A DNA stretch of 64,000 nt from an uncultured Bacteroidota bacterium (lineage in GTDB: Bacteria; Bacteroidota; Bacteroidia; Flavobacteriales; Flavobacteriaceae): the NCBI GenBank assembly GCA_902586905.1, contig CACIJH010000004.1, positions 27,488-91,487 on the forward strand, given 5' to 3'. The notes under the pieces are model-generated. The model saw only the letters and a program-made list of their open reading frames with translations. It was not told where the DNA came from and searched no databases. The position numbers were made by a program, and so were the translations under genes. Every line of letters begins with the position of its first letter. Within the stretch, counting starts at the first letter, position 1. Positions 1 to 64,000 of this stretch are shown piece by piece.

Positions 1-161
1 ATACAGGGAATATCGCTCGGAAATTGGGGTTGCTCAAGCGCAAACAAAACGATCAAAAAGCAGTGAGAGAACTCGATGAACAATTACGAATCCTTGACCC
101 AAAAGACCCTGTCAAATATGATTTTGCCCTCTTTGGACTAGGGGTTTTTGAAAAGTTTTAG
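1..161 (+). CDS. C-terminus of TIGR02757/DUF2400 family protein (5' truncated by window)
   Basis: Frame 3 reads TGNIARKLGLLKRKQNDQKAVRELDEQLRILDPKDPVKYDFALFGLGVFEKF* ending at the TAG at 159-161; the DPVKYDFALFGLGVFEKF tail resembles this family. Confidence 0.65.
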   Translation, partial: TGNIARKLGLLKRKQNDQKAVRELDEQLRILDPKDPVKYDFALFGLGVFEKF

Positions 162-221
162 CCCCTTTCGTTTAGGTTTTCTATCTTTGCAACAGTTTTA
201 ATCATTTATCGAAATTTTTGG

Positions 222-1478
222 ATGAATATACTTTTAAAGTCCGCAAAAATTATCGATCCTTCCAGCAGCTTTCACGGCAACACCCTCGATATTCTCATTC
301 ACAAAGGTGTTATTGACAAAATCGGTAAGAATATCAGTGCTCCCAAAGCGACTATGATTTCGCACCAAAACCTCTGTGTTTCCCCTGGATGGTTTGACAG
401 CAGTGTGTCGTTTGGAGAACCTGGATACGAGGAACGAGAAACCTTATCCCATGGGCTTGAGGTCGCTGCTGCTTCTGGTTTTACGCACATTGCCTACAAC
501 ACCAACACCAACCCCCTACCCATTTCTAAGGCGGATATGTCCTTTTTGCTGCGAAGTGCTACCGACACACCAACAAGCCTACACCCCAAAGCACATATCA
601 CTGTGCAAGACAACGCACAACAACTTGCCGAATTGCACGATTTACACACTGCTGGTGCTGTGAGTTTTAGCAATCATAAAAAATCAATAGACAACCCACA
701 CTTGCTCCTCCTCGCCTTGCAATATGCACGTGGGTTTGCAGGTTTGGTGGAGTCCTTTCCTATAGACCCACAACTAGCTGCGCATGGGGTTATGCACGAA
801 GGGAAAATGAGCACTTCACTTGGACTGACAGGTATTCCCAACCTTGCCGAAGAAATTCGCATCAAAAGAGACTTGGCGATTGTGCGCTATACTGGTGGTC
901 GATTGCATATCCCAACCCTTTCAACTGCAGAGGGTGTGGCATTGATTCGGCAAGCCAAAAAAGACAAACTCGATGTGAGTTGCAGTGTTGCCATTCACAA
1001 TCTTGTGATGACCGACGATGAGCTCGTTGGCTTTGATACACGCTATAAGCTCATGCCACCATTGCGAGATAGCAAGGACCAAAAAGCACTGCTCAAAGGG
1101 TTAAAAGATGGAACGATCGATATGGTTAGTTCCGACCACCAACCCATGAATATTGAACATAAAAAAGTAGAGTTCGAACATGCTGCCTATGGAAGTATCG
1201 GGCTTGAAACTGCTTTTGGCAGCTTGTGTCAGTTGTTTGACGCAGCAGACGCTGCCTTGATGCTCACCAAAGGAAAAGAGCGATTTGGCGTCGCCCAGGC
1301 ATCAATTGCCATTGGCGAACAGGCCGATTTGACCCTCTTTAGCCCTGACGGAACAACAACCGTTACCAAAGAATCCATCCAATCGTGTGTGAACAACAGT
1401 GCCTATTTGGGTAAAGAAATGAAGGGTACTGTTTTAGGGGTGATCCACAACAACCTCCACTTTCAAAATCAACACTGA
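222..1478 (+). CDS. Dihydroorotase-like amidohydrolase, probably catalytically degenerate
   Basis: Overall DHOase architecture (VSPGWFDSSVSFGEPG, GLTGIPNLAEEI, SSDHQPM) but the HxH motif is replaced by SVS. Confidence 0.8.
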   Translation: MNILLKSAKIIDPSSSFHGNTLDILIHKGVIDKIGKNISAPKATMISHQNLCVSPGWFDSSVSFGEPGYEERETLSHGLEVAAASGFTHIAYNTNTNPLPISKADMSFLLRSATDTPTSLHPKAHITVQDNAQQLAELHDLHTAGAVSFSNHKKSIDNPHLLLLALQYARGFAGLVESFPIDPQLAAHGVMHEGKMSTSLGLTGIPNLAEEIRIKRDLAIVRYTGGRLHIPTLSTAEGVALIRQAKKDKLDVSCSVAIHNLVMTDDELVGFDTRYKLMPPLRDSKDQKALLKGLKDGTIDMVSSDHQPMNIEHKKVEFEHAAYGSIGLETAFGSLCQLFDAADAALMLTKGKERFGVAQASIAIGEQADLTLFSPDGTTTVTKESIQSCVNNSAYLGKEMKGTVLGVIHNNLHFQNQH

Positions 1479-2129
1479 TTGGCTGTACTTGACTTTATCG
1501 TTCGTCAACCCAAAAACAGTACGCAAGACAAACCACCTTTGCTATTGTTGTTGCATGGCTATGGCAGCAATGAAAACGACTTGTTTTCTTTTGCTGATTT
1601 TCTACATCCCAGTTTGTTGGTTGTTTCGTTGCGTGCGCCACATGCTTTGCCAATGATGGGATTTGCATGGTATAGTATCCATTTTGACGCTGAACAGAAC
1701 AAATGGTCTGACGATCAAGAGGCCATTGCCTCACGTGAGTTGGTGCTGCAGTTTTTGGGCGAACTGCAACAAACACATTCGTATGATTCAACAAAAGTGC
1801 ACCTGTTAGGATTTAGTCAAGGTGCCATTTTGAGCTATGCCCTCGGGCTGACCTATCCCAAGCGTTTTGCCAGTGTGATTGCTTTGAGTGGATATCTCAA
1901 TGAAAACATCTCACAACTCCCCAAACCAGCGGTAGCACCTGCGCTTTACGCTGCCCATGGCACACTCGATGAAGTGGTGCCTTTTGACTGGGGACAGCAA
2001 TCGGCAGTGCAACTCAAACAAAAGGGGTTTGACATACAGTTTGACCAATTTTCTGTAGGACATACTGTTGGACAGGATGGGTTCTATCAACTTTTGGCGT
2101 GGCAAAATGCCAAGCTGGAACAACGATAG
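1479..2129 (+). CDS. Alpha/beta hydrolase, phospholipase/carboxylesterase family
   Basis: LLLLHGYGSNENDLFSFA, GFSQG nucleophile elbow, HGTLDEVVPFDWG; TTG start directly after the preceding stop. Confidence 0.8.
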   Translation: MAVLDFIVRQPKNSTQDKPPLLLLLHGYGSNENDLFSFADFLHPSLLVVSLRAPHALPMMGFAWYSIHFDAEQNKWSDDQEAIASRELVLQFLGELQQTHSYDSTKVHLLGFSQGAILSYALGLTYPKRFASVIALSGYLNENISQLPKPAVAPALYAAHGTLDEVVPFDWGQQSAVQLKQKGFDIQFDQFSVGHTVGQDGFYQLLAWQNAKLEQR

Positions 2130-2172
2130 TAACAGCTTTCGTTTACAACTCACCTCTAACACCAAGGTGCTG

Positions 2173-2604
2173 CTATCTTTTTACCAACTTCACTGTTTTT
2201 ATGCCATTGGTCGTTTGCACACGCATCAAATAAACTGCTGGTGCGAAACTACAGGTATTGACAGTGAGTTGTTTTTTGTTGGGGATTTGCGACAGTACTT
2301 CACGCCCACTGAGGTCATAGACCGAAAGGGATAGAATGTAATAAGGACTTTCGACAGCCAAGCGATTGCCAACAGGATTGCTGTAGTAGGACAATATGGG
2401 TTTGGCACTTGGCGACACTTCTAAAGGACTCGGATCATAGGCGCAGATGTTAAAGGGACCGAGATAATCAACTTCTGGCTTATCCCCCTCTTGTTGTACA
2501 TGATCAACCACCATCGCATAATATTGGGGTTTTATGACTACAAAGATAAACGAAATCGTGAGGCGATTTATTGCAATCAGCAAATCGCTAGGGATACATG
2601 ACAT
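2173..2604 (-). CDS. Short protein/fragment ending in a T9SS type A C-terminal sorting domain
   Basis: C-terminus YYSNPVGNRLAVES...LSVYDLSGREVLSQ...APAVYLMRVQTTNGIKTVKLVKR is a typical T9SS CTD; little cargo sequence precedes it. Confidence 0.6.
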   Translation of the reverse strand: MSCIPSDLLIAINRLTISFIFVVIKPQYYAMVVDHVQQEGDKPEVDYLGPFNICAYDPSPLEVSPSAKPILSYYSNPVGNRLAVESPYYILSLSVYDLSGREVLSQIPNKKQLTVNTCSFAPAVYLMRVQTTNGIKTVKLVKR

Positions 2605-3067
2605 AATTGAGCAATCGCAAACGAAGTTGTTTGTTGTTGCTCACTTGATATTGAAAAAGGGCATCACCCCACTGACTGCCATTGGTGAAGTCTGCCAATA
2701 TCCACTGGTGGTTTACGATGCTGATTTTATTGACAATCCAACCCTTGCCGATGGAGGAAAGCAAAGGGTTGCCATTGGGCGCATCGTTTTGTTCGAGCAA
2801 ATACGCCTCTAGTAGCAGTTGCAAATCATCGGGACTGAGGTCTGGATGAGCTTGTTGTGCATCACGATTGAGCGCCAATGAAAAATAAGCATGTTCGGTC
2901 TGGTCTGTGACAAGCTGTGCAATAGAATCCTTAAGTTTTTCGATGCGATTTGTCATCCGTTCTTGACTGGCTGCAAAGGCCTCTGTCTTGTTCAAATCAC
3001 TGACGAACAGGTATAGGGCTATCAATGAAATAAATAGCAGAAGGTATTGGATGATCTTGTTTCGCAT
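2588..3067 (-). CDS. Hypothetical membrane-anchored protein (N-terminal TM helix)
   Basis: Intact ORF abutting the MBL-fold gene; hydrophobic N-terminus IIQYLLLFISLIALYLFV. Confidence 0.6.
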   Translation of the reverse strand: MRNKIIQYLLLFISLIALYLFVSDLNKTEAFAASQERMTNRIEKLKDSIAQLVTDQTEHAYFSLALNRDAQQAHPDLSPDDLQLLLEAYLLEQNDAPNGNPLLSSIGKGWIVNKISIVNHQWILADFTNGSQWGDALFQYQVSNNKQLRLRLLNYVMYP

Positions 3068-3831
3068 CAGAAAGTGATTGAGAGGTTATCGTATGCCAAA
3101 TGTACGCTTTTCGGGAGTTTTTGCTGCACATCTGCATGAAATCCAAGGTGATGACTGATGTGTGTGAAATAAGTGTTTTTGGCACCGATTTGCTGGGCCA
3201 AGTCAATGGCCTCTGCCAAGTTGAGGTGCGAGTGATGTGGCTCTTCTCGCAAAGCGTTGAGCACCAATACATCAAGTCCACTGAGTTTTTGGCGTTCGTC
3301 ATCAGCAATGGTTTTAATATCAGTCAAATAAGCAAAAGACCCCACGCGATAGCCCAAAACATTCAATTGATGATGCTGCCCAACCACAGGGATGATGTGT
3401 TGTTGACAGAGCTGAAATGTTGTCGTTGGATCAACTGGATGAGGCTGTACAGCAGGTGCGCCAGGATATTTGTCAACGCTGTTCAAAATATACCCAAACC
3501 GCTGGGTAAGGTTGTCAATCACTCGATCCAAAGCATAAATGGGAATATCGCCTTGTCGAAAGAAAAAAGGTCGTATGTCATCGAGACCAGCAGTGTGATC
3601 AGCATGTTCGTGCGTAAACAGTATGGCATCGAGACGATCGATGCTGTTGTGCAGCATTTGCTGTCGAAAATCAGGGCCACAGTCAATCACAATCGAATAG
3701 TCGTCCCATTGCACCAAAGCAGAAGTACGCAGACGTTTGTCACGAGGGTCATCACTGTGGCAAACAGGGTGGTCGCTACCAATTATGGGAATGCCTTGTG
3801 AAGTGCCAGTGCCGAGGAAAGTAATCTTCAA
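3067..3831 (-). CDS. MBL-fold metallo-hydrolase (PhnP-like)
   Basis: FLGTGTSQGIP and THEHADHTAGLDDIRPF metal-binding motif. Confidence 0.9.
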   Translation of the reverse strand: MKITFLGTGTSQGIPIIGSDHPVCHSDDPRDKRLRTSALVQWDDYSIVIDCGPDFRQQMLHNSIDRLDAILFTHEHADHTAGLDDIRPFFFRQGDIPIYALDRVIDNLTQRFGYILNSVDKYPGAPAVQPHPVDPTTTFQLCQQHIIPVVGQHHQLNVLGYRVGSFAYLTDIKTIADDERQKLSGLDVLVLNALREEPHHSHLNLAEAIDLAQQIGAKNTYFTHISHHLGFHADVQQKLPKSVHLAYDNLSITF

Positions 3832-3877
3832 AAAAAGTTTTATGTAAAGATATCAATTCAAACTTACTTTTTTACCT

Positions 3878-5329
3878 TTGTCAAAACCACGATTTATGCC
3901 TGTTTCGCTAGCCGGCGATCAACCTTTCGAAAACACTCCCTCACTCGAGGCAAAGGCATTACGCATCAACCTAAATGAAAATATCTATGGCACTTTTGCC
4001 GAGATTGGTGCTGGGCAAGAAGTGGTTCGCCATTTCTTTCGCTGTGGTGGGGCATCAGGTACCATTGCCAAAACAATGAGCGCCTATGACAAAAACTTTA
4101 GCGATGCCATTTATGGCAAAGGAAAGAGCTATGTCTCTGAAGAGCGACTCAATAAAATGCTCGACCTGGAGATCAAACACCTCGAAAAAAGAATTTCTGA
4201 AGAAGATCGAGCGAAGAAGATATTTTTCACCTACGCCAACACTGTCACCACAATCGATTTTGCCAAAAAATTTAAAGGCCATGGCTGGATGGGGATCAAG
4301 TTCCAAACCGAACCCAATGGCCCCTACTCCAAGATCAGCACCCACTTGCGCTTTCATGAAATCGATGCACGTTCACAACAAGAGTCTGTTGGGGTGGTTG
4401 GTGTGAATCTTATCTATGGGGCATTCTATCAGCACGATCGCCCACGCAAAATGCTGCGCTACCTCTTCGACCATATCGATAAAACTGCCGTCGAAATCGA
4501 TACCATCAATTTTACAGGTCCCCTGTTTAAGGACATCGATAATCGAATCCTGAGTCTAGAGCTAGTCAAAAATGGTATGACCGAAGCAGTGATGTTTGGA
4601 CCCGATGGTAACAATCTACTCCCAGCACGTGTGCTCTATAAAAAGAATATCCTCGCCATCAGAGGAAGCTTTCGACCTGTGACAAATGTCAATATGGATA
4701 TGTTTACAAGCTCTTCAAAGATGTTCTATGGCGACAAAGATGTGAACGAAGAAAATACGATGAATATCTTCGAAATTACCCTCTCCAATTTGATGGCAAA
4801 CAGTACTGGTTTCATCGACGAACAAGACTTTATGGATCGCGCCAAACTGCTGTGCGCGATGGGACAAACAGTGATGATTTCCAATTTTAAAGAGTACTAT
4901 CGCCTGGTGGAGTATTTTTCAAATTACACCACCAAAAAAATACGATTGAGTATGGGTGTGAGTAATCTGATTGAAATTTTTGATGAAAAATACTATCGAA
5001 ATCTCAGTGGAGGGATATTGGAAGCCTTTGGAAAATTGTTTTTTAAAAATATGCTGGTTTACCTCTACCCTATGATTGATAAAAAAACAGGTGAGATCGT
5101 CGATAGTACCAATTTGCGTGTGTCAGCACAAGTAAAAGAACTCTATAAATTCTTTGCCTACAATAACAAAGTGGTTGATATCACGGACTACAATAAAGAC
5201 TATCTCAATATATACTCCAGAGAAATACTTTCACTCATCAACGAAGGAAAACAAGGCTGGGAGACAATGCTGCCAAAGATAGCTACAAAACTCATCAAAA
5301 AGAAACAACTATTTGGCTACCAAGAATAG
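3878..5329 (+). CDS. Conserved large soluble protein of unknown function
   Basis: Intact 483-aa ORF (GTFAEIGAGQEVVRHFFRCGGASGTIAKTMSAYD); resembles a conserved Bacteroidota protein of unclear annotation. Confidence 0.7.
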   Translation: MSKPRFMPVSLAGDQPFENTPSLEAKALRINLNENIYGTFAEIGAGQEVVRHFFRCGGASGTIAKTMSAYDKNFSDAIYGKGKSYVSEERLNKMLDLEIKHLEKRISEEDRAKKIFFTYANTVTTIDFAKKFKGHGWMGIKFQTEPNGPYSKISTHLRFHEIDARSQQESVGVVGVNLIYGAFYQHDRPRKMLRYLFDHIDKTAVEIDTINFTGPLFKDIDNRILSLELVKNGMTEAVMFGPDGNNLLPARVLYKKNILAIRGSFRPVTNVNMDMFTSSSKMFYGDKDVNEENTMNIFEITLSNLMANSTGFIDEQDFMDRAKLLCAMGQTVMISNFKEYYRLVEYFSNYTTKKIRLSMGVSNLIEIFDEKYYRNLSGGILEAFGKLFFKNMLVYLYPMIDKKTGEIVDSTNLRVSAQVKELYKFFAYNNKVVDITDYNKDYLNIYSREILSLINEGKQGWETMLPKIATKLIKKKQLFGYQE

Positions 5330-5345
5330 CCTTCAAAACCATCTG

Positions 5346-5795
5346 CTAGCCTTCTAGTATCTGAGCAGCGTGTTCTTTTGTTTTGACTTTGTCAATCACA
5401 CGCGCAACCACGCCTTGCTCATCCAAAATAAAGGTTGTTCGGAGAATGCCCTCATACTCTTTTCCACGAAACTTTTTAGGCCCCCAAGCACCAAACCCAT
5501 TGATCAACTCCTTGTCAACATCTGCCAAAAGAGGATAGGGAAATGAGAATTTCATCGCGAATTTTGCCTGTGCAGTAACTGTATCAGCACTCACCCCAAG
5601 GATGGAGTAACCAGCCTTTGTCAACTCCGAATAATGATCTCGTAAATCACATGCTTCGAGAGTACAACCAGGAGTATTGGCCTTTGGATAAAAGAAAATA
5701 ACCACTTTTTTTCCTGCATAATCAGAAAGTGAAACTGTATTTTCGTCGTGGTCCTGAACAGAGAAATCAGGGGCTTTCATACCAACTTGTAACAT
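5346..5795 (-). CDS. bcp: Thioredoxin-dependent thiol peroxidase (BCP-type peroxiredoxin)
   Basis: FFYPKANTPGCTLEACDLRD peroxidatic Cys motif. Confidence 0.93.
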   Translation of the reverse strand: MLQVGMKAPDFSVQDHDENTVSLSDYAGKKVVIFFYPKANTPGCTLEACDLRDHYSELTKAGYSILGVSADTVTAQAKFAMKFSFPYPLLADVDKELINGFGAWGPKKFRGKEYEGILRTTFILDEQGVVARVIDKVKTKEHAAQILEG

Positions 5796-5833
5796 AGCAA
5801 TATTTTTAGATTAATTTTGTAAAAATACAAATT

Positions 5834-6511
5834 ATGAACAAAGCAGAGAAGGTTGCTTTTGTGATGAAAACACTGGATGAATTCTATCCAGAAATTCCTA
5901 TTCCCCTCGGTCACAAAGACCCATATACCTTGCTGATCGCAGTGCTACTGTCAGCACAAAGTACAGATGTGCGTGTCAACCTGACAACCCCTCACCTCTT
6001 TGCAAAAGCAGATAACCCCTATGATATGGTCAAGTTGTCTGTAGATGAAATCCGAAACATCATCAAGCCTGTTGGTTTATCGCCTCAAAAAGCAAAAGGA
6101 ATCCATGGGCTGTCAGAAATACTGATTGAGAAATATGAAGGTGTTGTGCCTGCCGATTTTGAAGCTTTAGAGTCGTTTCCGGCAGTTGGTCATAAGACTG
6201 CTAGCGTGGTGATGTCGCAAGCGTTTGGGGTGCCTGCTTTCCCTGTTGATACCCACATCCATCGGCTGTTGTATCGGTGGGGGTTGAGCACTGGAAAGAA
6301 TGTAACACAAACCGAAAGAGACGCCAAACGATTGTTCCCAAAAGAACGATGGAATGATCTCCATCTTCAAATCATTTGGTATGGGCGTGAGTACTGTCCA
6401 GCCAGAGGTTGGGATCTGTCCAAAGACATCATTACCTCAACAATCGGTCGAGCAAGTGTGCTGAAGGCATACGACAAACGCAGATCTAATTCAAAAAGCG
6501 CTCGAAAATAA
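5834..6511 (+). CDS. nth: Endonuclease III family DNA glycosylase/AP lyase
   Basis: LLSAQSTDVRVN, HGLSEI...FPAVGHKTASVV HhH motif and PVDTHIHRL; Fe-S cysteines largely absent. Confidence 0.9.
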   Translation: MNKAEKVAFVMKTLDEFYPEIPIPLGHKDPYTLLIAVLLSAQSTDVRVNLTTPHLFAKADNPYDMVKLSVDEIRNIIKPVGLSPQKAKGIHGLSEILIEKYEGVVPADFEALESFPAVGHKTASVVMSQAFGVPAFPVDTHIHRLLYRWGLSTGKNVTQTERDAKRLFPKERWNDLHLQIIWYGREYCPARGWDLSKDIITSTIGRASVLKAYDKRRSNSKSARK

Positions 6512-6626
6512 GTTCATCATCTGTTTCATCAATACAAAAAGAAGCAGCAAAAGCCTTGATAAAAGCAATCGTTTCTTTTTTGGGTTGATTATCGAATTTA
6601 GAGGGTGCAGTGTAGATTTTCTTCAT
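6486..6626 (-). CDS. 46-aa hypothetical protein, MKKIYTAPSKFDNQPKKETIAFIKAFAASFCIDETDDELIFERFLN
   Basis: Clean ATG-to-TAG ORF not in the supplied track, convergent with and overlapping the nth 3' end; fills an otherwise unexplained gap. Confidence 0.55.
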   Translation of the reverse strand: MKKIYTAPSKFDNQPKKETIAFIKAFAASFCIDETDDELIFERFLN

Positions 6627-6663
6627 ATAATTATTTGTAGAGAAAACGACTGCTGTTGCTGAA

Positions 6664-7242
6664 TTATTGTGTGAAGATCAAATTTCGTTCTTCAATCAAT
6701 TTTCGCAAGTTGAGGACTGCATAACGCATCCTGCCCAAAGCAGTGTTGATGCTTACACCTGTTTGTTCCCCAATATCTTTGAAACTCATTTCCTGAAACA
6801 ATCGCATGCGCAACACCTCTTTTTGGGTTTGGGGCAATTCATCAATCAAAAGAGACAAGTCAGCGTGAATTTGTGTTTCAATCATCAAATCTTCAATGCT
6901 ACTGCTTTGTTCGACCAATCGATCCAAAACGTCTAAATCTTCGTGTTTGGACTCGTGCTTAGGTAGTCGGTTGATTTTTCGAAAGTGATCCATGATGATG
7001 TTGTGCGCAATGCGCATCACCCAAGATAAAAAGCGACCTTCGTCTTTGTATTTGCCAAGGCGCAAGTTTTTAATCACTTTTACAAAAGTGTCTTGAAATA
7101 CATCATCTGCCAGTTCAGCATCTTTGACTTTTGAAAAAATAAATCCATACACTCGTTTTTGATAACGATCAACTAATATAGAAAAGGATTGATTGTTTCC
7201 AGATGTAAACTGGGTGATTAGGGTTGAATCTGAAAGGGACAT
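6664..7242 (-). CDS. RNA polymerase sigma factor, sigma-70/ECF family
   Basis: ADDVFQDTFVKVIKNL region 2 and ELPQTQKEVLRMRLFQEMSFKDIGEQTGVSINTALGRMRYA region 4. Confidence 0.93.
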   Translation of the reverse strand: MSLSDSTLITQFTSGNNQSFSILVDRYQKRVYGFIFSKVKDAELADDVFQDTFVKVIKNLRLGKYKDEGRFLSWVMRIAHNIIMDHFRKINRLPKHESKHEDLDVLDRLVEQSSSIEDLMIETQIHADLSLLIDELPQTQKEVLRMRLFQEMSFKDIGEQTGVSINTALGRMRYAVLNLRKLIEERNLIFTQ

Positions 7243-7401
7243 AACATATTACGTTTTAAATGGTTACAATAAAATTAAAAAACGTATATGTGTTTTATGG
7301 GCAGAGATATTTTTACAAATATATCAATTTATTCAAATAACAAAAATTATATCGATTATGAATAATTAATAAGTATTTTTATAGATTATCCGAAATAGTG
7401 G

Positions 7402-10197
7402 ATGAATGAAACAAAGTTGCAATTGAAAAAAGAGAAAATGATTCGGGTTCGTGGAGCAAAAATGCACAACCTGAAGGATATTAATATTGATATTCCCAGT
7501 CGCAAACTGGTGGTGTTTACAGGGTTATCAGGCTCGGGAAAGTCGAGTTTAGCCTTTGATACCCTCTACGCAGAAGGGCAACGTCGCTATGTGGAGAGTT
7601 TGTCGTCCTATGCGAGGCAGTTTTTGGGACGTCTCGACAAACCTAAAGTAGATAAAATTGAAGGTCTTGCCCCTGCCATTGCAATCGAGCAAAAGGTCAA
7701 TAGCACAAATCCAAGGTCAACTGTCGGTACCACTACCGAAATCTATGATTACCTAAAACTGCTCTATGCGCGCATTGGCAAAACCTACTCCCCCATTTCC
7801 AATGAAGTTGTTTCCAAAGACAGTGTGAGTGATATACTTGATGATATCAAAACACACAAAGAAGGAACAAAGATTATTGTTTTATCCCCTGTGACAATCG
7901 ATGAAAATCGATCGATGGAACAAGTACTGAATCTCTTCGAAAAACAAGGGTATGCGAGAATTCTGGTCGATGGAGAAGTTGTTCGCATCAACGAAGTGAA
8001 AGACAATCCACCCGCTTCCTGCCACCTGGTTGTTGATCGAGTGATTTTGAAAACTGATGAAGATGCATTGAGTCGCTTGGCCGATTCGTTGGAGACTGCT
8101 TTTTTTGAAGGCAAAGGGAACCTTCAACTCTTTTTACCAGATGATGATCTGTATAAAGATTTCTCAAATCAATTTGCAAGAGATGGTATGACGTTTATCG
8201 AGCCAACTCCTCATTTGTTTAGCTTCAATAACCCCTTGGGCGCATGCCCAGACTGTGAAGGCTATGGCGATTTGATTGGGATTGATCACGATTTGGTAAT
8301 TCCAAATACAGCACTGTCAATTTATGAAGATGCAGTTGCGCCTTGGCGTTCGTCGAGCGCCAGTCGCTACAAAAAGAAACTGATCGAAACTGCTCGTTTG
8401 TTTGATTTTCCTATCCATAAACCCTATTTCGAACTCACAGAAGAACACAAAAAACTGCTGTGGCAAGGGAATAAGCACTTTAAAGGGATTGATGCGTTTT
8501 TTCAACGACTGGAAAAGAAAAGCTATAAGATTCAAAATCGTGTGATGCTATCACGATATAGAGGTCGCACAAGTTGTACCACTTGCGAGGGCAAACGACT
8601 TCGGAAAGACACACAATATGTCAAAATCAATGAAAAATCCATTGGGGATTTGGTCGATATGCCAGCACATGAACTGTTGGACTTTATGCAACAACTCAAG
8701 CTCAATGACCAAGACCAACAGATCGCTGAACGACTGCTCACAGAAATCATAAGCCGCTTGGATTTTCTCTGTGAAGTTGGCTTGTCGTACCTCACACTCA
8801 ATCGAAAGTCAAACAGTTTGTCTGGAGGGGAGTCGCAACGAATCAATTTGGCAACCTCGCTGGGTAGCAGTCTGGTTGGGTCGATGTATATCCTCGACGA
8901 GCCAAGCATCGGTCTACACCCCAAAGACACAAAACGATTGATTCGCATTTTGGAAAAACTACGTGACCTAGGCAATACTGTGATCGTTGTTGAGCATGAT
9001 GAAGATATCATTCGTGCTGCAGATGAGATTGTGGATCTTGGCCCTGAAGCAGGTCTTTTTGGAGGAGAAATTGTTGTGCAAGGTGCCCTGAATGATATTC
9101 TACAATCCAATGGCCTCACTGCATCTTACCTTAACGGAAAGGAGATAATCGCCCAAAAAACAAAGCCAATTAAGCCATCAAAATATATCGAACTGATGGG
9201 TGCACGTGAAAACAATCTAAAAAATATCGATGTTCGATTTCCGCTGCATTGCATCACTGCTGTAACAGGGGTTTCGGGTAGTGGAAAAAGCACCCTGATT
9301 AAAGGAATTCTCTGGCCTGCACTGCTGAGAGAAAAGAAAATTTTTACTGAAAAACCAGGCCAACACAGTGGTATTGGTGGTGATCTAAACGATATTACTG
9401 CTGCAGAGTACATCAGTCAAAATCCAATCGGTACCTCGTCGCGCTCCAACCCCATCACCTATATCAAAGCCTATGATGATATTCGAAAACTTTTTGCCGC
9501 CCAACAAGCCTCAAAATTGGCTGGCTATACAGCCAAGCATTTTTCGTTTAATGTCGATGGTGGTCGATGTGAAAGCTGTAAGGGAGAAGGTGAAGTGACA
9601 ATCGAAATGCAGTTTATGGCTGATGTCAAATTGAAATGCGAAACCTGTGAGGGCAAACGCTTCAAACGAGAGGTACTCGAAGTTCGCTTTGCAGAAAAAA
9701 ACATCTTTGATATACTGTCGATGAGTGTTGACGAGGCACTTGCTTTTTTTAAAAAACACAACGAAACCAAAATTGTAAAAAAAATCCAATCACTCGCCGA
9801 CGTTGGGATGGGATATGTTGCCCTAGGACAATCATCATCTACCCTATCGGGAGGCGAAGCCCAACGAATCAAGTTGGGGAGTTATCTGACCAAGGGAAAT
9901 CAAAAGCATAGTATTTTGTTTCTGTTCGATGAACCAACCACTGGACTCCATTTCCACGATATCGGAAAGTTACTGAAATCCTTTCGTCAACTCATCGATC
10001 AAGGACATAGCATTATCGTTATTGAACACAATACCAGTCTGATTGAACACGTTGATCACATCATCGATTTGGGGCCTAATGGTGGGCAATTGGGTGGAGA
10101 ACTACTGGCAACAGGAAGTCCCACAGATATCAATATGAATCAAAAGTCAAGCCTCTACCAACAGTTATTTGATCACTCGATGCAACAGACGAAGTAA
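7402..10197 (+). CDS. uvrA: Excinuclease ABC subunit A
   Basis: GLSGSGKSSLAFDTLYAEGQRRYVESLSSYARQFL; two ABC signatures (NSLSGGESQRI, STLSGGEAQRIKL); zinc-finger CxxC motifs. Confidence 0.98.
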   Translation: MNETKLQLKKEKMIRVRGAKMHNLKDINIDIPSRKLVVFTGLSGSGKSSLAFDTLYAEGQRRYVESLSSYARQFLGRLDKPKVDKIEGLAPAIAIEQKVNSTNPRSTVGTTTEIYDYLKLLYARIGKTYSPISNEVVSKDSVSDILDDIKTHKEGTKIIVLSPVTIDENRSMEQVLNLFEKQGYARILVDGEVVRINEVKDNPPASCHLVVDRVILKTDEDALSRLADSLETAFFEGKGNLQLFLPDDDLYKDFSNQFARDGMTFIEPTPHLFSFNNPLGACPDCEGYGDLIGIDHDLVIPNTALSIYEDAVAPWRSSSASRYKKKLIETARLFDFPIHKPYFELTEEHKKLLWQGNKHFKGIDAFFQRLEKKSYKIQNRVMLSRYRGRTSCTTCEGKRLRKDTQYVKINEKSIGDLVDMPAHELLDFMQQLKLNDQDQQIAERLLTEIISRLDFLCEVGLSYLTLNRKSNSLSGGESQRINLATSLGSSLVGSMYILDEPSIGLHPKDTKRLIRILEKLRDLGNTVIVVEHDEDIIRAADEIVDLGPEAGLFGGEIVVQGALNDILQSNGLTASYLNGKEIIAQKTKPIKPSKYIELMGARENNLKNIDVRFPLHCITAVTGVSGSGKSTLIKGILWPALLREKKIFTEKPGQHSGIGGDLNDITAAEYISQNPIGTSSRSNPITYIKAYDDIRKLFAAQQASKLAGYTAKHFSFNVDGGRCESCKGEGEVTIEMQFMADVKLKCETCEGKRFKREVLEVRFAEKNIFDILSMSVDEALAFFKKHNETKIVKKIQSLADVGMGYVALGQSSSTLSGGEAQRIKLGSYLTKGNQKHSILFLFDEPTTGLHFHDIGKLLKSFRQLIDQGHSIIVIEHNTSLIEHVDHIIDLGPNGGQLGGELLATGSPTDINMNQKSSLYQQLFDHSMQQTK

Positions 10198-11622
10198 GTC
10201 GTTGGATAATTTCAATTGAACCACAATCGCTAAGTAAACAACTGACACCAGCGCTGATGTCAAAATGATTTGAAGGATGGGCGATACATCGAAGTCAAAC
10301 GACTCAAAAACAACAAACAATATCCCAACAATAATCAGGGTTTTACACATATTCCACGAGAGTGGATGGGCATTGATTTTATAATACAAATAAGCCATCT
10401 TTAAAAGGATAGAAGCACCAATCACAACCAATGTTGAAAGTGCTGCACCATCGATTCCATAGAGAGGAATCCATACGATGTTGAGCAATGTAACCCCCAA
10501 AGCCATCAATACTGAAAATACAAGTGTGATCTGATAAAATGAACTGTTTGAAATAATCGCACTTCCACAACCAAAAATCATCGTTAGGAGTTTCGCCAAC
10601 GAAATATATAACACAACAGTTGTGGCTGTTTGATAACCCACATCAGGCAACAAGGAGAATAAGGCTTCGCTATTGAGATTCACCAACAAGAAAAACCAAC
10701 CCGAAACCACAACCAAGTTGAGGGCACTTTTTTTGTACAAATTGTTGACTTCTTTTGGGTTATTTTCATTTACTGCTGTTGCCACCAATGGGTTCAAAAT
10801 TTGCTGCATCGCACGTGCTGGCACTTCGACTAGCGTGGCAGCAAAAATTGCAATGGCATAAAATGCTGTTTGCTTTATCTTTTGTAATTGTGGGATCATA
10901 AACTTATCGATATCGATGATTAAACTCCCTGCAAATGCAGCCAGTAATATAGTGGCAGAATAGATTAATATCGAACGGATGTTTGAGGGAAATTGCAAAC
11001 GAATGCGAACTGGATAGTAATGATTTGCCAAGAGAATCATCAACAACAAACGAATAAAATAGCCAATGACTAAGGTGATGATGAATTGATCAAATGACAA
11101 CTCGAAGAAGTACAAGGCAATCAGAAGAAGGAAGAGAAAAAATCGAGGGTAAATCTCTTTGAGGATATTGCCAAGCACAGATTGCAATTGAACACGAGCC
11201 CAAGCGTAAAACACTTCAAAATAAGCAGTGGCGACTGCCACGACAAAGATGACCCAAGTATAATCTGCAATGATCGGATTTTGTATGGAAAGGCTGTTGA
11301 CAATCGAGTGATAAAAAACAATACAAATACCCCCCATGAGCAAGGCAATCAACAGTGGTAAGAGAATGACTGAATACATAAAACGTTGCTGCATCTCCTT
11401 GTCTTGATAAGAGCTGTAATATCGAATGATGGTCTGATGAATCCCAAAGCCAATCAATGGCATGAGCAAGTTGGATGTTGCCAATAAAAAGACAACAAGC
11501 CCATAGGCCTCAGCAGAAAGAAAAACAGGGTAAAACACCAGTGTATTGATGCCCCCAAACACAAAGGCAATGCCGATTGTCAGTATATTTTGTGAGGTTT
11601 GTTTGGCAACGATTCCCATCAA
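10165..11622 (-). CDS. Polysaccharide flippase/lipopolysaccharide export family (Wzx-like) membrane protein
   Basis: Multi-TM ~485 aa protein, 4-nt overlap with a glycosyltransferase gene. Confidence 0.8.
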   Translation of the reverse strand: MMGIVAKQTSQNILTIGIAFVFGGINTLVFYPVFLSAEAYGLVVFLLATSNLLMPLIGFGIHQTIIRYYSSYQDKEMQQRFMYSVILLPLLIALLMGGICIVFYHSIVNSLSIQNPIIADYTWVIFVVAVATAYFEVFYAWARVQLQSVLGNILKEIYPRFFLFLLLIALYFFELSFDQFIITLVIGYFIRLLLMILLANHYYPVRIRLQFPSNIRSILIYSATILLAAFAGSLIIDIDKFMIPQLQKIKQTAFYAIAIFAATLVEVPARAMQQILNPLVATAVNENNPKEVNNLYKKSALNLVVVSGWFFLLVNLNSEALFSLLPDVGYQTATTVVLYISLAKLLTMIFGCGSAIISNSSFYQITLVFSVLMALGVTLLNIVWIPLYGIDGAALSTLVVIGASILLKMAYLYYKINAHPLSWNMCKTLIIVGILFVVFESFDFDVSPILQIILTSALVSVVYLAIVVQLKLSNDLLRLLHRVIK

Positions 11623-12866
11623 TTGTTGGATTGATTGAGGTACAAATGTAGTTGTTCGGCTTGTTTTTTACGCAAAAAACGCTGATCGGGTTGTTGGAGG
11701 GGTGCACTCGTTTTTGATTTATAATACTCGAATACAGTTGCAATCCAAGCGGTTATTTGATCGATTTCGGTGTATAAAAAAGCAGCTCCTAACTGATAGT
11801 CTTTAATGATTTTGGACATATCACCATGTTTGTTGACAATCGCCAAAATAGGACGTCGAGCAGCCATATAAGGATACAATTTTCCATGAATCACAAACTG
11901 ACTTTGGGGGTGATCATTACCCAACAACAATAGTAGATGAGACTGTGGAAGTATGTTGTCAATCACCTCTTTTGCGTGATAGCCATGAACAGTGACTTGA
12001 TTCTCCATTTCTGGGGGTATTGGCTTGTTTTCATAAACGCCATACAAATGCAAATGCGCATGATTGGCAAAGGCTTGATCGCGAGATGAAAGTTGATCGA
12101 AGACAGCCCATAGTGTTTCGATATGCTGATTGGGTTTTAAAACACCTGTGTAGGTGATGGAAAACTCATCAGACAATGTGCCCTCCAATATCCTTTCATA
12201 GCCATTATAAATACAACTCACTGAGGGGTTTATCGCAGAATAGAACCTTGCTAGGCTTGGTGTCGTTGTCAACACATGATCAGCAGTTGAGATCACTTGC
12301 TGTTCGATTCGCTTGTGTTTTTTACGAACAAATGACATCATTGGCAACTCATGATTGACATAAAATTGTGTCCAAGGATCACGAAAATCAGCCAACCATT
12401 GTACAACATTTGATTTGCGAATTGCATGACCAACCATGTGCATACTATGCGGTGGTCCTGTTGTAATCAGCCACTGGGTGGGTTGCGCCGCCAAACGCTT
12501 TTTGACCAAACGAATTGCTGGATTGATAAAAAACTGTCGAGCATCTGGGAGGAAAAAATTGGCACGAATCCATCGAACAACATATGAAAACAACCCCTTT
12601 GATGTTTTTGATTTTGTCGTGCTGTACAAACGTTTTCCAGGTTCCCAGATCGAGAGGGGATATATGTTGATGTTGGGGTGTGCCTGATCAATAAAAGATG
12701 AATCAATAGGAGTACCAGCTGGGTGCTGAACAGTAATTACATCAATTGTCCATCCCTTTTTTGCAAGTTCGTTGGTGAAAAACCACCAACGTTGTACCCC
12801 CGATCCGCCAGCTGGTGGCCAGTAGTAACTTACAAGGATTATATGTTTTGATTGAGAAACCCCCAA
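11619..12866 (-). CDS. Glycosyltransferase family 4-like protein
   Basis: SYYWPPAGGSGVQRWWFFTNELAKKGWTIDVITV start; TYTGVLKPNQHIETLW; GNDHPQSQFVIHGKLYPYMAARRPILAI. Confidence 0.85.
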   Translation of the reverse strand: MGVSQSKHIILVSYYWPPAGGSGVQRWWFFTNELAKKGWTIDVITVQHPAGTPIDSSFIDQAHPNINIYPLSIWEPGKRLYSTTKSKTSKGLFSYVVRWIRANFFLPDARQFFINPAIRLVKKRLAAQPTQWLITTGPPHSMHMVGHAIRKSNVVQWLADFRDPWTQFYVNHELPMMSFVRKKHKRIEQQVISTADHVLTTTPSLARFYSAINPSVSCIYNGYERILEGTLSDEFSITYTGVLKPNQHIETLWAVFDQLSSRDQAFANHAHLHLYGVYENKPIPPEMENQVTVHGYHAKEVIDNILPQSHLLLLLGNDHPQSQFVIHGKLYPYMAARRPILAIVNKHGDMSKIIKDYQLGAAFLYTEIDQITAWIATVFEYYKSKTSAPLQQPDQRFLRKKQAEQLHLYLNQSNN

Positions 12867-12870
12867 AGTA

Positions 12871-15258
12871 TTATTGTTTTAATCCGAATCTCTTCAAGGG
12901 TACAAAAAATACGAAGACAATCAAGCTAAAAACTCCATATCCAGCCAATCGAATGCGTGAACCACGAGCAATCACATTTGGCTCAAATCGAAAAAGAATC
13001 TCATGTGTACCAGCAGGAATAAGAAGCCCTCGAAGTGCGTAGTTTACACGATGATGTGAAACTTCATCTCCATTGATAAACGACTTCCAACCATGTGGGT
13101 AATACATCTCTGAAAAAACAGCAAATGCAGTTGATGAGACTGTCACTCGATATCTCAACTCATTGGCTTTATGACTGACCAATGAAATTTGAGATAGGCT
13201 GTCCAATGCAAACTGGTTTTGAGAGATATTCTCTGTTGTTAGTGCCTTACGCTCAAGATCCTCAATGGCAAGACGCTGAATTTCATCGTTGGCAGATGAA
13301 CAAGAAATGACTTCCTCAACGAGCCATGCGTTGCCAAAAGTACTGGGATTAACACCTGCAGTCAGACTTCCATCCTCAGCAGTTTGTAAGGTATATTTGA
13401 TGTTGAGCATATTGACAACATTGGGCGAAATCGTTTCACTCAAGTGGTAGTCATACAAGTCTTGCATACGATGGGGTTTGGCACCATGATAGCCTCCAAT
13501 GGTGTTGTGAAAGTAAGCAGTTCGCGCATGTGCCATGCCAAGTCGTGGTTCAAATACTCGATACCGAGTCGTGTCTTTTTGTATCGCTCTGTCGGCAGCA
13601 GTGGCCTGAAATGGACGCTGCATCACTGACTTATTCGCAAAGTCATCACTGTTGACATAATTGCGGCCAAATGACCATAGGTCAATCAACATCACCAATG
13701 CGACAATAGGAATGACATACTGTTTTTTATTGTCTAAAAATGCCAAACGACAAACAGCATATATCACAACAATGAAACCCACTGCGCGCAATAAATCATT
13801 GAGAAGCATCGTTTTTCGATCTTCCATCAAAGGATTTAAAATTTCTGGATAAGCAGAGAAAATTTCAAAATTAGATTGATAATCAAATACAGAAACAGCA
13901 GCAATCCAAACCAATCCCAAGAGGCCCACCACAAGCAAAAGACTGCGATTGAGCGCATGTAAACGAGATGAATTGGAGGTATCCATCAAGCCAATCATAC
14001 CCATAACAGCAGCGAGTGGAAAACAAAGTTCTAAGATCACTTGTGCAGAACTCACTGCCCTAAACTTGTTGTAATAAGGTACATAATCAATCAAAAATTG
14101 AGTGAATTGAGGGAGGTGCTTCCCCCATGAAATCAACAGTGAAACAACAATTGAAGAAAGTAGAATAAATCGCCAACGCTTGTGCATCAAAAAGAATCCA
14201 ATCAGTGACAGGAAAAATACTGTAATGCCAATATATGCAGGTGCTTCAACGATGGGCTGGTCACCCCAATATGTACGTGCATATGAGAATACATATTGTG
14301 CTGTTTCAGCATCGGCAGTTTGTAAAAATTGCGCTAGCTCTCCCGAAGGGTCAGGACGATCGCCACTTCCACCACCAGTTAGACGTGGGATGATGAGGTT
14401 TAGCGTTTCAACAAAACCATAACTGTATTCAGTGATATAATCAAAAGACAAACCATCGCTTGATGACGTTGTCTCACCCAAAGCGTTTTCTTTCAGTGGT
14501 GAGCTGCCTCTTGTGCTTTCTTTTGCATATTCACTCGTTGCAAGCAGTTGCGTGGCGTTAAAACTGAGTGCCAATAAGCTTGCAAAAATCATCGCTGATA
14601 GTGATTTGATCAGTGATTGATATTTTCGCTTTTGCAACAATTCGATTGTGAATCCAAGTGCTATCAAACCCACAAGAATAAAAAGGTAATAGGTCATTTG
14701 ATAATGATTGGCATGGATTTGCAAGGCCATTGCCAGTGTGAGTATGGAAAATCCAAGCATACGTTTGTTGGAAAACACATGCACCATCCCCAATACAACC
14801 AAAGGCATATAACCAATGGCAAGTGCTTTGGTGTTGTGTCCTACCCCCAAAATAATGAGTAAATAAGTCGAAAACCCAAAAGCGATAGCCCCTGCAATAG
14901 CAATTTGAAACTTGGGTGTGAAATACAACAGCAACAGAAAAAAACTGAGCATATACACGAAAAGATAATCAGCAGGTCGAGGTAAAAATCGAATCAACTT
15001 GTCAAGTGTCCCTATAAAGTCATAAGGATATGTAGAGGTAATTTGGTAGGTCGGCATACCACCAAATGCATTGTCAGCCCAATATGGCTCTTCATCAAAG
15101 TCGGCACGATGTTCCAACACTTGTCGTTGCATTCCTTGAAATTGCTGAATATCAGACTGTACGATGACTTTGCCACTGAGCAATGGATAGAAAAAAGCCA
15201 TAGATAGCAAGGCTAAAAATATGACTGAAAGGAAATGAGGAATGCTATTTTTTATCAT
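12871..15258 (-). CDS. YfhO-family multi-TM membrane protein
   Basis: 795 aa; N-terminal multi-TM block and C-terminal SEMYYPHGWKSFINGDEVSHHRVNYALRGLLIPAGTHEILFRFEP. Confidence 0.88.
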   Translation of the reverse strand: MIKNSIPHFLSVIFLALLSMAFFYPLLSGKVIVQSDIQQFQGMQRQVLEHRADFDEEPYWADNAFGGMPTYQITSTYPYDFIGTLDKLIRFLPRPADYLFVYMLSFFLLLLYFTPKFQIAIAGAIAFGFSTYLLIILGVGHNTKALAIGYMPLVVLGMVHVFSNKRMLGFSILTLAMALQIHANHYQMTYYLFILVGLIALGFTIELLQKRKYQSLIKSLSAMIFASLLALSFNATQLLATSEYAKESTRGSSPLKENALGETTSSSDGLSFDYITEYSYGFVETLNLIIPRLTGGGSGDRPDPSGELAQFLQTADAETAQYVFSYARTYWGDQPIVEAPAYIGITVFFLSLIGFFLMHKRWRFILLSSIVVSLLISWGKHLPQFTQFLIDYVPYYNKFRAVSSAQVILELCFPLAAVMGMIGLMDTSNSSRLHALNRSLLLVVGLLGLVWIAAVSVFDYQSNFEIFSAYPEILNPLMEDRKTMLLNDLLRAVGFIVVIYAVCRLAFLDNKKQYVIPIVALVMLIDLWSFGRNYVNSDDFANKSVMQRPFQATAADRAIQKDTTRYRVFEPRLGMAHARTAYFHNTIGGYHGAKPHRMQDLYDYHLSETISPNVVNMLNIKYTLQTAEDGSLTAGVNPSTFGNAWLVEEVISCSSANDEIQRLAIEDLERKALTTENISQNQFALDSLSQISLVSHKANELRYRVTVSSTAFAVFSEMYYPHGWKSFINGDEVSHHRVNYALRGLLIPAGTHEILFRFEPNVIARGSRIRLAGYGVFSLIVFVFFVPLKRFGLKQ

Positions 15259-15330
15259 TAATCAAGGACTTGAATGTCAAAAATACAATTCTAAGCGTTA
15301 CTTGTGCTAAAGCATTTCTTTATATTTGAG

Positions 15331-16407
15331 ATGATGAACCATTTACGTGCAACATTCTGTTTTTTTTTGCTACTCATTTCTTCACTTGTGAGCAGTCAAT
15401 ACACACCTATTATCAACAGTAATCGACCAGGTTTTACACAGGGTGCCTTTGCTATCGCACCAGGTGTTTATCAGCTGGAGTTTGGGGCGTCTTATCGTCA
15501 AGACCGGTTTGCTTCACTGGCAGATGCAAAAAGTACAGGCGCAGGATTTACCCTCGATCTCCGTACTGGTCTGATTTTGCAAAACCTTGAACTGATTTAT
15601 CGAGTTGATTATCAATCCGACCAAATCTCTTTCAACAACGCCTCGGGAAGATTGAGCTATAATAGAGCTGGTACAAAAAAGAATACCCTCGGATTTAAAC
15701 TCCTGCTGTTTGATCCATTTCGAAACGCTGAATGGTATAAACCCGACACAAAAAGCTACAAGGCAAATAAAGGCATTCGACCTATTGATTTGATCCCAGC
15801 AGTATCACTTTATTTGGGATCTGAATTGAGCATCGGAAACATCTATCCCTATGGAGAACCTTTTGCACCTATTTTTAACCTGCTACCCCCCGCACTGGAA
15901 CAAAATCAGATTTCGGGAGAAGTCATGTTGATTACACAAAATCATTTTTTAAATAATTTTGTGCTTGTAACAAATTGGGGAAGGAGATATTTGGGATGTC
16001 CCTATGAACAAAATTTTATGTCGAGTAGTTTGATGATTCCCATCAAAAAAAGATTGTTGGGGTTTGTAGAGCAAGTCAGTGTTGATAGCGAGTTATCTAC
16101 AGATGTATTTTTAACAGCTGGTGCTGTTTATCTGTTCAATGAAAACATACAAGTGGATGCATTTTTGAGTCATACGTTCAAGAGCACTCCAAGCATGTTC
16201 GCAGCAGGTATTGGTGTTTCCTATCGCATCGATCGATACAACGACAAAGGCATCCCCCAAGAGATAAAAGATCTGAGAAAACAACGCAAAAAAAATCGTA
16301 TGGATCGAAAAATGAATTCTGAAAAAATAAACGAGTTTAAAGATCGTGAACGTGAAAGAAAAAAAGCAGAACGAAAACAAAAAAAAGCATCCAAAAAGAA
16401 GAAGTGA
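15331..16407 (+). CDS. Outer-membrane beta-barrel-like 'transporter' with long Lys/Arg-rich C-terminal tail
   Basis: Signal peptide, INSNRPGFTQGAFAIAPGVYQLEFGASY, alternating beta strands; last ~50 aa extremely basic. Confidence 0.7.
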   Translation: MMNHLRATFCFFLLLISSLVSSQYTPIINSNRPGFTQGAFAIAPGVYQLEFGASYRQDRFASLADAKSTGAGFTLDLRTGLILQNLELIYRVDYQSDQISFNNASGRLSYNRAGTKKNTLGFKLLLFDPFRNAEWYKPDTKSYKANKGIRPIDLIPAVSLYLGSELSIGNIYPYGEPFAPIFNLLPPALEQNQISGEVMLITQNHFLNNFVLVTNWGRRYLGCPYEQNFMSSSLMIPIKKRLLGFVEQVSVDSELSTDVFLTAGAVYLFNENIQVDAFLSHTFKSTPSMFAAGIGVSYRIDRYNDKGIPQEIKDLRKQRKKNRMDRKMNSEKINEFKDRERERKKAERKQKKASKKKK

Positions 16408-17540
16408 TGAAGCAATATAGCCTACATGAAGTCAAGACAAAAAAAGAATACCATGCTTTTTTTACATTTCCCTTTACACTTTATAAAGGTTGTGATCAAT
16501 GGGTGCCGCCCATCACCAGTGAAGAAAAAGCCATCTTTAATCGTGCGAAAAATCCTGTATTTGAAAATGCTGATGCCAAGCTTTTTGTCGTCAAAAATGG
16601 AAAGCAAATTGTTGGTCGTATCGCTGCCTTGATCAACTGGATTGAGGTCAAAGAACAAGCCAAAACTAAGGTGCGTTTTGGGTGGTATGACACTATCGAC
16701 GATCTAGATGTAAGTCGTATGCTCATCGAAGCTGTGCATTCGTGGGGAAAGCAAAATGGATTGACATATCTCGAGGGGCCGATGGGCTTTTCCAATATGG
16801 ACAAAGCAGGAGTTTTGGTGCAAGGCTATGAATACAAAAACACCATGATCACATGGTATCATTATCCCTATCAAAAGAAACACCTAGAAGATCTGGGACT
16901 TGTCAAACAAGCAGAATGGGTCGAGTTTCAAATTAAGATATTCAAGGCTGAGGATGCCCCTGAAAAGGTCAAGAAATATGCTGAACTCATTTCAAGGCGA
17001 TACGAACTGAGTGCGCTTGAATTTTCGACTCGAAAAGAGTTGGTGCCCTACGTCGATAAGATGTTTGACCTACTAAACAAAACCTATAACAACCTACAGT
17101 CTTTTGTTCCTATACAACCATATCAAATTGCGCATTATAAAGAAAAATATTTTTCGTACATCCATCCCAAATTTATCAAGTGCGTGGCAGACAAATCTGG
17201 CAATCTCATTGCCTTTGCCATCACCATGCCTTCCTTTTCAGAAGCCTTAAAAAAAGTGAATGGCTCGCTCTACCCCTTTGGATTTCTTCACATTTTGCGT
17301 GCACTTCGAAAAAACAGCAGGGCTTCATTTTATTTGATTGGCATCGATCCAGCCTATCAAAACAAAGGGGTGACAGCAATTTTGTTTGACGCCATCCAAA
17401 AAATGTTTAACGCGCAAAGCATTACAGATGTTGAGACAAATCCCGAGCTTGAGGAAAACAATTCGATTCAACTCATGTGGAAAAACTATGAGCATGAACT
17501 ACATAAGCGTAGGCGTACTTACAAAAAAGATATCAGCTAG
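16404..17540 (+). CDS. GNAT-like N-acetyltransferase family protein
   Basis: YLEGPMGFSNMDKAGVLVQGYE and YLIGIDPAYQNKGVTAILFDAIQ. Confidence 0.7.
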   Translation: MMKQYSLHEVKTKKEYHAFFTFPFTLYKGCDQWVPPITSEEKAIFNRAKNPVFENADAKLFVVKNGKQIVGRIAALINWIEVKEQAKTKVRFGWYDTIDDLDVSRMLIEAVHSWGKQNGLTYLEGPMGFSNMDKAGVLVQGYEYKNTMITWYHYPYQKKHLEDLGLVKQAEWVEFQIKIFKAEDAPEKVKKYAELISRRYELSALEFSTRKELVPYVDKMFDLLNKTYNNLQSFVPIQPYQIAHYKEKYFSYIHPKFIKCVADKSGNLIAFAITMPSFSEALKKVNGSLYPFGFLHILRALRKNSRASFYLIGIDPAYQNKGVTAILFDAIQKMFNAQSITDVETNPELEENNSIQLMWKNYEHELHKRRRTYKKDIS

Positions 17541-17563
17541 TTTTTGTTTTTTACTTTTGCCAC

Positions 17564-18934
17564 ATGCAAAATGAAGGGAAAACCATAGTCGCTTCGGCTA
17601 CTGCACCAGGCACAAGTGCCATTGCCATTGTTCGTCTATCGGGTGATAAAGCCATCATCATCGCCGATCGTGTTTTTCGATCGGTGCATGGCAAAACCCT
17701 TGCAAAGCAAAAATCACACACCATTCATCTAGGTCATATTGTGCAAAACGATAGCACGCTTGATGAGGTACTTGTAAGTTTGTTCAAAGGGCCAAATTCA
17801 TACACTGGCGAAGATGTTGTAGAGATTTCATGCCATGGGTCTATCTATATTCAACAGCAACTGATCCAACTGCTGCAAAAGGAAGGAGCACAAATGGCAG
17901 CGCCTGGCGAATTTACCCTACGCGCTTTTATGAATGGGAAAATGGATCTAACCCAAGCAGAAGCAGTTGCAGACCTTATTGCCAGTGAAGGAGAAGCTGC
18001 ACATAGAGTGGCAATACAGCAACTTCGTGGGGGTATCAGCAATCAGTTGGAACAACTCAGACAACAACTGATCGACTTTGCTTCGTTGGTAGAACTTGAG
18101 CTTGATTTTAGCGAAGAGGATGTTGATTTTGCAGATCGAAATGCATTGGATAAACTATTACAAGAAGCCCAAGACACGATCAAATCACTTGTTGATTCAT
18201 TTGCTGTTGGGAATGCCATGAAACAAGGCGTTCCTGTTGCTATTGCAGGAAAGCCAAATGCTGGAAAATCGTCCTTACTCAACGCACTTGCCCAAGAGGA
18301 AAAAGCCATTGTTTCTGAAATTGCTGGTACCACACGAGACAGCATAGAAGATACTGTTACGATTGATGGGATTCAGTTTAGATTTATCGATACTGCTGGC
18401 CTTCGAGAGACTGAAGATACCATCGAAGCCATAGGCGTTGAAAAGGCTAAAACTAAAATTTCAGACGCGCAAGTCCTTCTCTATGTAGTGGATTCTGAAA
18501 CAATGACAACTGAAGATATCAAAACAGAAGTCAATGCACTACAGCATCAAAGCCCTTTGGTGTTGTTGAACAAGGCAGACCTTTACGATACAAACCAACT
18601 CAACAACCAAAGCAGAAAGTTGGGTGATATAGATTCAATTGTTATTTCAGCAGAAACAGGTGCAGGCTTGGACAAGTTGAAAAATCATCTGGTACAGCTT
18701 GTGAATCACACCAACTACGATACGATTGTGAGCAACAGCCGTCATCACAATGAACTTCAACAAACCCTCACAGCAATTTTGACTGTTCGAGAGGGCTTAT
18801 CAAGTGGTTTGAGTGGTGATTTGCTAGCAGTTGATTTGCGAACAGCACTGCATCATTTGGGTATGCTGACAGGATCGATTTCATCCGATGAACTTCTGGG
18901 AAATATATTTGCTAATTTTTGTATTGGGAAGTAA
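17564..18934 (+). CDS. mnmE: tRNA modification GTPase MnmE
   Basis: GKPNAGKSSLLNAL G1, DTAGLRET G3, C-terminal IFANFCIGK. Confidence 0.98.
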   Translation: MQNEGKTIVASATAPGTSAIAIVRLSGDKAIIIADRVFRSVHGKTLAKQKSHTIHLGHIVQNDSTLDEVLVSLFKGPNSYTGEDVVEISCHGSIYIQQQLIQLLQKEGAQMAAPGEFTLRAFMNGKMDLTQAEAVADLIASEGEAAHRVAIQQLRGGISNQLEQLRQQLIDFASLVELELDFSEEDVDFADRNALDKLLQEAQDTIKSLVDSFAVGNAMKQGVPVAIAGKPNAGKSSLLNALAQEEKAIVSEIAGTTRDSIEDTVTIDGIQFRFIDTAGLRETEDTIEAIGVEKAKTKISDAQVLLYVVDSETMTTEDIKTEVNALQHQSPLVLLNKADLYDTNQLNNQSRKLGDIDSIVISAETGAGLDKLKNHLVQLVNHTNYDTIVSNSRHHNELQQTLTAILTVREGLSSGLSGDLLAVDLRTALHHLGMLTGSISSDELLGNIFANFCIGK

Positions 18935-18943
18935 TTAAAAAAA

Positions 18944-19645
18944 TTACTGTTTTACCACACGTCTTGTCACCCATTCTTTATTGTCTGTGCGATACAGTCG
19001 AATGAGGTACATCCCATTGTTTACAGAACCTAAATCAACACTTGAAGTATTTGTCTTCATCAACTGTTTTCCAGTGAGGTCATACACATGAATTTTGGTG
19101 ATAATGTCTTGATTGGCTTGCACAACTCCCGAGGTGGGATTGGGATATACAAATATATCTTTGTCCTGCGCTCCTTCAATACTCAAGTTGGGGTTTGTTG
19201 ATCGTGTGTAAATGAAGCCCCCACCGTTTGACCTTCCAGACTGCCAGGAAGTGAAAGTTACGTCAATATGAATATCATCAGACTCAGTAGTTGTGCCTTT
19301 TGTCAATTTTAAAACAACTTGGGTGTTTAAAGGAGGTTTGTTTCCACCTGTCCCATAAAAATCCCGAAAATTATCAAATGATAAGTTCGTATCAGAAGTG
19401 CTTCCCAATGCCCAAAGTGTACCCACAGGGCTTGTTCCTTGGACATATGAGCTTTCTTGACTATAATTGATCAAAGCACCACCACTATTGGTGCGAGTCA
19501 ACCAAACATCATCAGTAATTCGATCTTGGTGTTGCGCACTCGTATAATCTGCATTGTTGGGCTTTGAAATGGTAATCGTTGCTCCATCCCAAACAGTTTG
19601 GGAAAAACACATTAAAGGTGTCAGTAAGAGTAAAATATATTTCAT
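18944..19645 (-). CDS. Secreted T9SS type A sorting domain-containing protein
   Basis: Probable start MKYILLLLTPLMCFSQ; C-terminal VYPNPTSGVVQ...HVYDLTGKQLMKTN...GMYLIRLYRTD. Confidence 0.85.
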   Translation of the reverse strand: MKYILLLLTPLMCFSQTVWDGATITISKPNNADYTSAQHQDRITDDVWLTRTNSGGALINYSQESSYVQGTSPVGTLWALGSTSDTNLSFDNFRDFYGTGGNKPPLNTQVVLKLTKGTTTESDDIHIDVTFTSWQSGRSNGGGFIYTRSTNPNLSIEGAQDKDIFVYPNPTSGVVQANQDIITKIHVYDLTGKQLMKTNTSSVDLGSVNNGMYLIRLYRTDNKEWVTRRVVKQ

Positions 19646-19731
19646 AACAGTAATTTTTCCTTCTAAAGATACAATTCTTACGCCAATTCCATTTTTTCCT
19701 CGATTAGAAACACCTATTTTTGAAAAAAAAA

Positions 19732-20472
19732 ATGCAATTTCTTCTGCTCTTTGCATTCTTCATATGTGGCATTGCGCATGCACAAACGATTTTAAATTCA
19801 GAATCGTTATTGAATCACTCCACTACTAAACTCAACACACAAATCAATCTCTCTTTCGACTGGGAATCAGGCAACGAAAATACGTTTGCTTCTTTTAATC
19901 AAATATTAATCGGAACGAAACAAGGACGTCAACTTTGGCGACTCATCGTGGGGCATGACTACGAGGATGATGAAGGGGAAATTGTTGCAAATGACTGGAG
20001 TGCACAGCTTCGCCTAAACCATTTTGTCAGCGATAAAAACTCGATCTATGGTTTTATTCAGACGCAAAATATCAAGGTGTTACAGATGAACCATCGTCAA
20101 CTTGTTGGAGGTGGCTATCGTCATTCGCTGTTCAACAACGATCGCCAGTACATCGATCTTGCAGCTGGTTTGTTTTATGAAGATGAAGAATACCCTAATC
20201 TTCAAACACATAAATATCGATTCAATATCAATATGTTTTTGCGTGTAAAACTGCTTGTAAAACTGTATTTCAATTGTGTAACCTACTTCCAAGTCAACAC
20301 AAAAGATGCAAGCGATATTCGATTTTTTGTTGAGCCAAAAATCAATTTTGAACAAGAAAAATTTGCCTTATCCATTGGCGCACAAAACAGGTATAATTCA
20401 ACCCCATATTCACAAAATAAAAAGAACGATCTCTTGTCCCAAGTTGCACTGACAATCAAATTGTTTAAATAA
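19732..20472 (+). CDS. DUF481-like outer-membrane protein
   Basis: Signal peptide MQFLLLFAFFICGIAHA followed by alternating beta-strand pattern. Confidence 0.65.
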   Translation: MQFLLLFAFFICGIAHAQTILNSESLLNHSTTKLNTQINLSFDWESGNENTFASFNQILIGTKQGRQLWRLIVGHDYEDDEGEIVANDWSAQLRLNHFVSDKNSIYGFIQTQNIKVLQMNHRQLVGGGYRHSLFNNDRQYIDLAAGLFYEDEEYPNLQTHKYRFNINMFLRVKLLVKLYFNCVTYFQVNTKDASDIRFFVEPKINFEQEKFALSIGAQNRYNSTPYSQNKKNDLLSQVALTIKLFK

Positions 20473-20482
20473 TGCGATTGTA

Positions 20483-20722
20483 ATGAGGAAAATTTTATTA
20501 ATAATGACAATGAGTCTCTTTTTTGGCTGTAAAAGTGATGACAATTGTGGCGAGGTCATCGATAAAGTCATAAATAATGATCGCTTTTTACTCGTCATCC
20601 GATTTGATGATGGCGCGAGTACGAGCGAAAATGAATTTAGTGGGGAACTGGTCGACGATATCGAAGTCAGCGAGCAAACCTTTTCGAGCTTCGATGAAGG
20701 AGACAACTATTGCATCAAATAG
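20483..20722 (+). CDS. Small putative lipoprotein
   Basis: Lipobox-like MRKILLIMTMSLFFGC|KSDD. Confidence 0.55.
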   Translation: MRKILLIMTMSLFFGCKSDDNCGEVIDKVINNDRFLLVIRFDDGASTSENEFSGELVDDIEVSEQTFSSFDEGDNYCIK

Positions 20723-21100
20723 CTAGTGTTTGGTCATTTGACCAGGTTTGGGTTCTTGTCCTTTCCGAACATACTGACAACAAGCAGGCAACTGATCATA
20801 TATTTCTTTAGATGCGTTGTGGTGTTCAGTGTCATGCCCTGCAGCAGCGATTTGCTTTTCGATTGTACCTATGTCTGTTTTTAATCCATTGTAAATCAAA
20901 CGAAGTTGTCCAGAGGAATTATCCCAAGAGGCATATTTGACACCTTTCACTGAAAAAGCAGCTTTCTCAATTCGCTTTTTGCACATGTCACAGTTGCCAA
21001 GAACTTCAATGCTATTCTTTTCGTTTTCTGATGGACTCTCTTGTGCAAAAGAAAGCAGAGAAAAGCTGATAAAAAATACAATAAATACTGCTTTCTTCAT
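20723..21100 (-). CDS. Secreted heavy-metal-associated (HMA) domain protein
   Basis: Signal peptide then VLGNCDMCKKRIEKAAFSVKGVKYASWD. Confidence 0.88.
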   Translation of the reverse strand: MKKAVFIVFFISFSLLSFAQESPSENEKNSIEVLGNCDMCKKRIEKAAFSVKGVKYASWDNSSGQLRLIYNGLKTDIGTIEKQIAAAGHDTEHHNASKEIYDQLPACCQYVRKGQEPKPGQMTKH

Positions 21101-21109
21101 GATTCAAAT

Positions 21110-23311
21110 TTATAAATTATATCGCAACCCAACATACATCATCCGTCCAAAAACAGGAGCGTACACCAAGCTCGAATCAAAAGACGAAGAAAAGGGCTGA
21201 TCAGCAGAAAAAATGGGTTGTGCTTGTTTGTAATTCGTGAGGTTTTCACCACCCATATAGATTTCAAAATTAGGCTTTGGGATATAGGTAATTTGTGCAT
21301 TCATCAATCCAAAAGCATTACTCTCAAAGCCACTCGGATGTTGGATGGTTGCAGGGATGCGCTGTGGACCTGTATAGTGATAGGTAGCATCTGCTCTCCA
21401 CTGATCCCCTACATACCCAAGATTTAAAAAATATCGTTGTTTTGGCTGTAAAGGCTTTTGCTTTTTAGCAGCGACATAATCGACCTGAACATCATAAAAT
21501 TTATAGGAAAAACGAGCATCTATCAGTCTAAACAAACGTGCGTCCAACCCAAGCTGTAAGCTGTTTGCATAGCTATCACCATCAAGGTTATAAAATGATA
21601 CTTGTCCTTGTGTTTCCCAATCCACAACCACCTGGTTGACAAATGATGTTCGAAATATATCTAGATTGACATTCAACGGAATCGTGCCGATTTGAAAACC
21701 TTTCAAATAACTGACTCCATAGTTCCATGCACGCTCTGGTAATAATCCATAATGATGGCTTTGAAGTTCAGGGATCAATATCGTTCTGCCAGAGCCAAAT
21801 AATTTTTGATTTTCAGCAAATACAGTCGCTACTCTACGTCCACTACCCATCAAAAATCGTAAACTAGAGGTATCTGTAAACGCATAACGCAAATGCGCTC
21901 GAGGGGTAACGAAACTGCCAATATGATTGTGATGATCAAAGCGAAGACCCAACACAATTCGAAGTCGCTCGAGGCTGTCATAACTGTACTCAAAAAAAGC
22001 ACCCACAGAACGATCAATTCTGTTGGTTGATTGCACTTCTACTGTTTCATCATACTGGTCATATGCGAACTGTAGTCCTGTCTTAAATTTATGAAGGGTG
22101 TTGCTCAGAATGGAGTTAAATATCACATTTGAAAACATACTCTTATGGCGAATATCGTATGCTCGCAAACCATAATATGACTGCTGATCGTGGTCGCTGT
22201 AAGCCAACTGAAAACCAAAGCTTTGATAGGGTAATTCAGGGAAAACATAGCCAAGTTTGAGCGAAGTTTCATAGCGTTTTGTCAGCATCTCACTCCCCCA
22301 CACTGCTGCTGTGTTTTTATGCGTTTTTGGAATAAAGTTTGTTTGCCCAAAAAGCTTATTGTCATGAAGCATTCTGACATTAAAGAAGGACACCCAACCC
22401 TTTTCTGCATCTAGGTATTGAAAGCGAGTGAGGATATTCACTTGATCGGAAAGAGGCATATCCAAAAACTGATCATCATTTTTATCTACCCTTTCTGTGC
22501 GTTCGTTATAATGCACAAATAAATTTGCAGACCAATTGTTCGACAAATTCGCTTTCGTATGAACATTCAACTCATTTCGCCCCTCAAAAGAACGAAATAG
22601 ATTGAGGAACAATCGCGCGCTTGTCAAGGGTTTTTTTAGTTCAAAATTGATTTGACCAGTCATGCTTTCATAGCCATTTATCACACTTCCAGCGCCTTTG
22701 GTGATTTGTAGGCTTTCGATCCATGTGCCAGGGATAAAGCTCAAACCATACACCTGCGATACTCCTCTGATCGTAGGTATGTTTTCTTCTGTAAAGAGTA
22801 AGTATGGACTGGGTAAACCCATCATTTTCACTTGCTTAACACCTGTGAGTGCATTGTCAAAATTGACATCAATAGCTGGGTTGGTTTCAAAGCTTTCAGA
22901 AAGGTTGCAACAGGCAGCTTTTAGGAGTTCCTCGCTACTGACATTCAAAACGCTTTGTGCAGACAGAAAAGACAATTGGCTAGTCTTTTTTCGTTCAGAA
23001 ACAACGACTTCGTCTAGGTTTGCGCCATCTTTTCGCTTTAAAATATGGATGATTGTTTTTGAATTTTGAATGCTAAGGGTATCTGAAGTAAAACCCACGA
23101 AAGAGATTACCAATTGAGAATCGGAAGCCTGTTTTTGCATCGAAAATTTGCCATCGATATCAGTGACAGTTCCTTTATTTGTTGCAAGCCAATACACATT
23201 CGCTCCTGGCAATGGGTTGCTTTCATCATTCCCAAAAACAGTACCTGAGAAAACGTCTTGCGCTTGCACAAAACAGAAACAAAAGAAGAAAATTAAGAAC
23301 CTAGATAACAC
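21110..23311 (-). CDS. TonB-dependent outer-membrane receptor, putative metal uptake
   Basis: CarboxypepD_reg-like N-terminus (VFGNDESNPLPGANVYW), plug domain and C-terminal barrel; adjacent to HMA gene. Confidence 0.9.
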   Translation of the reverse strand: MLSRFLIFFFCFCFVQAQDVFSGTVFGNDESNPLPGANVYWLATNKGTVTDIDGKFSMQKQASDSQLVISFVGFTSDTLSIQNSKTIIHILKRKDGANLDEVVVSERKKTSQLSFLSAQSVLNVSSEELLKAACCNLSESFETNPAIDVNFDNALTGVKQVKMMGLPSPYLLFTEENIPTIRGVSQVYGLSFIPGTWIESLQITKGAGSVINGYESMTGQINFELKKPLTSARLFLNLFRSFEGRNELNVHTKANLSNNWSANLFVHYNERTERVDKNDDQFLDMPLSDQVNILTRFQYLDAEKGWVSFFNVRMLHDNKLFGQTNFIPKTHKNTAAVWGSEMLTKRYETSLKLGYVFPELPYQSFGFQLAYSDHDQQSYYGLRAYDIRHKSMFSNVIFNSILSNTLHKFKTGLQFAYDQYDETVEVQSTNRIDRSVGAFFEYSYDSLERLRIVLGLRFDHHNHIGSFVTPRAHLRYAFTDTSSLRFLMGSGRRVATVFAENQKLFGSGRTILIPELQSHHYGLLPERAWNYGVSYLKGFQIGTIPLNVNLDIFRTSFVNQVVVDWETQGQVSFYNLDGDSYANSLQLGLDARLFRLIDARFSYKFYDVQVDYVAAKKQKPLQPKQRYFLNLGYVGDQWRADATYHYTGPQRIPATIQHPSGFESNAFGLMNAQITYIPKPNFEIYMGGENLTNYKQAQPIFSADQPFSSSFDSSLVYAPVFGRMMYVGLRYNL

Positions 23312-23360
23312 AGTTGCAAGTTACTAAAATCATGTTACATAAAAAAGGTTACCTTAGTCA

Positions 23361-23549
23361 ATGAAAATGAGTAAAAAGAAAAAAATAAACAGCGATCCAC
23401 CCATTGATTTGGTTGCTGACTTTTACAGTCAAAAAAAGTTGAATGTTGATGAAATTGTAAGAGTCAAAAAAGAAAGCATACAAGCTGTTGTCAGCTACAG
23501 TCTTGCGCCCTACACAGAAGTTTATGTGATTGGTAATCCTACTGATTAA
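23361..23549 (+). CDS. Small hypothetical protein
   Basis: 62-aa ORF in an otherwise empty intergenic region, co-directional with parE. Confidence 0.4.
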   Translation: MKMSKKKKINSDPPIDLVADFYSQKKLNVDEIVRVKKESIQAVVSYSLAPYTEVYVIGNPTD

Positions 23550-23661
23550 ACTTTAACATTTTTTGAAAGAATGTATTTTCAACAAAAGCCGTTTTTATAT
23601 TGTTAATTTCTTTCACTGTTCTTGAACCTATATTTTGAGATGAAGTTTTAAATTAGCAGCC

Positions 23662-25515
23662 ATGCCACAAACCACCCAATATACAGAAGATAATATCCGA
23701 TCGCTCGATTGGAAAGAGCACATTCGCATGCGCCCTGGTATGTATATTGGCAAACTCGGCGATGGGTCTTCTGCTGATGATGGGATTTATATTTTACTCA
23801 AAGAGGTGCTCGACAACAGTATTGATGAGTTTGTCATGGGTGCTGGAAAAACCATAGAAATTTCTGTGAAAGAGGGGCAAGTCACTGTGCGTGACTATGG
23901 GCGTGGGATCCCTTTAGGAAAGGTGGTTGATGTCGTGTCGCGTATGAACACTGGTGGTAAGTATGACACTCGCGCTTTTAAAAAATCAGTTGGTCTAAAT
24001 GGGGTTGGTACAAAAGCAGTCAATGCCCTTTCGACCTATTTTAAGGTCGAATCCATTCGTGATGATCAATCAAAGGTTGCTGTTTTTGAAAGGGGAGAGC
24101 TTATAGAAGACCCTGCACAAGAACCGAGTAGCAAGCGCAAAGGCACATCTGTTTCTTTTGTGCCAGACGAAAGCATTTTTAAACACTTTAAATATCGTCA
24201 CGAGTACATCGTTCGAATGCTCAAAAACTATGTGTATCTCAATCCAGGACTGACGATTGTCTTTAATAGCGAGAAATACAAGTCAGAGAATGGTTTAAAA
24301 GATTTGCTCGAAGACAACAACAATGCTGAGGATATGCTTTATCCCATCATCCATTTGCGTGGTAATGATATCGAGGTGGCTATCACACACAGCAAAACAC
24401 AATACAGCGAAGAATACCATTCCTTTGTCAATGGGCAACACACAACCCAAGGTGGTACCCATCAATCTGCTTTTAGAGAAGCCATCGTAAAGACTGTTCG
24501 AGAACACTATGGCAAAAATTTTGACGCATCAGATATTCGAAAATCTATCATATCAGCCATCAGTATAAAAGTGATGGAGCCAGTGTTTGAGTCCCAAACA
24601 AAAACCAAGCTGGGGTCAACAGATATGGGTGGCGATCTGCCAACTGTTCGCACATATATCAATGATTTTATTGGAACGAAACTCGATAATTATCTCCATA
24701 AAAACTCCACAACTACCGAGCAACTCCAACGTAAAATCTTACAAGCTGAAAAAGAAAGAAAAGAACTCTCTGGCATAAGAAAATTGGCACGTGAACGAGC
24801 CAAAAAAGCGAGTTTACACAACAAGAAATTACGTGATTGCCGCATCCATTTGGGTGATATGAAAAAAGAAAGGCGACTGGAGTCAACTCTTTTTATTACA
24901 GAGGGAGACTCTGCAAGTGGATCGATTACAAAATCGAGAGATGTCAACACCCAAGCAGTGTTTAGTTTGCGAGGTAAACCTTTGAATTCTTATGGCATGA
25001 GTAAAAAAATTGTTTATGAAAATGAAGAATTCAACTTGCTGCAAGCAGCACTGAATATCGAAGAGAGTTTGGAGGATTTGCGCTATAACAATATCGTCAT
25101 CGCTACAGATGCTGACGTGGATGGTATGCACATTCGTTTGTTGCTGATCACATTCTTTTTACAGTTCTTCCCAGAACTGATTAAAGAAGGACATCTGTAT
25201 ATTTTACAAACCCCACTTTTTAGGGTGAGGAACAAAAAAGAAACGATTTATTGTTACTCAGAGCAGGAACGAATCGATGCCATGAATAAGCTAGGACAGA
25301 AACCTGAAATCACAAGGTTTAAGGGCTTGGGCGAGATTTCACCTGACGAGTTCAAACACTTTATTGGGGATAATATTCGTTTGGACCCCATCATGCTAGA
25401 CCGAGCTGTTGGTATAGATGAAATGTTATCATTTTATATGGGTAAAAACACCCCAAAAAGGCAAGAGTTTATTATTGATAATCTAAAAGTCGAACTTGAT
25501 CAAGTAGAGGAGTAG
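23662..25515 (+). CDS. parE: DNA topoisomerase IV subunit B (type IIA)
   Basis: [53 protein letters not shown]. Confidence 0.95.
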
Positions 25516-25516
25516 T

Positions 25517-28108
25517 ATGGACGAACACTTGGACGAACATTTCGACGAGTCACAAGACACCTTAGTCAAGGTAACTGGGATGTATAAGGATTGGTTTTTG
25601 GATTATGCCTCATACGTGATTTTGGAACGTGCTGTTCCTGCCATTGCCGATGGATTAAAACCAGTACAAAGGCGTATCCTTCACTCGATGCGTGAGTTAG
25701 ACGATGGTCGCTACAACAAAGTGGCAAACATTGTTGGACATACCATGCAATATCACCCACATGGTGATGCAAGTATATCTGATGCGATGGTACAAATCGG
25801 TCAAAAGGACTTGCTGATCGACACCCAAGGGAATTGGGGAAATATCCTCACTGGCGATAGTGCTGCTGCTTCGCGATATATCGAGGCTCGTCTCTCAAAG
25901 TTTGCGCTTGAGGTTGTCTATAGCCCTAAAGTAACCCAATGGCAACTGTCGTATGATGGGAGAAAAAAAGAACCAATTAACCTGCCAGTAAAATTTCCAC
26001 TATTGCTCGCACAAGGTGGTGAGGGGATTGCTGTTGGGTTGTCAACAAAGATCTTACCTCATAATTTTATTGAATTGATAGATGCATCGATCAAACACCT
26101 CAAGGGAAGACGATTTGAGTTATATCCTGATTTTCCAACAGGTGGTGTCATGGACATTGGTCAATACAACGATGGTCTGCGAGGGGGTAAAGCTCGTGTT
26201 CGCGCAAAGGTTTCTCAACTCGACAAAAACACTTTGGTCATACGAGAAATTCCATTTAGTACAACCACATCTTCTCTGATTGACTCCATTTTGAAGGCCA
26301 ATGACAAGGGTAAAATAAAAATCAAAAGGATTGAGGACAATACAGCTGCTGAAGTTGAGATTCTAATCCATCTACCTGCCAATATATCGCCTGATAAAAC
26401 CATTGATGCTCTCTTTGCATTTACTGCCTGTGAAACCTCTATTTCACCACTTGGCTGTATCATCGAGGACAACAAACCTCTTTTTATAGGGGTAAGTGAA
26501 ATGTTGCGTAGATCAACAGACAACACTGTTTCGATACTCGATCAGGAGTTGTTGGTAAAAAAGGCAGAATTGGAAGAGCAATGGCATTTTGCATCTCTTG
26601 AGCGCATTTTTATCGAAAATCGAATCTATCGTGACATCGAAGAACAAGAAACTTGGGAGGGTGTTATACAAGCCATTCACAAAGGATTAACACCTCATAT
26701 CGGTCATTTAAAACGAGAGGTAAACGACGACGACGTTGTTCGATTGACAGAAATACGAATCAAGCGGATTTCAAAATTTGATCTTGATAAAGCCCAACAA
26801 CGCATTGATGCTCTCGAGGCTGATTTGGCACAAGTGAAGCATGATCTCGCAAATTTGACAGATTTTGCAATCAGTTACTTCAAGCATCTAAAGCAAACCT
26901 ATGGGAAGGGTAGAGAGCGAAAAACAGAGATTCGTGTCTTCGACGATGTAGATGCCAAAAAAGTTGTCATTCGAAATACCAAGCTCTATGTGAATCGTGA
27001 AGAGGGATTTGTGGGTACATCGCTTCGCAGAGATGAATATGTCACCGACTGTGCTGATATCGATGATATTATTGTATTTACAGCCGATGGAAAAATGACA
27101 GTGACAAAGGTTGAGCCCAAAACATTTATTCGAAAGAATATCATACATGTGGCTGTTTTTAAGAAGAAAGACGATCGCACGATATACAATATGATCTACA
27201 GAGATGGACGAGGTGGAACGACCTATATGAAGCGATTCCCTGTGACAAGTGTGACTAGAGATAAGGAGTATGATTTAACCAATGGCAATGCTCAATCCAA
27301 AGTGTTTTACTTCTCAGCAAACCCAAATGGAGAAGCAGAAATCGTAACAGTTTTACTGCGCCAATCCAAGGGGATAAAAAAGCTTAAATGGGATGTTGAC
27401 TTTGCAAATTTGGATATCAAATCGAGGGGTGTTCGTGGGAATACAGTTACCAAATACACTGTCAATCGCATTGAGCTCAAGGAAGAAGGGGTTTCAACAC
27501 TCAAACCACGTGATATATGGTTTGACGAAACTGTAGGTCGCCTCAACGTCGATGGGCGAGGAGATTTGATTGGTGCTTTTCGTGGTGATGATCGCTTGTT
27601 GATCGCTACACAGTCAGGTGTGATCAAGACTGCAATTCCAGATCTAAACATGCACTTTCCAGAAGATATGCTTGTGTTGGAGAAATGGGAACCCAGCAAA
27701 CCAATATCTGTGATTTATTTTGACACAGCCAAAGAGCGTTATTTTGGAAAACGCTTTGTCACTGATGCTGCAGACAAAGAAGAAAAGTTTATAAAGGAAG
27801 GCAAACAAAGCCAACTTGAATTGATCAATACAGATCATCGTCCTGTGTTTGAAATTGAATTTGCCAAGCCAAGAGGAAAAGATCCAAAACCACCCCAACA
27901 GATTAGTTTTGAAGACTTTATCGCTGTTAAAGGGATCAAAGCAATTGGCAATCAAATCACATCACTAAAGGTCAAGCAGTTTAATGTTTTGGATCCTTTG
28001 CCCTACGAAAAAACAACAGAAGAAACGCCAGCCGACATCGAAGTAGAAGACCCTCAAACTGTTTCAAAAGAGAATGATGATGACGCTCAAATCACTTTGG
28101 ATCTCTAG
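25517..28108 (+). CDS. parC: DNA topoisomerase IV subunit A
   Basis: YASYVILERAVPAIADGLKPVQRRILHSM, HPHGDASISDAMV, SRYIEARLSK; 1 nt after parE. Confidence 0.95.
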   Translation: MDEHLDEHFDESQDTLVKVTGMYKDWFLDYASYVILERAVPAIADGLKPVQRRILHSMRELDDGRYNKVANIVGHTMQYHPHGDASISDAMVQIGQKDLLIDTQGNWGNILTGDSAAASRYIEARLSKFALEVVYSPKVTQWQLSYDGRKKEPINLPVKFPLLLAQGGEGIAVGLSTKILPHNFIELIDASIKHLKGRRFELYPDFPTGGVMDIGQYNDGLRGGKARVRAKVSQLDKNTLVIREIPFSTTTSSLIDSILKANDKGKIKIKRIEDNTAAEVEILIHLPANISPDKTIDALFAFTACETSISPLGCIIEDNKPLFIGVSEMLRRSTDNTVSILDQELLVKKAELEEQWHFASLERIFIENRIYRDIEEQETWEGVIQAIHKGLTPHIGHLKREVNDDDVVRLTEIRIKRISKFDLDKAQQRIDALEADLAQVKHDLANLTDFAISYFKHLKQTYGKGRERKTEIRVFDDVDAKKVVIRNTKLYVNREEGFVGTSLRRDEYVTDCADIDDIIVFTADGKMTVTKVEPKTFIRKNIIHVAVFKKKDDRTIYNMIYRDGRGGTTYMKRFPVTSVTRDKEYDLTNGNAQSKVFYFSANPNGEAEIVTVLLRQSKGIKKLKWDVDFANLDIKSRGVRGNTVTKYTVNRIELKEEGVSTLKPRDIWFDETVGRLNVDGRGDLIGAFRGDDRLLIATQSGVIKTAIPDLNMHFPEDMLVLEKWEPSKPISVIYFDTAKERYFGKRFVTDAADKEEKFIKEGKQSQLELINTDHRPVFEIEFAKPRGKDPKPPQQISFEDFIAVKGIKAIGNQITSLKVKQFNVLDPLPYEKTTEETPADIEVEDPQTVSKENDDDAQITLDL

Positions 28109-28111
28109 GGT

Positions 28112-28492
28112 TTACTCCTCAAGCCTCGTCACACGACCACGCTGAACATTGGATCGATCGCCAACCAAATTGTATTCGAAGATATAACCATCTTCAAAGG
28201 TGGATAAAATTTTCATCTGGACAGCCTTAGCTTCTTGAAAGGTGAGTGGGTTACGCTTGGTTACGATACACTCACAATCGCTCACCCAACGAATATTGGC
28301 AGTGTCGGGGGTTTCAAAGAAGTAATCAACCTCGATAGAATCGTTTCGTACAAATCGACTGGAAAGGGTATCGCCATCCACAACAGTGTAGAAACTGAAT
28401 GAACCAGTTTGGAAAGCTTTACAGTTTCGCTCGTTGGTGTAACAAGCTGTTAAGAGAATAAAGACTACAACAAAGGACGTTATGACTCGCAT
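28112..28492 (-). CDS. Small putative lipoprotein adjacent to parC
   Basis: Lipobox-like VVVFILLTAC; 126 aa. Confidence 0.6.
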   Translation of the reverse strand: MRVITSFVVVFILLTACYTNERNCKAFQTGSFSFYTVVDGDTLSSRFVRNDSIEVDYFFETPDTANIRWVSDCECIVTKRNPLTFQEAKAVQMKILSTFEDGYIFEYNLVGDRSNVQRGRVTRLEE

Positions 28493-28512
28493 AGCAAATT
28501 TTAGATGCGAAA

Positions 28513-28923
28513 TTAATCATTTTTGGAATTGTACTCTGTAAAACTTCCATCTTTTAGAAGTAAAATAACTTTAGCAATCTCACTCTCTGATTGCGAAACA
28601 CTTGGAGGTTTAGTTGGTTTTTCAGGTGTATCATATGATTCAGAAGTAAAATCAATATCCTCAACTTGATTTTCAGCAGTGTTATCTGCTGGTTGCTGAT
28701 ATGCCTTTGCAGCATCTGTTAGTTTACCAAAAAGAAGCCAATCGGTAGAGTAGAAGGGAAACGCACGAATGATTTTAAGGATAAACTCTAGGCTAGGCTT
28801 ATTACGCCCAGACAAAACATGTGAAATGGATGAGCGTTGAACACCTATGGTATCAGCAAATGCTGACGAACTCAACTGTTGCTCCTCCAAAATCTGACTG
28901 ATTCTTTTTACAATTTCTTCCAT
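28513..28923 (-). CDS. XRE-family helix-turn-helix regulator
   Basis: LSSSAFADTIGVQRSSISHVLSGRNKPSLEFILKII HTH. Confidence 0.88.
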   Translation of the reverse strand: MEEIVKRISQILEEQQLSSSAFADTIGVQRSSISHVLSGRNKPSLEFILKIIRAFPFYSTDWLLFGKLTDAAKAYQQPADNTAENQVEDIDFTSESYDTPEKPTKPPSVSQSESEIAKVILLLKDGSFTEYNSKND

Positions 28924-29082
28924 TTTACAAATGTATACAAATGTGAGTATTGGGAATAGATAAGTAAATATACAACTATTCCATAAGCTTCCAAATGGTA
29001 TTTTATATCATATATTACTTTATATAAATGCTGTAATTTATTGATAATTAGGTATTTAATTAAAATAAATTAGAAATCATAT

Positions 29083-29132
29083 ACAATTGTAACGATTTAC
29101 AATTGTTTTTGTTTCTATTAGTAAACAATTGT
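29083..29132. promoter_or_regulatory. Array of three ACAATTGT palindromes (putative operators)
   Basis: ACAATTGT at 29083-29090, 29099-29106 and 29125-29132. Confidence 0.45.
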
Positions 29133-29150
29133 AACTTTTTACTGTTTACT

Positions 29151-29178
29151 TTTGTAACTCGGATTCTGTTTACATTTG
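29151..29178 (+). promoter_or_regulatory. Putative Bacteroidota-type promoter (TTG ... TACATTTG)
   Basis: TTTTG near 29150 and TACATTTG (fits TAnnTTTG) at 29171-29178, just before the M14 peptidase ATG at 29197. Confidence 0.45.
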
Positions 29179-29196
29179 CATACAATAACGCATGAC

Positions 29197-30273
29197 ATGA
29201 ACCCATTGCACTCATCTTTTGTTGAACATCAGTTGTCAGGTAGATACATTTGCAACACACTCATAGAGCCTTTGCTGTCTGCATACAATACTACTGTTAT
29301 TGGGCATAGTGAGTCTGGTTTGCCCATTCATCGCATTCGTATAGGCACTGGCAAAACAAAGGTGATGATGTGGTCTCAGATGCACGGAAATGAGTCAACA
29401 ACCACCAAGAGTCTCTTTGATCTGTTACGATATTTACAAGCAGACAAAAGTTTACTCAAAACCTTTCAGCTTTCGATTATCCCTATCCTCAACCCTGATG
29501 GGGCAAAGGCATACACTCGGTTCAATGCCAATCAAGTTGATCTCAACAGAGATGCGATAGACTTATCTCAAATCGAAAGTCGTGTGCTGCGCAAGGAGTT
29601 TGATGAATTTTCACCTGATTATGCATTCAATCTACATGATCAGCGTACCATTTTTGGCGTTGAGGCTAAACCAGCAACACTTTCGCTGTTGGCCCCTGCT
29701 TTCGATACAGAACGAAGTTTTAACGACTGTAGAACCAAAGCAGCACAGTTGGCAGCAAGTGTTTTTCAGGGGTTTCAATCATCGTCCATTGCTGCGCAAA
29801 TCGGACGTTTTGACGACCAATTCAATCCAAACTGTGTAGGAGACGCTTTTCAATCCTTAGGTGTGCCTACATTACTGATTGAAGCAGGTCACTTTCAAGA
29901 TGATTATCATCGTGAGCAGACAAGAGCGTTTGTTTTCAACGCTTACGTATTGGCACTACAAGCCATCGCTACTTCCACTTTTGCTGATGCTTCGATTTAT
30001 CACTCCATACCTGAAAACAGAAAGATATTTTTCGATTATCTTCTTAGAAACGTTCGCTATGTCGATCATGGCAATGAAAAAACAGCAGACGTTGGTTTGC
30101 AATACAAAGAGGTTTTAAACAGCAATCAAATCGAGTTTCATGCTGTTTTTGCTGCTTCGGGAGATTTATCTGATTCTCATGGTCATATCGAGCCCAATTG
30201 TGAAAATCTTGAGCCTTTTTCTTTTAAAATCGAAGAATCCGCACAAAACTTGCTGAAATCATTGAATTTATAA
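29197..30273 (+). CDS. M14-family zinc carboxypeptidase
   Basis: MWSQMHGNEST (HxxE), FNLHDQ, LLIEAGH; ATG at 29197 preferred over upstream TTG. Confidence 0.85.
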   Translation: MNPLHSSFVEHQLSGRYICNTLIEPLLSAYNTTVIGHSESGLPIHRIRIGTGKTKVMMWSQMHGNESTTTKSLFDLLRYLQADKSLLKTFQLSIIPILNPDGAKAYTRFNANQVDLNRDAIDLSQIESRVLRKEFDEFSPDYAFNLHDQRTIFGVEAKPATLSLLAPAFDTERSFNDCRTKAAQLAASVFQGFQSSSIAAQIGRFDDQFNPNCVGDAFQSLGVPTLLIEAGHFQDDYHREQTRAFVFNAYVLALQAIATSTFADASIYHSIPENRKIFFDYLLRNVRYVDHGNEKTADVGLQYKEVLNSNQIEFHAVFAASGDLSDSHGHIEPNCENLEPFSFKIEESAQNLLKSLNL

Positions 30274-30348
30274 AACGATTTACAATAAATTAGCATATAA
30301 AATACATTAAATTCAAAGAATTTTTACTTTATTTGCAAAAAATATAAT

Positions 30349-30828
30349 ATGAGTAAAATGAAATTGGACGAAATCGATCATCAGATATTAGATATCCTTA
30401 TCGATAATATGCGAACTCCTTTTACCGATATTGCAAAAAAGCTTTTGATTTCTGCAGGTACAGTACATGTTCGCGTCAAAAAAATGGAAGATGCTGGCAT
30501 CATCAAAGGTTCATCCTTGACTCTTGATTATAAAAAGTTAGGTTATTCATTTATTGCCTATATTGGCATCTATCTTGAAAAAACGCACCAGACCAAATAT
30601 GTCTTGGAGCGACTTTCGGAAATCCCCAACGTCACTGTTGCACATATTACGACTGGAAAATTTAACATTTATTGTAAAGTGCGTGCAAAAAGCACAGAGC
30701 ACGCCAAAGAAATCATCTTTTCAATCGATGATATTGATGGTATTTTGCGTACCGAAACGATGATTTCACTAGAGGAGAGCATCAATGATAAAAAGCGTTT
30801 GATGCACACCATTTTTCAAGAACTCTAA
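30349..30828 (+). CDS. Lrp/AsnC-family transcriptional regulator
   Basis: LDEIDHQILDILIDNMRTPFTDIAKKLLISAGTVHVRVKKMEDAGIIKG. Confidence 0.93.
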   Translation: MSKMKLDEIDHQILDILIDNMRTPFTDIAKKLLISAGTVHVRVKKMEDAGIIKGSSLTLDYKKLGYSFIAYIGIYLEKTHQTKYVLERLSEIPNVTVAHITTGKFNIYCKVRAKSTEHAKEIIFSIDDIDGILRTETMISLEESINDKKRLMHTIFQEL

Positions 30829-30848
30829 GAGGATAACAACACAGTTTG

Positions 30849-30880
30849 AACCCTCTTACGACAAGTTCGAGGGTTTTTTA
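30849..30880 (+). terminator. Rho-independent terminator-like hairpin
   Basis: AACCCTC-(13 nt)-GAGGGTTTTTT. Confidence 0.75.
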
Positions 30881-30894
30881 ATGATATATAATTA

Positions 30895-33456
30895 ATGGCA
30901 CAAAAAACAAAATTAGAACGTTTCGAAAACGAAGTCATTTCGAGATTTCAACTGTATAACAGTGTGTTTTCGACACTCCCATATTCCCATATTACCAAGA
31001 CCTCAACGCTACTCCCTTTCTTCACTGAATTTTGCTCACACGGGTTTGATCAGAATAAGAATCCAATAGAAATAGTCGAGGATTTTTTTGAACAGTACTA
31101 CCCAAACAACTCTGAGAAAGACAACATCGACATTTTGTTTCGATTGATTCAGTTTATCGAACGTCAAGTGGTGCTCTTTGATGCCATAGAGGATGCTGCC
31201 TTTACTGAGGTCAATAATTTTAGTGGTCGTGGAACTTTGCGAAGCTCCAAAGAAGAAGCTGCAGAAAAAACAAAAACAGCTGCCTTAAAAGACTATCTCA
31301 ACAATTTTAAGGTTCGACCAGTGTTAACTGCACACCCAACACAGTTTTACCCTGGTTCAGTATTAGGAATCATTACAGACCTATCAGCAGCGATTAAGGC
31401 CAATGATCTGCCGATCATTAAACTCTTGCTTGCGCAGTTGGGGCGTACACCCTTTTTCAAAAAAGAAAAGCCTTCACCCCTCGATGAAGCGAGAAGTTTG
31501 ATGTGGTACCTAGATAACGTCTTTTATCACTCTGTCAGCAATATTCATCAGTATATCAAAAACAATATTTTTGATGGGAAGGATTTTGAAAACCCTCTCA
31601 TCAACCTTGGATTTTGGCCTGGTGGTGATCGTGATGGAAATCCTTTTGTGACGACAGATATTACGATTAAAACAGCACAGGGGTTACGTGCCAATGTGAT
31701 TCGAAATTACTATCGAGATGTTCGGAAATTGCGTCGAAGACTCACTTTCAAAGGGGTTGAGGAAATTGCGATTGAAATCGAAACGAAACTGTACAACAGT
31801 ATTTTTAGTAAAAAAGAACAGCCAGAAATCTCTCTTTCTGACCTAAAAGCAAAGCTTCATGAAATTCACCAGCTTTTGGTATCGGATTATCACAGCATGT
31901 TTGCAAAAGAAGTCGACGCGTTGATCAATAAGGTCAACACCTTTGGTTATCACTTTGCAAGCCTTGATATTCGTCAAGACTCGAGGGTTCATCACGAGGC
32001 GTTTATGACATTGCTAAAAGGCGCACAAAAGCAAGGAGTTGTCAGTAAAGAGGTGGATTATCTACAACTTGATGAGTCAGAAAAAATTGACTTCCTCACG
32101 ACTCTAAAAGGAGATTTGCTTCCTGAAAAATTTTCGGATGATCTTGTGAATAAAACTCTTGGTTCTATTCGAGCGATACAAAAGATTCAATCACAAAATG
32201 GAGAACTCGGTTGTCATCGATACATCATCAGCAACAACCAAACTGCACAAAACATTTTTGAGGTTTTTGCGATGATACGCTTGAGCAATTGGGAATCACC
32301 AACTGTAGATGTTGCACCACTTTTTGAAACTATTTCAGACTTGAGTATTGCTCCAAAAGTGATGGACGTGGTGTATAGTGACCCTACCTATCGCAATCAT
32401 TTGCGTACTCGAGGCGATAAACAAACCATCATGCTAGGGTTTTCTGATGGCACCAAAGATGGTGGATATCTCATGGCAAATTGGAGTATTTTTCGTGCCA
32501 AGGAAGAACTTACAGAGGTATCTCGAAAGCATGGTGTGAAAGCATTATTCTTCGATGGTCGGGGAGGGCCTCCAGCTCGTGGGGGTGGAAACACGCATCA
32601 ATTCTATGCGTCTTTGGGCGAGAGTATTGAGTCGGATGAAATTCAAATTACAGTTCAAGGCCAAACGATTAGTTCCAATTTTGGTACGATCAACTCTTGT
32701 CAGTATAACCTCGAGCAGTTGTTGAGCTCAGGGATTGCCAATCGGGTGTTTAATAACAGCTCTTCTGAATTTTCTGATGAGGATCGCCAAACGATGGTAG
32801 AACTTGCAGAGACGAGTTATCAAGCCTATCAAGATTTTAAATCACATCCTAAGTTTTTGCCTTATTTGGAACACATGAGTACGCTTAAGTTTTATGCAAA
32901 AACCAATATCGGAAGTCGTCCAAGTAAAAGAGGGAAATCAAAGTCATTGGATTTTTCTGCTCTTCGTGCCATCCCATTTGTGGGCAGCTGGAGTCAGTTG
33001 AAGCAAAACGTACCTGGCTTTTATGGGGTAGGTCTTTCGCTTGAAAAATTTGAAGAATCAGGTCGTTTTGATCAAGTGATGTCATTATACGAAAACAACG
33101 CCTTTTTCAGAACCTTGGTTTACAATTCAATGATGAGCCTCACCAAATCATTTTTCAAACTCACTGCTTATATGCAAAATGATCCTGAATATGGTCCATT
33201 TTGGGATCAGATTCACGATGAATATCAACGTGCCAAGAAGTACTTATTGAAGCTTACTGGGCAGTCAGAATTGATGGAAAACGAGCCAGCAGGTAAAGCC
33301 TCAATTATGATGCGTGAAAAGATTGTGTTACCTCTGTTGACAATTCAACAGTATGCATTGGGTAAGCTCCATCAAAAAGGAAGTGATGAGGTACTCGAAA
33401 AGATGGTCACTCGTTCGTTGTTTGGCAATATCAATGCAAGTCGAAACTCTGCTTAA
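30895..33456 (+). CDS. ppc: Phosphoenolpyruvate carboxylase
   Basis: VRPVLTAHPTQ, GFWPGGDRDGNPFVT, FDGRGGPPARGGGNTHQF. Confidence 0.92.
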   Translation: MAQKTKLERFENEVISRFQLYNSVFSTLPYSHITKTSTLLPFFTEFCSHGFDQNKNPIEIVEDFFEQYYPNNSEKDNIDILFRLIQFIERQVVLFDAIEDAAFTEVNNFSGRGTLRSSKEEAAEKTKTAALKDYLNNFKVRPVLTAHPTQFYPGSVLGIITDLSAAIKANDLPIIKLLLAQLGRTPFFKKEKPSPLDEARSLMWYLDNVFYHSVSNIHQYIKNNIFDGKDFENPLINLGFWPGGDRDGNPFVTTDITIKTAQGLRANVIRNYYRDVRKLRRRLTFKGVEEIAIEIETKLYNSIFSKKEQPEISLSDLKAKLHEIHQLLVSDYHSMFAKEVDALINKVNTFGYHFASLDIRQDSRVHHEAFMTLLKGAQKQGVVSKEVDYLQLDESEKIDFLTTLKGDLLPEKFSDDLVNKTLGSIRAIQKIQSQNGELGCHRYIISNNQTAQNIFEVFAMIRLSNWESPTVDVAPLFETISDLSIAPKVMDVVYSDPTYRNHLRTRGDKQTIMLGFSDGTKDGGYLMANWSIFRAKEELTEVSRKHGVKALFFDGRGGPPARGGGNTHQFYASLGESIESDEIQITVQGQTISSNFGTINSCQYNLEQLLSSGIANRVFNNSSSEFSDEDRQTMVELAETSYQAYQDFKSHPKFLPYLEHMSTLKFYAKTNIGSRPSKRGKSKSLDFSALRAIPFVGSWSQLKQNVPGFYGVGLSLEKFEESGRFDQVMSLYENNAFFRTLVYNSMMSLTKSFFKLTAYMQNDPEYGPFWDQIHDEYQRAKKYLLKLTGQSELMENEPAGKASIMMREKIVLPLLTIQQYALGKLHQKGSDEVLEKMVTRSLFGNINASRNSA

Positions 33457-34496
33457 TCAGCATAAAATCGAAAAGCTGCATCGATATCTTCTTCGCTGAC
33501 AAGGCAATCGATGACAGCTGAGCCTATTGCTTTGAGCAAAACGAATCTTATCTCACTTGATTCATTTTTTTTGTCGTGTTTGAGCAAAGCTTTGATAGCC
33601 GATCGATCACTGTCATCAAATGAAATAGAATCGAAAATTGAAGAAAAAACAGCTTTGATTTGATCCCTTTCTTCGATGGATAAGTTTGTTGTTCGATAGG
33701 ACAATTCGGCTTCCATCACCATTCCAATAGCAATCGCTTCGCCATGCAACAAGTGCTGCGCAGCGGGATGATTGAGGAAATGAGTCTCAATCGCATGACC
33801 TAAAGTATGACCATAGTTGAGAATTTTGCGTAATCCTTTTTCGTAGGGGTCCTCAGAAACCACTTTGCGTTTGATCTCAACAGAGTGACGAATATGATTT
33901 GAAATAGGGCTATTTACTACATCAAGTTGCTCTGTTGCTAGGTCTAAAAAATAATCAGCATCTGCAATCAATCCATGTTTCAGCATTTCTGCATAACCAC
34001 TTCTAAATTCATTGCTTGGCAATGTTGTGAGAAAGCTATCGTCGATCACAACAAATGCTGGCTCTCGAATGATACCAATCTGATTTTTTAACCCCTGAAA
34101 ATCAACTCCGGTTTTGCCACCAACTGAAGCATCAACCATTGCCAGTAGAGAAGTAGGAATGTTGATAAAGTCAATTCCTCTTTTGTATGTACAGGCCACA
34201 AAACCACCCAAATCTGTCACAACTCCACCCCCTAGATTGAGCAGCAAACTGTTTCGATCGGCACCTTGTTCAGACAAGGATGACCAAAGGTGTTCACAAG
34301 TTTCAATATGTTTGTTTGCTTCGCCAGCATCCATCGTTAGCAAGGTGTATGGATGCGAAAAATGCTGATCGAAATGGGATAAACAATGTGACTTGGTGTT
34401 TTGGTCCACAAGAACAAATACAGAGGAGTAGCTCTTTTCTACAATTGTGTCGCTGAGTTGTTTCCAGCCATTATCATGATAAAAAATAGTACTCAT
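33453..34496 (-). CDS. aroB: 3-dehydroquinate synthase
   Basis: NLGGGVVTDLGGFVACTYKRGIDFINIPTSLLAMVDASVGGKTGVD; start MSTIFYHDNGWKQLSD at 34496. Confidence 0.95.
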   Translation of the reverse strand: MSTIFYHDNGWKQLSDTIVEKSYSSVFVLVDQNTKSHCLSHFDQHFSHPYTLLTMDAGEANKHIETCEHLWSSLSEQGADRNSLLLNLGGGVVTDLGGFVACTYKRGIDFINIPTSLLAMVDASVGGKTGVDFQGLKNQIGIIREPAFVVIDDSFLTTLPSNEFRSGYAEMLKHGLIADADYFLDLATEQLDVVNSPISNHIRHSVEIKRKVVSEDPYEKGLRKILNYGHTLGHAIETHFLNHPAAQHLLHGEAIAIGMVMEAELSYRTTNLSIEERDQIKAVFSSIFDSISFDDSDRSAIKALLKHDKKNESSEIRFVLLKAIGSAVIDCLVSEEDIDAAFRFYAD

Positions 34497-34586
34497 AAAG
34501 TATTTGATATTGTTTTTTCCAATATGATGCAAAAGTAACCCAAATGTTTTATTTTTAAATGTTGTAAAGCGAACATTTGTTATACG

Positions 34587-35768
34587 ATGCGTGATATGTT
34601 TAACAACACTTATGAAGCATTTGGTCATCGATCAGATAAAGAGTTAAAACATTTGGTTTGGCTATTCAGATTGCTTTCCAACAAGTGGATTTCAAGCGTT
34701 GGAATTATGATAATGAAAAGCTTTGGTCATCTTCGATTGTCTGTGGTGCAACGTCTTCAACGATGGTTATTTAAGCCCTTTTACGCTGGAACGACTCTGC
34801 AGGAGTCTGAGCAAACAGTAGCGCAGTTGTCGAATTACGATGTGTTTTCTTATCTCAATTATGCAATAGAGGATAGCTGGGATGAAAAGGAATTTGATAA
34901 GAACAGTCAAATCGTTCAAAAGTTATTGTTGCACGCAGCATCAGCAAAAAATGTTCCTTTTAGTGTGTGTAAGGCAACTTCGTTTGGTCACAAGCATTTA
35001 TTTCAAAAAATAAATGCGCAACAACCTTTAACAGATGATGAAAAACATACACTTGAAAGAATTATCAATCGTTTTCGTGAATGCTGTAAGGTGGCAAAAG
35101 CACATGATGTTGGTTTGCTGATTGACGCTGAGGAGTACAATATGCAATTTGCTGTTGATCAAATTGTTATGGATTTGATGAAAGAGTTTAACACCTCCAA
35201 AGCAGTTGTCTATAACACAATCCAACTGTACTTGGTCGATGGAAATGATCGCTTACAGCAGATGCACTCTCGTGCAACAACAGAGTCGTTTCATCTCGGT
35301 CTGAAATTGGTTCGAGGCGCTTATATGCAAAAGGAACGCAAAAGAGCTCAAAAACTCGACCTTCCTAGTCCCATCTGCGAAACCAAATCTGACACAGATG
35401 CAAACTTCAACCAAGCAGTTGCATATTGCCTCGATCATCTTTCGAATATTTCCATTTTGTTGGGATCACACAACGAATACAGTATGATTTTGGCAACTGA
35501 AATAATGAAAAAAAACAAAATCAAAAGTTGGGACGAGCGTGTGTGGTATAGCCAATTGCTCGGCATGAGTGATCACATCACCTTTATCCTTGCCAAAAAA
35601 GGCTATAATGTCGTCAAATTTGTACCCTTTGGACCCTTGGAGAAGTTAATTCCTTACCTGACGAGAAGAGCTGAAGAAAATACTGCCATCACTGGACAAA
35701 CAAGTAGAGAGTTAGCGTTGCTTCAAAAGGAAATTAAAAGAAGATCTACTTTGGCGAAAGCTTTGTGA
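34587..35768 (+). CDS. Proline dehydrogenase
   Basis: VGLLIDAEEYNMQ, KLVRGAYMQKERKRA, YLTRRAEEN. Confidence 0.9.
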   Translation: MRDMFNNTYEAFGHRSDKELKHLVWLFRLLSNKWISSVGIMIMKSFGHLRLSVVQRLQRWLFKPFYAGTTLQESEQTVAQLSNYDVFSYLNYAIEDSWDEKEFDKNSQIVQKLLLHAASAKNVPFSVCKATSFGHKHLFQKINAQQPLTDDEKHTLERIINRFRECCKVAKAHDVGLLIDAEEYNMQFAVDQIVMDLMKEFNTSKAVVYNTIQLYLVDGNDRLQQMHSRATTESFHLGLKLVRGAYMQKERKRAQKLDLPSPICETKSDTDANFNQAVAYCLDHLSNISILLGSHNEYSMILATEIMKKNKIKSWDERVWYSQLLGMSDHITFILAKKGYNVVKFVPFGPLEKLIPYLTRRAEENTAITGQTSRELALLQKEIKRRSTLAKAL

Positions 35769-36081
35769 AGTAGGCAATGCTGTCACAATTTTTAACATCA
35801 TATTCAACTTCTGATAAGCGTAATCGATAGACATTACAGCTATCAATCCCCACTACACTTTGAGAAAATACAATATCACCACCTTTCAAAAAGTCCAATC
35901 GATTGATACTGTCTTGCATAGGGGGTGTAAATACCCATTCCTTTTTAAAAAAATCATTGATGACTCTTGCATCAAGACCATAAGTGCAGCGAGTGTTTTT
36001 ACCTCCTAAAAAAAATAGCAACAACACTATCCCAACAGAAAAGCCCCCCAAATAATAAGATAATCGTTTTAAAAAACTCAT
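35746..36081 (-). CDS. Hypothetical single-TM protein
   Basis: 111 aa, N-terminal TM helix; 4-nt overlap with tsaE. Confidence 0.6.
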   Translation of the reverse strand: MSFLKRLSYYLGGFSVGIVLLLFFLGGKNTRCTYGLDARVINDFFKKEWVFTPPMQDSINRLDFLKGGDIVFSQSVVGIDSCNVYRLRLSEVEYDVKNCDSIAYFTKLSPK

Positions 36082-36482
36082 TGGAAGGTTAATTTTCGTT
36101 TGTGTTCATCAATCAGTTCGATATGTATATGATGGCATTCCCCTTCGATAGCTTTAGCAACCATCTCTGGCCATTCAATCAAGCATAAGTCAGCTGTTTG
36201 TATATAGTCTTCAAAACCAAGTTGCTCCAATTCATCTTCTTTTTCCAAACGATAAAGATCCATGTGAATGACTTCTCCTTTGGTGGTTGTGTATTGATGC
36301 ACTAATCCAAATGTTGGACTGCTAACAGTGTCTTTACTTCCCAACTGCGATACTATGGATTGAATCAAAGTGGTTTTACCACTTCCCATTTGCCCCTCAA
36401 ACGCTACAATAGGGTAGGTAAATGAATGGGTCAGTTGTCGAGCAACATCGTCGATTTCTTGTAGTGAGTATTCAATTACCAT
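36078..36482 (-). CDS. tsaE: tRNA threonylcarbamoyladenosine biosynthesis ATPase TsaE
   Basis: FEGQMGSGKTTLIQSI Walker A, SSPTFGLVHQY, HMDLYRLE. Confidence 0.93.
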   Translation of the reverse strand: MVIEYSLQEIDDVARQLTHSFTYPIVAFEGQMGSGKTTLIQSIVSQLGSKDTVSSPTFGLVHQYTTTKGEVIHMDLYRLEKEDELEQLGFEDYIQTADLCLIEWPEMVAKAIEGECHHIHIELIDEHKRKLTFQ

Positions 36483-36496
36483 GTTGTAAAAATACT

Positions 36497-38050
36497 TTAC
36501 TTGGGGGAAAGCACAGCAAATGGAATCAGCATTTCTTCAAGAGAAACACCACCATGTTGGTAGGTATTTCTGTAAAAATTCACAAAATGATTATAATTAG
36601 AGGGGTAAATCAGATATTTATCTTCTGTTGCAAAAGTAAAACTGCTCGAGAGGTTGATTTTTGGCAATCCAATCTCTTCCGGGTTTAAAACTGTATATAG
36701 ATTTTTATCGTCAGAATTGAGTCGTTTTCCTGTTTTATACCTAATGTTTGTACTCGACTCACGATCACCTAAAATTCTAGATGGCTGTCGCACATTGATG
36801 GTTCCATGATCAGTGGTGATCATCAGTGTAAATCCAAGAGATTGCGCACGCTTTATGATTTCAAACAGAGGTGAGTTCTGAAACCAAGTGGCAGTGAGCG
36901 ATCGAAATGCCTTGTCAGAAGATGCGAGTTCTTTAATGATTTCCATCTCGGTTTTGGCATGCGAAATAACATCAACAAAATTATAGACAACCACACAAAG
37001 ATCATTGTCAGATTCATTTTGGAGCTGGGCTGCCAGTTTATTCCCCTGATCTTGACGATTGATTTTGTGATAACTGAACGAAATATCTCTTTCTAAAGCA
37101 GAAAATTGTGCTGCCAAAAGCTCTTTTTCAAAGAGATTTTTACCTCCAGCATCTGTATCATCTTTCCAAAGATCGGGGTATAATCGTTTGATGTTGACAG
37201 GCAATTCGCCAGCAAATAGTGCATTTCTGGCATATTGAGTGGCAGTGGGTAAAATGCTACTGCAGATCTGTTCTTCTTGTAACTTGTAAAAAGGTGAAAG
37301 GTGTGTTTGCAACACTCGCCACTGATCGAGACGAAGGTTGTCTATCACAACGAGCAAGGTTGTTGTGTCTTTGCTCAATTTGTCAAGTACCAATTTCTCA
37401 ATCATCTGATGAGACATCACCAAAGGACTTCCCCCATTGACCAAATCTTCGTAATTTGAAGATATATATTTGGAAAACATATGATTGGCTTCTGATTTCT
37501 GATGATTCAAAATCTCATGCAAATCACTTGACTCCATCGCATCTATTTCAAGCTCCCAAAAACACAGTTTTTGATAAATCGCTGACCAGTCTTCATAATC
37601 ATTTGCTCGACTGATATCGATATTTAGCTCTTGAAACGAACGTTGATAGTCCATTGTCGTTTTTTCAGCGACCAGTCTGGAGTTGTCCAAGTTCTTTTTT
37701 AATGAAAGTAAGATTTGATTTGGGTTCACTGGTTTGATCAAGTAGTCTGCTATTTTTGCGCCAATGGCTTCTTCCATCAAAGTTTCTGCCTCACTTTTGG
37801 TAATCATTATCACTGCCAAATTTGGATAAATCTGCTTGATTTCACTCAAGACAGCTAATCCATCCATGCCTGGCATATTCTCATCTAAAAGGACGATGTC
37901 AAAAGGCTTTTCTTTGACCAAATCCAAGGCATCAGGACCATTTGCACAAGGATGAACTGCATATCCTTTCTCTTCCAAAAAATGAATGTGTGGCTGCAAA
38001 CGGGTAATTTCATCATCTACCCACAACACCTGTATCAGTTCCATATTCAT
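36497..38050 (-). CDS. porX: PorX: response regulator fused to PglZ/alkaline-phosphatase-like domain
   Basis: Receiver domain VLWVDDEITRL...VLLDENMPGMDGL plus VIDNLRLDQWR and MITTDHGTINVRQP. Confidence 0.93.
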   Translation of the reverse strand: MNMELIQVLWVDDEITRLQPHIHFLEEKGYAVHPCANGPDALDLVKEKPFDIVLLDENMPGMDGLAVLSEIKQIYPNLAVIMITKSEAETLMEEAIGAKIADYLIKPVNPNQILLSLKKNLDNSRLVAEKTTMDYQRSFQELNIDISRANDYEDWSAIYQKLCFWELEIDAMESSDLHEILNHQKSEANHMFSKYISSNYEDLVNGGSPLVMSHQMIEKLVLDKLSKDTTTLLVVIDNLRLDQWRVLQTHLSPFYKLQEEQICSSILPTATQYARNALFAGELPVNIKRLYPDLWKDDTDAGGKNLFEKELLAAQFSALERDISFSYHKINRQDQGNKLAAQLQNESDNDLCVVVYNFVDVISHAKTEMEIIKELASSDKAFRSLTATWFQNSPLFEIIKRAQSLGFTLMITTDHGTINVRQPSRILGDRESSTNIRYKTGKRLNSDDKNLYTVLNPEEIGLPKINLSSSFTFATEDKYLIYPSNYNHFVNFYRNTYQHGGVSLEEMLIPFAVLSPK

Positions 38051-38073
38051 ATATTTGTATAAATTCTAAATCT

Positions 38074-39276
38074 TTGAGACTCAAGAATTATAACGATCCA
38101 ATTTACGGTTTTATTTCAATTCCCACTCCGTTTATTTATACCCTCATTCAAAAACCTGTTTTTCAACGATTGCGCAGGATTCAGCAAATGGGGTTGTCGC
38201 ATTATGTGTTCAGTGGTGCCACTCATCATCGATTTGCACATGCCTTGGGCGCCATGCACCTGATGCACAAAGCTTTGACTGTTCTTGAAGATAAAGGAAT
38301 TGCGATTTCTCCTGAGGAAAAGGAAGCTGCAATGATCTCCATTCTTTTACACGATATAGGACATGGCCCTTTTTCGCATGCTCTCGAGGGGATTCTCATT
38401 GAAAATGTTTCGCACGAAACACTCTCATTAGCCTTGATGAAGGCATTGAATCAGAAACACAACGGGAAGCTCAGTATGGCAATCGATATGTTTACGAACA
38501 CATACAAGCGCCCATTTTTCAATCAATTGATATCATCTCAATTGGATATGGATCGATTGGATTATTTGAAGAGAGATAGTTTTTATTCAGGCGTTACAGA
38601 AGGCAATATCAGTACAGACAGAATCATTGCCATGCTGATGGTACATGATGACCAATTGGTTGTCGAAGAGAAAGGAATCTATTCGATTGAAAAGTTTTTA
38701 CTCGCACGAAGACTGATGTATTGGTCTGTTTATTTGCACAAAACCAGCTATGTTGCTGAGGAAGTCCTCAAACGCATAATCCTTCGTGCAAGAGAACTAT
38801 TGAATCAAGGAACAGCCATAGACGCGTCTGCTGATCTGTTGTATTTTATTTCAGCTTCACATTCTTCAGTCAATCAAATTGATATGGATCATTATACTGC
38901 CATTGATGATGTTGATATTCTATCGATGGTTAAAGCAGGGGTGAAGCATAGCGACCCTGTTTACGCATCACTTTGCAATATGGTGCTGACACGACGTTTG
39001 CCAAAAATTAAGGTGAATAACGAACCCTTTTCATCTGATTTTATTGAGAAAAAAAAGAATCGTGCAAAGACTAAGTTTGACATATCACTTGAAAATATAT
39101 CCTATTATGTATTCGATGGAGTGATGAAAAATATGGCATACAATTTGGAGCAATCACCAATATTATTAATCGATAAAAAAGGGAACACCAAGGAATTGTT
39201 AGCAGGTTCTGACCAGTCAAATTTGAAAATGCTGACCAAAGCAGTAATGAAGTATTACTGTTGTTATCCGAAATAG
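38074..39276 (+). CDS. HD-domain phosphohydrolase (dNTPase-like)
   Basis: HHRFAHALGAMHL, ILLHDIGHGPFSHALEG, DMDRLDYLKRDSFYSG; TTG start. Confidence 0.92.
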   Translation: MRLKNYNDPIYGFISIPTPFIYTLIQKPVFQRLRRIQQMGLSHYVFSGATHHRFAHALGAMHLMHKALTVLEDKGIAISPEEKEAAMISILLHDIGHGPFSHALEGILIENVSHETLSLALMKALNQKHNGKLSMAIDMFTNTYKRPFFNQLISSQLDMDRLDYLKRDSFYSGVTEGNISTDRIIAMLMVHDDQLVVEEKGIYSIEKFLLARRLMYWSVYLHKTSYVAEEVLKRIILRARELLNQGTAIDASADLLYFISASHSSVNQIDMDHYTAIDDVDILSMVKAGVKHSDPVYASLCNMVLTRRLPKIKVNNEPFSSDFIEKKKNRAKTKFDISLENISYYVFDGVMKNMAYNLEQSPILLIDKKGNTKELLAGSDQSNLKMLTKAVMKYYCCYPK

Positions 39277-39303
39277 TGTTCCAATTTTGTTATTTTTGCA
39301 CCG

Positions 39304-40332
39304 ATGAAATACACAGCTTCCGAAATTGCTGAAATCCTAGATGGTTTTGTTGTGGGGGATGATGATGCTTGTGTTACTTCAATTGCGAAGATTGAAGAAG
39401 CACAAAAAGGTTCACTTGCCTTTTTAGCAAACCCCAAATACACAGAATTTTTGTACTCGACCAAAGCATCCGTTACGCTGGTTCGTGATAGTTTTCAGCC
39501 AGAGAAAGAGATTTCAACTACACTGGTCAAGGTTGCTGATCCTTATCTTTCGTTCACGACCATGCTTTCTCACTTCAATGGTTCTGAAAAAAAATACAAT
39601 GGTATTCATAACCATAGCCTAATCGACTCATCAGCTTCGATGGGAACAGATTGCTATGTTGGGCCATTTGCGACGATTGGGAGTGGTGTAAAGATTGGCA
39701 ATAATGTAAAAATACATGATCATGTTGTCATCGAATCCGATGTAGTTATAGGTGATCACACAACGATCTTTTCTGGAGCAAAAATTTTATCCAAATCTCA
39801 AATCGGGGCAAATTGTATTCTGCACAACAACGTTGTTATTGGTTCAGATGGTTTTGGGTTTAGTCCAACAGATTCGGGTGCTTATGAAAAAATCCCACAG
39901 ACTGGTTCTGTATTGATTGAGGATGATGTTGAAATTGGTTCGAACACTACGATTGATCGTGCAACACTTGGGGAAACCATCATACGCCAAGGAGTTAAGT
40001 TAGATAACTTAATCCAAATTGCTCATAATGTTGAGGTAGGTGCTCACACTGTCATCGCTGCTCAAACTGGCATCGCTGGGTCAACCAAAGTTGGAAGTCA
40101 TTGTGTTATTGGCGGACAAGTTGGTATCGCTGGTCATCTCAAAATCGGAAATCGTGTTCAAATTCAAGGTCAATCTGGTATTCTACGCAATCTTAAAGAC
40201 GATGAAAAAGTGATGGGTTATCCTGCAATTGATATTCTCTCCTACAACAAATCATATGTTCATTTTAAAAATCTAAACAAGCATATTAAAACACTTCATA
40301 AACTCCAAAAAAACCTTACTGACAATGGCTAA
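39304..40332 (+). CDS. lpxD: UDP-3-O-(3-hydroxyacyl)glucosamine N-acyltransferase
   Basis: Hexapeptide repeats, HNNVVIGSDGFGFSP, first of lpx cluster. Confidence 0.95.
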   Translation: MKYTASEIAEILDGFVVGDDDACVTSIAKIEEAQKGSLAFLANPKYTEFLYSTKASVTLVRDSFQPEKEISTTLVKVADPYLSFTTMLSHFNGSEKKYNGIHNHSLIDSSASMGTDCYVGPFATIGSGVKIGNNVKIHDHVVIESDVVIGDHTTIFSGAKILSKSQIGANCILHNNVVIGSDGFGFSPTDSGAYEKIPQTGSVLIEDDVEIGSNTTIDRATLGETIIRQGVKLDNLIQIAHNVEVGAHTVIAAQTGIAGSTKVGSHCVIGGQVGIAGHLKIGNRVQIQGQSGILRNLKDDEKVMGYPAIDILSYNKSYVHFKNLNKHIKTLHKLQKNLTDNG

Positions 40333-41725
40333 ACAAACTACAATTGCTGATTCAATTACACTCAAAGGTGTAGGAATTCACACAGGTGTCGAAGTAACAA
40401 TGACGTTTAAACCTGCAGCTGCCAATCATGGCTACGCATTTCAGCGAACAGACCTGGAAGGCAGTCCCATAATCGAAGCACTTGCGCACAACGTAGCAGA
40501 TACCAAGCGCGGAACTAGCCTTCAAAAAAATGGTGTAACCATTCAAACTTGTGAGCATGTCTTAGCAGCTTTTGTAGGCAGTGAAGTGGACAATGTTTTG
40601 ATTGAATTAAATGCTTCGGAAACACCAATTATGGATGGCTCATCCAAATTTTTTGTTGAAGCAATAGAAAAAGTTGGCACCAAAACACTCGATGCCGAAA
40701 GAGCTGAATACATCGTAAAGGAAAACATCACATATACTGATGATGAATCGGGAAGTGAAATCACTTTGTTGCCAGCAGATGACTATGAGGTTACAACCAT
40801 GGTCGATTTTGGAACGAAAGTTCTCGGAACCCAAAACGCAACTCTAAAGAAGCTGAGTCAGTTTCAAAAAGAGTTTGCAAACGCTCGTACGTTTAGCTTT
40901 TTACACGAGATTGAAACCCTACTAGAAAATGGGTTAATCAAAGGGGGAGACCTCAATAATGCGATTGTGTATGTTGACAAAGAACTATCTAAGGAAACGA
41001 TGGATCGGCTGCGAAAAGCATTTAATAAAACATCAATTTCAGTTAAGCCAAATGGGATTTTAGACAACCTTACGTTGCATTATCCCAATGAAGCAGCACG
41101 ACACAAATTGCTCGATGTGATTGGCGATTTGGCATTGATTGGAACACGCATCAGGGGTAAAGTGATCGCATCAAAACCAGGTCATGCGATCAATACGAAT
41201 TTTGCTAAAAAAATGGCAAAAATCATCAAAGAAGAGAAGAGAAATCGTGTGCCAAATTATGACTTAAATGTAGAGCCAGCACTTGATGTCAATCAGATTA
41301 TGAACATCTTACCCCATCGTCCACCTTTTCTACTTGTCGATAAGATACTTGAAATCAGCAAACAACACGTTGTGGCTGTTAAAAGTGTGACAATGAATGA
41401 GCCATTTTTTCAGGGACATTTCCCTGGACAACCTGTAATGCCAGGTGTTCTGCAAATTGAAGCTATGGCACAAGCAGGTGGTGTATTGGTACTCAACACT
41501 GTTCCAGATCCTGAAAATTACCTTACTTATTTTATTAAGATTGAAAACGCCAAGTTCAAACACCCAGTTGTTCCTGGCGATACACTTGTATTTAAACTTG
41601 AGCTATTGTCGCCTATCAGAAGGGGAATCTGTCATATGCAAGCCTATGCCTACAGCAGAGGTCGATTGACAACCGAGGCTGAAATGATGGCACAAATTGT
41701 CAAAAAAAATGAAACTAGCTTATGA
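40325..41725 (+). CDS. lpxC/fabZ: Bifunctional LpxC deacetylase / FabZ dehydratase
   Basis: LpxC GVGIHTG, CEHVLAAFVG, fused to FabZ LPHRPPFLLVDKI, HFPGQPVMPGVLQIEAMAQ. Confidence 0.96.
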   Translation: MAKQTTIADSITLKGVGIHTGVEVTMTFKPAAANHGYAFQRTDLEGSPIIEALAHNVADTKRGTSLQKNGVTIQTCEHVLAAFVGSEVDNVLIELNASETPIMDGSSKFFVEAIEKVGTKTLDAERAEYIVKENITYTDDESGSEITLLPADDYEVTTMVDFGTKVLGTQNATLKKLSQFQKEFANARTFSFLHEIETLLENGLIKGGDLNNAIVYVDKELSKETMDRLRKAFNKTSISVKPNGILDNLTLHYPNEAARHKLLDVIGDLALIGTRIRGKVIASKPGHAINTNFAKKMAKIIKEEKRNRVPNYDLNVEPALDVNQIMNILPHRPPFLLVDKILEISKQHVVAVKSVTMNEPFFQGHFPGQPVMPGVLQIEAMAQAGGVLVLNTVPDPENYLTYFIKIENAKFKHPVVPGDTLVFKLELLSPIRRGICHMQAYAYSRGRLTTEAEMMAQIVKKNETSL

Positions 41726-42507
41726 ATCAACCCTTAGCTTACGTTCATCCCAGAACAGTTATTGCAAAAAATGTGGTGATTGAACCTTTCACGACCATCG
41801 ATAAAAATGTTGAGATCGGAGAAGGGACTTGGATTGGATCGAATGTCACCATCATGGAAGGTGCTCGAATTGGTAAAAACTGTTCTATTTTTCCTGGCTC
41901 CGTCATCTCTGCCGTTCCGCAAGATTTAAAATTTAATGGCGAAGACTCAACTGCCGAGATAGGGGATAACACCACAATTCGAGAGTGTGTGACAATCAAC
42001 AGAGGGACATCATCAAGAGGAAAAACAATTATTGGAGAAAACTGCCTGATAATGGCCTATTCTCACATTGCACACGATTGTATTGTGGGAAACAACTGTA
42101 TCTTTTCCAACAATAGCACATTGGCTGGCCACATCACTATTGGTGATCATGTGATATTGGCTGGAATGACTGCTGTTCATCAATTTTGCTCCGTTGGAAG
42201 TCATTCATTCGTCGCTGGAGGATCGTTGGTTCGAAAAGACATCCCACCTTTTGTTAAAGCTGCAAGAGAACCAATATCTTATGTAGGGATCAACTCTGTA
42301 GGTCTGCGGCGGCGTGGGTTTACAAGCGAAAAAATTAGAGAGATTCAAAACATATACAGAATTCTTTATCAAAAAACATACAACAACACACAGGCTGTTG
42401 AAATTATTGAAGCGGAAGTAGAAGTCTCCAAAGAAAGAGACGAGATTCTACAGTTTATTCGTGATTCACAGCGAGGGATCATGAAAGGATACTCCAAAAC
42501 ATCATAG
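41722..42507 (+). CDS. lpxA: UDP-N-acetylglucosamine acyltransferase
   Basis: Hexapeptide repeats, AHDCIVGNNCIFSNNSTLAGHITIGDHVILAG. Confidence 0.96.
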   Translation: MNQPLAYVHPRTVIAKNVVIEPFTTIDKNVEIGEGTWIGSNVTIMEGARIGKNCSIFPGSVISAVPQDLKFNGEDSTAEIGDNTTIRECVTINRGTSSRGKTIIGENCLIMAYSHIAHDCIVGNNCIFSNNSTLAGHITIGDHVILAGMTAVHQFCSVGSHSFVAGGSLVRKDIPPFVKAAREPISYVGINSVGLRRRGFTSEKIREIQNIYRILYQKTYNNTQAVEIIEAEVEVSKERDEILQFIRDSQRGIMKGYSKTS

Positions 42508-42510
42508 ACT

Positions 42511-43077
42511 ATGGCATCAACCTCTGATATTCGAAAAGGGCTTTGTATTCGTTATAACCACGATATCTATAAAATCGTTGAGTTTTTACATGTCAAACCT
42601 GGAAAAGGCCCAGCCTTTGTGCGAACAAAACTCAAAAGTGTGACCAATGGAAAGGTCATCGACAACACCTTTTCGGCAGGACATAAGATCGATGATGTTC
42701 GTGTCGAAACGCGTAAATACCAGTTTTTGTACAATGATGGCGAGATCTATCACTTTATGAACACTGATGATTATAATCAAATCGAACTTCAAAAAAGTAT
42801 ATTAGATGCACCGAAGCTTTTGAAAGAAGGAGCGCATGTAACAGTGATGACCAATGCTGATGATGGTATACCATTATCTGTTGATATGCCAGCAAGTGTG
42901 GTATTGGAGGTCACGCATAGTGAACCAGGAGTAAAGGGAAATACAGCAACCAATGCAACCAAGCCAGCAACCCTCGAAACAGGTGCAAAAATCAATGTCC
43001 CCTTGTTTATCAATGAAGGAGATAAAATTAAAGTAGATACCGAAAAATCAACCTATATCGAAAGAATTAAAGAATAG
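42511..43077 (+). CDS. efp: Elongation factor P
   Basis: [20 protein letters not shown]. Confidence 0.97.
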
Positions 43078-43079
43078 TT

Positions 43080-43952
43080 ATGAGCGTATTGGTCAACAAA
43101 GACTCGAAAATAATTGTACAAGGCTTCACTGGTAGTGAAGGTAGCTTTCACGCCGAACAGATGATTGCTTATGGTACCCAAGTCGTTGGGGGTGTTACAC
43201 CTGGAAAAGGAGGGCAAACACATCTCGATAAGCCTGTTTTTAACACAGTAAAAGAGGCAGTCGAGGCTGTCAAAGCAGACACCTCAATCATATTTGTACC
43301 CCCTGCCTTTGCTGCAGATGCGATCATGGAAGCAGCCGACGCAGGTATTCAAGTCATCGTCACCATCACTGAGGGTATTCCAGTTGCTGATATGGTGAAA
43401 GCAGCATCGTATGTGAAAGATCGAAATGCACGCCTTGTGGGACCCAACTGCCCAGGCGTTATCACCCCAGAAGAGGCAAAGGTTGGTATCATGCCAGGAT
43501 TTGTGTTTAAAAAAGGAAATGTTGGAATTGTATCCAAATCGGGCACTCTCACCTATGAAGCAGCTGATCAAGTCGTGAAAGAAGGACTTGGTATCACCAC
43601 TGCCATTGGGATAGGTGGTGACCCAATCATTGGCACAACCACAAAAGAAGCAGTAGAGTTACTGATGAATGATCAAGAAACTGAGTGTATCGTGATGATA
43701 GGAGAAATTGGAGGTCAACTTGAGGCAGATGCTGCACGTTGGGTGCATGAACAAGGAAACCCCAAACCAGTTGTTGGATTTATCGCAGGGGAAACAGCTC
43801 CAAAAGGTCGAACAATGGGGCATGCAGGTGCAATTGTTGGTGGGGCAGAGGATACTGCTGAGGCCAAAAAGAAAATCATGTCTGAATGTGGAATCCACGT
43901 CGTTGACTCCCCAGCTGAAATTGGAAAGAAAGTCGCTCAAATCTTAAATTAA
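43080..43952 (+). CDS. sucD: Succinyl-CoA ligase alpha subunit
   Basis: [49 protein letters not shown]. Confidence 0.97.
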
Positions 43953-43956
43953 ATCA

Positions 43957-44703
43957 ATGAAATTACTCGAAAATAAAACTGTATTAATCACTGGCGCAAG
44001 TCGTGGTATAGGACGCGGGATCGCTACTGTTTTTGCTGAACATGGTGCCAATGTTGTCTTTACCTACAGTTCGTCGGTAGATTCTGCCAATGATCTTGAA
44101 AAAGAATTGCAATCGCTTGGTGTACAAGCCAAAGGATACCAATCCAACGCAGCTGACTTTGATCAAGCTCAAGAATTGGTAGAGAAAGTGTTGGCAGATT
44201 TTAGTACAATCGATATACTGATCAACAATGCTGGAATCACCAAAGACAATTTGCTGATGCGAATTTCTGAAGAAGACTTTGATAAAGTGATTGAAGTCAA
44301 CCTGAAATCTGTCTTCAACCTGACAAAAGCTGTGCAACGCACAATGTTGAAACAACGACATGGAAGTATCATCAATATGAGTTCTGTTGTTGGGGTGAAA
44401 GGCAATGCAGGACAATCGAATTATGCAGCATCCAAAGCAGGTATCATTGGCTTTTCAAAGTCAATAGCACTTGAACTTGGATCACGAAACATCCGTTGCA
44501 ATGTAATTGCTCCTGGATTTATCGAAACGGAGATGACTGCTCAACTATCGGAAGATGTTGTGGCAGGATGGCGTGCAGGCATTCCGCTCAAGCGGGGTGG
44601 ATCGCCAACAGATGTTGCCAATGCATGTGTGTTTTTGGCTTCCGACTTGTCGAGCTACATCACTGGACAGGTTTTAAATGTAGATGGTGGAATGCTTACT
44701 TAA
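43957..44703 (+). CDS. fabG: 3-oxoacyl-[ACP] reductase
   Basis: TGASRGIGRGIA, NNAGITKDNLLMRI, YAASKAG. Confidence 0.95.
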   Translation: MKLLENKTVLITGASRGIGRGIATVFAEHGANVVFTYSSSVDSANDLEKELQSLGVQAKGYQSNAADFDQAQELVEKVLADFSTIDILINNAGITKDNLLMRISEEDFDKVIEVNLKSVFNLTKAVQRTMLKQRHGSIINMSSVVGVKGNAGQSNYAASKAGIIGFSKSIALELGSRNIRCNVIAPGFIETEMTAQLSEDVVAGWRAGIPLKRGGSPTDVANACVFLASDLSSYITGQVLNVDGGMLT

Positions 44704-44720
44704 CTTTATAATTTATATCA

Positions 44721-45539
44721 ATGAATAATTTACCAAAACTTGGACTACCAATCACTGTATTGCTTTTCGTAGCACTCATTATTCTTTTTCGATCAGCTGT
44801 GAACATCGGCTATGGAGAGGCTGGAGTTGTGTGGAAACGATTTGGTGGGGGTACAGTCGTTGACAAACCCGCACTGAAAGAGGGTTTTCATATCATTGCA
44901 CCTTGGAATAAGGTGTATATCTATAACATCAAACAACAAGAAGAATTTGAAAGCGGAATGCGCGTTTTATCTTCGAATGGTCTTGAAATATCTTTGGATG
45001 TTTCTGTCCTCTATCAGCCAGATATTGAGGAGTTGGGCTTGCTTCACAAAACCAAAGGTGAGGACTATCTAAACATTGTGATTGTCCCTGAAATTCGTGC
45101 AGTTGCACGTTCTGTTATTGGAAGATATACACCTGAACAGTTGTATTCTACCAAACGAGATGCCATTCAAAATGAAATCTATGAGGAAACCAAAAAGAAA
45201 GTGGAGCCACAACATGTACAAATCAACTCTGTCTTGGTACGTGATGTAACACTGCCACCTTCGATTAAAGAGGCAATTCAGCGTAAGCTTACCCAAGAGC
45301 AAGAAGCACTTGAGTATGAATTCCGATTGGAAAAAGCAAAACAAGAAGCAGAGAAAGTACGTATTGAAGCAGAAGGTAAAGCACTTGCCAATCGCATACT
45401 GAATGCCTCGCTTACAAGAAATATTCTTCTTGAAAAAGGGATTGAAGCCACCTTGCAATTATCAGAATCGACAAATGCAAAAGTGATTGTGATTGGAAGT
45501 GGGAAAGATGGTTTACCAATAATTTTGGGCAATCAATAG
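44721..45539 (+). CDS. Prohibitin/SPFH-domain membrane protein
   Basis: N-terminal TM helix, VNIGYGEAGVVWKRFGG, EIRAVARSVIGRYTPEQLYSTKRD. Confidence 0.9.
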   Translation: MNNLPKLGLPITVLLFVALIILFRSAVNIGYGEAGVVWKRFGGGTVVDKPALKEGFHIIAPWNKVYIYNIKQQEEFESGMRVLSSNGLEISLDVSVLYQPDIEELGLLHKTKGEDYLNIVIVPEIRAVARSVIGRYTPEQLYSTKRDAIQNEIYEETKKKVEPQHVQINSVLVRDVTLPPSIKEAIQRKLTQEQEALEYEFRLEKAKQEAEKVRIEAEGKALANRILNASLTRNILLEKGIEATLQLSESTNAKVIVIGSGKDGLPIILGNQ

Positions 45540-45576
45540 TGATTTTTTAAAATTTTGTTTGATATTTGCAATTGAA

Positions 45577-45630
45577 ATGAAAAAAAATACACATATCCAC
45601 CACAATATCGCCTTGTCTCAGACGAGTTGA
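45577..45630 (+). CDS. hisL: His-operon leader peptide MKKNTHIHHNIALSQTS
   Basis: 17-codon ORF with 3 His codons in 5 codons, directly upstream of an attenuator and hisG. Confidence 0.8.
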   Translation: MKKNTHIHHNIALSQTS

Positions 45631-45685
45631 ATTGGATATGATATAACCTATTCAAAACCCGTTTGAGATTCAAGCGGGTTTTTTT
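45612..45685 (+). promoter_or_regulatory. his transcription attenuator (1:2, 2:3 and 3:4 structures)
   Basis: 1:2 CTTGTC-TCA-GACGAG (45612-45626); 2:3 TCTCAGACG (45616-45624) with CGTTTGAGA (45660-45668); 3:4 terminator 45654-45666 with 45670-45682 plus T-tract. Confidence 0.8.
45654..45685 (+). terminator. Rho-independent terminator of the his leader
   Basis: AAAACCCGTTTGA-GAT-TCAAGCGGGTTTTTTT, 13 bp with one G-U. Confidence 0.88.
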
Positions 45686-45704
45686 GTTATAAAAATTTAA
45701 AATC

Positions 45705-46565
45705 GTGAAAAAAAAGTTACACATCGCTGTTCAAAAATCAGGAAGACTCCATGACGAGTCGCTAAAACTCCTTAATGATTGTGGGATTTCCATTGACAAT
45801 GGCAAAGACCAACTCAAGGCTGTTGCGCGTCATTTTCCATTGGAAGTTTACTACCTGCGCAATGGGGATATCCCTCAATATCTTCGTGATGGAGTTGTTG
45901 ATGTCGCGATCATTGGAGAGAATTTGCTTGTCGAAAAAGGAGCTGAAATCGTCGTAAAAGAAAAACTAGGATTCTCGAAGTGTAGGGTATCGATTGCCAT
46001 TCCTAAAGACGATGATTACAGTGGTGTTCAGAGTCTGAAAGGCAAGAAAATCGCAACATCATATCCAAATACAGTCAACCAATTCCTTGCAGAAAAAGGT
46101 GTTGATGCTGATTTGCACATCATCAATGGTTCAGTTGAAATTGCTCCGAATATCGGTTTATCAGATGCTGTTTGTGATATTGTTTCAAGTGGCTCGACCT
46201 TGTTTAAAAACAACTTGAAGGAAGTTGAAGTGTTGTTTACTTCCGAGGCAGTACTTGCTGCGAGTAACACTCTCGATGATGATAAAAGCGAGATTTTATC
46301 AAAACTTCGATTTCGCATTCAATCTGTACTGAAAGGGCGCCAGTCAAAATATATCTTAATGAACGTTCCCAACGATAGTATAGAAAAGATATCATCCATT
46401 CTTCCTGTTTTGAAATCACCAACTGTGTTGCCCTTGGCAGAACCAGGCTGGAGCTCACTCCACTCTGTGATCAATGAAGGTACATTTTGGGAGGTGATCG
46501 ACCAATTGAAAGCAGCAGGAGCACAGGATATTTTGGTCTGTCCAGTAGAAAAAATGGTGTTATGA
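45705..46565 (+). CDS. hisG: ATP phosphoribosyltransferase (long form)
   Basis: IAVQKSGRLHDESLKLL, DVAIIGENLLVE; GTG start. Confidence 0.96.
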   Translation: MKKKLHIAVQKSGRLHDESLKLLNDCGISIDNGKDQLKAVARHFPLEVYYLRNGDIPQYLRDGVVDVAIIGENLLVEKGAEIVVKEKLGFSKCRVSIAIPKDDDYSGVQSLKGKKIATSYPNTVNQFLAEKGVDADLHIINGSVEIAPNIGLSDAVCDIVSSGSTLFKNNLKEVEVLFTSEAVLAASNTLDDDKSEILSKLRFRIQSVLKGRQSKYILMNVPNDSIEKISSILPVLKSPTVLPLAEPGWSSLHSVINEGTFWEVIDQLKAAGAQDILVCPVEKMVL

Positions 46566-47845
46566 GACGTGTAAACAATCCATCTATCGATCAATGGGGT
46601 GCGCTTTGCACTCGTCCAACAGCCTCTTTGGACGACGTTATGGCTGTTGTTGATGAAGTCTTTGATGCCATCCAAATGCAAGGAGATCAAGCCATACAGC
46701 GTTTTAGTCAGAAGTTTGATGGCTATCAGCCAAAGTCTATTGAAGTGGCGCAAAAAGACTTGCAAAACGCTCAAAATGAGTTGTCTGCTGATTTGAAAAA
46801 CGCTATTGATAAGGCCTATGAAAATATATATGCCTTTCACCAAGCACAAAAAACAAGTCGTGTACAGGTTGAAGTGCAAGATGGTGTAAGCTGCTGGCAG
46901 GAGAAACGACCCATCGAAAAGGTTGGGCTTTACATCCCTGGAGGAACAGCACCCTTGTTTTCTTCTATCTTGATGCTTGCAATTCCAGCGACGATTGCTG
47001 GTTGTCGAGAGATTGTTTTGTGTACGCCTCCCAACTCCTCTGGCATTCTCGATCCAGCGATCAGGTATGCTGCGTATAAGTGTGGTGTTACACGATTGTT
47101 TCAGGTGGGAGGGATACAAGCCATTGGTGGATTGACTTTTGGCACAGAAAGCATCCCTAAAGTATATAAGATTTTGGGGCCTGGCAACCAGTATGTGACT
47201 GCTGCCAAGCAAAAAGCAACCCAATATGGTGTATCGATCGATATGCCTGCTGGTCCCAGTGAGTTGTTGGTCGTTGCCGATGATACTGCTGTTCCTTCGT
47301 ATGTGGCAGCAGATTTGCTGTCGCAAGCAGAACATGGCGTAGATAGCCAAGTGGTTTTGGTGAGCACAAGTCAAAAGATCATTGATGAGGTGCAAGAAGA
47401 ACTCCAAAAACAACTGATAGCAGTCCCTCGAAAGGATATTGCAGCAAAAGCCCTTGAAAACTCTACTGCCATTTACTTTGACGCTGAGTCAAAGGCTATT
47501 GATTTTATCAACGAATATGGGCCTGAGCACTACATCATCTGTATGTCAAACGAAAAGGGCTTTGTTGCGGGTGTTGTCAATGCTGGTTCTGTGTTTATTG
47601 GCAATTATACCCCTGAAAGTGCTGGGGATTATGCTTCTGGAACGAATCACACATTGCCGACGAATGGCTATGCAAAGCAATACAGTGGTGTGAACCTCGA
47701 TAGCTTTCTCAAGGCGATTACCTTTCAAAAAATAAGTTCGAAAGGGTTGCAAGACCTTGGACCATCAATAGAAACCCTAGCAGAGGCAGAGGGGTTGTTT
47801 GCACACAAAAATGCAGTCAGTGTTCGTTTAAATGATTTGAAATGA
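46562..47845 (+). CDS. hisD: Histidinol dehydrogenase
   Basis: VGLYIPGGTAPLFSSILMLAIPATIAGC, DMPAGPSELLVVAD; ATG at 46562 overlaps hisG stop. Confidence 0.97.
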   Translation: MRRVNNPSIDQWGALCTRPTASLDDVMAVVDEVFDAIQMQGDQAIQRFSQKFDGYQPKSIEVAQKDLQNAQNELSADLKNAIDKAYENIYAFHQAQKTSRVQVEVQDGVSCWQEKRPIEKVGLYIPGGTAPLFSSILMLAIPATIAGCREIVLCTPPNSSGILDPAIRYAAYKCGVTRLFQVGGIQAIGGLTFGTESIPKVYKILGPGNQYVTAAKQKATQYGVSIDMPAGPSELLVVADDTAVPSYVAADLLSQAEHGVDSQVVLVSTSQKIIDEVQEELQKQLIAVPRKDIAAKALENSTAIYFDAESKAIDFINEYGPEHYIICMSNEKGFVAGVVNAGSVFIGNYTPESAGDYASGTNHTLPTNGYAKQYSGVNLDSFLKAITFQKISSKGLQDLGPSIETLAEAEGLFAHKNAVSVRLNDLK

Positions 47846-48885
47846 GTTTTGATATCAACAAACTGGTACGCAAGCATATTGCTGATTTACAGCCTTATTC
47901 ATCTGCCAGAGATGAATTTGAACCTGTGAATCGACAAGTGGTGTATCTCGATGCAAACGAAAATCCATTTGAAAATGGTGTGAATCGATACCCTGATCCA
48001 CAACAGCGCAAACTAAAACAAATCATCGCTTCCCAAAAAGGGATTTCTGAAAAGCAACTGTTGCTCGGCAACGGAAGTGATGAAGTTTTGGACTTGATTT
48101 TTCGTGCTTTTTGTGTTCCAAATCAGGATGAAATTATGATTATGCCTCCAACCTATGGGATGTATAAAGTTCTCGCAAATATCAATTGCATTACTTTACG
48201 TGAGGTATATTTAAATATTGATTTTCAGTTAGTTATAAAAAATATACTCGATCAAATATCAAACCAAACAAAGGCAATTTTTTTATGTTCACCCAACAAT
48301 CCAAGTGGCAATTCGTTTAGAAGAGAAGATCTGCTCAAATTGGTTCAATCATTTGATGGTTTGGTGGTTGTTGATGAAGCTTATATAGACTTTTCAACAC
48401 AAGACAGTTTGATAGAAGAGTTGTCCAACTATCCCAATTTTATCATTACTCAAACCCTTTCCAAAGCCTATGGTATGGCAGGGATTCGACTGGGGATTTG
48501 CATTGCTAGCGAAGAAATCATTGCGATTCTCAACAAAATCAAACCACCTTATAACATCAATACCCTTACGCAAGAACGCGCAATTGATTCCCTCCAAGAC
48601 AAAGAATCAATACAAGCCCAGATTAAACAACTGATGGATGAGAGAAGTCGCTTATATGACCAATTGCAAGGAGTCTCCTTTGTTGAAAAGGTGTATCCCA
48701 GTGATGCAAACTTTCTATTGGTGCGTGTTGATGATGCTGACAAGAGGTATGCGCAACTCATTGAGAATGATATTGTTGTGCGCAACCGAAGTCTGCAATA
48801 TGGCTGTGAGAACTGCCTTCGTTTCTCTGTTGGCACAGCTGATGAAAACAAAATTTTGATCCAAACACTAAATCGATTGTCATAA
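47842..48885 (+). CDS. hisC: Histidinol-phosphate aminotransferase
   Basis: LDANENPFENG, LCSPNNPSGN, QTLSKAYGMAGIRLG. Confidence 0.97.
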   Translation: MSFDINKLVRKHIADLQPYSSARDEFEPVNRQVVYLDANENPFENGVNRYPDPQQRKLKQIIASQKGISEKQLLLGNGSDEVLDLIFRAFCVPNQDEIMIMPPTYGMYKVLANINCITLREVYLNIDFQLVIKNILDQISNQTKAIFLCSPNNPSGNSFRREDLLKLVQSFDGLVVVDEAYIDFSTQDSLIEELSNYPNFIITQTLSKAYGMAGIRLGICIASEEIIAILNKIKPPYNINTLTQERAIDSLQDKESIQAQIKQLMDERSRLYDQLQGVSFVEKVYPSDANFLLVRVDDADKRYAQLIENDIVVRNRSLQYGCENCLRFSVGTADENKILIQTLNRLS

Positions 48886-50007
48886 ATGAAAAAGGTTTTA
48901 TTTATCGATAGAGATGGTACACTTGCTTTAGAACCAGACGACTACCAACTCGACAGTTTTGAAAAACTGACTTACTATCCAGGTATGTTCACCTATCTTG
49001 GTCGTATTGCCAATGAATTGGACTATACACTGGTGATGGTCACAAATCAGGATGGGCTAGGGACTAAAAGTTTTTCCGAAGAACAGTTTTGGCCGATCCA
49101 TAAACATCTTATCGATGCAATGAAAAACGAAGGGATTGTCTTTGACGAAGTCTGTATAGATAAGAGTTTTCCAGAAGATAAAGCACCCACACGTAAACCA
49201 GAAACGGGTTTGTTAAAAACCTATTTATCAGGTGATTATGATTTAAAAAACTCCTATGTCATTGGCGATCGATTAAGTGATATGCAACTGGCTGTCAACC
49301 TTGGGTCGAAGGGTATTTGGCTCAAAAGCGATGATCGCCTAAGTGAAACAGCAGATAAAACCACCAAAGCATCGATAGCATTGACTACTTCCAATTGGAG
49401 TGATGTATATGCATTGCTAAAAGCAGGTGAACGCCAGTACACACACAAACGTACAACCAAAGAAACAGACATCTCCATCGCCCTCAACCTCGATGGAACT
49501 GGGCAAAGTACTATCGATACTGGTATTGCCTTTTTTGATCATATGCTGGATCAATTGGCTCGTCATGGTGGGATTGATATCAAACTGACCACCAAAGGCG
49601 ATTTGGAGGTCGATGAGCACCACACCATCGAAGATACTGCCATTGCTTTGGGCGAAGCTTTCTATATGGCATTGGGGAACAAGCTTGGAATTGAGCGCTA
49701 TGGTTTTTGTTTGCCCATGGACGATTGCCTTGCGCAAGTTGCCATTGATTTTGGTGGACGAGCATGGCTGATGTGGGATGCAAAGTTTAAGCGAGAAATG
49801 ATTGGAAAAATGCCAACGGAGATGTTTTTTCACTTCTTTAAATCCTTTGCTGATGGTGCCAAAGCTAATCTCAACATAAAGGCAGAGGGTCACAACGAGC
49901 ATCACAAAATTGAGGCGATATTTAAAAGCTTCGCCAAAGCCATTAAGGCAGCCATTCAGCGGGACCCTGAGAAATTGATTTTACCTTCGACCAAAGGGCA
50001 ATTATGA
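48886..50007 (+). CDS. hisB: Bifunctional histidinol-phosphatase / imidazoleglycerol-phosphate dehydratase
   Basis: [15 protein letters not shown] plus [34 protein letters not shown]. Confidence 0.97.
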
Positions 50008-50582
50008 GCATATCAATCATAGACTATGGGGCAGGGAATATCCAGAGCATACGCTTTGCGTTGGAGCGTCTGGGGTTTTCAGCTACACTGACCAGTGATG
50101 CCGACATCATACAGTCTTCTTCACACGTCATCTTTCCAGGAGTAGGGGAAGCGAGTTCAGCAATGGCCAAACTCAAAAGCACTGGGTTGGATACCCTCAT
50201 TCCAGCGCTCACACAACCAGTGTTGGGGATTTGCTTGGGGATGCAGTTGATGTGTAATAGCTCTGAAGAAGGGAATACCAAGGGGTTGGGTATTTTTGAT
50301 ACAGAAGTTGTTCGCTTTGCAACCAAACGCAATGTGCCGCATATGGGTTGGAATGAGGTTGATGGGCGTGGGGTATTGTTTACTAAAATCACAAACAACA
50401 GTCATTTTTATATGGTACACAGCTATTATGCCAAACCCAACAGCAATACTGTTGGCACATGTACATATGATATAGACTTTGCTGCTGCCATGGCAAAAGA
50501 TAATTTTTTCGGCACCCAGTTTCACCCTGAAAAGAGTGGGCAAATGGGGGCTCAACTCCTTCAAAATTTTCTTCAGTTATGA
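50004..50582 (+). CDS. hisH: Imidazole glycerol phosphate synthase, glutaminase subunit
   Basis: [33 protein letters not shown]. Confidence 0.97.
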
Positions 50583-51307
50583 TTCTGATTCCTGCAATCG
50601 ACATCATCGGCGGACAATGTATACGCCTGACAAAGGGTGTGTATGACACCAAAACTGTTTATAGTGATTCTCCTCTAGAGGTTGCCAAACGTTTTGAAGG
50701 TGCTGGTATCACTCACCTACACTTGGTTGATCTCGATGGTGCTCGTGCCAAACATATCGTCAATGCCAATATCCTAGAGTCGATTGCCACAAAAACATCT
50801 CTACAAGTGGACTTTGGTGGTGGAATCAAATCAGCAAAAGACTTGCAAACTGCTTTTGACTGTGGTGCTGCACAAGTGACTTTGGGCAGTATTGCTGTGA
50901 GTCAACCAGCACTGGTGTTGGAATGGCTAGAGTCCTATGGGGGCGATCAACTGATTTTGGGAGCAGATGCCAAAAATCGTCGCATTGCAACGCATGGTTG
51001 GGAGCAAGACTCTGGTATTGATGTATTGGTTTTTGTAAAAGACTATGTACAAAAGGGTTTTACAAACGTATTGTGCACAGATGTTGCCAAAGATGGCATG
51101 CTAGAGGGCCCCTCGCTTGAACTCTATAAAGAACTATTGTCAACAGTCGATGGTATCTCCTTGATTGCGTCTGGAGGCGTGAGTACGATGGATGACGTAT
51201 ATGCTTGTCGTGAACTTGGTTGTGCTGCTGCAGTCGTGGGTAAGGCGATATACGAAGGAAACATTGCGCTAAAAGACTTAGAAACCTATCAACTCAATCA
51301 AAACTAG
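50579..51307 (+). CDS. hisA: Phosphoribosylformimino-AICAR ribotide isomerase
   Basis: [39 protein letters not shown]. Confidence 0.97.
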
Positions 51308-51308
51308 T

Positions 51309-52061
51309 ATGCTCACAAAACGAATCATACCCTGTTTGGATATCAAAGATGGACGCACGGTTAAGGGGGTTAACTTTGTCAACCTTCGTGATGCTGGTGA
51401 TCCTGTCGAGCTTGCGCAGCGCTATGCAGATGAAGGCGCAGATGAACTTGTGTTTTTAGATATATCAGCATCAGAGGAAAAGCGAAAAACCCTTGCCAAA
51501 CTCGTTCGTGATGTTGCACAAGCCATCGACATACCTTTTACCGTTGGTGGGGGCATCAACGCCTTAGAAGATGTTGGTGTTTTGCTTGATAATGGAGCTG
51601 ACAAAGTATCGATCAACTCTGCAGCTGTGCGACGCCCTGAAATGATTAGTGAAATCGCAAATCGATTTGGAACACAATGTGTTGTTGTTGCAATCGACGC
51701 CAAACAGATTGCTAATGACTGGATTGTGCATCTGGTTGGGGGCAAGGTCCCCACAGAGAAAAAACTCTTTGAATGGGCACAAGAGGCAGTCGCACGAGGA
51801 GCAGGGGAGTTGCTTTTTACCTCCATGGATCACGATGGCACCAAAGCAGGATTCGCCAATCAGGCATTGCGACAACTCAGTGATATCGTGACTGTACCTG
51901 TGATAGCTTCTGGGGGTGCAGGAACAATACAACACTTTATTGATACCTTTATCGAGGGAAATGCAGACGCAGCTTTGGCTGCAAGTGTTTTTCATTTTAA
52001 AGAAATTGGCATACAAGAGCTTAAAAACAAATTACGATTACAAAAAATACAAACGAGATGA
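51309..52061 (+). CDS. hisF: Imidazole glycerol phosphate synthase, cyclase subunit
   Basis: [43 protein letters not shown]. Confidence 0.97.
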
Positions 52062-52657
52062 CAATTAATTTCAGCAAACATCCGCAAGGACTTGTTCCAG
52101 CCATCGTGCAAGATGCCAGTACCAAACGCGTATTGATGTTGGGCTATATGAATAAGGAGGCAGTGAATACAACTCAGGAAAAACAGCAAGTTACCTTTTA
52201 TAGTCGATCCAAAAAACGACTGTGGACAAAAGGGGAGGAGAGTGGTCACTTTTTACAACTCGTGGATATGGCAGTGGATTGTGATCAAGACACCTTGTTG
52301 ATCCAAGCCAATCCAGTTGGGCCGAGCTGCCATACAGGTGATGATACCTGTTGGGGTGAAGACAATACGTCGAGTTATGGATTTTTAACTGCTTTGGAAG
52401 AGGTTATTAATGATCGTAAAAACAACCCTTCTGACAAGAGTTATGTTGCGCGTTTGTTTGCAAAAGGGATGAATAAAATTGCCCAAAAAGTAGGGGAGGA
52501 AGCAGTGGAAACAGTGATTGAGGCCAAAGACGAAAACAGTGATTTGTTTCTCAATGAAAGTGCTGATTTACTCTTTCACCTAATGATATTACTGCAAGCC
52601 AAAGGACATCGATTGGATGATGTTGTTCAAATTTTAGAAGAACGGCAAAAGGGGTAG
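52058..52657 (+). CDS. hisIE: Bifunctional phosphoribosyl-AMP cyclohydrolase / phosphoribosyl-ATP pyrophosphatase
   Basis: [22 protein letters not shown] and [14 protein letters not shown]. Confidence 0.97.
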
Positions 52658-52691
52658 TTGTTTTATACATCAAGCAATAAACCCAGCAGGC

Positions 52692-52823
52692 CTAGTAAAT
52701 CAACAAGAAGAGTAGGATCGAAATTAAAATGCTACACCCCGGATAATCGTAAAAAGTCTTGGGATACATCTTGTTCAACGAATGCATAAAAAGTAGAAAC
52801 AGTCCGATCAGTAAGATCTCCAT
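52692..52823 (-). CDS. 43-aa membrane protein MEILLIGLFLLFMHSLNKMYPKTFYDYPGCSILISILLFLLIY
   Basis: ATG-to-TAG ORF, hydrophobic at both ends; not in supplied track. Confidence 0.5.
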   Translation of the reverse strand: MEILLIGLFLLFMHSLNKMYPKTFYDYPGCSILISILLFLLIY

Positions 52824-52833
52824 CAGAATGCAC

Positions 52834-53007
52834 TTAGTAAAACAAAGGCCAGGTCAATAGCATCATGATCTTTAAGGCGATTATCACATAAGCCACCATG
52901 CTCACAAATACGCGAAACAAGGGTGTTTTTGAAAAATGCTTTTTAAAATAGCTGTGGAGTATGTAGGCATTAATGATCAATACTGCCACGAGTAACCAAT
53001 TCATCAT
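52834..53007 (-). CDS. 57-aa membrane protein MMNWLLVAVLIINAYILHSYFKKHFSKTPLFRVFVSMVAYVIIALKIMMLLTWPLFY
   Basis: ATG-to-TAA ORF with two hydrophobic stretches; not in supplied track. Confidence 0.55.
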   Translation of the reverse strand: MMNWLLVAVLIINAYILHSYFKKHFSKTPLFRVFVSMVAYVIIALKIMMLLTWPLFY

Positions 53008-53031
53008 GACTTGTATTTAATCTATTCAAAA

Positions 53032-53217
53032 TCACAGAACACCATTGATGGGAATACCACTAACTGAATAGTCTAGGTATTGTAGATAGAAATATGTAGA
53101 GAATAAAACTGAGATCACCACAAAACTTAAAACTGGTTTTGCCAGTGAGGACTTGTAGAATAGATTATTGAGTATGATGAGTACTAAAAAGAAAATGTAT
53201 GAGGTTACTAGGGGCAT
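53032..53217 (-). CDS. 61-aa membrane protein
   Basis: MPLVTSYIFFLVLIILNNLF...VLSFVVISVLFSTYFYLQYL; two TM segments. Confidence 0.55.
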   Translation of the reverse strand: MPLVTSYIFFLVLIILNNLFYKSSLAKPVLSFVVISVLFSTYFYLQYLDYSVSGIPINGVL

Positions 53218-53278
53218 AGATTAAGAATTTGGTTTATGCAAAAATACATATTTTTATAAAACACAAAAATAAATTCCC

Positions 53279-53947
53279 ATGCAATTTCCATCCGAACTCT
53301 ATACTTTTTTTAAAGAACTAAAACACAACAATAATCGTGAGTGGTTTGCTACGCACAAACCGAGGTTTAAGGAGATTGAGAGTCAGGTGAAGGCCTTTGG
53401 CGAAGCGCTAAAAGACCAACTCAATCAGCATGACAGTATTGATCGGTTTAAGTTGTTTCGCATTTATAGAGACATTCGTTTTTCGAAAGACAAAACCCCT
53501 TTTAAAACCCATTTCGGTCTGACTTGGCATCGCACAAAGCCTCAAAATAGAGGGGGATATTATTTGCATTTATCACCTGGTAAAAACTTTTTGGCGTGTG
53601 GGTTTTGGGCACCCAACCCAGCTGATCTCAAGCGCATCCGACAAGAGATTGACATCGATGGTGATGAGTATCGCGCCATCCTCAACGACAAGTCTTTTCG
53701 GAGTGTATGGGGTGAATTGGAGGGTGAAGCAGTGAAAACAGCTCCAAAGGGTTATGCCAAGGACCACCCACAGATTGATTTGTTGCGTTTTAAGCAGCAT
53801 ATATTCACGATCGACTACACAGACAAGGAAATCTGTCAACCTGACTTTATAGATCGTGGAGACAAAGCCCTACAAGCCGTACGACCCTTTGTGGACTATA
53901 TGAGCGATGTGCTGACAACCAATACAGACGGGGAGAGTTTGGTTTAA
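53279..53947 (+). CDS. DUF2461 domain-containing protein
   Basis: NNREWFATHKPRF, LFRIYRDIRFSKDKTPFKTHFGL, GGYYLHLSPG. Confidence 0.92.
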   Translation: MQFPSELYTFFKELKHNNNREWFATHKPRFKEIESQVKAFGEALKDQLNQHDSIDRFKLFRIYRDIRFSKDKTPFKTHFGLTWHRTKPQNRGGYYLHLSPGKNFLACGFWAPNPADLKRIRQEIDIDGDEYRAILNDKSFRSVWGELEGEAVKTAPKGYAKDHPQIDLLRFKQHIFTIDYTDKEICQPDFIDRGDKALQAVRPFVDYMSDVLTTNTDGESLV

Positions 53948-54157
53948 ATACTGTTCGATTGCTCATTTAGCGACTTGAGTTGTTTTGATATATTAAAATT
54001 TGGTGGCACAAATTGATTTGGTTTTTACTTTTTTATATATTTAAAAGATACCCAATAGACCTACTTAGAATGGCATTCCATTTTAAAATATAACATTGAT
54101 ACAAGGGTTTTGTCAAGGTCTATGGACTTAAACAGATCTCTATGGAGTTTATTTTAC

Positions 54158-54897
54158 TTATTCCTCAGGCGAGTAGCGCTTGTATAAAATAAGGTCTTCG
54201 TGGCGTTTGGCAATATGGAGGTTGGTAAACCAATGTACACCAGAAACTCTAATCATTCCTTCTTTTCTGTCATTTGCAGTAGCTGTGTCTTCATAATTTG
54301 AAATAAAATGACCAGCTCCACCCCTAAAACCAAATCCTAACCACATTTTGTTCTCCTTGATTAAAGGAAATATTTCTTTATAAGTTATTGCATTTTGATA
54401 CCCAATAATCACAAACTTTTTAACGTATTCAACCAGTTGGGTTACATATTCCCGAAACAATGAAAAAGGAGGGTTGGTTACCACAATATCAGCTTGTTGG
54501 AGCAGAGCAATACTCTCAGGACTTCTAAAGTCGCCATCGCCCTTGAGGTATTGTACGCCAATTTCTGCAATATCTGGTACTTTGTTATTGTTGGTGTCGC
54601 CACAGTATTCCAAATAAATGGATCGTTCTGAGTTGTGCGCACTAAACAAGTCTCTGTTTTGATTTTGATAACAAGTGGTAATGAGTTTTTTTAACCCTAA
54701 ATCTTCAAAATTATATTAGAAGTAATGGAAGAAATTGCTAATCCGAGGATTATCACAATTGCAATACACCACCTTATCTTTAAAATGATGGCGATAGTGC
54801 CTGAGTTCATTTTCTATATCCCCAAGTTGGGTATAGAATTCGTCTTTTTTGGCGTTTTTAGCCTTGTGTAGTTATGATTGGCAGTTTGGGTTGCCAT
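54158..54897 (-). pseudogene. Decayed EcoRI-type adenine-specific DNA methyltransferase
   Basis: Minus-strand MATQTANHN / (frameshift) LHKAKNAKKDEFYTQLGDIENELRHYRHHFKDKVVYCNCDNPRISNFFHYF * YNFEDLGLKKLITTCYQNQNRDLFSAHNS...ADIVVTNPPFSLFREY (catalytic NPPF). Confidence 0.85.
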
Positions 54898-55028
54898 AGA
54901 TACAATAGATTTGGTGTGCCGAGGCACCATTCATACAAATCCAAATCAATACTATAAAAAGTAGGGTAGGTTAAGCGATTTACAATCTATTGACTTTGAT
55001 TATTCAAAAACGAAGATAAAAAAATTGT

Positions 55029-55445
55029 CTAACCAGCCTTAGACAAAACCTGCGGCACCAACAACTGCAATTGGTCTTGCAAACGAGCAATCACCAAGTT
55101 CATCATCCTTTTGTTGAATTTCGATGAATTTTGAGTATAAGCTGTGTACTCTTTCATCGTGAACTGGCCAATGATCATGCCTTTCAGCGCGTTGCGATAC
55201 TTTTGATCTTTATGTATGGCATTCTCGATATACGCCATTTGCTTGTCAATCGGAATATCAAAAAACACCCCCTTATGCTTGATCGCATAATTGACAAAAG
55301 AGGCGAGGAGTAGGGGGTTTTGCAACTTTAAAACTGGTCGTAGCGTAGCGTTTTGAAAACGCTCTTCAGCAGACATATTCTCAAAGGTTTGATACTTTTT
55401 GATTTGAGGACGAATACGAAGGATATCATTGTGTCGGTCGTTCAT
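55029..55445 (-). CDS. Conserved flavobacterial hypothetical protein
   Basis: Probable start MNDRHNDILRIRPQIKK; SAEERFQNATLRPVLKLQNPLLL. Confidence 0.65.
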   Translation of the reverse strand: MNDRHNDILRIRPQIKKYQTFENMSAEERFQNATLRPVLKLQNPLLLASFVNYAIKHKGVFFDIPIDKQMAYIENAIHKDQKYRNALKGMIIGQFTMKEYTAYTQNSSKFNKRMMNLVIARLQDQLQLLVPQVLSKAG

Positions 55446-55529
55446 CGTCTTGGATTTGTATAAAATTACAACGCAAAAACAATTACAATACTTGCTCACA
55501 AGGCTGTTCATTAACAACCTTATCAACAA

Positions 55530-57233
55530 TCAATACCCAAGGGCAGTATTGTCCCCTCGTGGGTCTGCGCCTCCCTCCAAACGACCATCAGGAAGTACCA
55601 ATATGCAATTCATACGACCAATTTTATCTGTCATTCGAAGTTGATGTCCCAAGGCCTCGAGTTGGGCTTGTGTGCTATTGGATAACGCATCTGTTTCCAA
55701 TCGTATTTCGTCTGGATACCACTGATGATGCACACGCTTGGCATTGACAGCCTCTTGCATGCCCATTCCATGATCAATTACATTGAGCAGGGTTTGATAA
55801 ACGCTGGTAATGATTGTAGAACCACCAGGCGTACCTAGCACCATTTTCAGTTTATCATTATAAGTAACAATGGTCGGTGTCATCGAACTCAACATTCTCT
55901 TGTTTGGCGCTATCGCATTGGCCTCGCCACCAATCAAACCATAGAGGTTGGGGCTTCCAGGTTTGCTGCTAAAATCGTCCATTTCGTTGTTGAGAAAAAA
56001 CCCAGCACCTTGCACCATGACCTTACTCCCAAACGAACTGTTTAGAGTCGTGGTAATTGACACTGCATTACCTTGATCATCCACAACTGAAAGATGAGTG
56101 GTTTCTGGGCTTTCCTTGGGAGGGATTTCTCCTGCAGAAACTACTGCAGAGGGAGTGGCTTTGTCGAAGCTAATCCCATCATAACGTTGTTGATTGTAAA
56201 CAGAATCCAGCAACTGTTCAATAGGTATATCTACAAAATCGGGATCACCAAGATAGGTTGCGCGATCGGCATACACACGACGCTCTAACTCTGTCATCAA
56301 ATGAATTGTTTTGGCACTGTTATGACCCCAATTGGCAATGGGATAATTGGCAGTACCTCGCAGCAATTGCATCAACGCAACACCACCACTTGAAGGAGGG
56401 CCCATACTGATGATTTGATGCCCACGATAGTGTCCAATGATGGGTTTCCGCCATATGCTTTTATAATTTTTTAAGTCCGAATGGGTGATGATTCCATTTC
56501 CACTTTTCATTTCCGCAACGATTTGATCTGCTGTTTTTCCTTCGTAAAAACCCCTACGGCCTTGCAGTTGAATACGTGTTAAGGTACGTGCTAGCTCAGG
56601 TTGTTGGATGGTATCACCCTTTTGCCAAGGTTCATCGGAGAGATGGGGGATTGACCATCGATTTTGTTGTTGAAATTCATCTTGATTTATGTTCAAAATA
56701 TCAGCTGCCAAGGCAGTTAACGTATAGCAATTTTTCGCCAAATCGATCGATGGTTGAATCAATTCTGACATGGGCAATGAACCAAATTTATCATGCAGTT
56801 GAAACATTCCATCAACAGCACCAGGCACACCACTCGCCAAATTGCCATGGGTGCTCCATTGCTTTGAATTTAGTCTTCCGTTGGCATCTAGATACATATC
56901 ACGATCAGCAAGTCCAGGGGCTTTTTCCCTAAAATCCAAAGAGGCAATTGTGCCATCATCCAATCGAATCACTGCAAAACCACCACCACCGATGTTACCA
57001 GCTTGTGGATAAACAACAGATAAGGCAAAATGAGTGGCAATGGCAGAGTCGATTGCATTTCCACCCTTTTTCATGATTTCGAGCCCAATAGCCGACGCTA
57101 AAGGGTGTGCTGATGAAACCATAGCCTTTTCAGAAATTTTGCCCTTCAGAGGAATTCGTTGGCTGTGATTGACACAAGAATAGAGTGTAAGAAGGAAAAT
57201 ACTAAAAAAGAAAAAACGTCTGCTTGGGGACAT
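55530..57233 (-). CDS. ggt: Gamma-glutamyltransferase, putative lipoprotein
   Basis: MVSSAHPLASAIGLEIMKKGGNAIDSAIA, catalytic TTHLSVVDDQGNAVSITTTLN, lipobox-like LLTLYSC. Confidence 0.93.
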   Translation of the reverse strand: MSPSRRFFFFSIFLLTLYSCVNHSQRIPLKGKISEKAMVSSAHPLASAIGLEIMKKGGNAIDSAIATHFALSVVYPQAGNIGGGGFAVIRLDDGTIASLDFREKAPGLADRDMYLDANGRLNSKQWSTHGNLASGVPGAVDGMFQLHDKFGSLPMSELIQPSIDLAKNCYTLTALAADILNINQDEFQQQNRWSIPHLSDEPWQKGDTIQQPELARTLTRIQLQGRRGFYEGKTADQIVAEMKSGNGIITHSDLKNYKSIWRKPIIGHYRGHQIISMGPPSSGGVALMQLLRGTANYPIANWGHNSAKTIHLMTELERRVYADRATYLGDPDFVDIPIEQLLDSVYNQQRYDGISFDKATPSAVVSAGEIPPKESPETTHLSVVDDQGNAVSITTTLNSSFGSKVMVQGAGFFLNNEMDDFSSKPGSPNLYGLIGGEANAIAPNKRMLSSMTPTIVTYNDKLKMVLGTPGGSTIITSVYQTLLNVIDHGMGMQEAVNAKRVHHQWYPDEIRLETDALSNSTQAQLEALGHQLRMTDKIGRMNCILVLPDGRLEGGADPRGDNTALGY

Positions 57234-57366
57234 TTGAATGAAATTAATCAAAAATACAAATTGTTGCATTGATGTCAAACGAGCATTTGAAATTAAATTT
57301 TAAACTTAATTTAATATAACCACTCCAAAAAAATAATACATTTAGTTTTAATAAATAAATAGAAAA

Positions 57367-58299
57367 ATGAATAAAACAATAAGTATCGTACTAATATTCT
57401 TTAGCGTTGCACTTTTTGCACAAAAGAAAAAAAATGGTGAAATATACATCAAGCACCCATCGATAGATGTGATTTTTCAGTTGCATGATGCAATGAATGC
57501 AAATGACTCAATCGCTTTGGACAAACTCATAGCAGATGAATTCAAAGGTGTTTCTGGTGAGCAAATGAATCCCGATGCTGAACCGCAAACCAAAGAGGAG
57601 TTTATACAAACAGTAAAAAATCTACATACCAATTCGAGATATTTTTCTGTGAAACACACAGATAATGGTTACCCGGATGCTGTTGAATATAAAGATGAAT
57701 CATTTAGCAATGGTACATGGGTCTACAGTTGGGAATACTGGACTGCTGTCGGGGCAACTACAGGGATCGATTATTCACAGCCTAGACACACACAATATGT
57801 CGTAAATAAAAGCAATCAAATTGCATATTCACGAACATATTTTAATCAGTTTCCGTATTCAGAGACATGGAAAAGTCAAAATGAATTGATTGATGGAAGA
57901 ATTTATTCTCATCATGAAAACATCAACAAGGTGCGTAAGTTTATCAAAGCATTTCAATTTGACGATGATGAAAATTTATTTTCAGATTTTTCAGAGAACG
58001 TTAGAGTAGATGCAATTTTTAATGATTGGGATGCTGACCCATTGACTTTAGACGACTTTAAAGAAGGTATAAAAGAATTCAAATCCAATTACACCATCGT
58101 TGACATGAGAAATGTATGGATCAAGTATTTTGAGTTCGATGCACAACGCAACAATGTACAATCCTGGTGGCGTGTTGAAGTAACTCGCAAATCGGATCAG
58201 AAAAACATTGTTTTCCCTGTTATGTTCAATCATGCTTTCAATGATGATGGAGAAATTGTTCGTCATTTTGAATCTTGGGATCCCAGCAATCTTCAGTAA
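57367..58299 (+). CDS. Secreted protein with two SnoaL/NTF2-like domains
   Basis: Signal peptide; two segments each beginning with a charged helix then beta-rich WxYSWEYW / WWRVEV. Confidence 0.55.
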   Translation: MNKTISIVLIFFSVALFAQKKKNGEIYIKHPSIDVIFQLHDAMNANDSIALDKLIADEFKGVSGEQMNPDAEPQTKEEFIQTVKNLHTNSRYFSVKHTDNGYPDAVEYKDESFSNGTWVYSWEYWTAVGATTGIDYSQPRHTQYVVNKSNQIAYSRTYFNQFPYSETWKSQNELIDGRIYSHHENINKVRKFIKAFQFDDDENLFSDFSENVRVDAIFNDWDADPLTLDDFKEGIKEFKSNYTIVDMRNVWIKYFEFDAQRNNVQSWWRVEVTRKSDQKNIVFPVMFNHAFNDDGEIVRHFESWDPSNLQ

Positions 58300-58305
58300 G
58301 CATTC

Positions 58306-58333
58306 AAACACCACTTAACTGTGGTGTTTTTTT
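58306..58333 (+). terminator. Rho-independent terminator
   Basis: AAACACCAC-TTAACT-GTGGTGTTTTTTT. Confidence 0.88.
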
Positions 58334-58399
58334 ATTCTTCCTAATTTCCATAATATATATTATGTTAAATTATATTTTCTTCTTAATCCACCCCCCTTT

Positions 58400-58441
58400 T
58401 TTGTTATAAATAAAATTTTTGATAGATATTTGTTATAAATA
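58400..58441 (+). repeat. Two direct copies of TTTGTTATAAATA upstream of ald
   Basis: Identical 13-mers at 58400-58412 and 58429-58441, 29 nt apart. Confidence 0.7.
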
Positions 58442-58448
58442 TCATTAT

Positions 58449-59561
58449 ATGACCATTGGAGTCCCAAAAGAAATTAAAAACAATGAGTATCGTGTGGGCA
58501 TGACCCCCACTGCTGTGAATACACTCGTTGCAGAGGGTCATTCTGTTTCTGTTGAATATAATGCTGGTATTGGCAGTGGTTTTCAAAATGAAGCCTATAT
58601 CGATGCGGGTGCTCAAATTGTGGAAAACACCAAAGAGGTTTATCGTGCTAATATGATTATCAAAGTCAAAGAGCCTTTGCCTCAAGAATATAAACTTATC
58701 AAAAAAGGACAACTCATATACACCTATTTTCACTTTGCATCTTCCAAAACACTGACAAAAGCTATGATGGACTGCAATGCTGTCTGTTTGGCCTATGAAA
58801 CCATTACTGATGACAATGGTGGTCTTCCTTTGCTTACACCCATGTCAATTGTTGCTGGTCGATTGGCCAGTCAACAAGGTGCGAAGTATTTGGAAAGCCC
58901 TCTAGGAGGATTAGGTGTACTGATGGGTGGTGTACAGGGTGTTTCCCCTGCTAATGTCATGGTACTCGGTGGTGGTGTTGTTGGCACCCAAGCTGCGTTG
59001 GTTGCTGCAGGAATGGGCGCAAACGTGACCATCTATGACATCAACCCAAAACGACTTGAAGAACTCAATGCCACTATGCCAGATAATGTTGCAACTTGCT
59101 TGTCAACACCCAATGCAATTGAAAACCATCTGCCAAAAGCGCATTTGGTAATTGGAGCTGTGCTGGTACCTGGTTCAAGGGCACCAAAACTAATTTCCCG
59201 AAAACACCTCAGTATCATGCAAAAAGGAGCTGTTTTGGTCGATGTTGCTGTCGATCAAGGGGGTTGTTTTGAAACGACTCGCCCAACCACTCACAAAAAC
59301 CCTACGTATGTGATTGATGATATACTTCACTATGCTGTTGCCAATATGCCAGGATGTGTTCCACATACATCAACCCAAGCACTTAACAATGTGACGTTAG
59401 ACTATGCTGTTGCACTTGCCAATCATGGTTGGCAATCGGCTTGTCAGCAACACCCTCACCTTGCCAATGGGCTCAATGTGGTACATGGAAAAGTAGTACA
59501 TCGAGCATTGGCAGAGGCGTTTTCGCTTCCCTTAACCCATTTGAATGAGATATTGATATAA
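58449..59561 (+). CDS. ald: Alanine dehydrogenase
   Basis: MTIGVPKEIKNNEYRVGMTP, MSIVAGRLASQQGAKYLE, VDVAVDQGGCFETTRPTTH. Confidence 0.96.
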   Translation: MTIGVPKEIKNNEYRVGMTPTAVNTLVAEGHSVSVEYNAGIGSGFQNEAYIDAGAQIVENTKEVYRANMIIKVKEPLPQEYKLIKKGQLIYTYFHFASSKTLTKAMMDCNAVCLAYETITDDNGGLPLLTPMSIVAGRLASQQGAKYLESPLGGLGVLMGGVQGVSPANVMVLGGGVVGTQAALVAAGMGANVTIYDINPKRLEELNATMPDNVATCLSTPNAIENHLPKAHLVIGAVLVPGSRAPKLISRKHLSIMQKGAVLVDVAVDQGGCFETTRPTTHKNPTYVIDDILHYAVANMPGCVPHTSTQALNNVTLDYAVALANHGWQSACQQHPHLANGLNVVHGKVVHRALAEAFSLPLTHLNEILI

Positions 59562-59588
59562 ATGCTTAATTTTGTGTAAAGCACGAAT

Positions 59589-60530
59589 ATGAATCAAATT
59601 CCATCAGTTGACTTAAGAGATTTTTTAGGAAAGGACAATGATAAGCGTTTGTCTTTTATCAAAAACTTGGGTAGAGCTTACGAGGAAATTGGCTTTGTTG
59701 CACTCAAAGGGCATTTTCTGGACAAAGATTTGGTCGATGAACTTTACACCCAAGTTCGTCTGTTTTTTAATCTTCCTGATGAAACAAAAGCCAAATATGA
59801 AATTCCGGGACTTGCTGGTCAACGTGGTTACACCTCTTTTGGAAAAGAGCATGCAAAAGGGAGAACTACTGGCGATTTGAAAGAGTTTTTTCATTTTGGG
59901 CAAAACAATCCTCCGACAAATGGAGAAGATTATCCAGAAAATGTACTGGTTGATGAAAATCCTGCTTTTAACTCTATTGGTCAAAAAACTTTTGCAGCAC
60001 TCGAAAAAACAGGTCTTTTTGTTCTGCGAGCATTGGCACTGCATCTAGGCTTGGAAGAGTCATATTTTGATCCTTATGTCAAAGGTGGAAATAGCATTTT
60101 AAGAGCCATTCACTATCCCCCTATTCTGGAAGAACCCAAAGAAGCCGAACGTGCAGCAGCCCATGGTGATATAAATCTGATTACTCTGCTCATGGGTGCA
60201 CAAGGACGTGGCTTACAAGTACAAAACCATCAAGGAGATTGGATTGATGCCATTGCAGAAGAAGACGAACTTGTCATCAACGTGGGTGATATGCTCTCTA
60301 GACACACCAATAACAAGTTAAAATCAACCATCCACAGGGTTGTCAATCCACCTCGATCATCATGGGGCAGCTCACGCTACTCTATCCCTTTCTTTATGCA
60401 TCCAATTTCGAATATGAAACTCGATGTACTCCCCCATTGCATTGATGATGAAAACCCTAAAAAATTTGAAAATATCACTGCTGGTGAATTTTTGGAAGAA
60501 CGCCTTCGAGATTTGGGTTTACGAAAATAA
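59589..60530 (+). CDS. Isopenicillin N synthase-family 2OG/Fe(II) dioxygenase
   Basis: AAHGDINLITLLMG (HxD), STIHRVVNP distal His, RYSIPFFMHP. Confidence 0.92.
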   Translation: MNQIPSVDLRDFLGKDNDKRLSFIKNLGRAYEEIGFVALKGHFLDKDLVDELYTQVRLFFNLPDETKAKYEIPGLAGQRGYTSFGKEHAKGRTTGDLKEFFHFGQNNPPTNGEDYPENVLVDENPAFNSIGQKTFAALEKTGLFVLRALALHLGLEESYFDPYVKGGNSILRAIHYPPILEEPKEAERAAAHGDINLITLLMGAQGRGLQVQNHQGDWIDAIAEEDELVINVGDMLSRHTNNKLKSTIHRVVNPPRSSWGSSRYSIPFFMHPISNMKLDVLPHCIDDENPKKFENITAGEFLEERLRDLGLRK

Positions 60531-60532
60531 TC

Positions 60533-60856
60533 ATGGCAAAACTCAACAGCCTTTCTGACCTAAAATCTCTCTTTCCTGAAGCCGAAGGGGCTTATAAACC
60601 TGAACCAAAAATGAGAAAACAAAATTTAGAAGCGCATTTTAGCAACAAAGGTCGAGGCGGAAAAACTGTAACTGTCATCAAAGGATTTATCGGCAATTCA
60701 AAAGAACTCAAAGCCCTCGAGAAAGAGTTAAAATCACTATGCGCAGTTGGGGGAAGTGCTAAAAACAATGAAATTATCATACAAGGAAATTTTAGAGATA
60801 AGATCATGGCATACTTACAAAAGCAAGGACACAATGTGAAACGAGTGGGTGGATGA
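60533..60856 (+). CDS. SUI1/eIF1-like translation initiation factor (YciH family)
   Basis: KGRGGKTVTVIKGFIG...LKSLCAVGGSAKNNEIIIQGNFRDKIMAYLQKQGHNVKR. Confidence 0.95.
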   Translation: MAKLNSLSDLKSLFPEAEGAYKPEPKMRKQNLEAHFSNKGRGGKTVTVIKGFIGNSKELKALEKELKSLCAVGGSAKNNEIIIQGNFRDKIMAYLQKQGHNVKRVGG

Positions 60857-61722
60857 ATGCATCAGAACTCATATTGAATTATGATGGCTCTATTTACCAT
60901 TTAGGAATCAGACCCGAGCATTGCGCTCCTTTTATCATCACTGTTGGAGACCCCGAACGAGTACCAACAGTATCTCAATTTTTTGATCGCATTGACATTC
61001 GACACCAAAGAAGAGAAATTTGTATTCATACTGGCAAGCTGGGAAATCAATCCATAAGTGTTATTTCAACTGGCATGGGGACAGATAATATCGATATAGT
61101 CTTCAACGAAATCGATGCTTTGTTTTCTTTTGATCTCAACACAGGAAAACCTCTTCACTCCCCTACTCCTCTGACTTTTATTCGTTTGGGTACCTCTGGA
61201 GCCATTCAGGCTAATATTGCACTAGACAGTTTGGTCGTTGCCAAAGGGGCTATTGGTTTTGACAACTTGATGCATTATTATGACCCAAAAATGAGCGACC
61301 ACCCCCTTGCCGAATCACTTCACGCACACATGGGAAACCCAAAAAAAATCAACCATCCATACTATGCGTTGGGTGATGAAAGTCTATTGGCGGCTTGTAT
61401 TGATCTTGGTATGCAACAAGGGATTATTGCTACAAATGCAGGTTTTTATGCACCACAAGGACGTCATTTGAGAACCCAAAAAGTTGTCGACTCTGATAAT
61501 CATCATTTATCTCAATTCAAGTATAATAACAGCGTGATCACCAATTTCGATATGGAAACTGCCGGCATCTATGGCTTGAGTCGTGTTTTGGGGCATAAAG
61601 CCATTTCGGTTTCTGCCATACTCGCAAATCGAATCAATGGCACATTCTCTAAAAATCCAGATCAGGCTGTTCATGATATGATCGCAACTGTCACTTCTGC
61701 AATCAAAGAAGGCAAATTATAG
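60853..61722 (+). CDS. Nucleoside (uridine) phosphorylase
   Basis: ITVGDPERVPTVSQFF, VISTGMGTDNIDIVFNE, TNFDMETAGIYGLS. Confidence 0.92.
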   Translation: MNASELILNYDGSIYHLGIRPEHCAPFIITVGDPERVPTVSQFFDRIDIRHQRREICIHTGKLGNQSISVISTGMGTDNIDIVFNEIDALFSFDLNTGKPLHSPTPLTFIRLGTSGAIQANIALDSLVVAKGAIGFDNLMHYYDPKMSDHPLAESLHAHMGNPKKINHPYYALGDESLLAACIDLGMQQGIIATNAGFYAPQGRHLRTQKVVDSDNHHLSQFKYNNSVITNFDMETAGIYGLSRVLGHKAISVSAILANRINGTFSKNPDQAVHDMIATVTSAIKEGKL

Positions 61723-61803
61723 CTTTCATCAATATAATTTTTGATTTTTTGATACTGCTTTGGCATAACATTTGTTGCATGTTTATCACTAAAACTCCAA
61801 ATC

Positions 61804-62511
61804 ATGAAATATCTTTTTTTTCTTACCCCATTCCTATTTTTTTCCTGTGTAACAACTGATTATGATATAGAGGCGAATGATCTCTTTGATGATGTAAACG
61901 CAACAGTAAATGAAACATTAGAGCAAACAGCTGACTATCGAGTTAGCTTTGTTTTTGATTGGAATAAAACTGACTTTCCAACTGATTACCCTTACTCTGC
62001 ACATTTCTCACCACTTGTTGGGTGGGTGCATGAAAAAGATCATACATATTTTAATGAGGGCCAACTTGCCTCCAAAGGTATTGAGCAGATGGCCGAAACA
62101 GGAAGTACATCAACGCTAGTGAGTGAGTTGCAAGCCCTCATTGACAACAACGAAGGACTATCGACCTACACTGGAAGTGGGCTCAACAGTGGTGTTGGTA
62201 CTATTTCGATTGACATCACAGTAAACCTCGACTTTCCAGCTGTTTCCTTAGCATCGATGCTTGCACCTAGCCCTGATTGGTTTGTTGCCAGTATCAATGT
62301 TAATCTACTTGAAGAAGATGGAGGGTTTGTGATTGAAAAAACTGTAGTTGGTCATGTCTATGATGCTGGCACAGAAGAGGGTGATACTTTTTCATTCAAC
62401 AACGAAGAATCATGCCCACAAGAACCCATCAGAGAAATTGTTGAAATGCCTTTGGGCAATGGCACATTTGTAAAATCTTCGTTGTGTACAGTTGTTTTCA
62501 CAAAACTCTAA
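61804..62511 (+). CDS. Spondin_N domain-containing lipoprotein
   Basis: Lipobox FLFFSC; FPTDYPYSAHFSPLVGWVHEKDHTYFNEGQLASKGIEQMAETG and SLASMLAPSPDWFVASINVNLLE...YDAGTEEGDTF. Confidence 0.85.
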   Translation: MKYLFFLTPFLFFSCVTTDYDIEANDLFDDVNATVNETLEQTADYRVSFVFDWNKTDFPTDYPYSAHFSPLVGWVHEKDHTYFNEGQLASKGIEQMAETGSTSTLVSELQALIDNNEGLSTYTGSGLNSGVGTISIDITVNLDFPAVSLASMLAPSPDWFVASINVNLLEEDGGFVIEKTVVGHVYDAGTEEGDTFSFNNEESCPQEPIREIVEMPLGNGTFVKSSLCTVVFTKL

Positions 62512-63180
62512 CTACCAATCAATTGTAGGCTTTCCTTTGCTTGTCAGAAACGCATTGGCCTGACTAAAATGTCGATTGCCAAACCACAACCCTCTGTTGG
62601 CACTCAGTGGTGATGGATGTCCAGAGGTCAAAACCAGGTGGCGTTCTCTATCAATTCGCTTGCCTTTTTGCTTTGCATAATTCCCCCACAACATAAAAAC
62701 AACATGATTACACTGTGCTGAAATCACATCAATTGCAGCATCTGTAAATAATTCCCAGCCCTTATTTTGATGACTTCCAGCTTTGCTCGCTTCAACTGTA
62801 AGGGTTGCATTGAGGAGCAATACCCCCTGAGATGCCCAAGAGGTCAGTGAGCCATGCTTGGGATATTCCTTTCCTGTGTCAGACTCCAGTTCTTTAAATA
62901 TATTGATGAGTGATGGTGGATGAGCTATGCCTTCAGGTACTGAAAAACTCAATCCGTGCGCCTGCCCTGCACCATGATATGGATCTTGACCTAAGATAAC
63001 AACACGTATTTGTGGAAGTGGACAAGAATCCAAGGCGTTGAAAATGAGTCCAGCAGGTGGATAAACAGTCGTCGATTGATAAGCATATCGCACAAAGTTT
63101 GTCAACTCCTTGAAGTATGGTTTTAAAAACTCCTCTGATAAGGCAGCTTTCCACGACGATTCCAGTTTAACATTCATCAA
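62512..63180 (-). CDS. ung: Uracil-DNA glycosylase
   Basis: [44 protein letters not shown]. Confidence 0.97.
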
Positions 63181-63221
63181 AAAAAAGTTAGTTTTGTGTT
63201 TTCCGAAGGTAAGGAAATGCG

Positions 63222-64000
63222 ATGAAAAAGATAAGCGAAAAGAGTATCACCGACTTAGAATTTGATATTGTTCTGCAACAAGCAGCAGAGCATTGCGCCA
63301 CTGATCTTGGGAAAAAAGCATTACTCGACCTTCGTCCATACACTTCGCTGTCACGTGTTCAAATCGAAATTGAACGTGTGAATGAGTTCAAAAGCTCCTA
63401 TGCAAGTGAGCACAACATCCCAAACCATGGGTTTGAGTCGATTGATAAAGCATTGGAGTTGCTTTCGATTGAAAACAGTAAGATCGAGATTGAGTCTTTT
63501 CAACACATTGCTCATCTGGCAAAGACAGCACAAACTTTATTGCGATTTTTTAAAAAAACAAAACTATTTTTTCCACAACTCCAAAAGTTTGGACAAGAGA
63601 TTCCCATTGAAAAATCGATCCCAAAAGAAATCGATCGCATCATTGATCGTTTTGGAGAGATTCGCAATGATGCGTCTGATTCGCTGGCAGTGATTCGCAA
63701 AGAAATGGAACGAGTTCGTGGTAAAATCAGTCAGAGTTTTGGATCAGCAATGAGCAAATACCAGAGTTCAGGGTTTTTGGATGATATCAAAGAAACAGTC
63801 GTCTCCAACAGAAGGGTTTTGGCTGTGAAAGCAATGTATCGTCGCAAGGTGAAAGGTTCTCTATTGGGGAGTAGCAAAACAGGTAGTATTGTTTATATCG
63901 AGCCCCAAGCAGTTGTGCAGTATAGCCAAGAGATGGAAAATCTAATTTATGATGAACAAGAAGAAATAGATCGTATTCTACGTGCACTCACAAATTGGAT
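63222..64000 (+). CDS. mutS2: MutS2-family protein, N-terminal part (3' truncated by window)
   Basis: [39 protein letters not shown]...[16 protein letters not shown]...[12 protein letters not shown]; open to window end. Confidence 0.9.

Follow-up and report, generated by a model that had tools for sequence, protein, structure and literature searches.

A His-codon leader upstream of hisG in Flavobacteriaceae, very probably a ribosome-mediated transcription attenuator, and its recurrence across Bacteroidota

In the his attenuator of enterobacteria (E. coli and Salmonella), a leader peptide rich in His codons precedes competing antiterminator and terminator structures, and hisG is the first gene of the controlled operon. 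The run of His codons in the E. coli his leader is longer than about four. A Trp-codon leader with a terminator, the Bacteroid-trp RNA, is known from Bacteroidetes, and candidate attenuators in Bacteroidetes/Chlorobi were reportedly mentioned by Vitreschak et al. in 2004. Like the element described here, Bacteroid-trp (RF01692) is a predicted cis-regulatory element of this phylum, but for a different amino acid (PMC2864571). The His-leader attenuators of Firmicutes (Bacillus cereus group, Peptostreptococcaceae, Erysipelotrichales) are alike in having 3–5 consecutive His codons together with a terminator and an antiterminator; they belong to another phylum, and the likeness is one of description (PMC9413887). 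At keyword level, a study from 2021 on the his genes of the superphylum describes attenuation for enterobacteria only (PMC8305728). The 2021 transcriptome of Flavobacterium psychrophilum revealed a structured hisG 5′ element, common to other Flavobacteriaceae genera and without an Rfam match, and the same section gives clues to leader-peptide attenuation before amino-acid operons; the main text contains neither an alignment nor any mention of His codons or an antiterminator, and does not go beyond the family (PMC9723704). Set together by description, that hisG element is almost certainly the one analysed here. Thus, the kind of system is already known and its presence in Flavobacteriaceae has been noticed before, but, as far as we searched the literature, there is no description of its distribution over Bacteroidota, of the compensatory segment exchange between lineages or of the predicted near-leaderless start.

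The element lies in a window of 64,000 nucleotides from a genome of the Flavobacteriaceae, a lineage that agrees with the Bacteroidota-like genome guessed in the initial annotation, which was made from the letters alone; the nearest named relative is UBA5950 (HisG 98% identical). The window contains a complete his operon, hisG-D-C-B-H-A-F-IE (45705–52657), and the interval between hisG and an SPFH/slipin-like gene ending at 45539 is occupied by a leader ORF and a terminator (Table 1). To judge from these sequences and those of relatives, the element is very probably a ribosome-mediated transcription attenuator of the his operon, as first annotated: it combines the features of this class, that is, a His-rich ORF, an intrinsic terminator, an antiterminator that uses the 5′ arm of the terminator, and a matching ribosome geometry, and the conserved His codons, the shared arm and the spacing all support this reading. 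The initial annotation also spoke of the classic enteric his logic. The logic is indeed the same, but the likeness is one of analogy and not of homology, because no Rfam family matches. In contrast to the enterobacterial his leader, the element has no recognisable sequence or Rfam match to it, its segment 2 extends as far as the stop codon, there is no Shine-Dalgarno sequence, the predicted transcription start lies almost at the AUG, and there are about four His codons instead of a longer run. An Rfam search of the window and 11 relatives at gathering scores returned one tRNA and otherwise nothing; a His leader was absent among the 25 matches down to E 10, and RF01692 was matched neither by the window nor by the trpE locus of the genome.

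Table 1. Coordinates of the hisG leader, its predicted promoter and the controlled operon in the window.
Feature	Position	Strand	Evidence or remark
Second −7 box match, AAATTTTG	45550–45557	+	Also 5/6 match; would give a 15 nt 5′UTR
Predicted −7 box, GATATTTG (consensus TAnnTTTG)	45561–45568	+	5/6 match; predicted start near 45573, 5′UTR ~4 nt
Leader peptide ORF, MKKNTHIHHNIALSQTS, 17 codons	45577–45630	+	ATG 45577, stop TGA 45628–45630; His-rich short ORF here in 175/190 loci
Regulatory codons CAT-ATC-CAC-CAC (3 His)	45592–45603	+	CAT 45592, ATC 45595, CAC 45598, CAC 45601
Segment 1 (His codons)	45592–45599	+	8 bp with 45633–45640 in the MFE fold
Segment 2, antiterminator 5′ arm	45615–45627	+	Pairs with 45657–45669; ends at the leader stop codon; 88% of cells paired, 58 sequences
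Segment 1′, protector helix 3′ arm	45633–45640	+	Within the antiterminator hairpin too
Intrinsic terminator, 13 bp, loop 3	45654–45686	+	Stem 45654–45666/45670–45682, T-run 45679–45686
Segment 3, 3′ arm in the antiterminator, 5′ arm in the terminator	45657–45669	+	Pairing, covariation
hisG, first gene of the controlled operon	45705–46565	+	GTG start; TIGR00070, E 9e-52
hisD, hisC, hisB (bifunctional), hisH, hisA, hisF, hisIE	46562–52657	+	NCBIfam match for each

The initial annotation had described a 17-codon ORF with CAT-ATC-CAC-CAC in its middle, and every coordinate that it gave proved correct to the base. Conservation of these His codons in relatives, by which it had proposed to judge the reading, was examined in the hisG upstream regions of 190 loci, 110 from relatives and 80 chosen across the order, the class and the phylum, a leader being defined as a short ORF that contains three or more His codons close together. 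Such a leader precedes hisG in 175/190 Bacteroidota loci, as compared with 83/3800 shuffled sequences (2.2%); the rule found none in the other 15, some of which carry a weaker leader. Homologous leaders contain 3–7 His codons (median 4), and among their peptides the types MKKNTHIHHLFALSQTS, MRNKNTHHHFYTCPQAR and MTFIQLHHHHFHTCTQAS occur in Flavobacteriales and MKKHLHIHHHAVPQG, MNRTHHHHHLTYSENPE and MKQITHIHHHHFLTNG outside this order. The C-terminal QAR/QTS of the leader is conserved as well, which is best explained at the level of RNA, because the codons for these residues constitute segment 2. A covariance model built on the element, R1, gave a strong match in all 19 family genomes that have hisG (E 3.4e-6 or better) and weak background matches only in the five that lack it (E 1.8e-4 or worse); the matches in family genomes lie upstream of hisG, indicating a conserved structured element there.

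The terminator is the sole terminator-like site between 45200 and 45900, and its T-run ends about 20 nt before the hisG GTG at 45705. A terminator follows the leader in 156/175 loci, versus 78/875 shuffles (9%), and the leader region folds with −33 kcal/mol, versus −17 in shuffles (z −5.8, 0/200 shuffles). In an alignment of 58 non-redundant sequences, nearly all of them from Flavobacteriales, 95% of the cells of the terminator stem were paired, five pairs had changed on both sides, and 0/500 shuffles reached any of the covariation measures. Thus, the annotated 3:4 terminator, 45654–45666 with 45670–45682 and a T-tract, is present, conserved and covarying.

Within the leader, TCTCAGACG (45616–45624) is complementary to CGTTTGAGA (45660–45668) over 9 bp with one G-U, as stated in the initial annotation, according to which this 2:3 antiterminator consumes the 5′ arm of the terminator; both the duplex and its conservation were confirmed. 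Among the 58 sequences, 88% of the antiterminator cells (CTCARRCG with CGTTTGAG) were paired, as compared with 21–48% for slid versions, and four pairs carried double changes. A double change was found even inside the genus of the window, where locus L008 has G-C and the window A-U at 45622/45662. The covariation of the antiterminator in Flavobacteriales exceeded that of shuffles only moderately (10–42/500 on the better measures), because the antiterminator is so conserved within this order. Covariation, the sign that had been proposed for a check among relatives, is seen in both the 2:3 and the 3:4 stem. Measured against shuffles, the 2:3 duplex ranked within the top 5% in 10/10 loci of the genus, 82/92 Flavobacteriales loci and 30/53 other loci, and within the top 1% in all 10 genus loci analysed.

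Outside Flavobacteriales, the terminator arm is often GGCTTRCC instead of CCCGTTTGAG (loci L123, L129, L136–L138 and L180 are among these), and the leader then carries its complement, GGTRAGC, at the end. The leaders of 20 loci of the GGCTTRCC type pair with their own arm at a mean of −14.9 versus −9.0 with Flavobacteria arms, and in the reverse swap Flavobacteria-type leaders reach −14.0 with their own arm versus −8.4 with that of the other type; each class pairs about 6 kcal/mol better with its own arm than with the arm of the other class. As far as can be read from the sequences, this exchange is a wholesale compensatory switch, and it constitutes the decisive structural evidence, coming from outside Flavobacteriales. 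Either one ancestral element drifted to the GGCTTRCC/GGTRAGC form, or there were several independent origins.

The 1:2 hairpin of the initial annotation fared differently. The complementarity of CTTGTC (45612–45617) and GACGAG (45621–45626) is there in the sequence, but across loci only 46% of the cells of this hairpin were paired, no better than in slid controls, and it was rejected as a conserved element outside the genus. A helix between the His codons and the region past the stop codon (45592–45599/45633–45640) is the likelier competitor in its place, with modest support: a comparable helix is found in many relatives, and the MAFFT columns are gappy there, which weakens the test. As a protector helix, it would be expected to favour termination by default.

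We infer stalling, termination and the response to histidine from a model in which the position of the ribosome decides between the two hairpins. RNA polymerase would start a short distance ahead of the leader ATG, and the short leader ORF would take up a ribosome. When charged tRNA-His is scarce, the ribosome would stall on the His codons (45592–45603) with its leading edge just short of segment 2, which could then pair with segment 3 once this is transcribed (45615–45669), so that the terminator would be blocked and the operon transcribed. When His-tRNA is plentiful, the ribosome would reach the stop codon at 45628 and cover segment 2, segments 3 and 4 would pair, and transcription would stop at approximately 45686. 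The spacing is consistent with this. Counted from the first base of the last His codon, the median distance to the beginning of segment 2 is 14 nt, which would place this beginning roughly just beyond the front edge of a ribosome stalled on that codon (the folding rules use an assumed edge of 12 nt); segment 2 then extends as far as the stop codon. With a simulated ribosome on a His codon, the antiterminator formed before segment 4 in 154/155 loci, and with the ribosome on the stop codon the terminator was intact in 154/155 loci. In the window, the antiterminator hairpin (45615–45669) amounts to −18.6 kcal/mol as long as segment 4 is missing, compared with −16.6 for the terminator alone. With all segments made and the ribosome stalled, equilibrium folding still favours the terminator by 1.7–4 kcal/mol in the window; therefore, the switch must rely on the order of synthesis, with the antiterminator forming first.

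The same folding data bear on a variant of this explanation, in which the attenuator reads through by default when the leader is untranslated, and the chief effect of translating the leader is to shut the operon off. As long as segment 4 has not been made, ribosome-free RNA is able to adopt the antiterminator fold in 8/10 loci of the genus and 51/92 loci of Flavobacteriales, and the protector helix is weak; in the full-length RNA, however, the terminator represents the stable state in every locus of the genus. We consider this variant rather doubtful but worth keeping in mind; it does not exclude the main explanation, since it alters only the behaviour of an untranslated leader and not the response to His-tRNA. 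Far less probable is a leader RNA that senses histidine shortage otherwise, through a T-box, a protein or a ligand bound directly, the ORF being a side feature. Many his operons elsewhere are indeed under T-boxes or repressors (PMC9413887), but Rfam gave no match to such an element at or near gathering scores, the T-box model included, in the window and its relatives, and the conserved His codons, together with the Trp and Phe/Tyr codons of the sister leaders described below, point to decoding as the sensor.

Least probable of all, and in our view close to negligible, is that the hairpin only terminates the SPFH/slipin-like gene, the His-rich ORF being coincidental and hisG transcribed from its own downstream promoter. 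This gene (44721–45539) is on the same strand as the hairpin and ends 114 nt before it, and its homologues stand upstream in 99/110 relatives. Nevertheless, the leader is kept in the 11 loci with no SPFH-like neighbour, in 10 of them with a terminator found by the rules, and leader and terminator recur before hisG in other orders; moreover, this reading leaves the His codons and segment 2 no cause for conservation. As the element is kept at loci with other neighbours, we rejected it in favour of attenuation by a ribosome translating the leader.

The leader transcript is predicted to be nearly leaderless, with a 5′UTR of about 4 nt. In each of the 10 genus loci analysed, precisely 8 nt separate the GATATTTG box from the leader ATG, and the AAATTTTG box is lost in L008; the assignment of the promoter to GATATTTG is not certain, since AAATTTTG scores equally. 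Over the 175 loci, the distance from a TAnnTTTG box to the ATG is bimodal, with peaks at 7–8 and 17–19 nt. Given a box offset of −12 to −5 from the start, taken from the F. psychrophilum study (PMC9723704), these peaks predict 5′UTRs of about 3–4 or 13–15 nt, and the two classes may initiate translation of the leader differently. Most Flavobacterium transcripts have longer leaders, 87% of those of F. johnsoniae exceeding 10 nt (PMC6847099). The idea of a leaderless transcript for a leader peptide is not new in itself, since trpL of Sinorhizobium meliloti already provides an example (PMC7298713). We give even chances to the proposition that a his attenuator goes back to an early stage in the evolution of Bacteroidota, with its leader translated from a nearly leaderless transcript (~4 nt 5′UTR) without a Shine-Dalgarno sequence; if true, this would be evidence for tight coupling of transcription and translation in Bacteroidota. 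Since Shine-Dalgarno sequences are missing in this group, the predicted start also makes one ask by what means ribosomes are recruited to such leaders.

Sister leaders were looked for in the same genome before pheA, trpE and ilvD. On contig 3, a Trp leader, MKNINTWWSALNAQS, precedes trpE (L223:1344-1391) and is followed by a GGCTTGTC..GACAGGCC terminator, and leaders with WW or WWW recur before trpE in relatives. On the minus strand of contig 1, a Phe/Tyr-rich leader, MNNSFYYYNAYYTSQTEQGGL, precedes pheA (L221:2109-2174), with an AGTCCTGA..TCAGGGCT terminator behind it; in 19/20 loci, pheA has a Phe/Tyr-rich leader in front of it. No leader was found upstream of ilvD in this genome. As the Trp and Phe/Tyr leaders are present in the genome and conserved in relatives, leader-based control appears to be general here. 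Because attenuators need a ribosome close behind RNA polymerase, the conservation of His, Trp and Phe/Tyr attenuators would mean that transcription and translation are coupled in Bacteroidota, and the his attenuator could serve as a native reporter for testing this coupling. A textbook control mechanism, noticed in this phylum only in passing before, is extended by strong comparative evidence to most of it.

Upstream of the his locus, the window ORF at 40325–41725 has, by eye, an LpxC-like start and a second half with the FabZ-like motif MNILPHRPPFLLVDKI, and is probably an LpxC-FabZ fusion.
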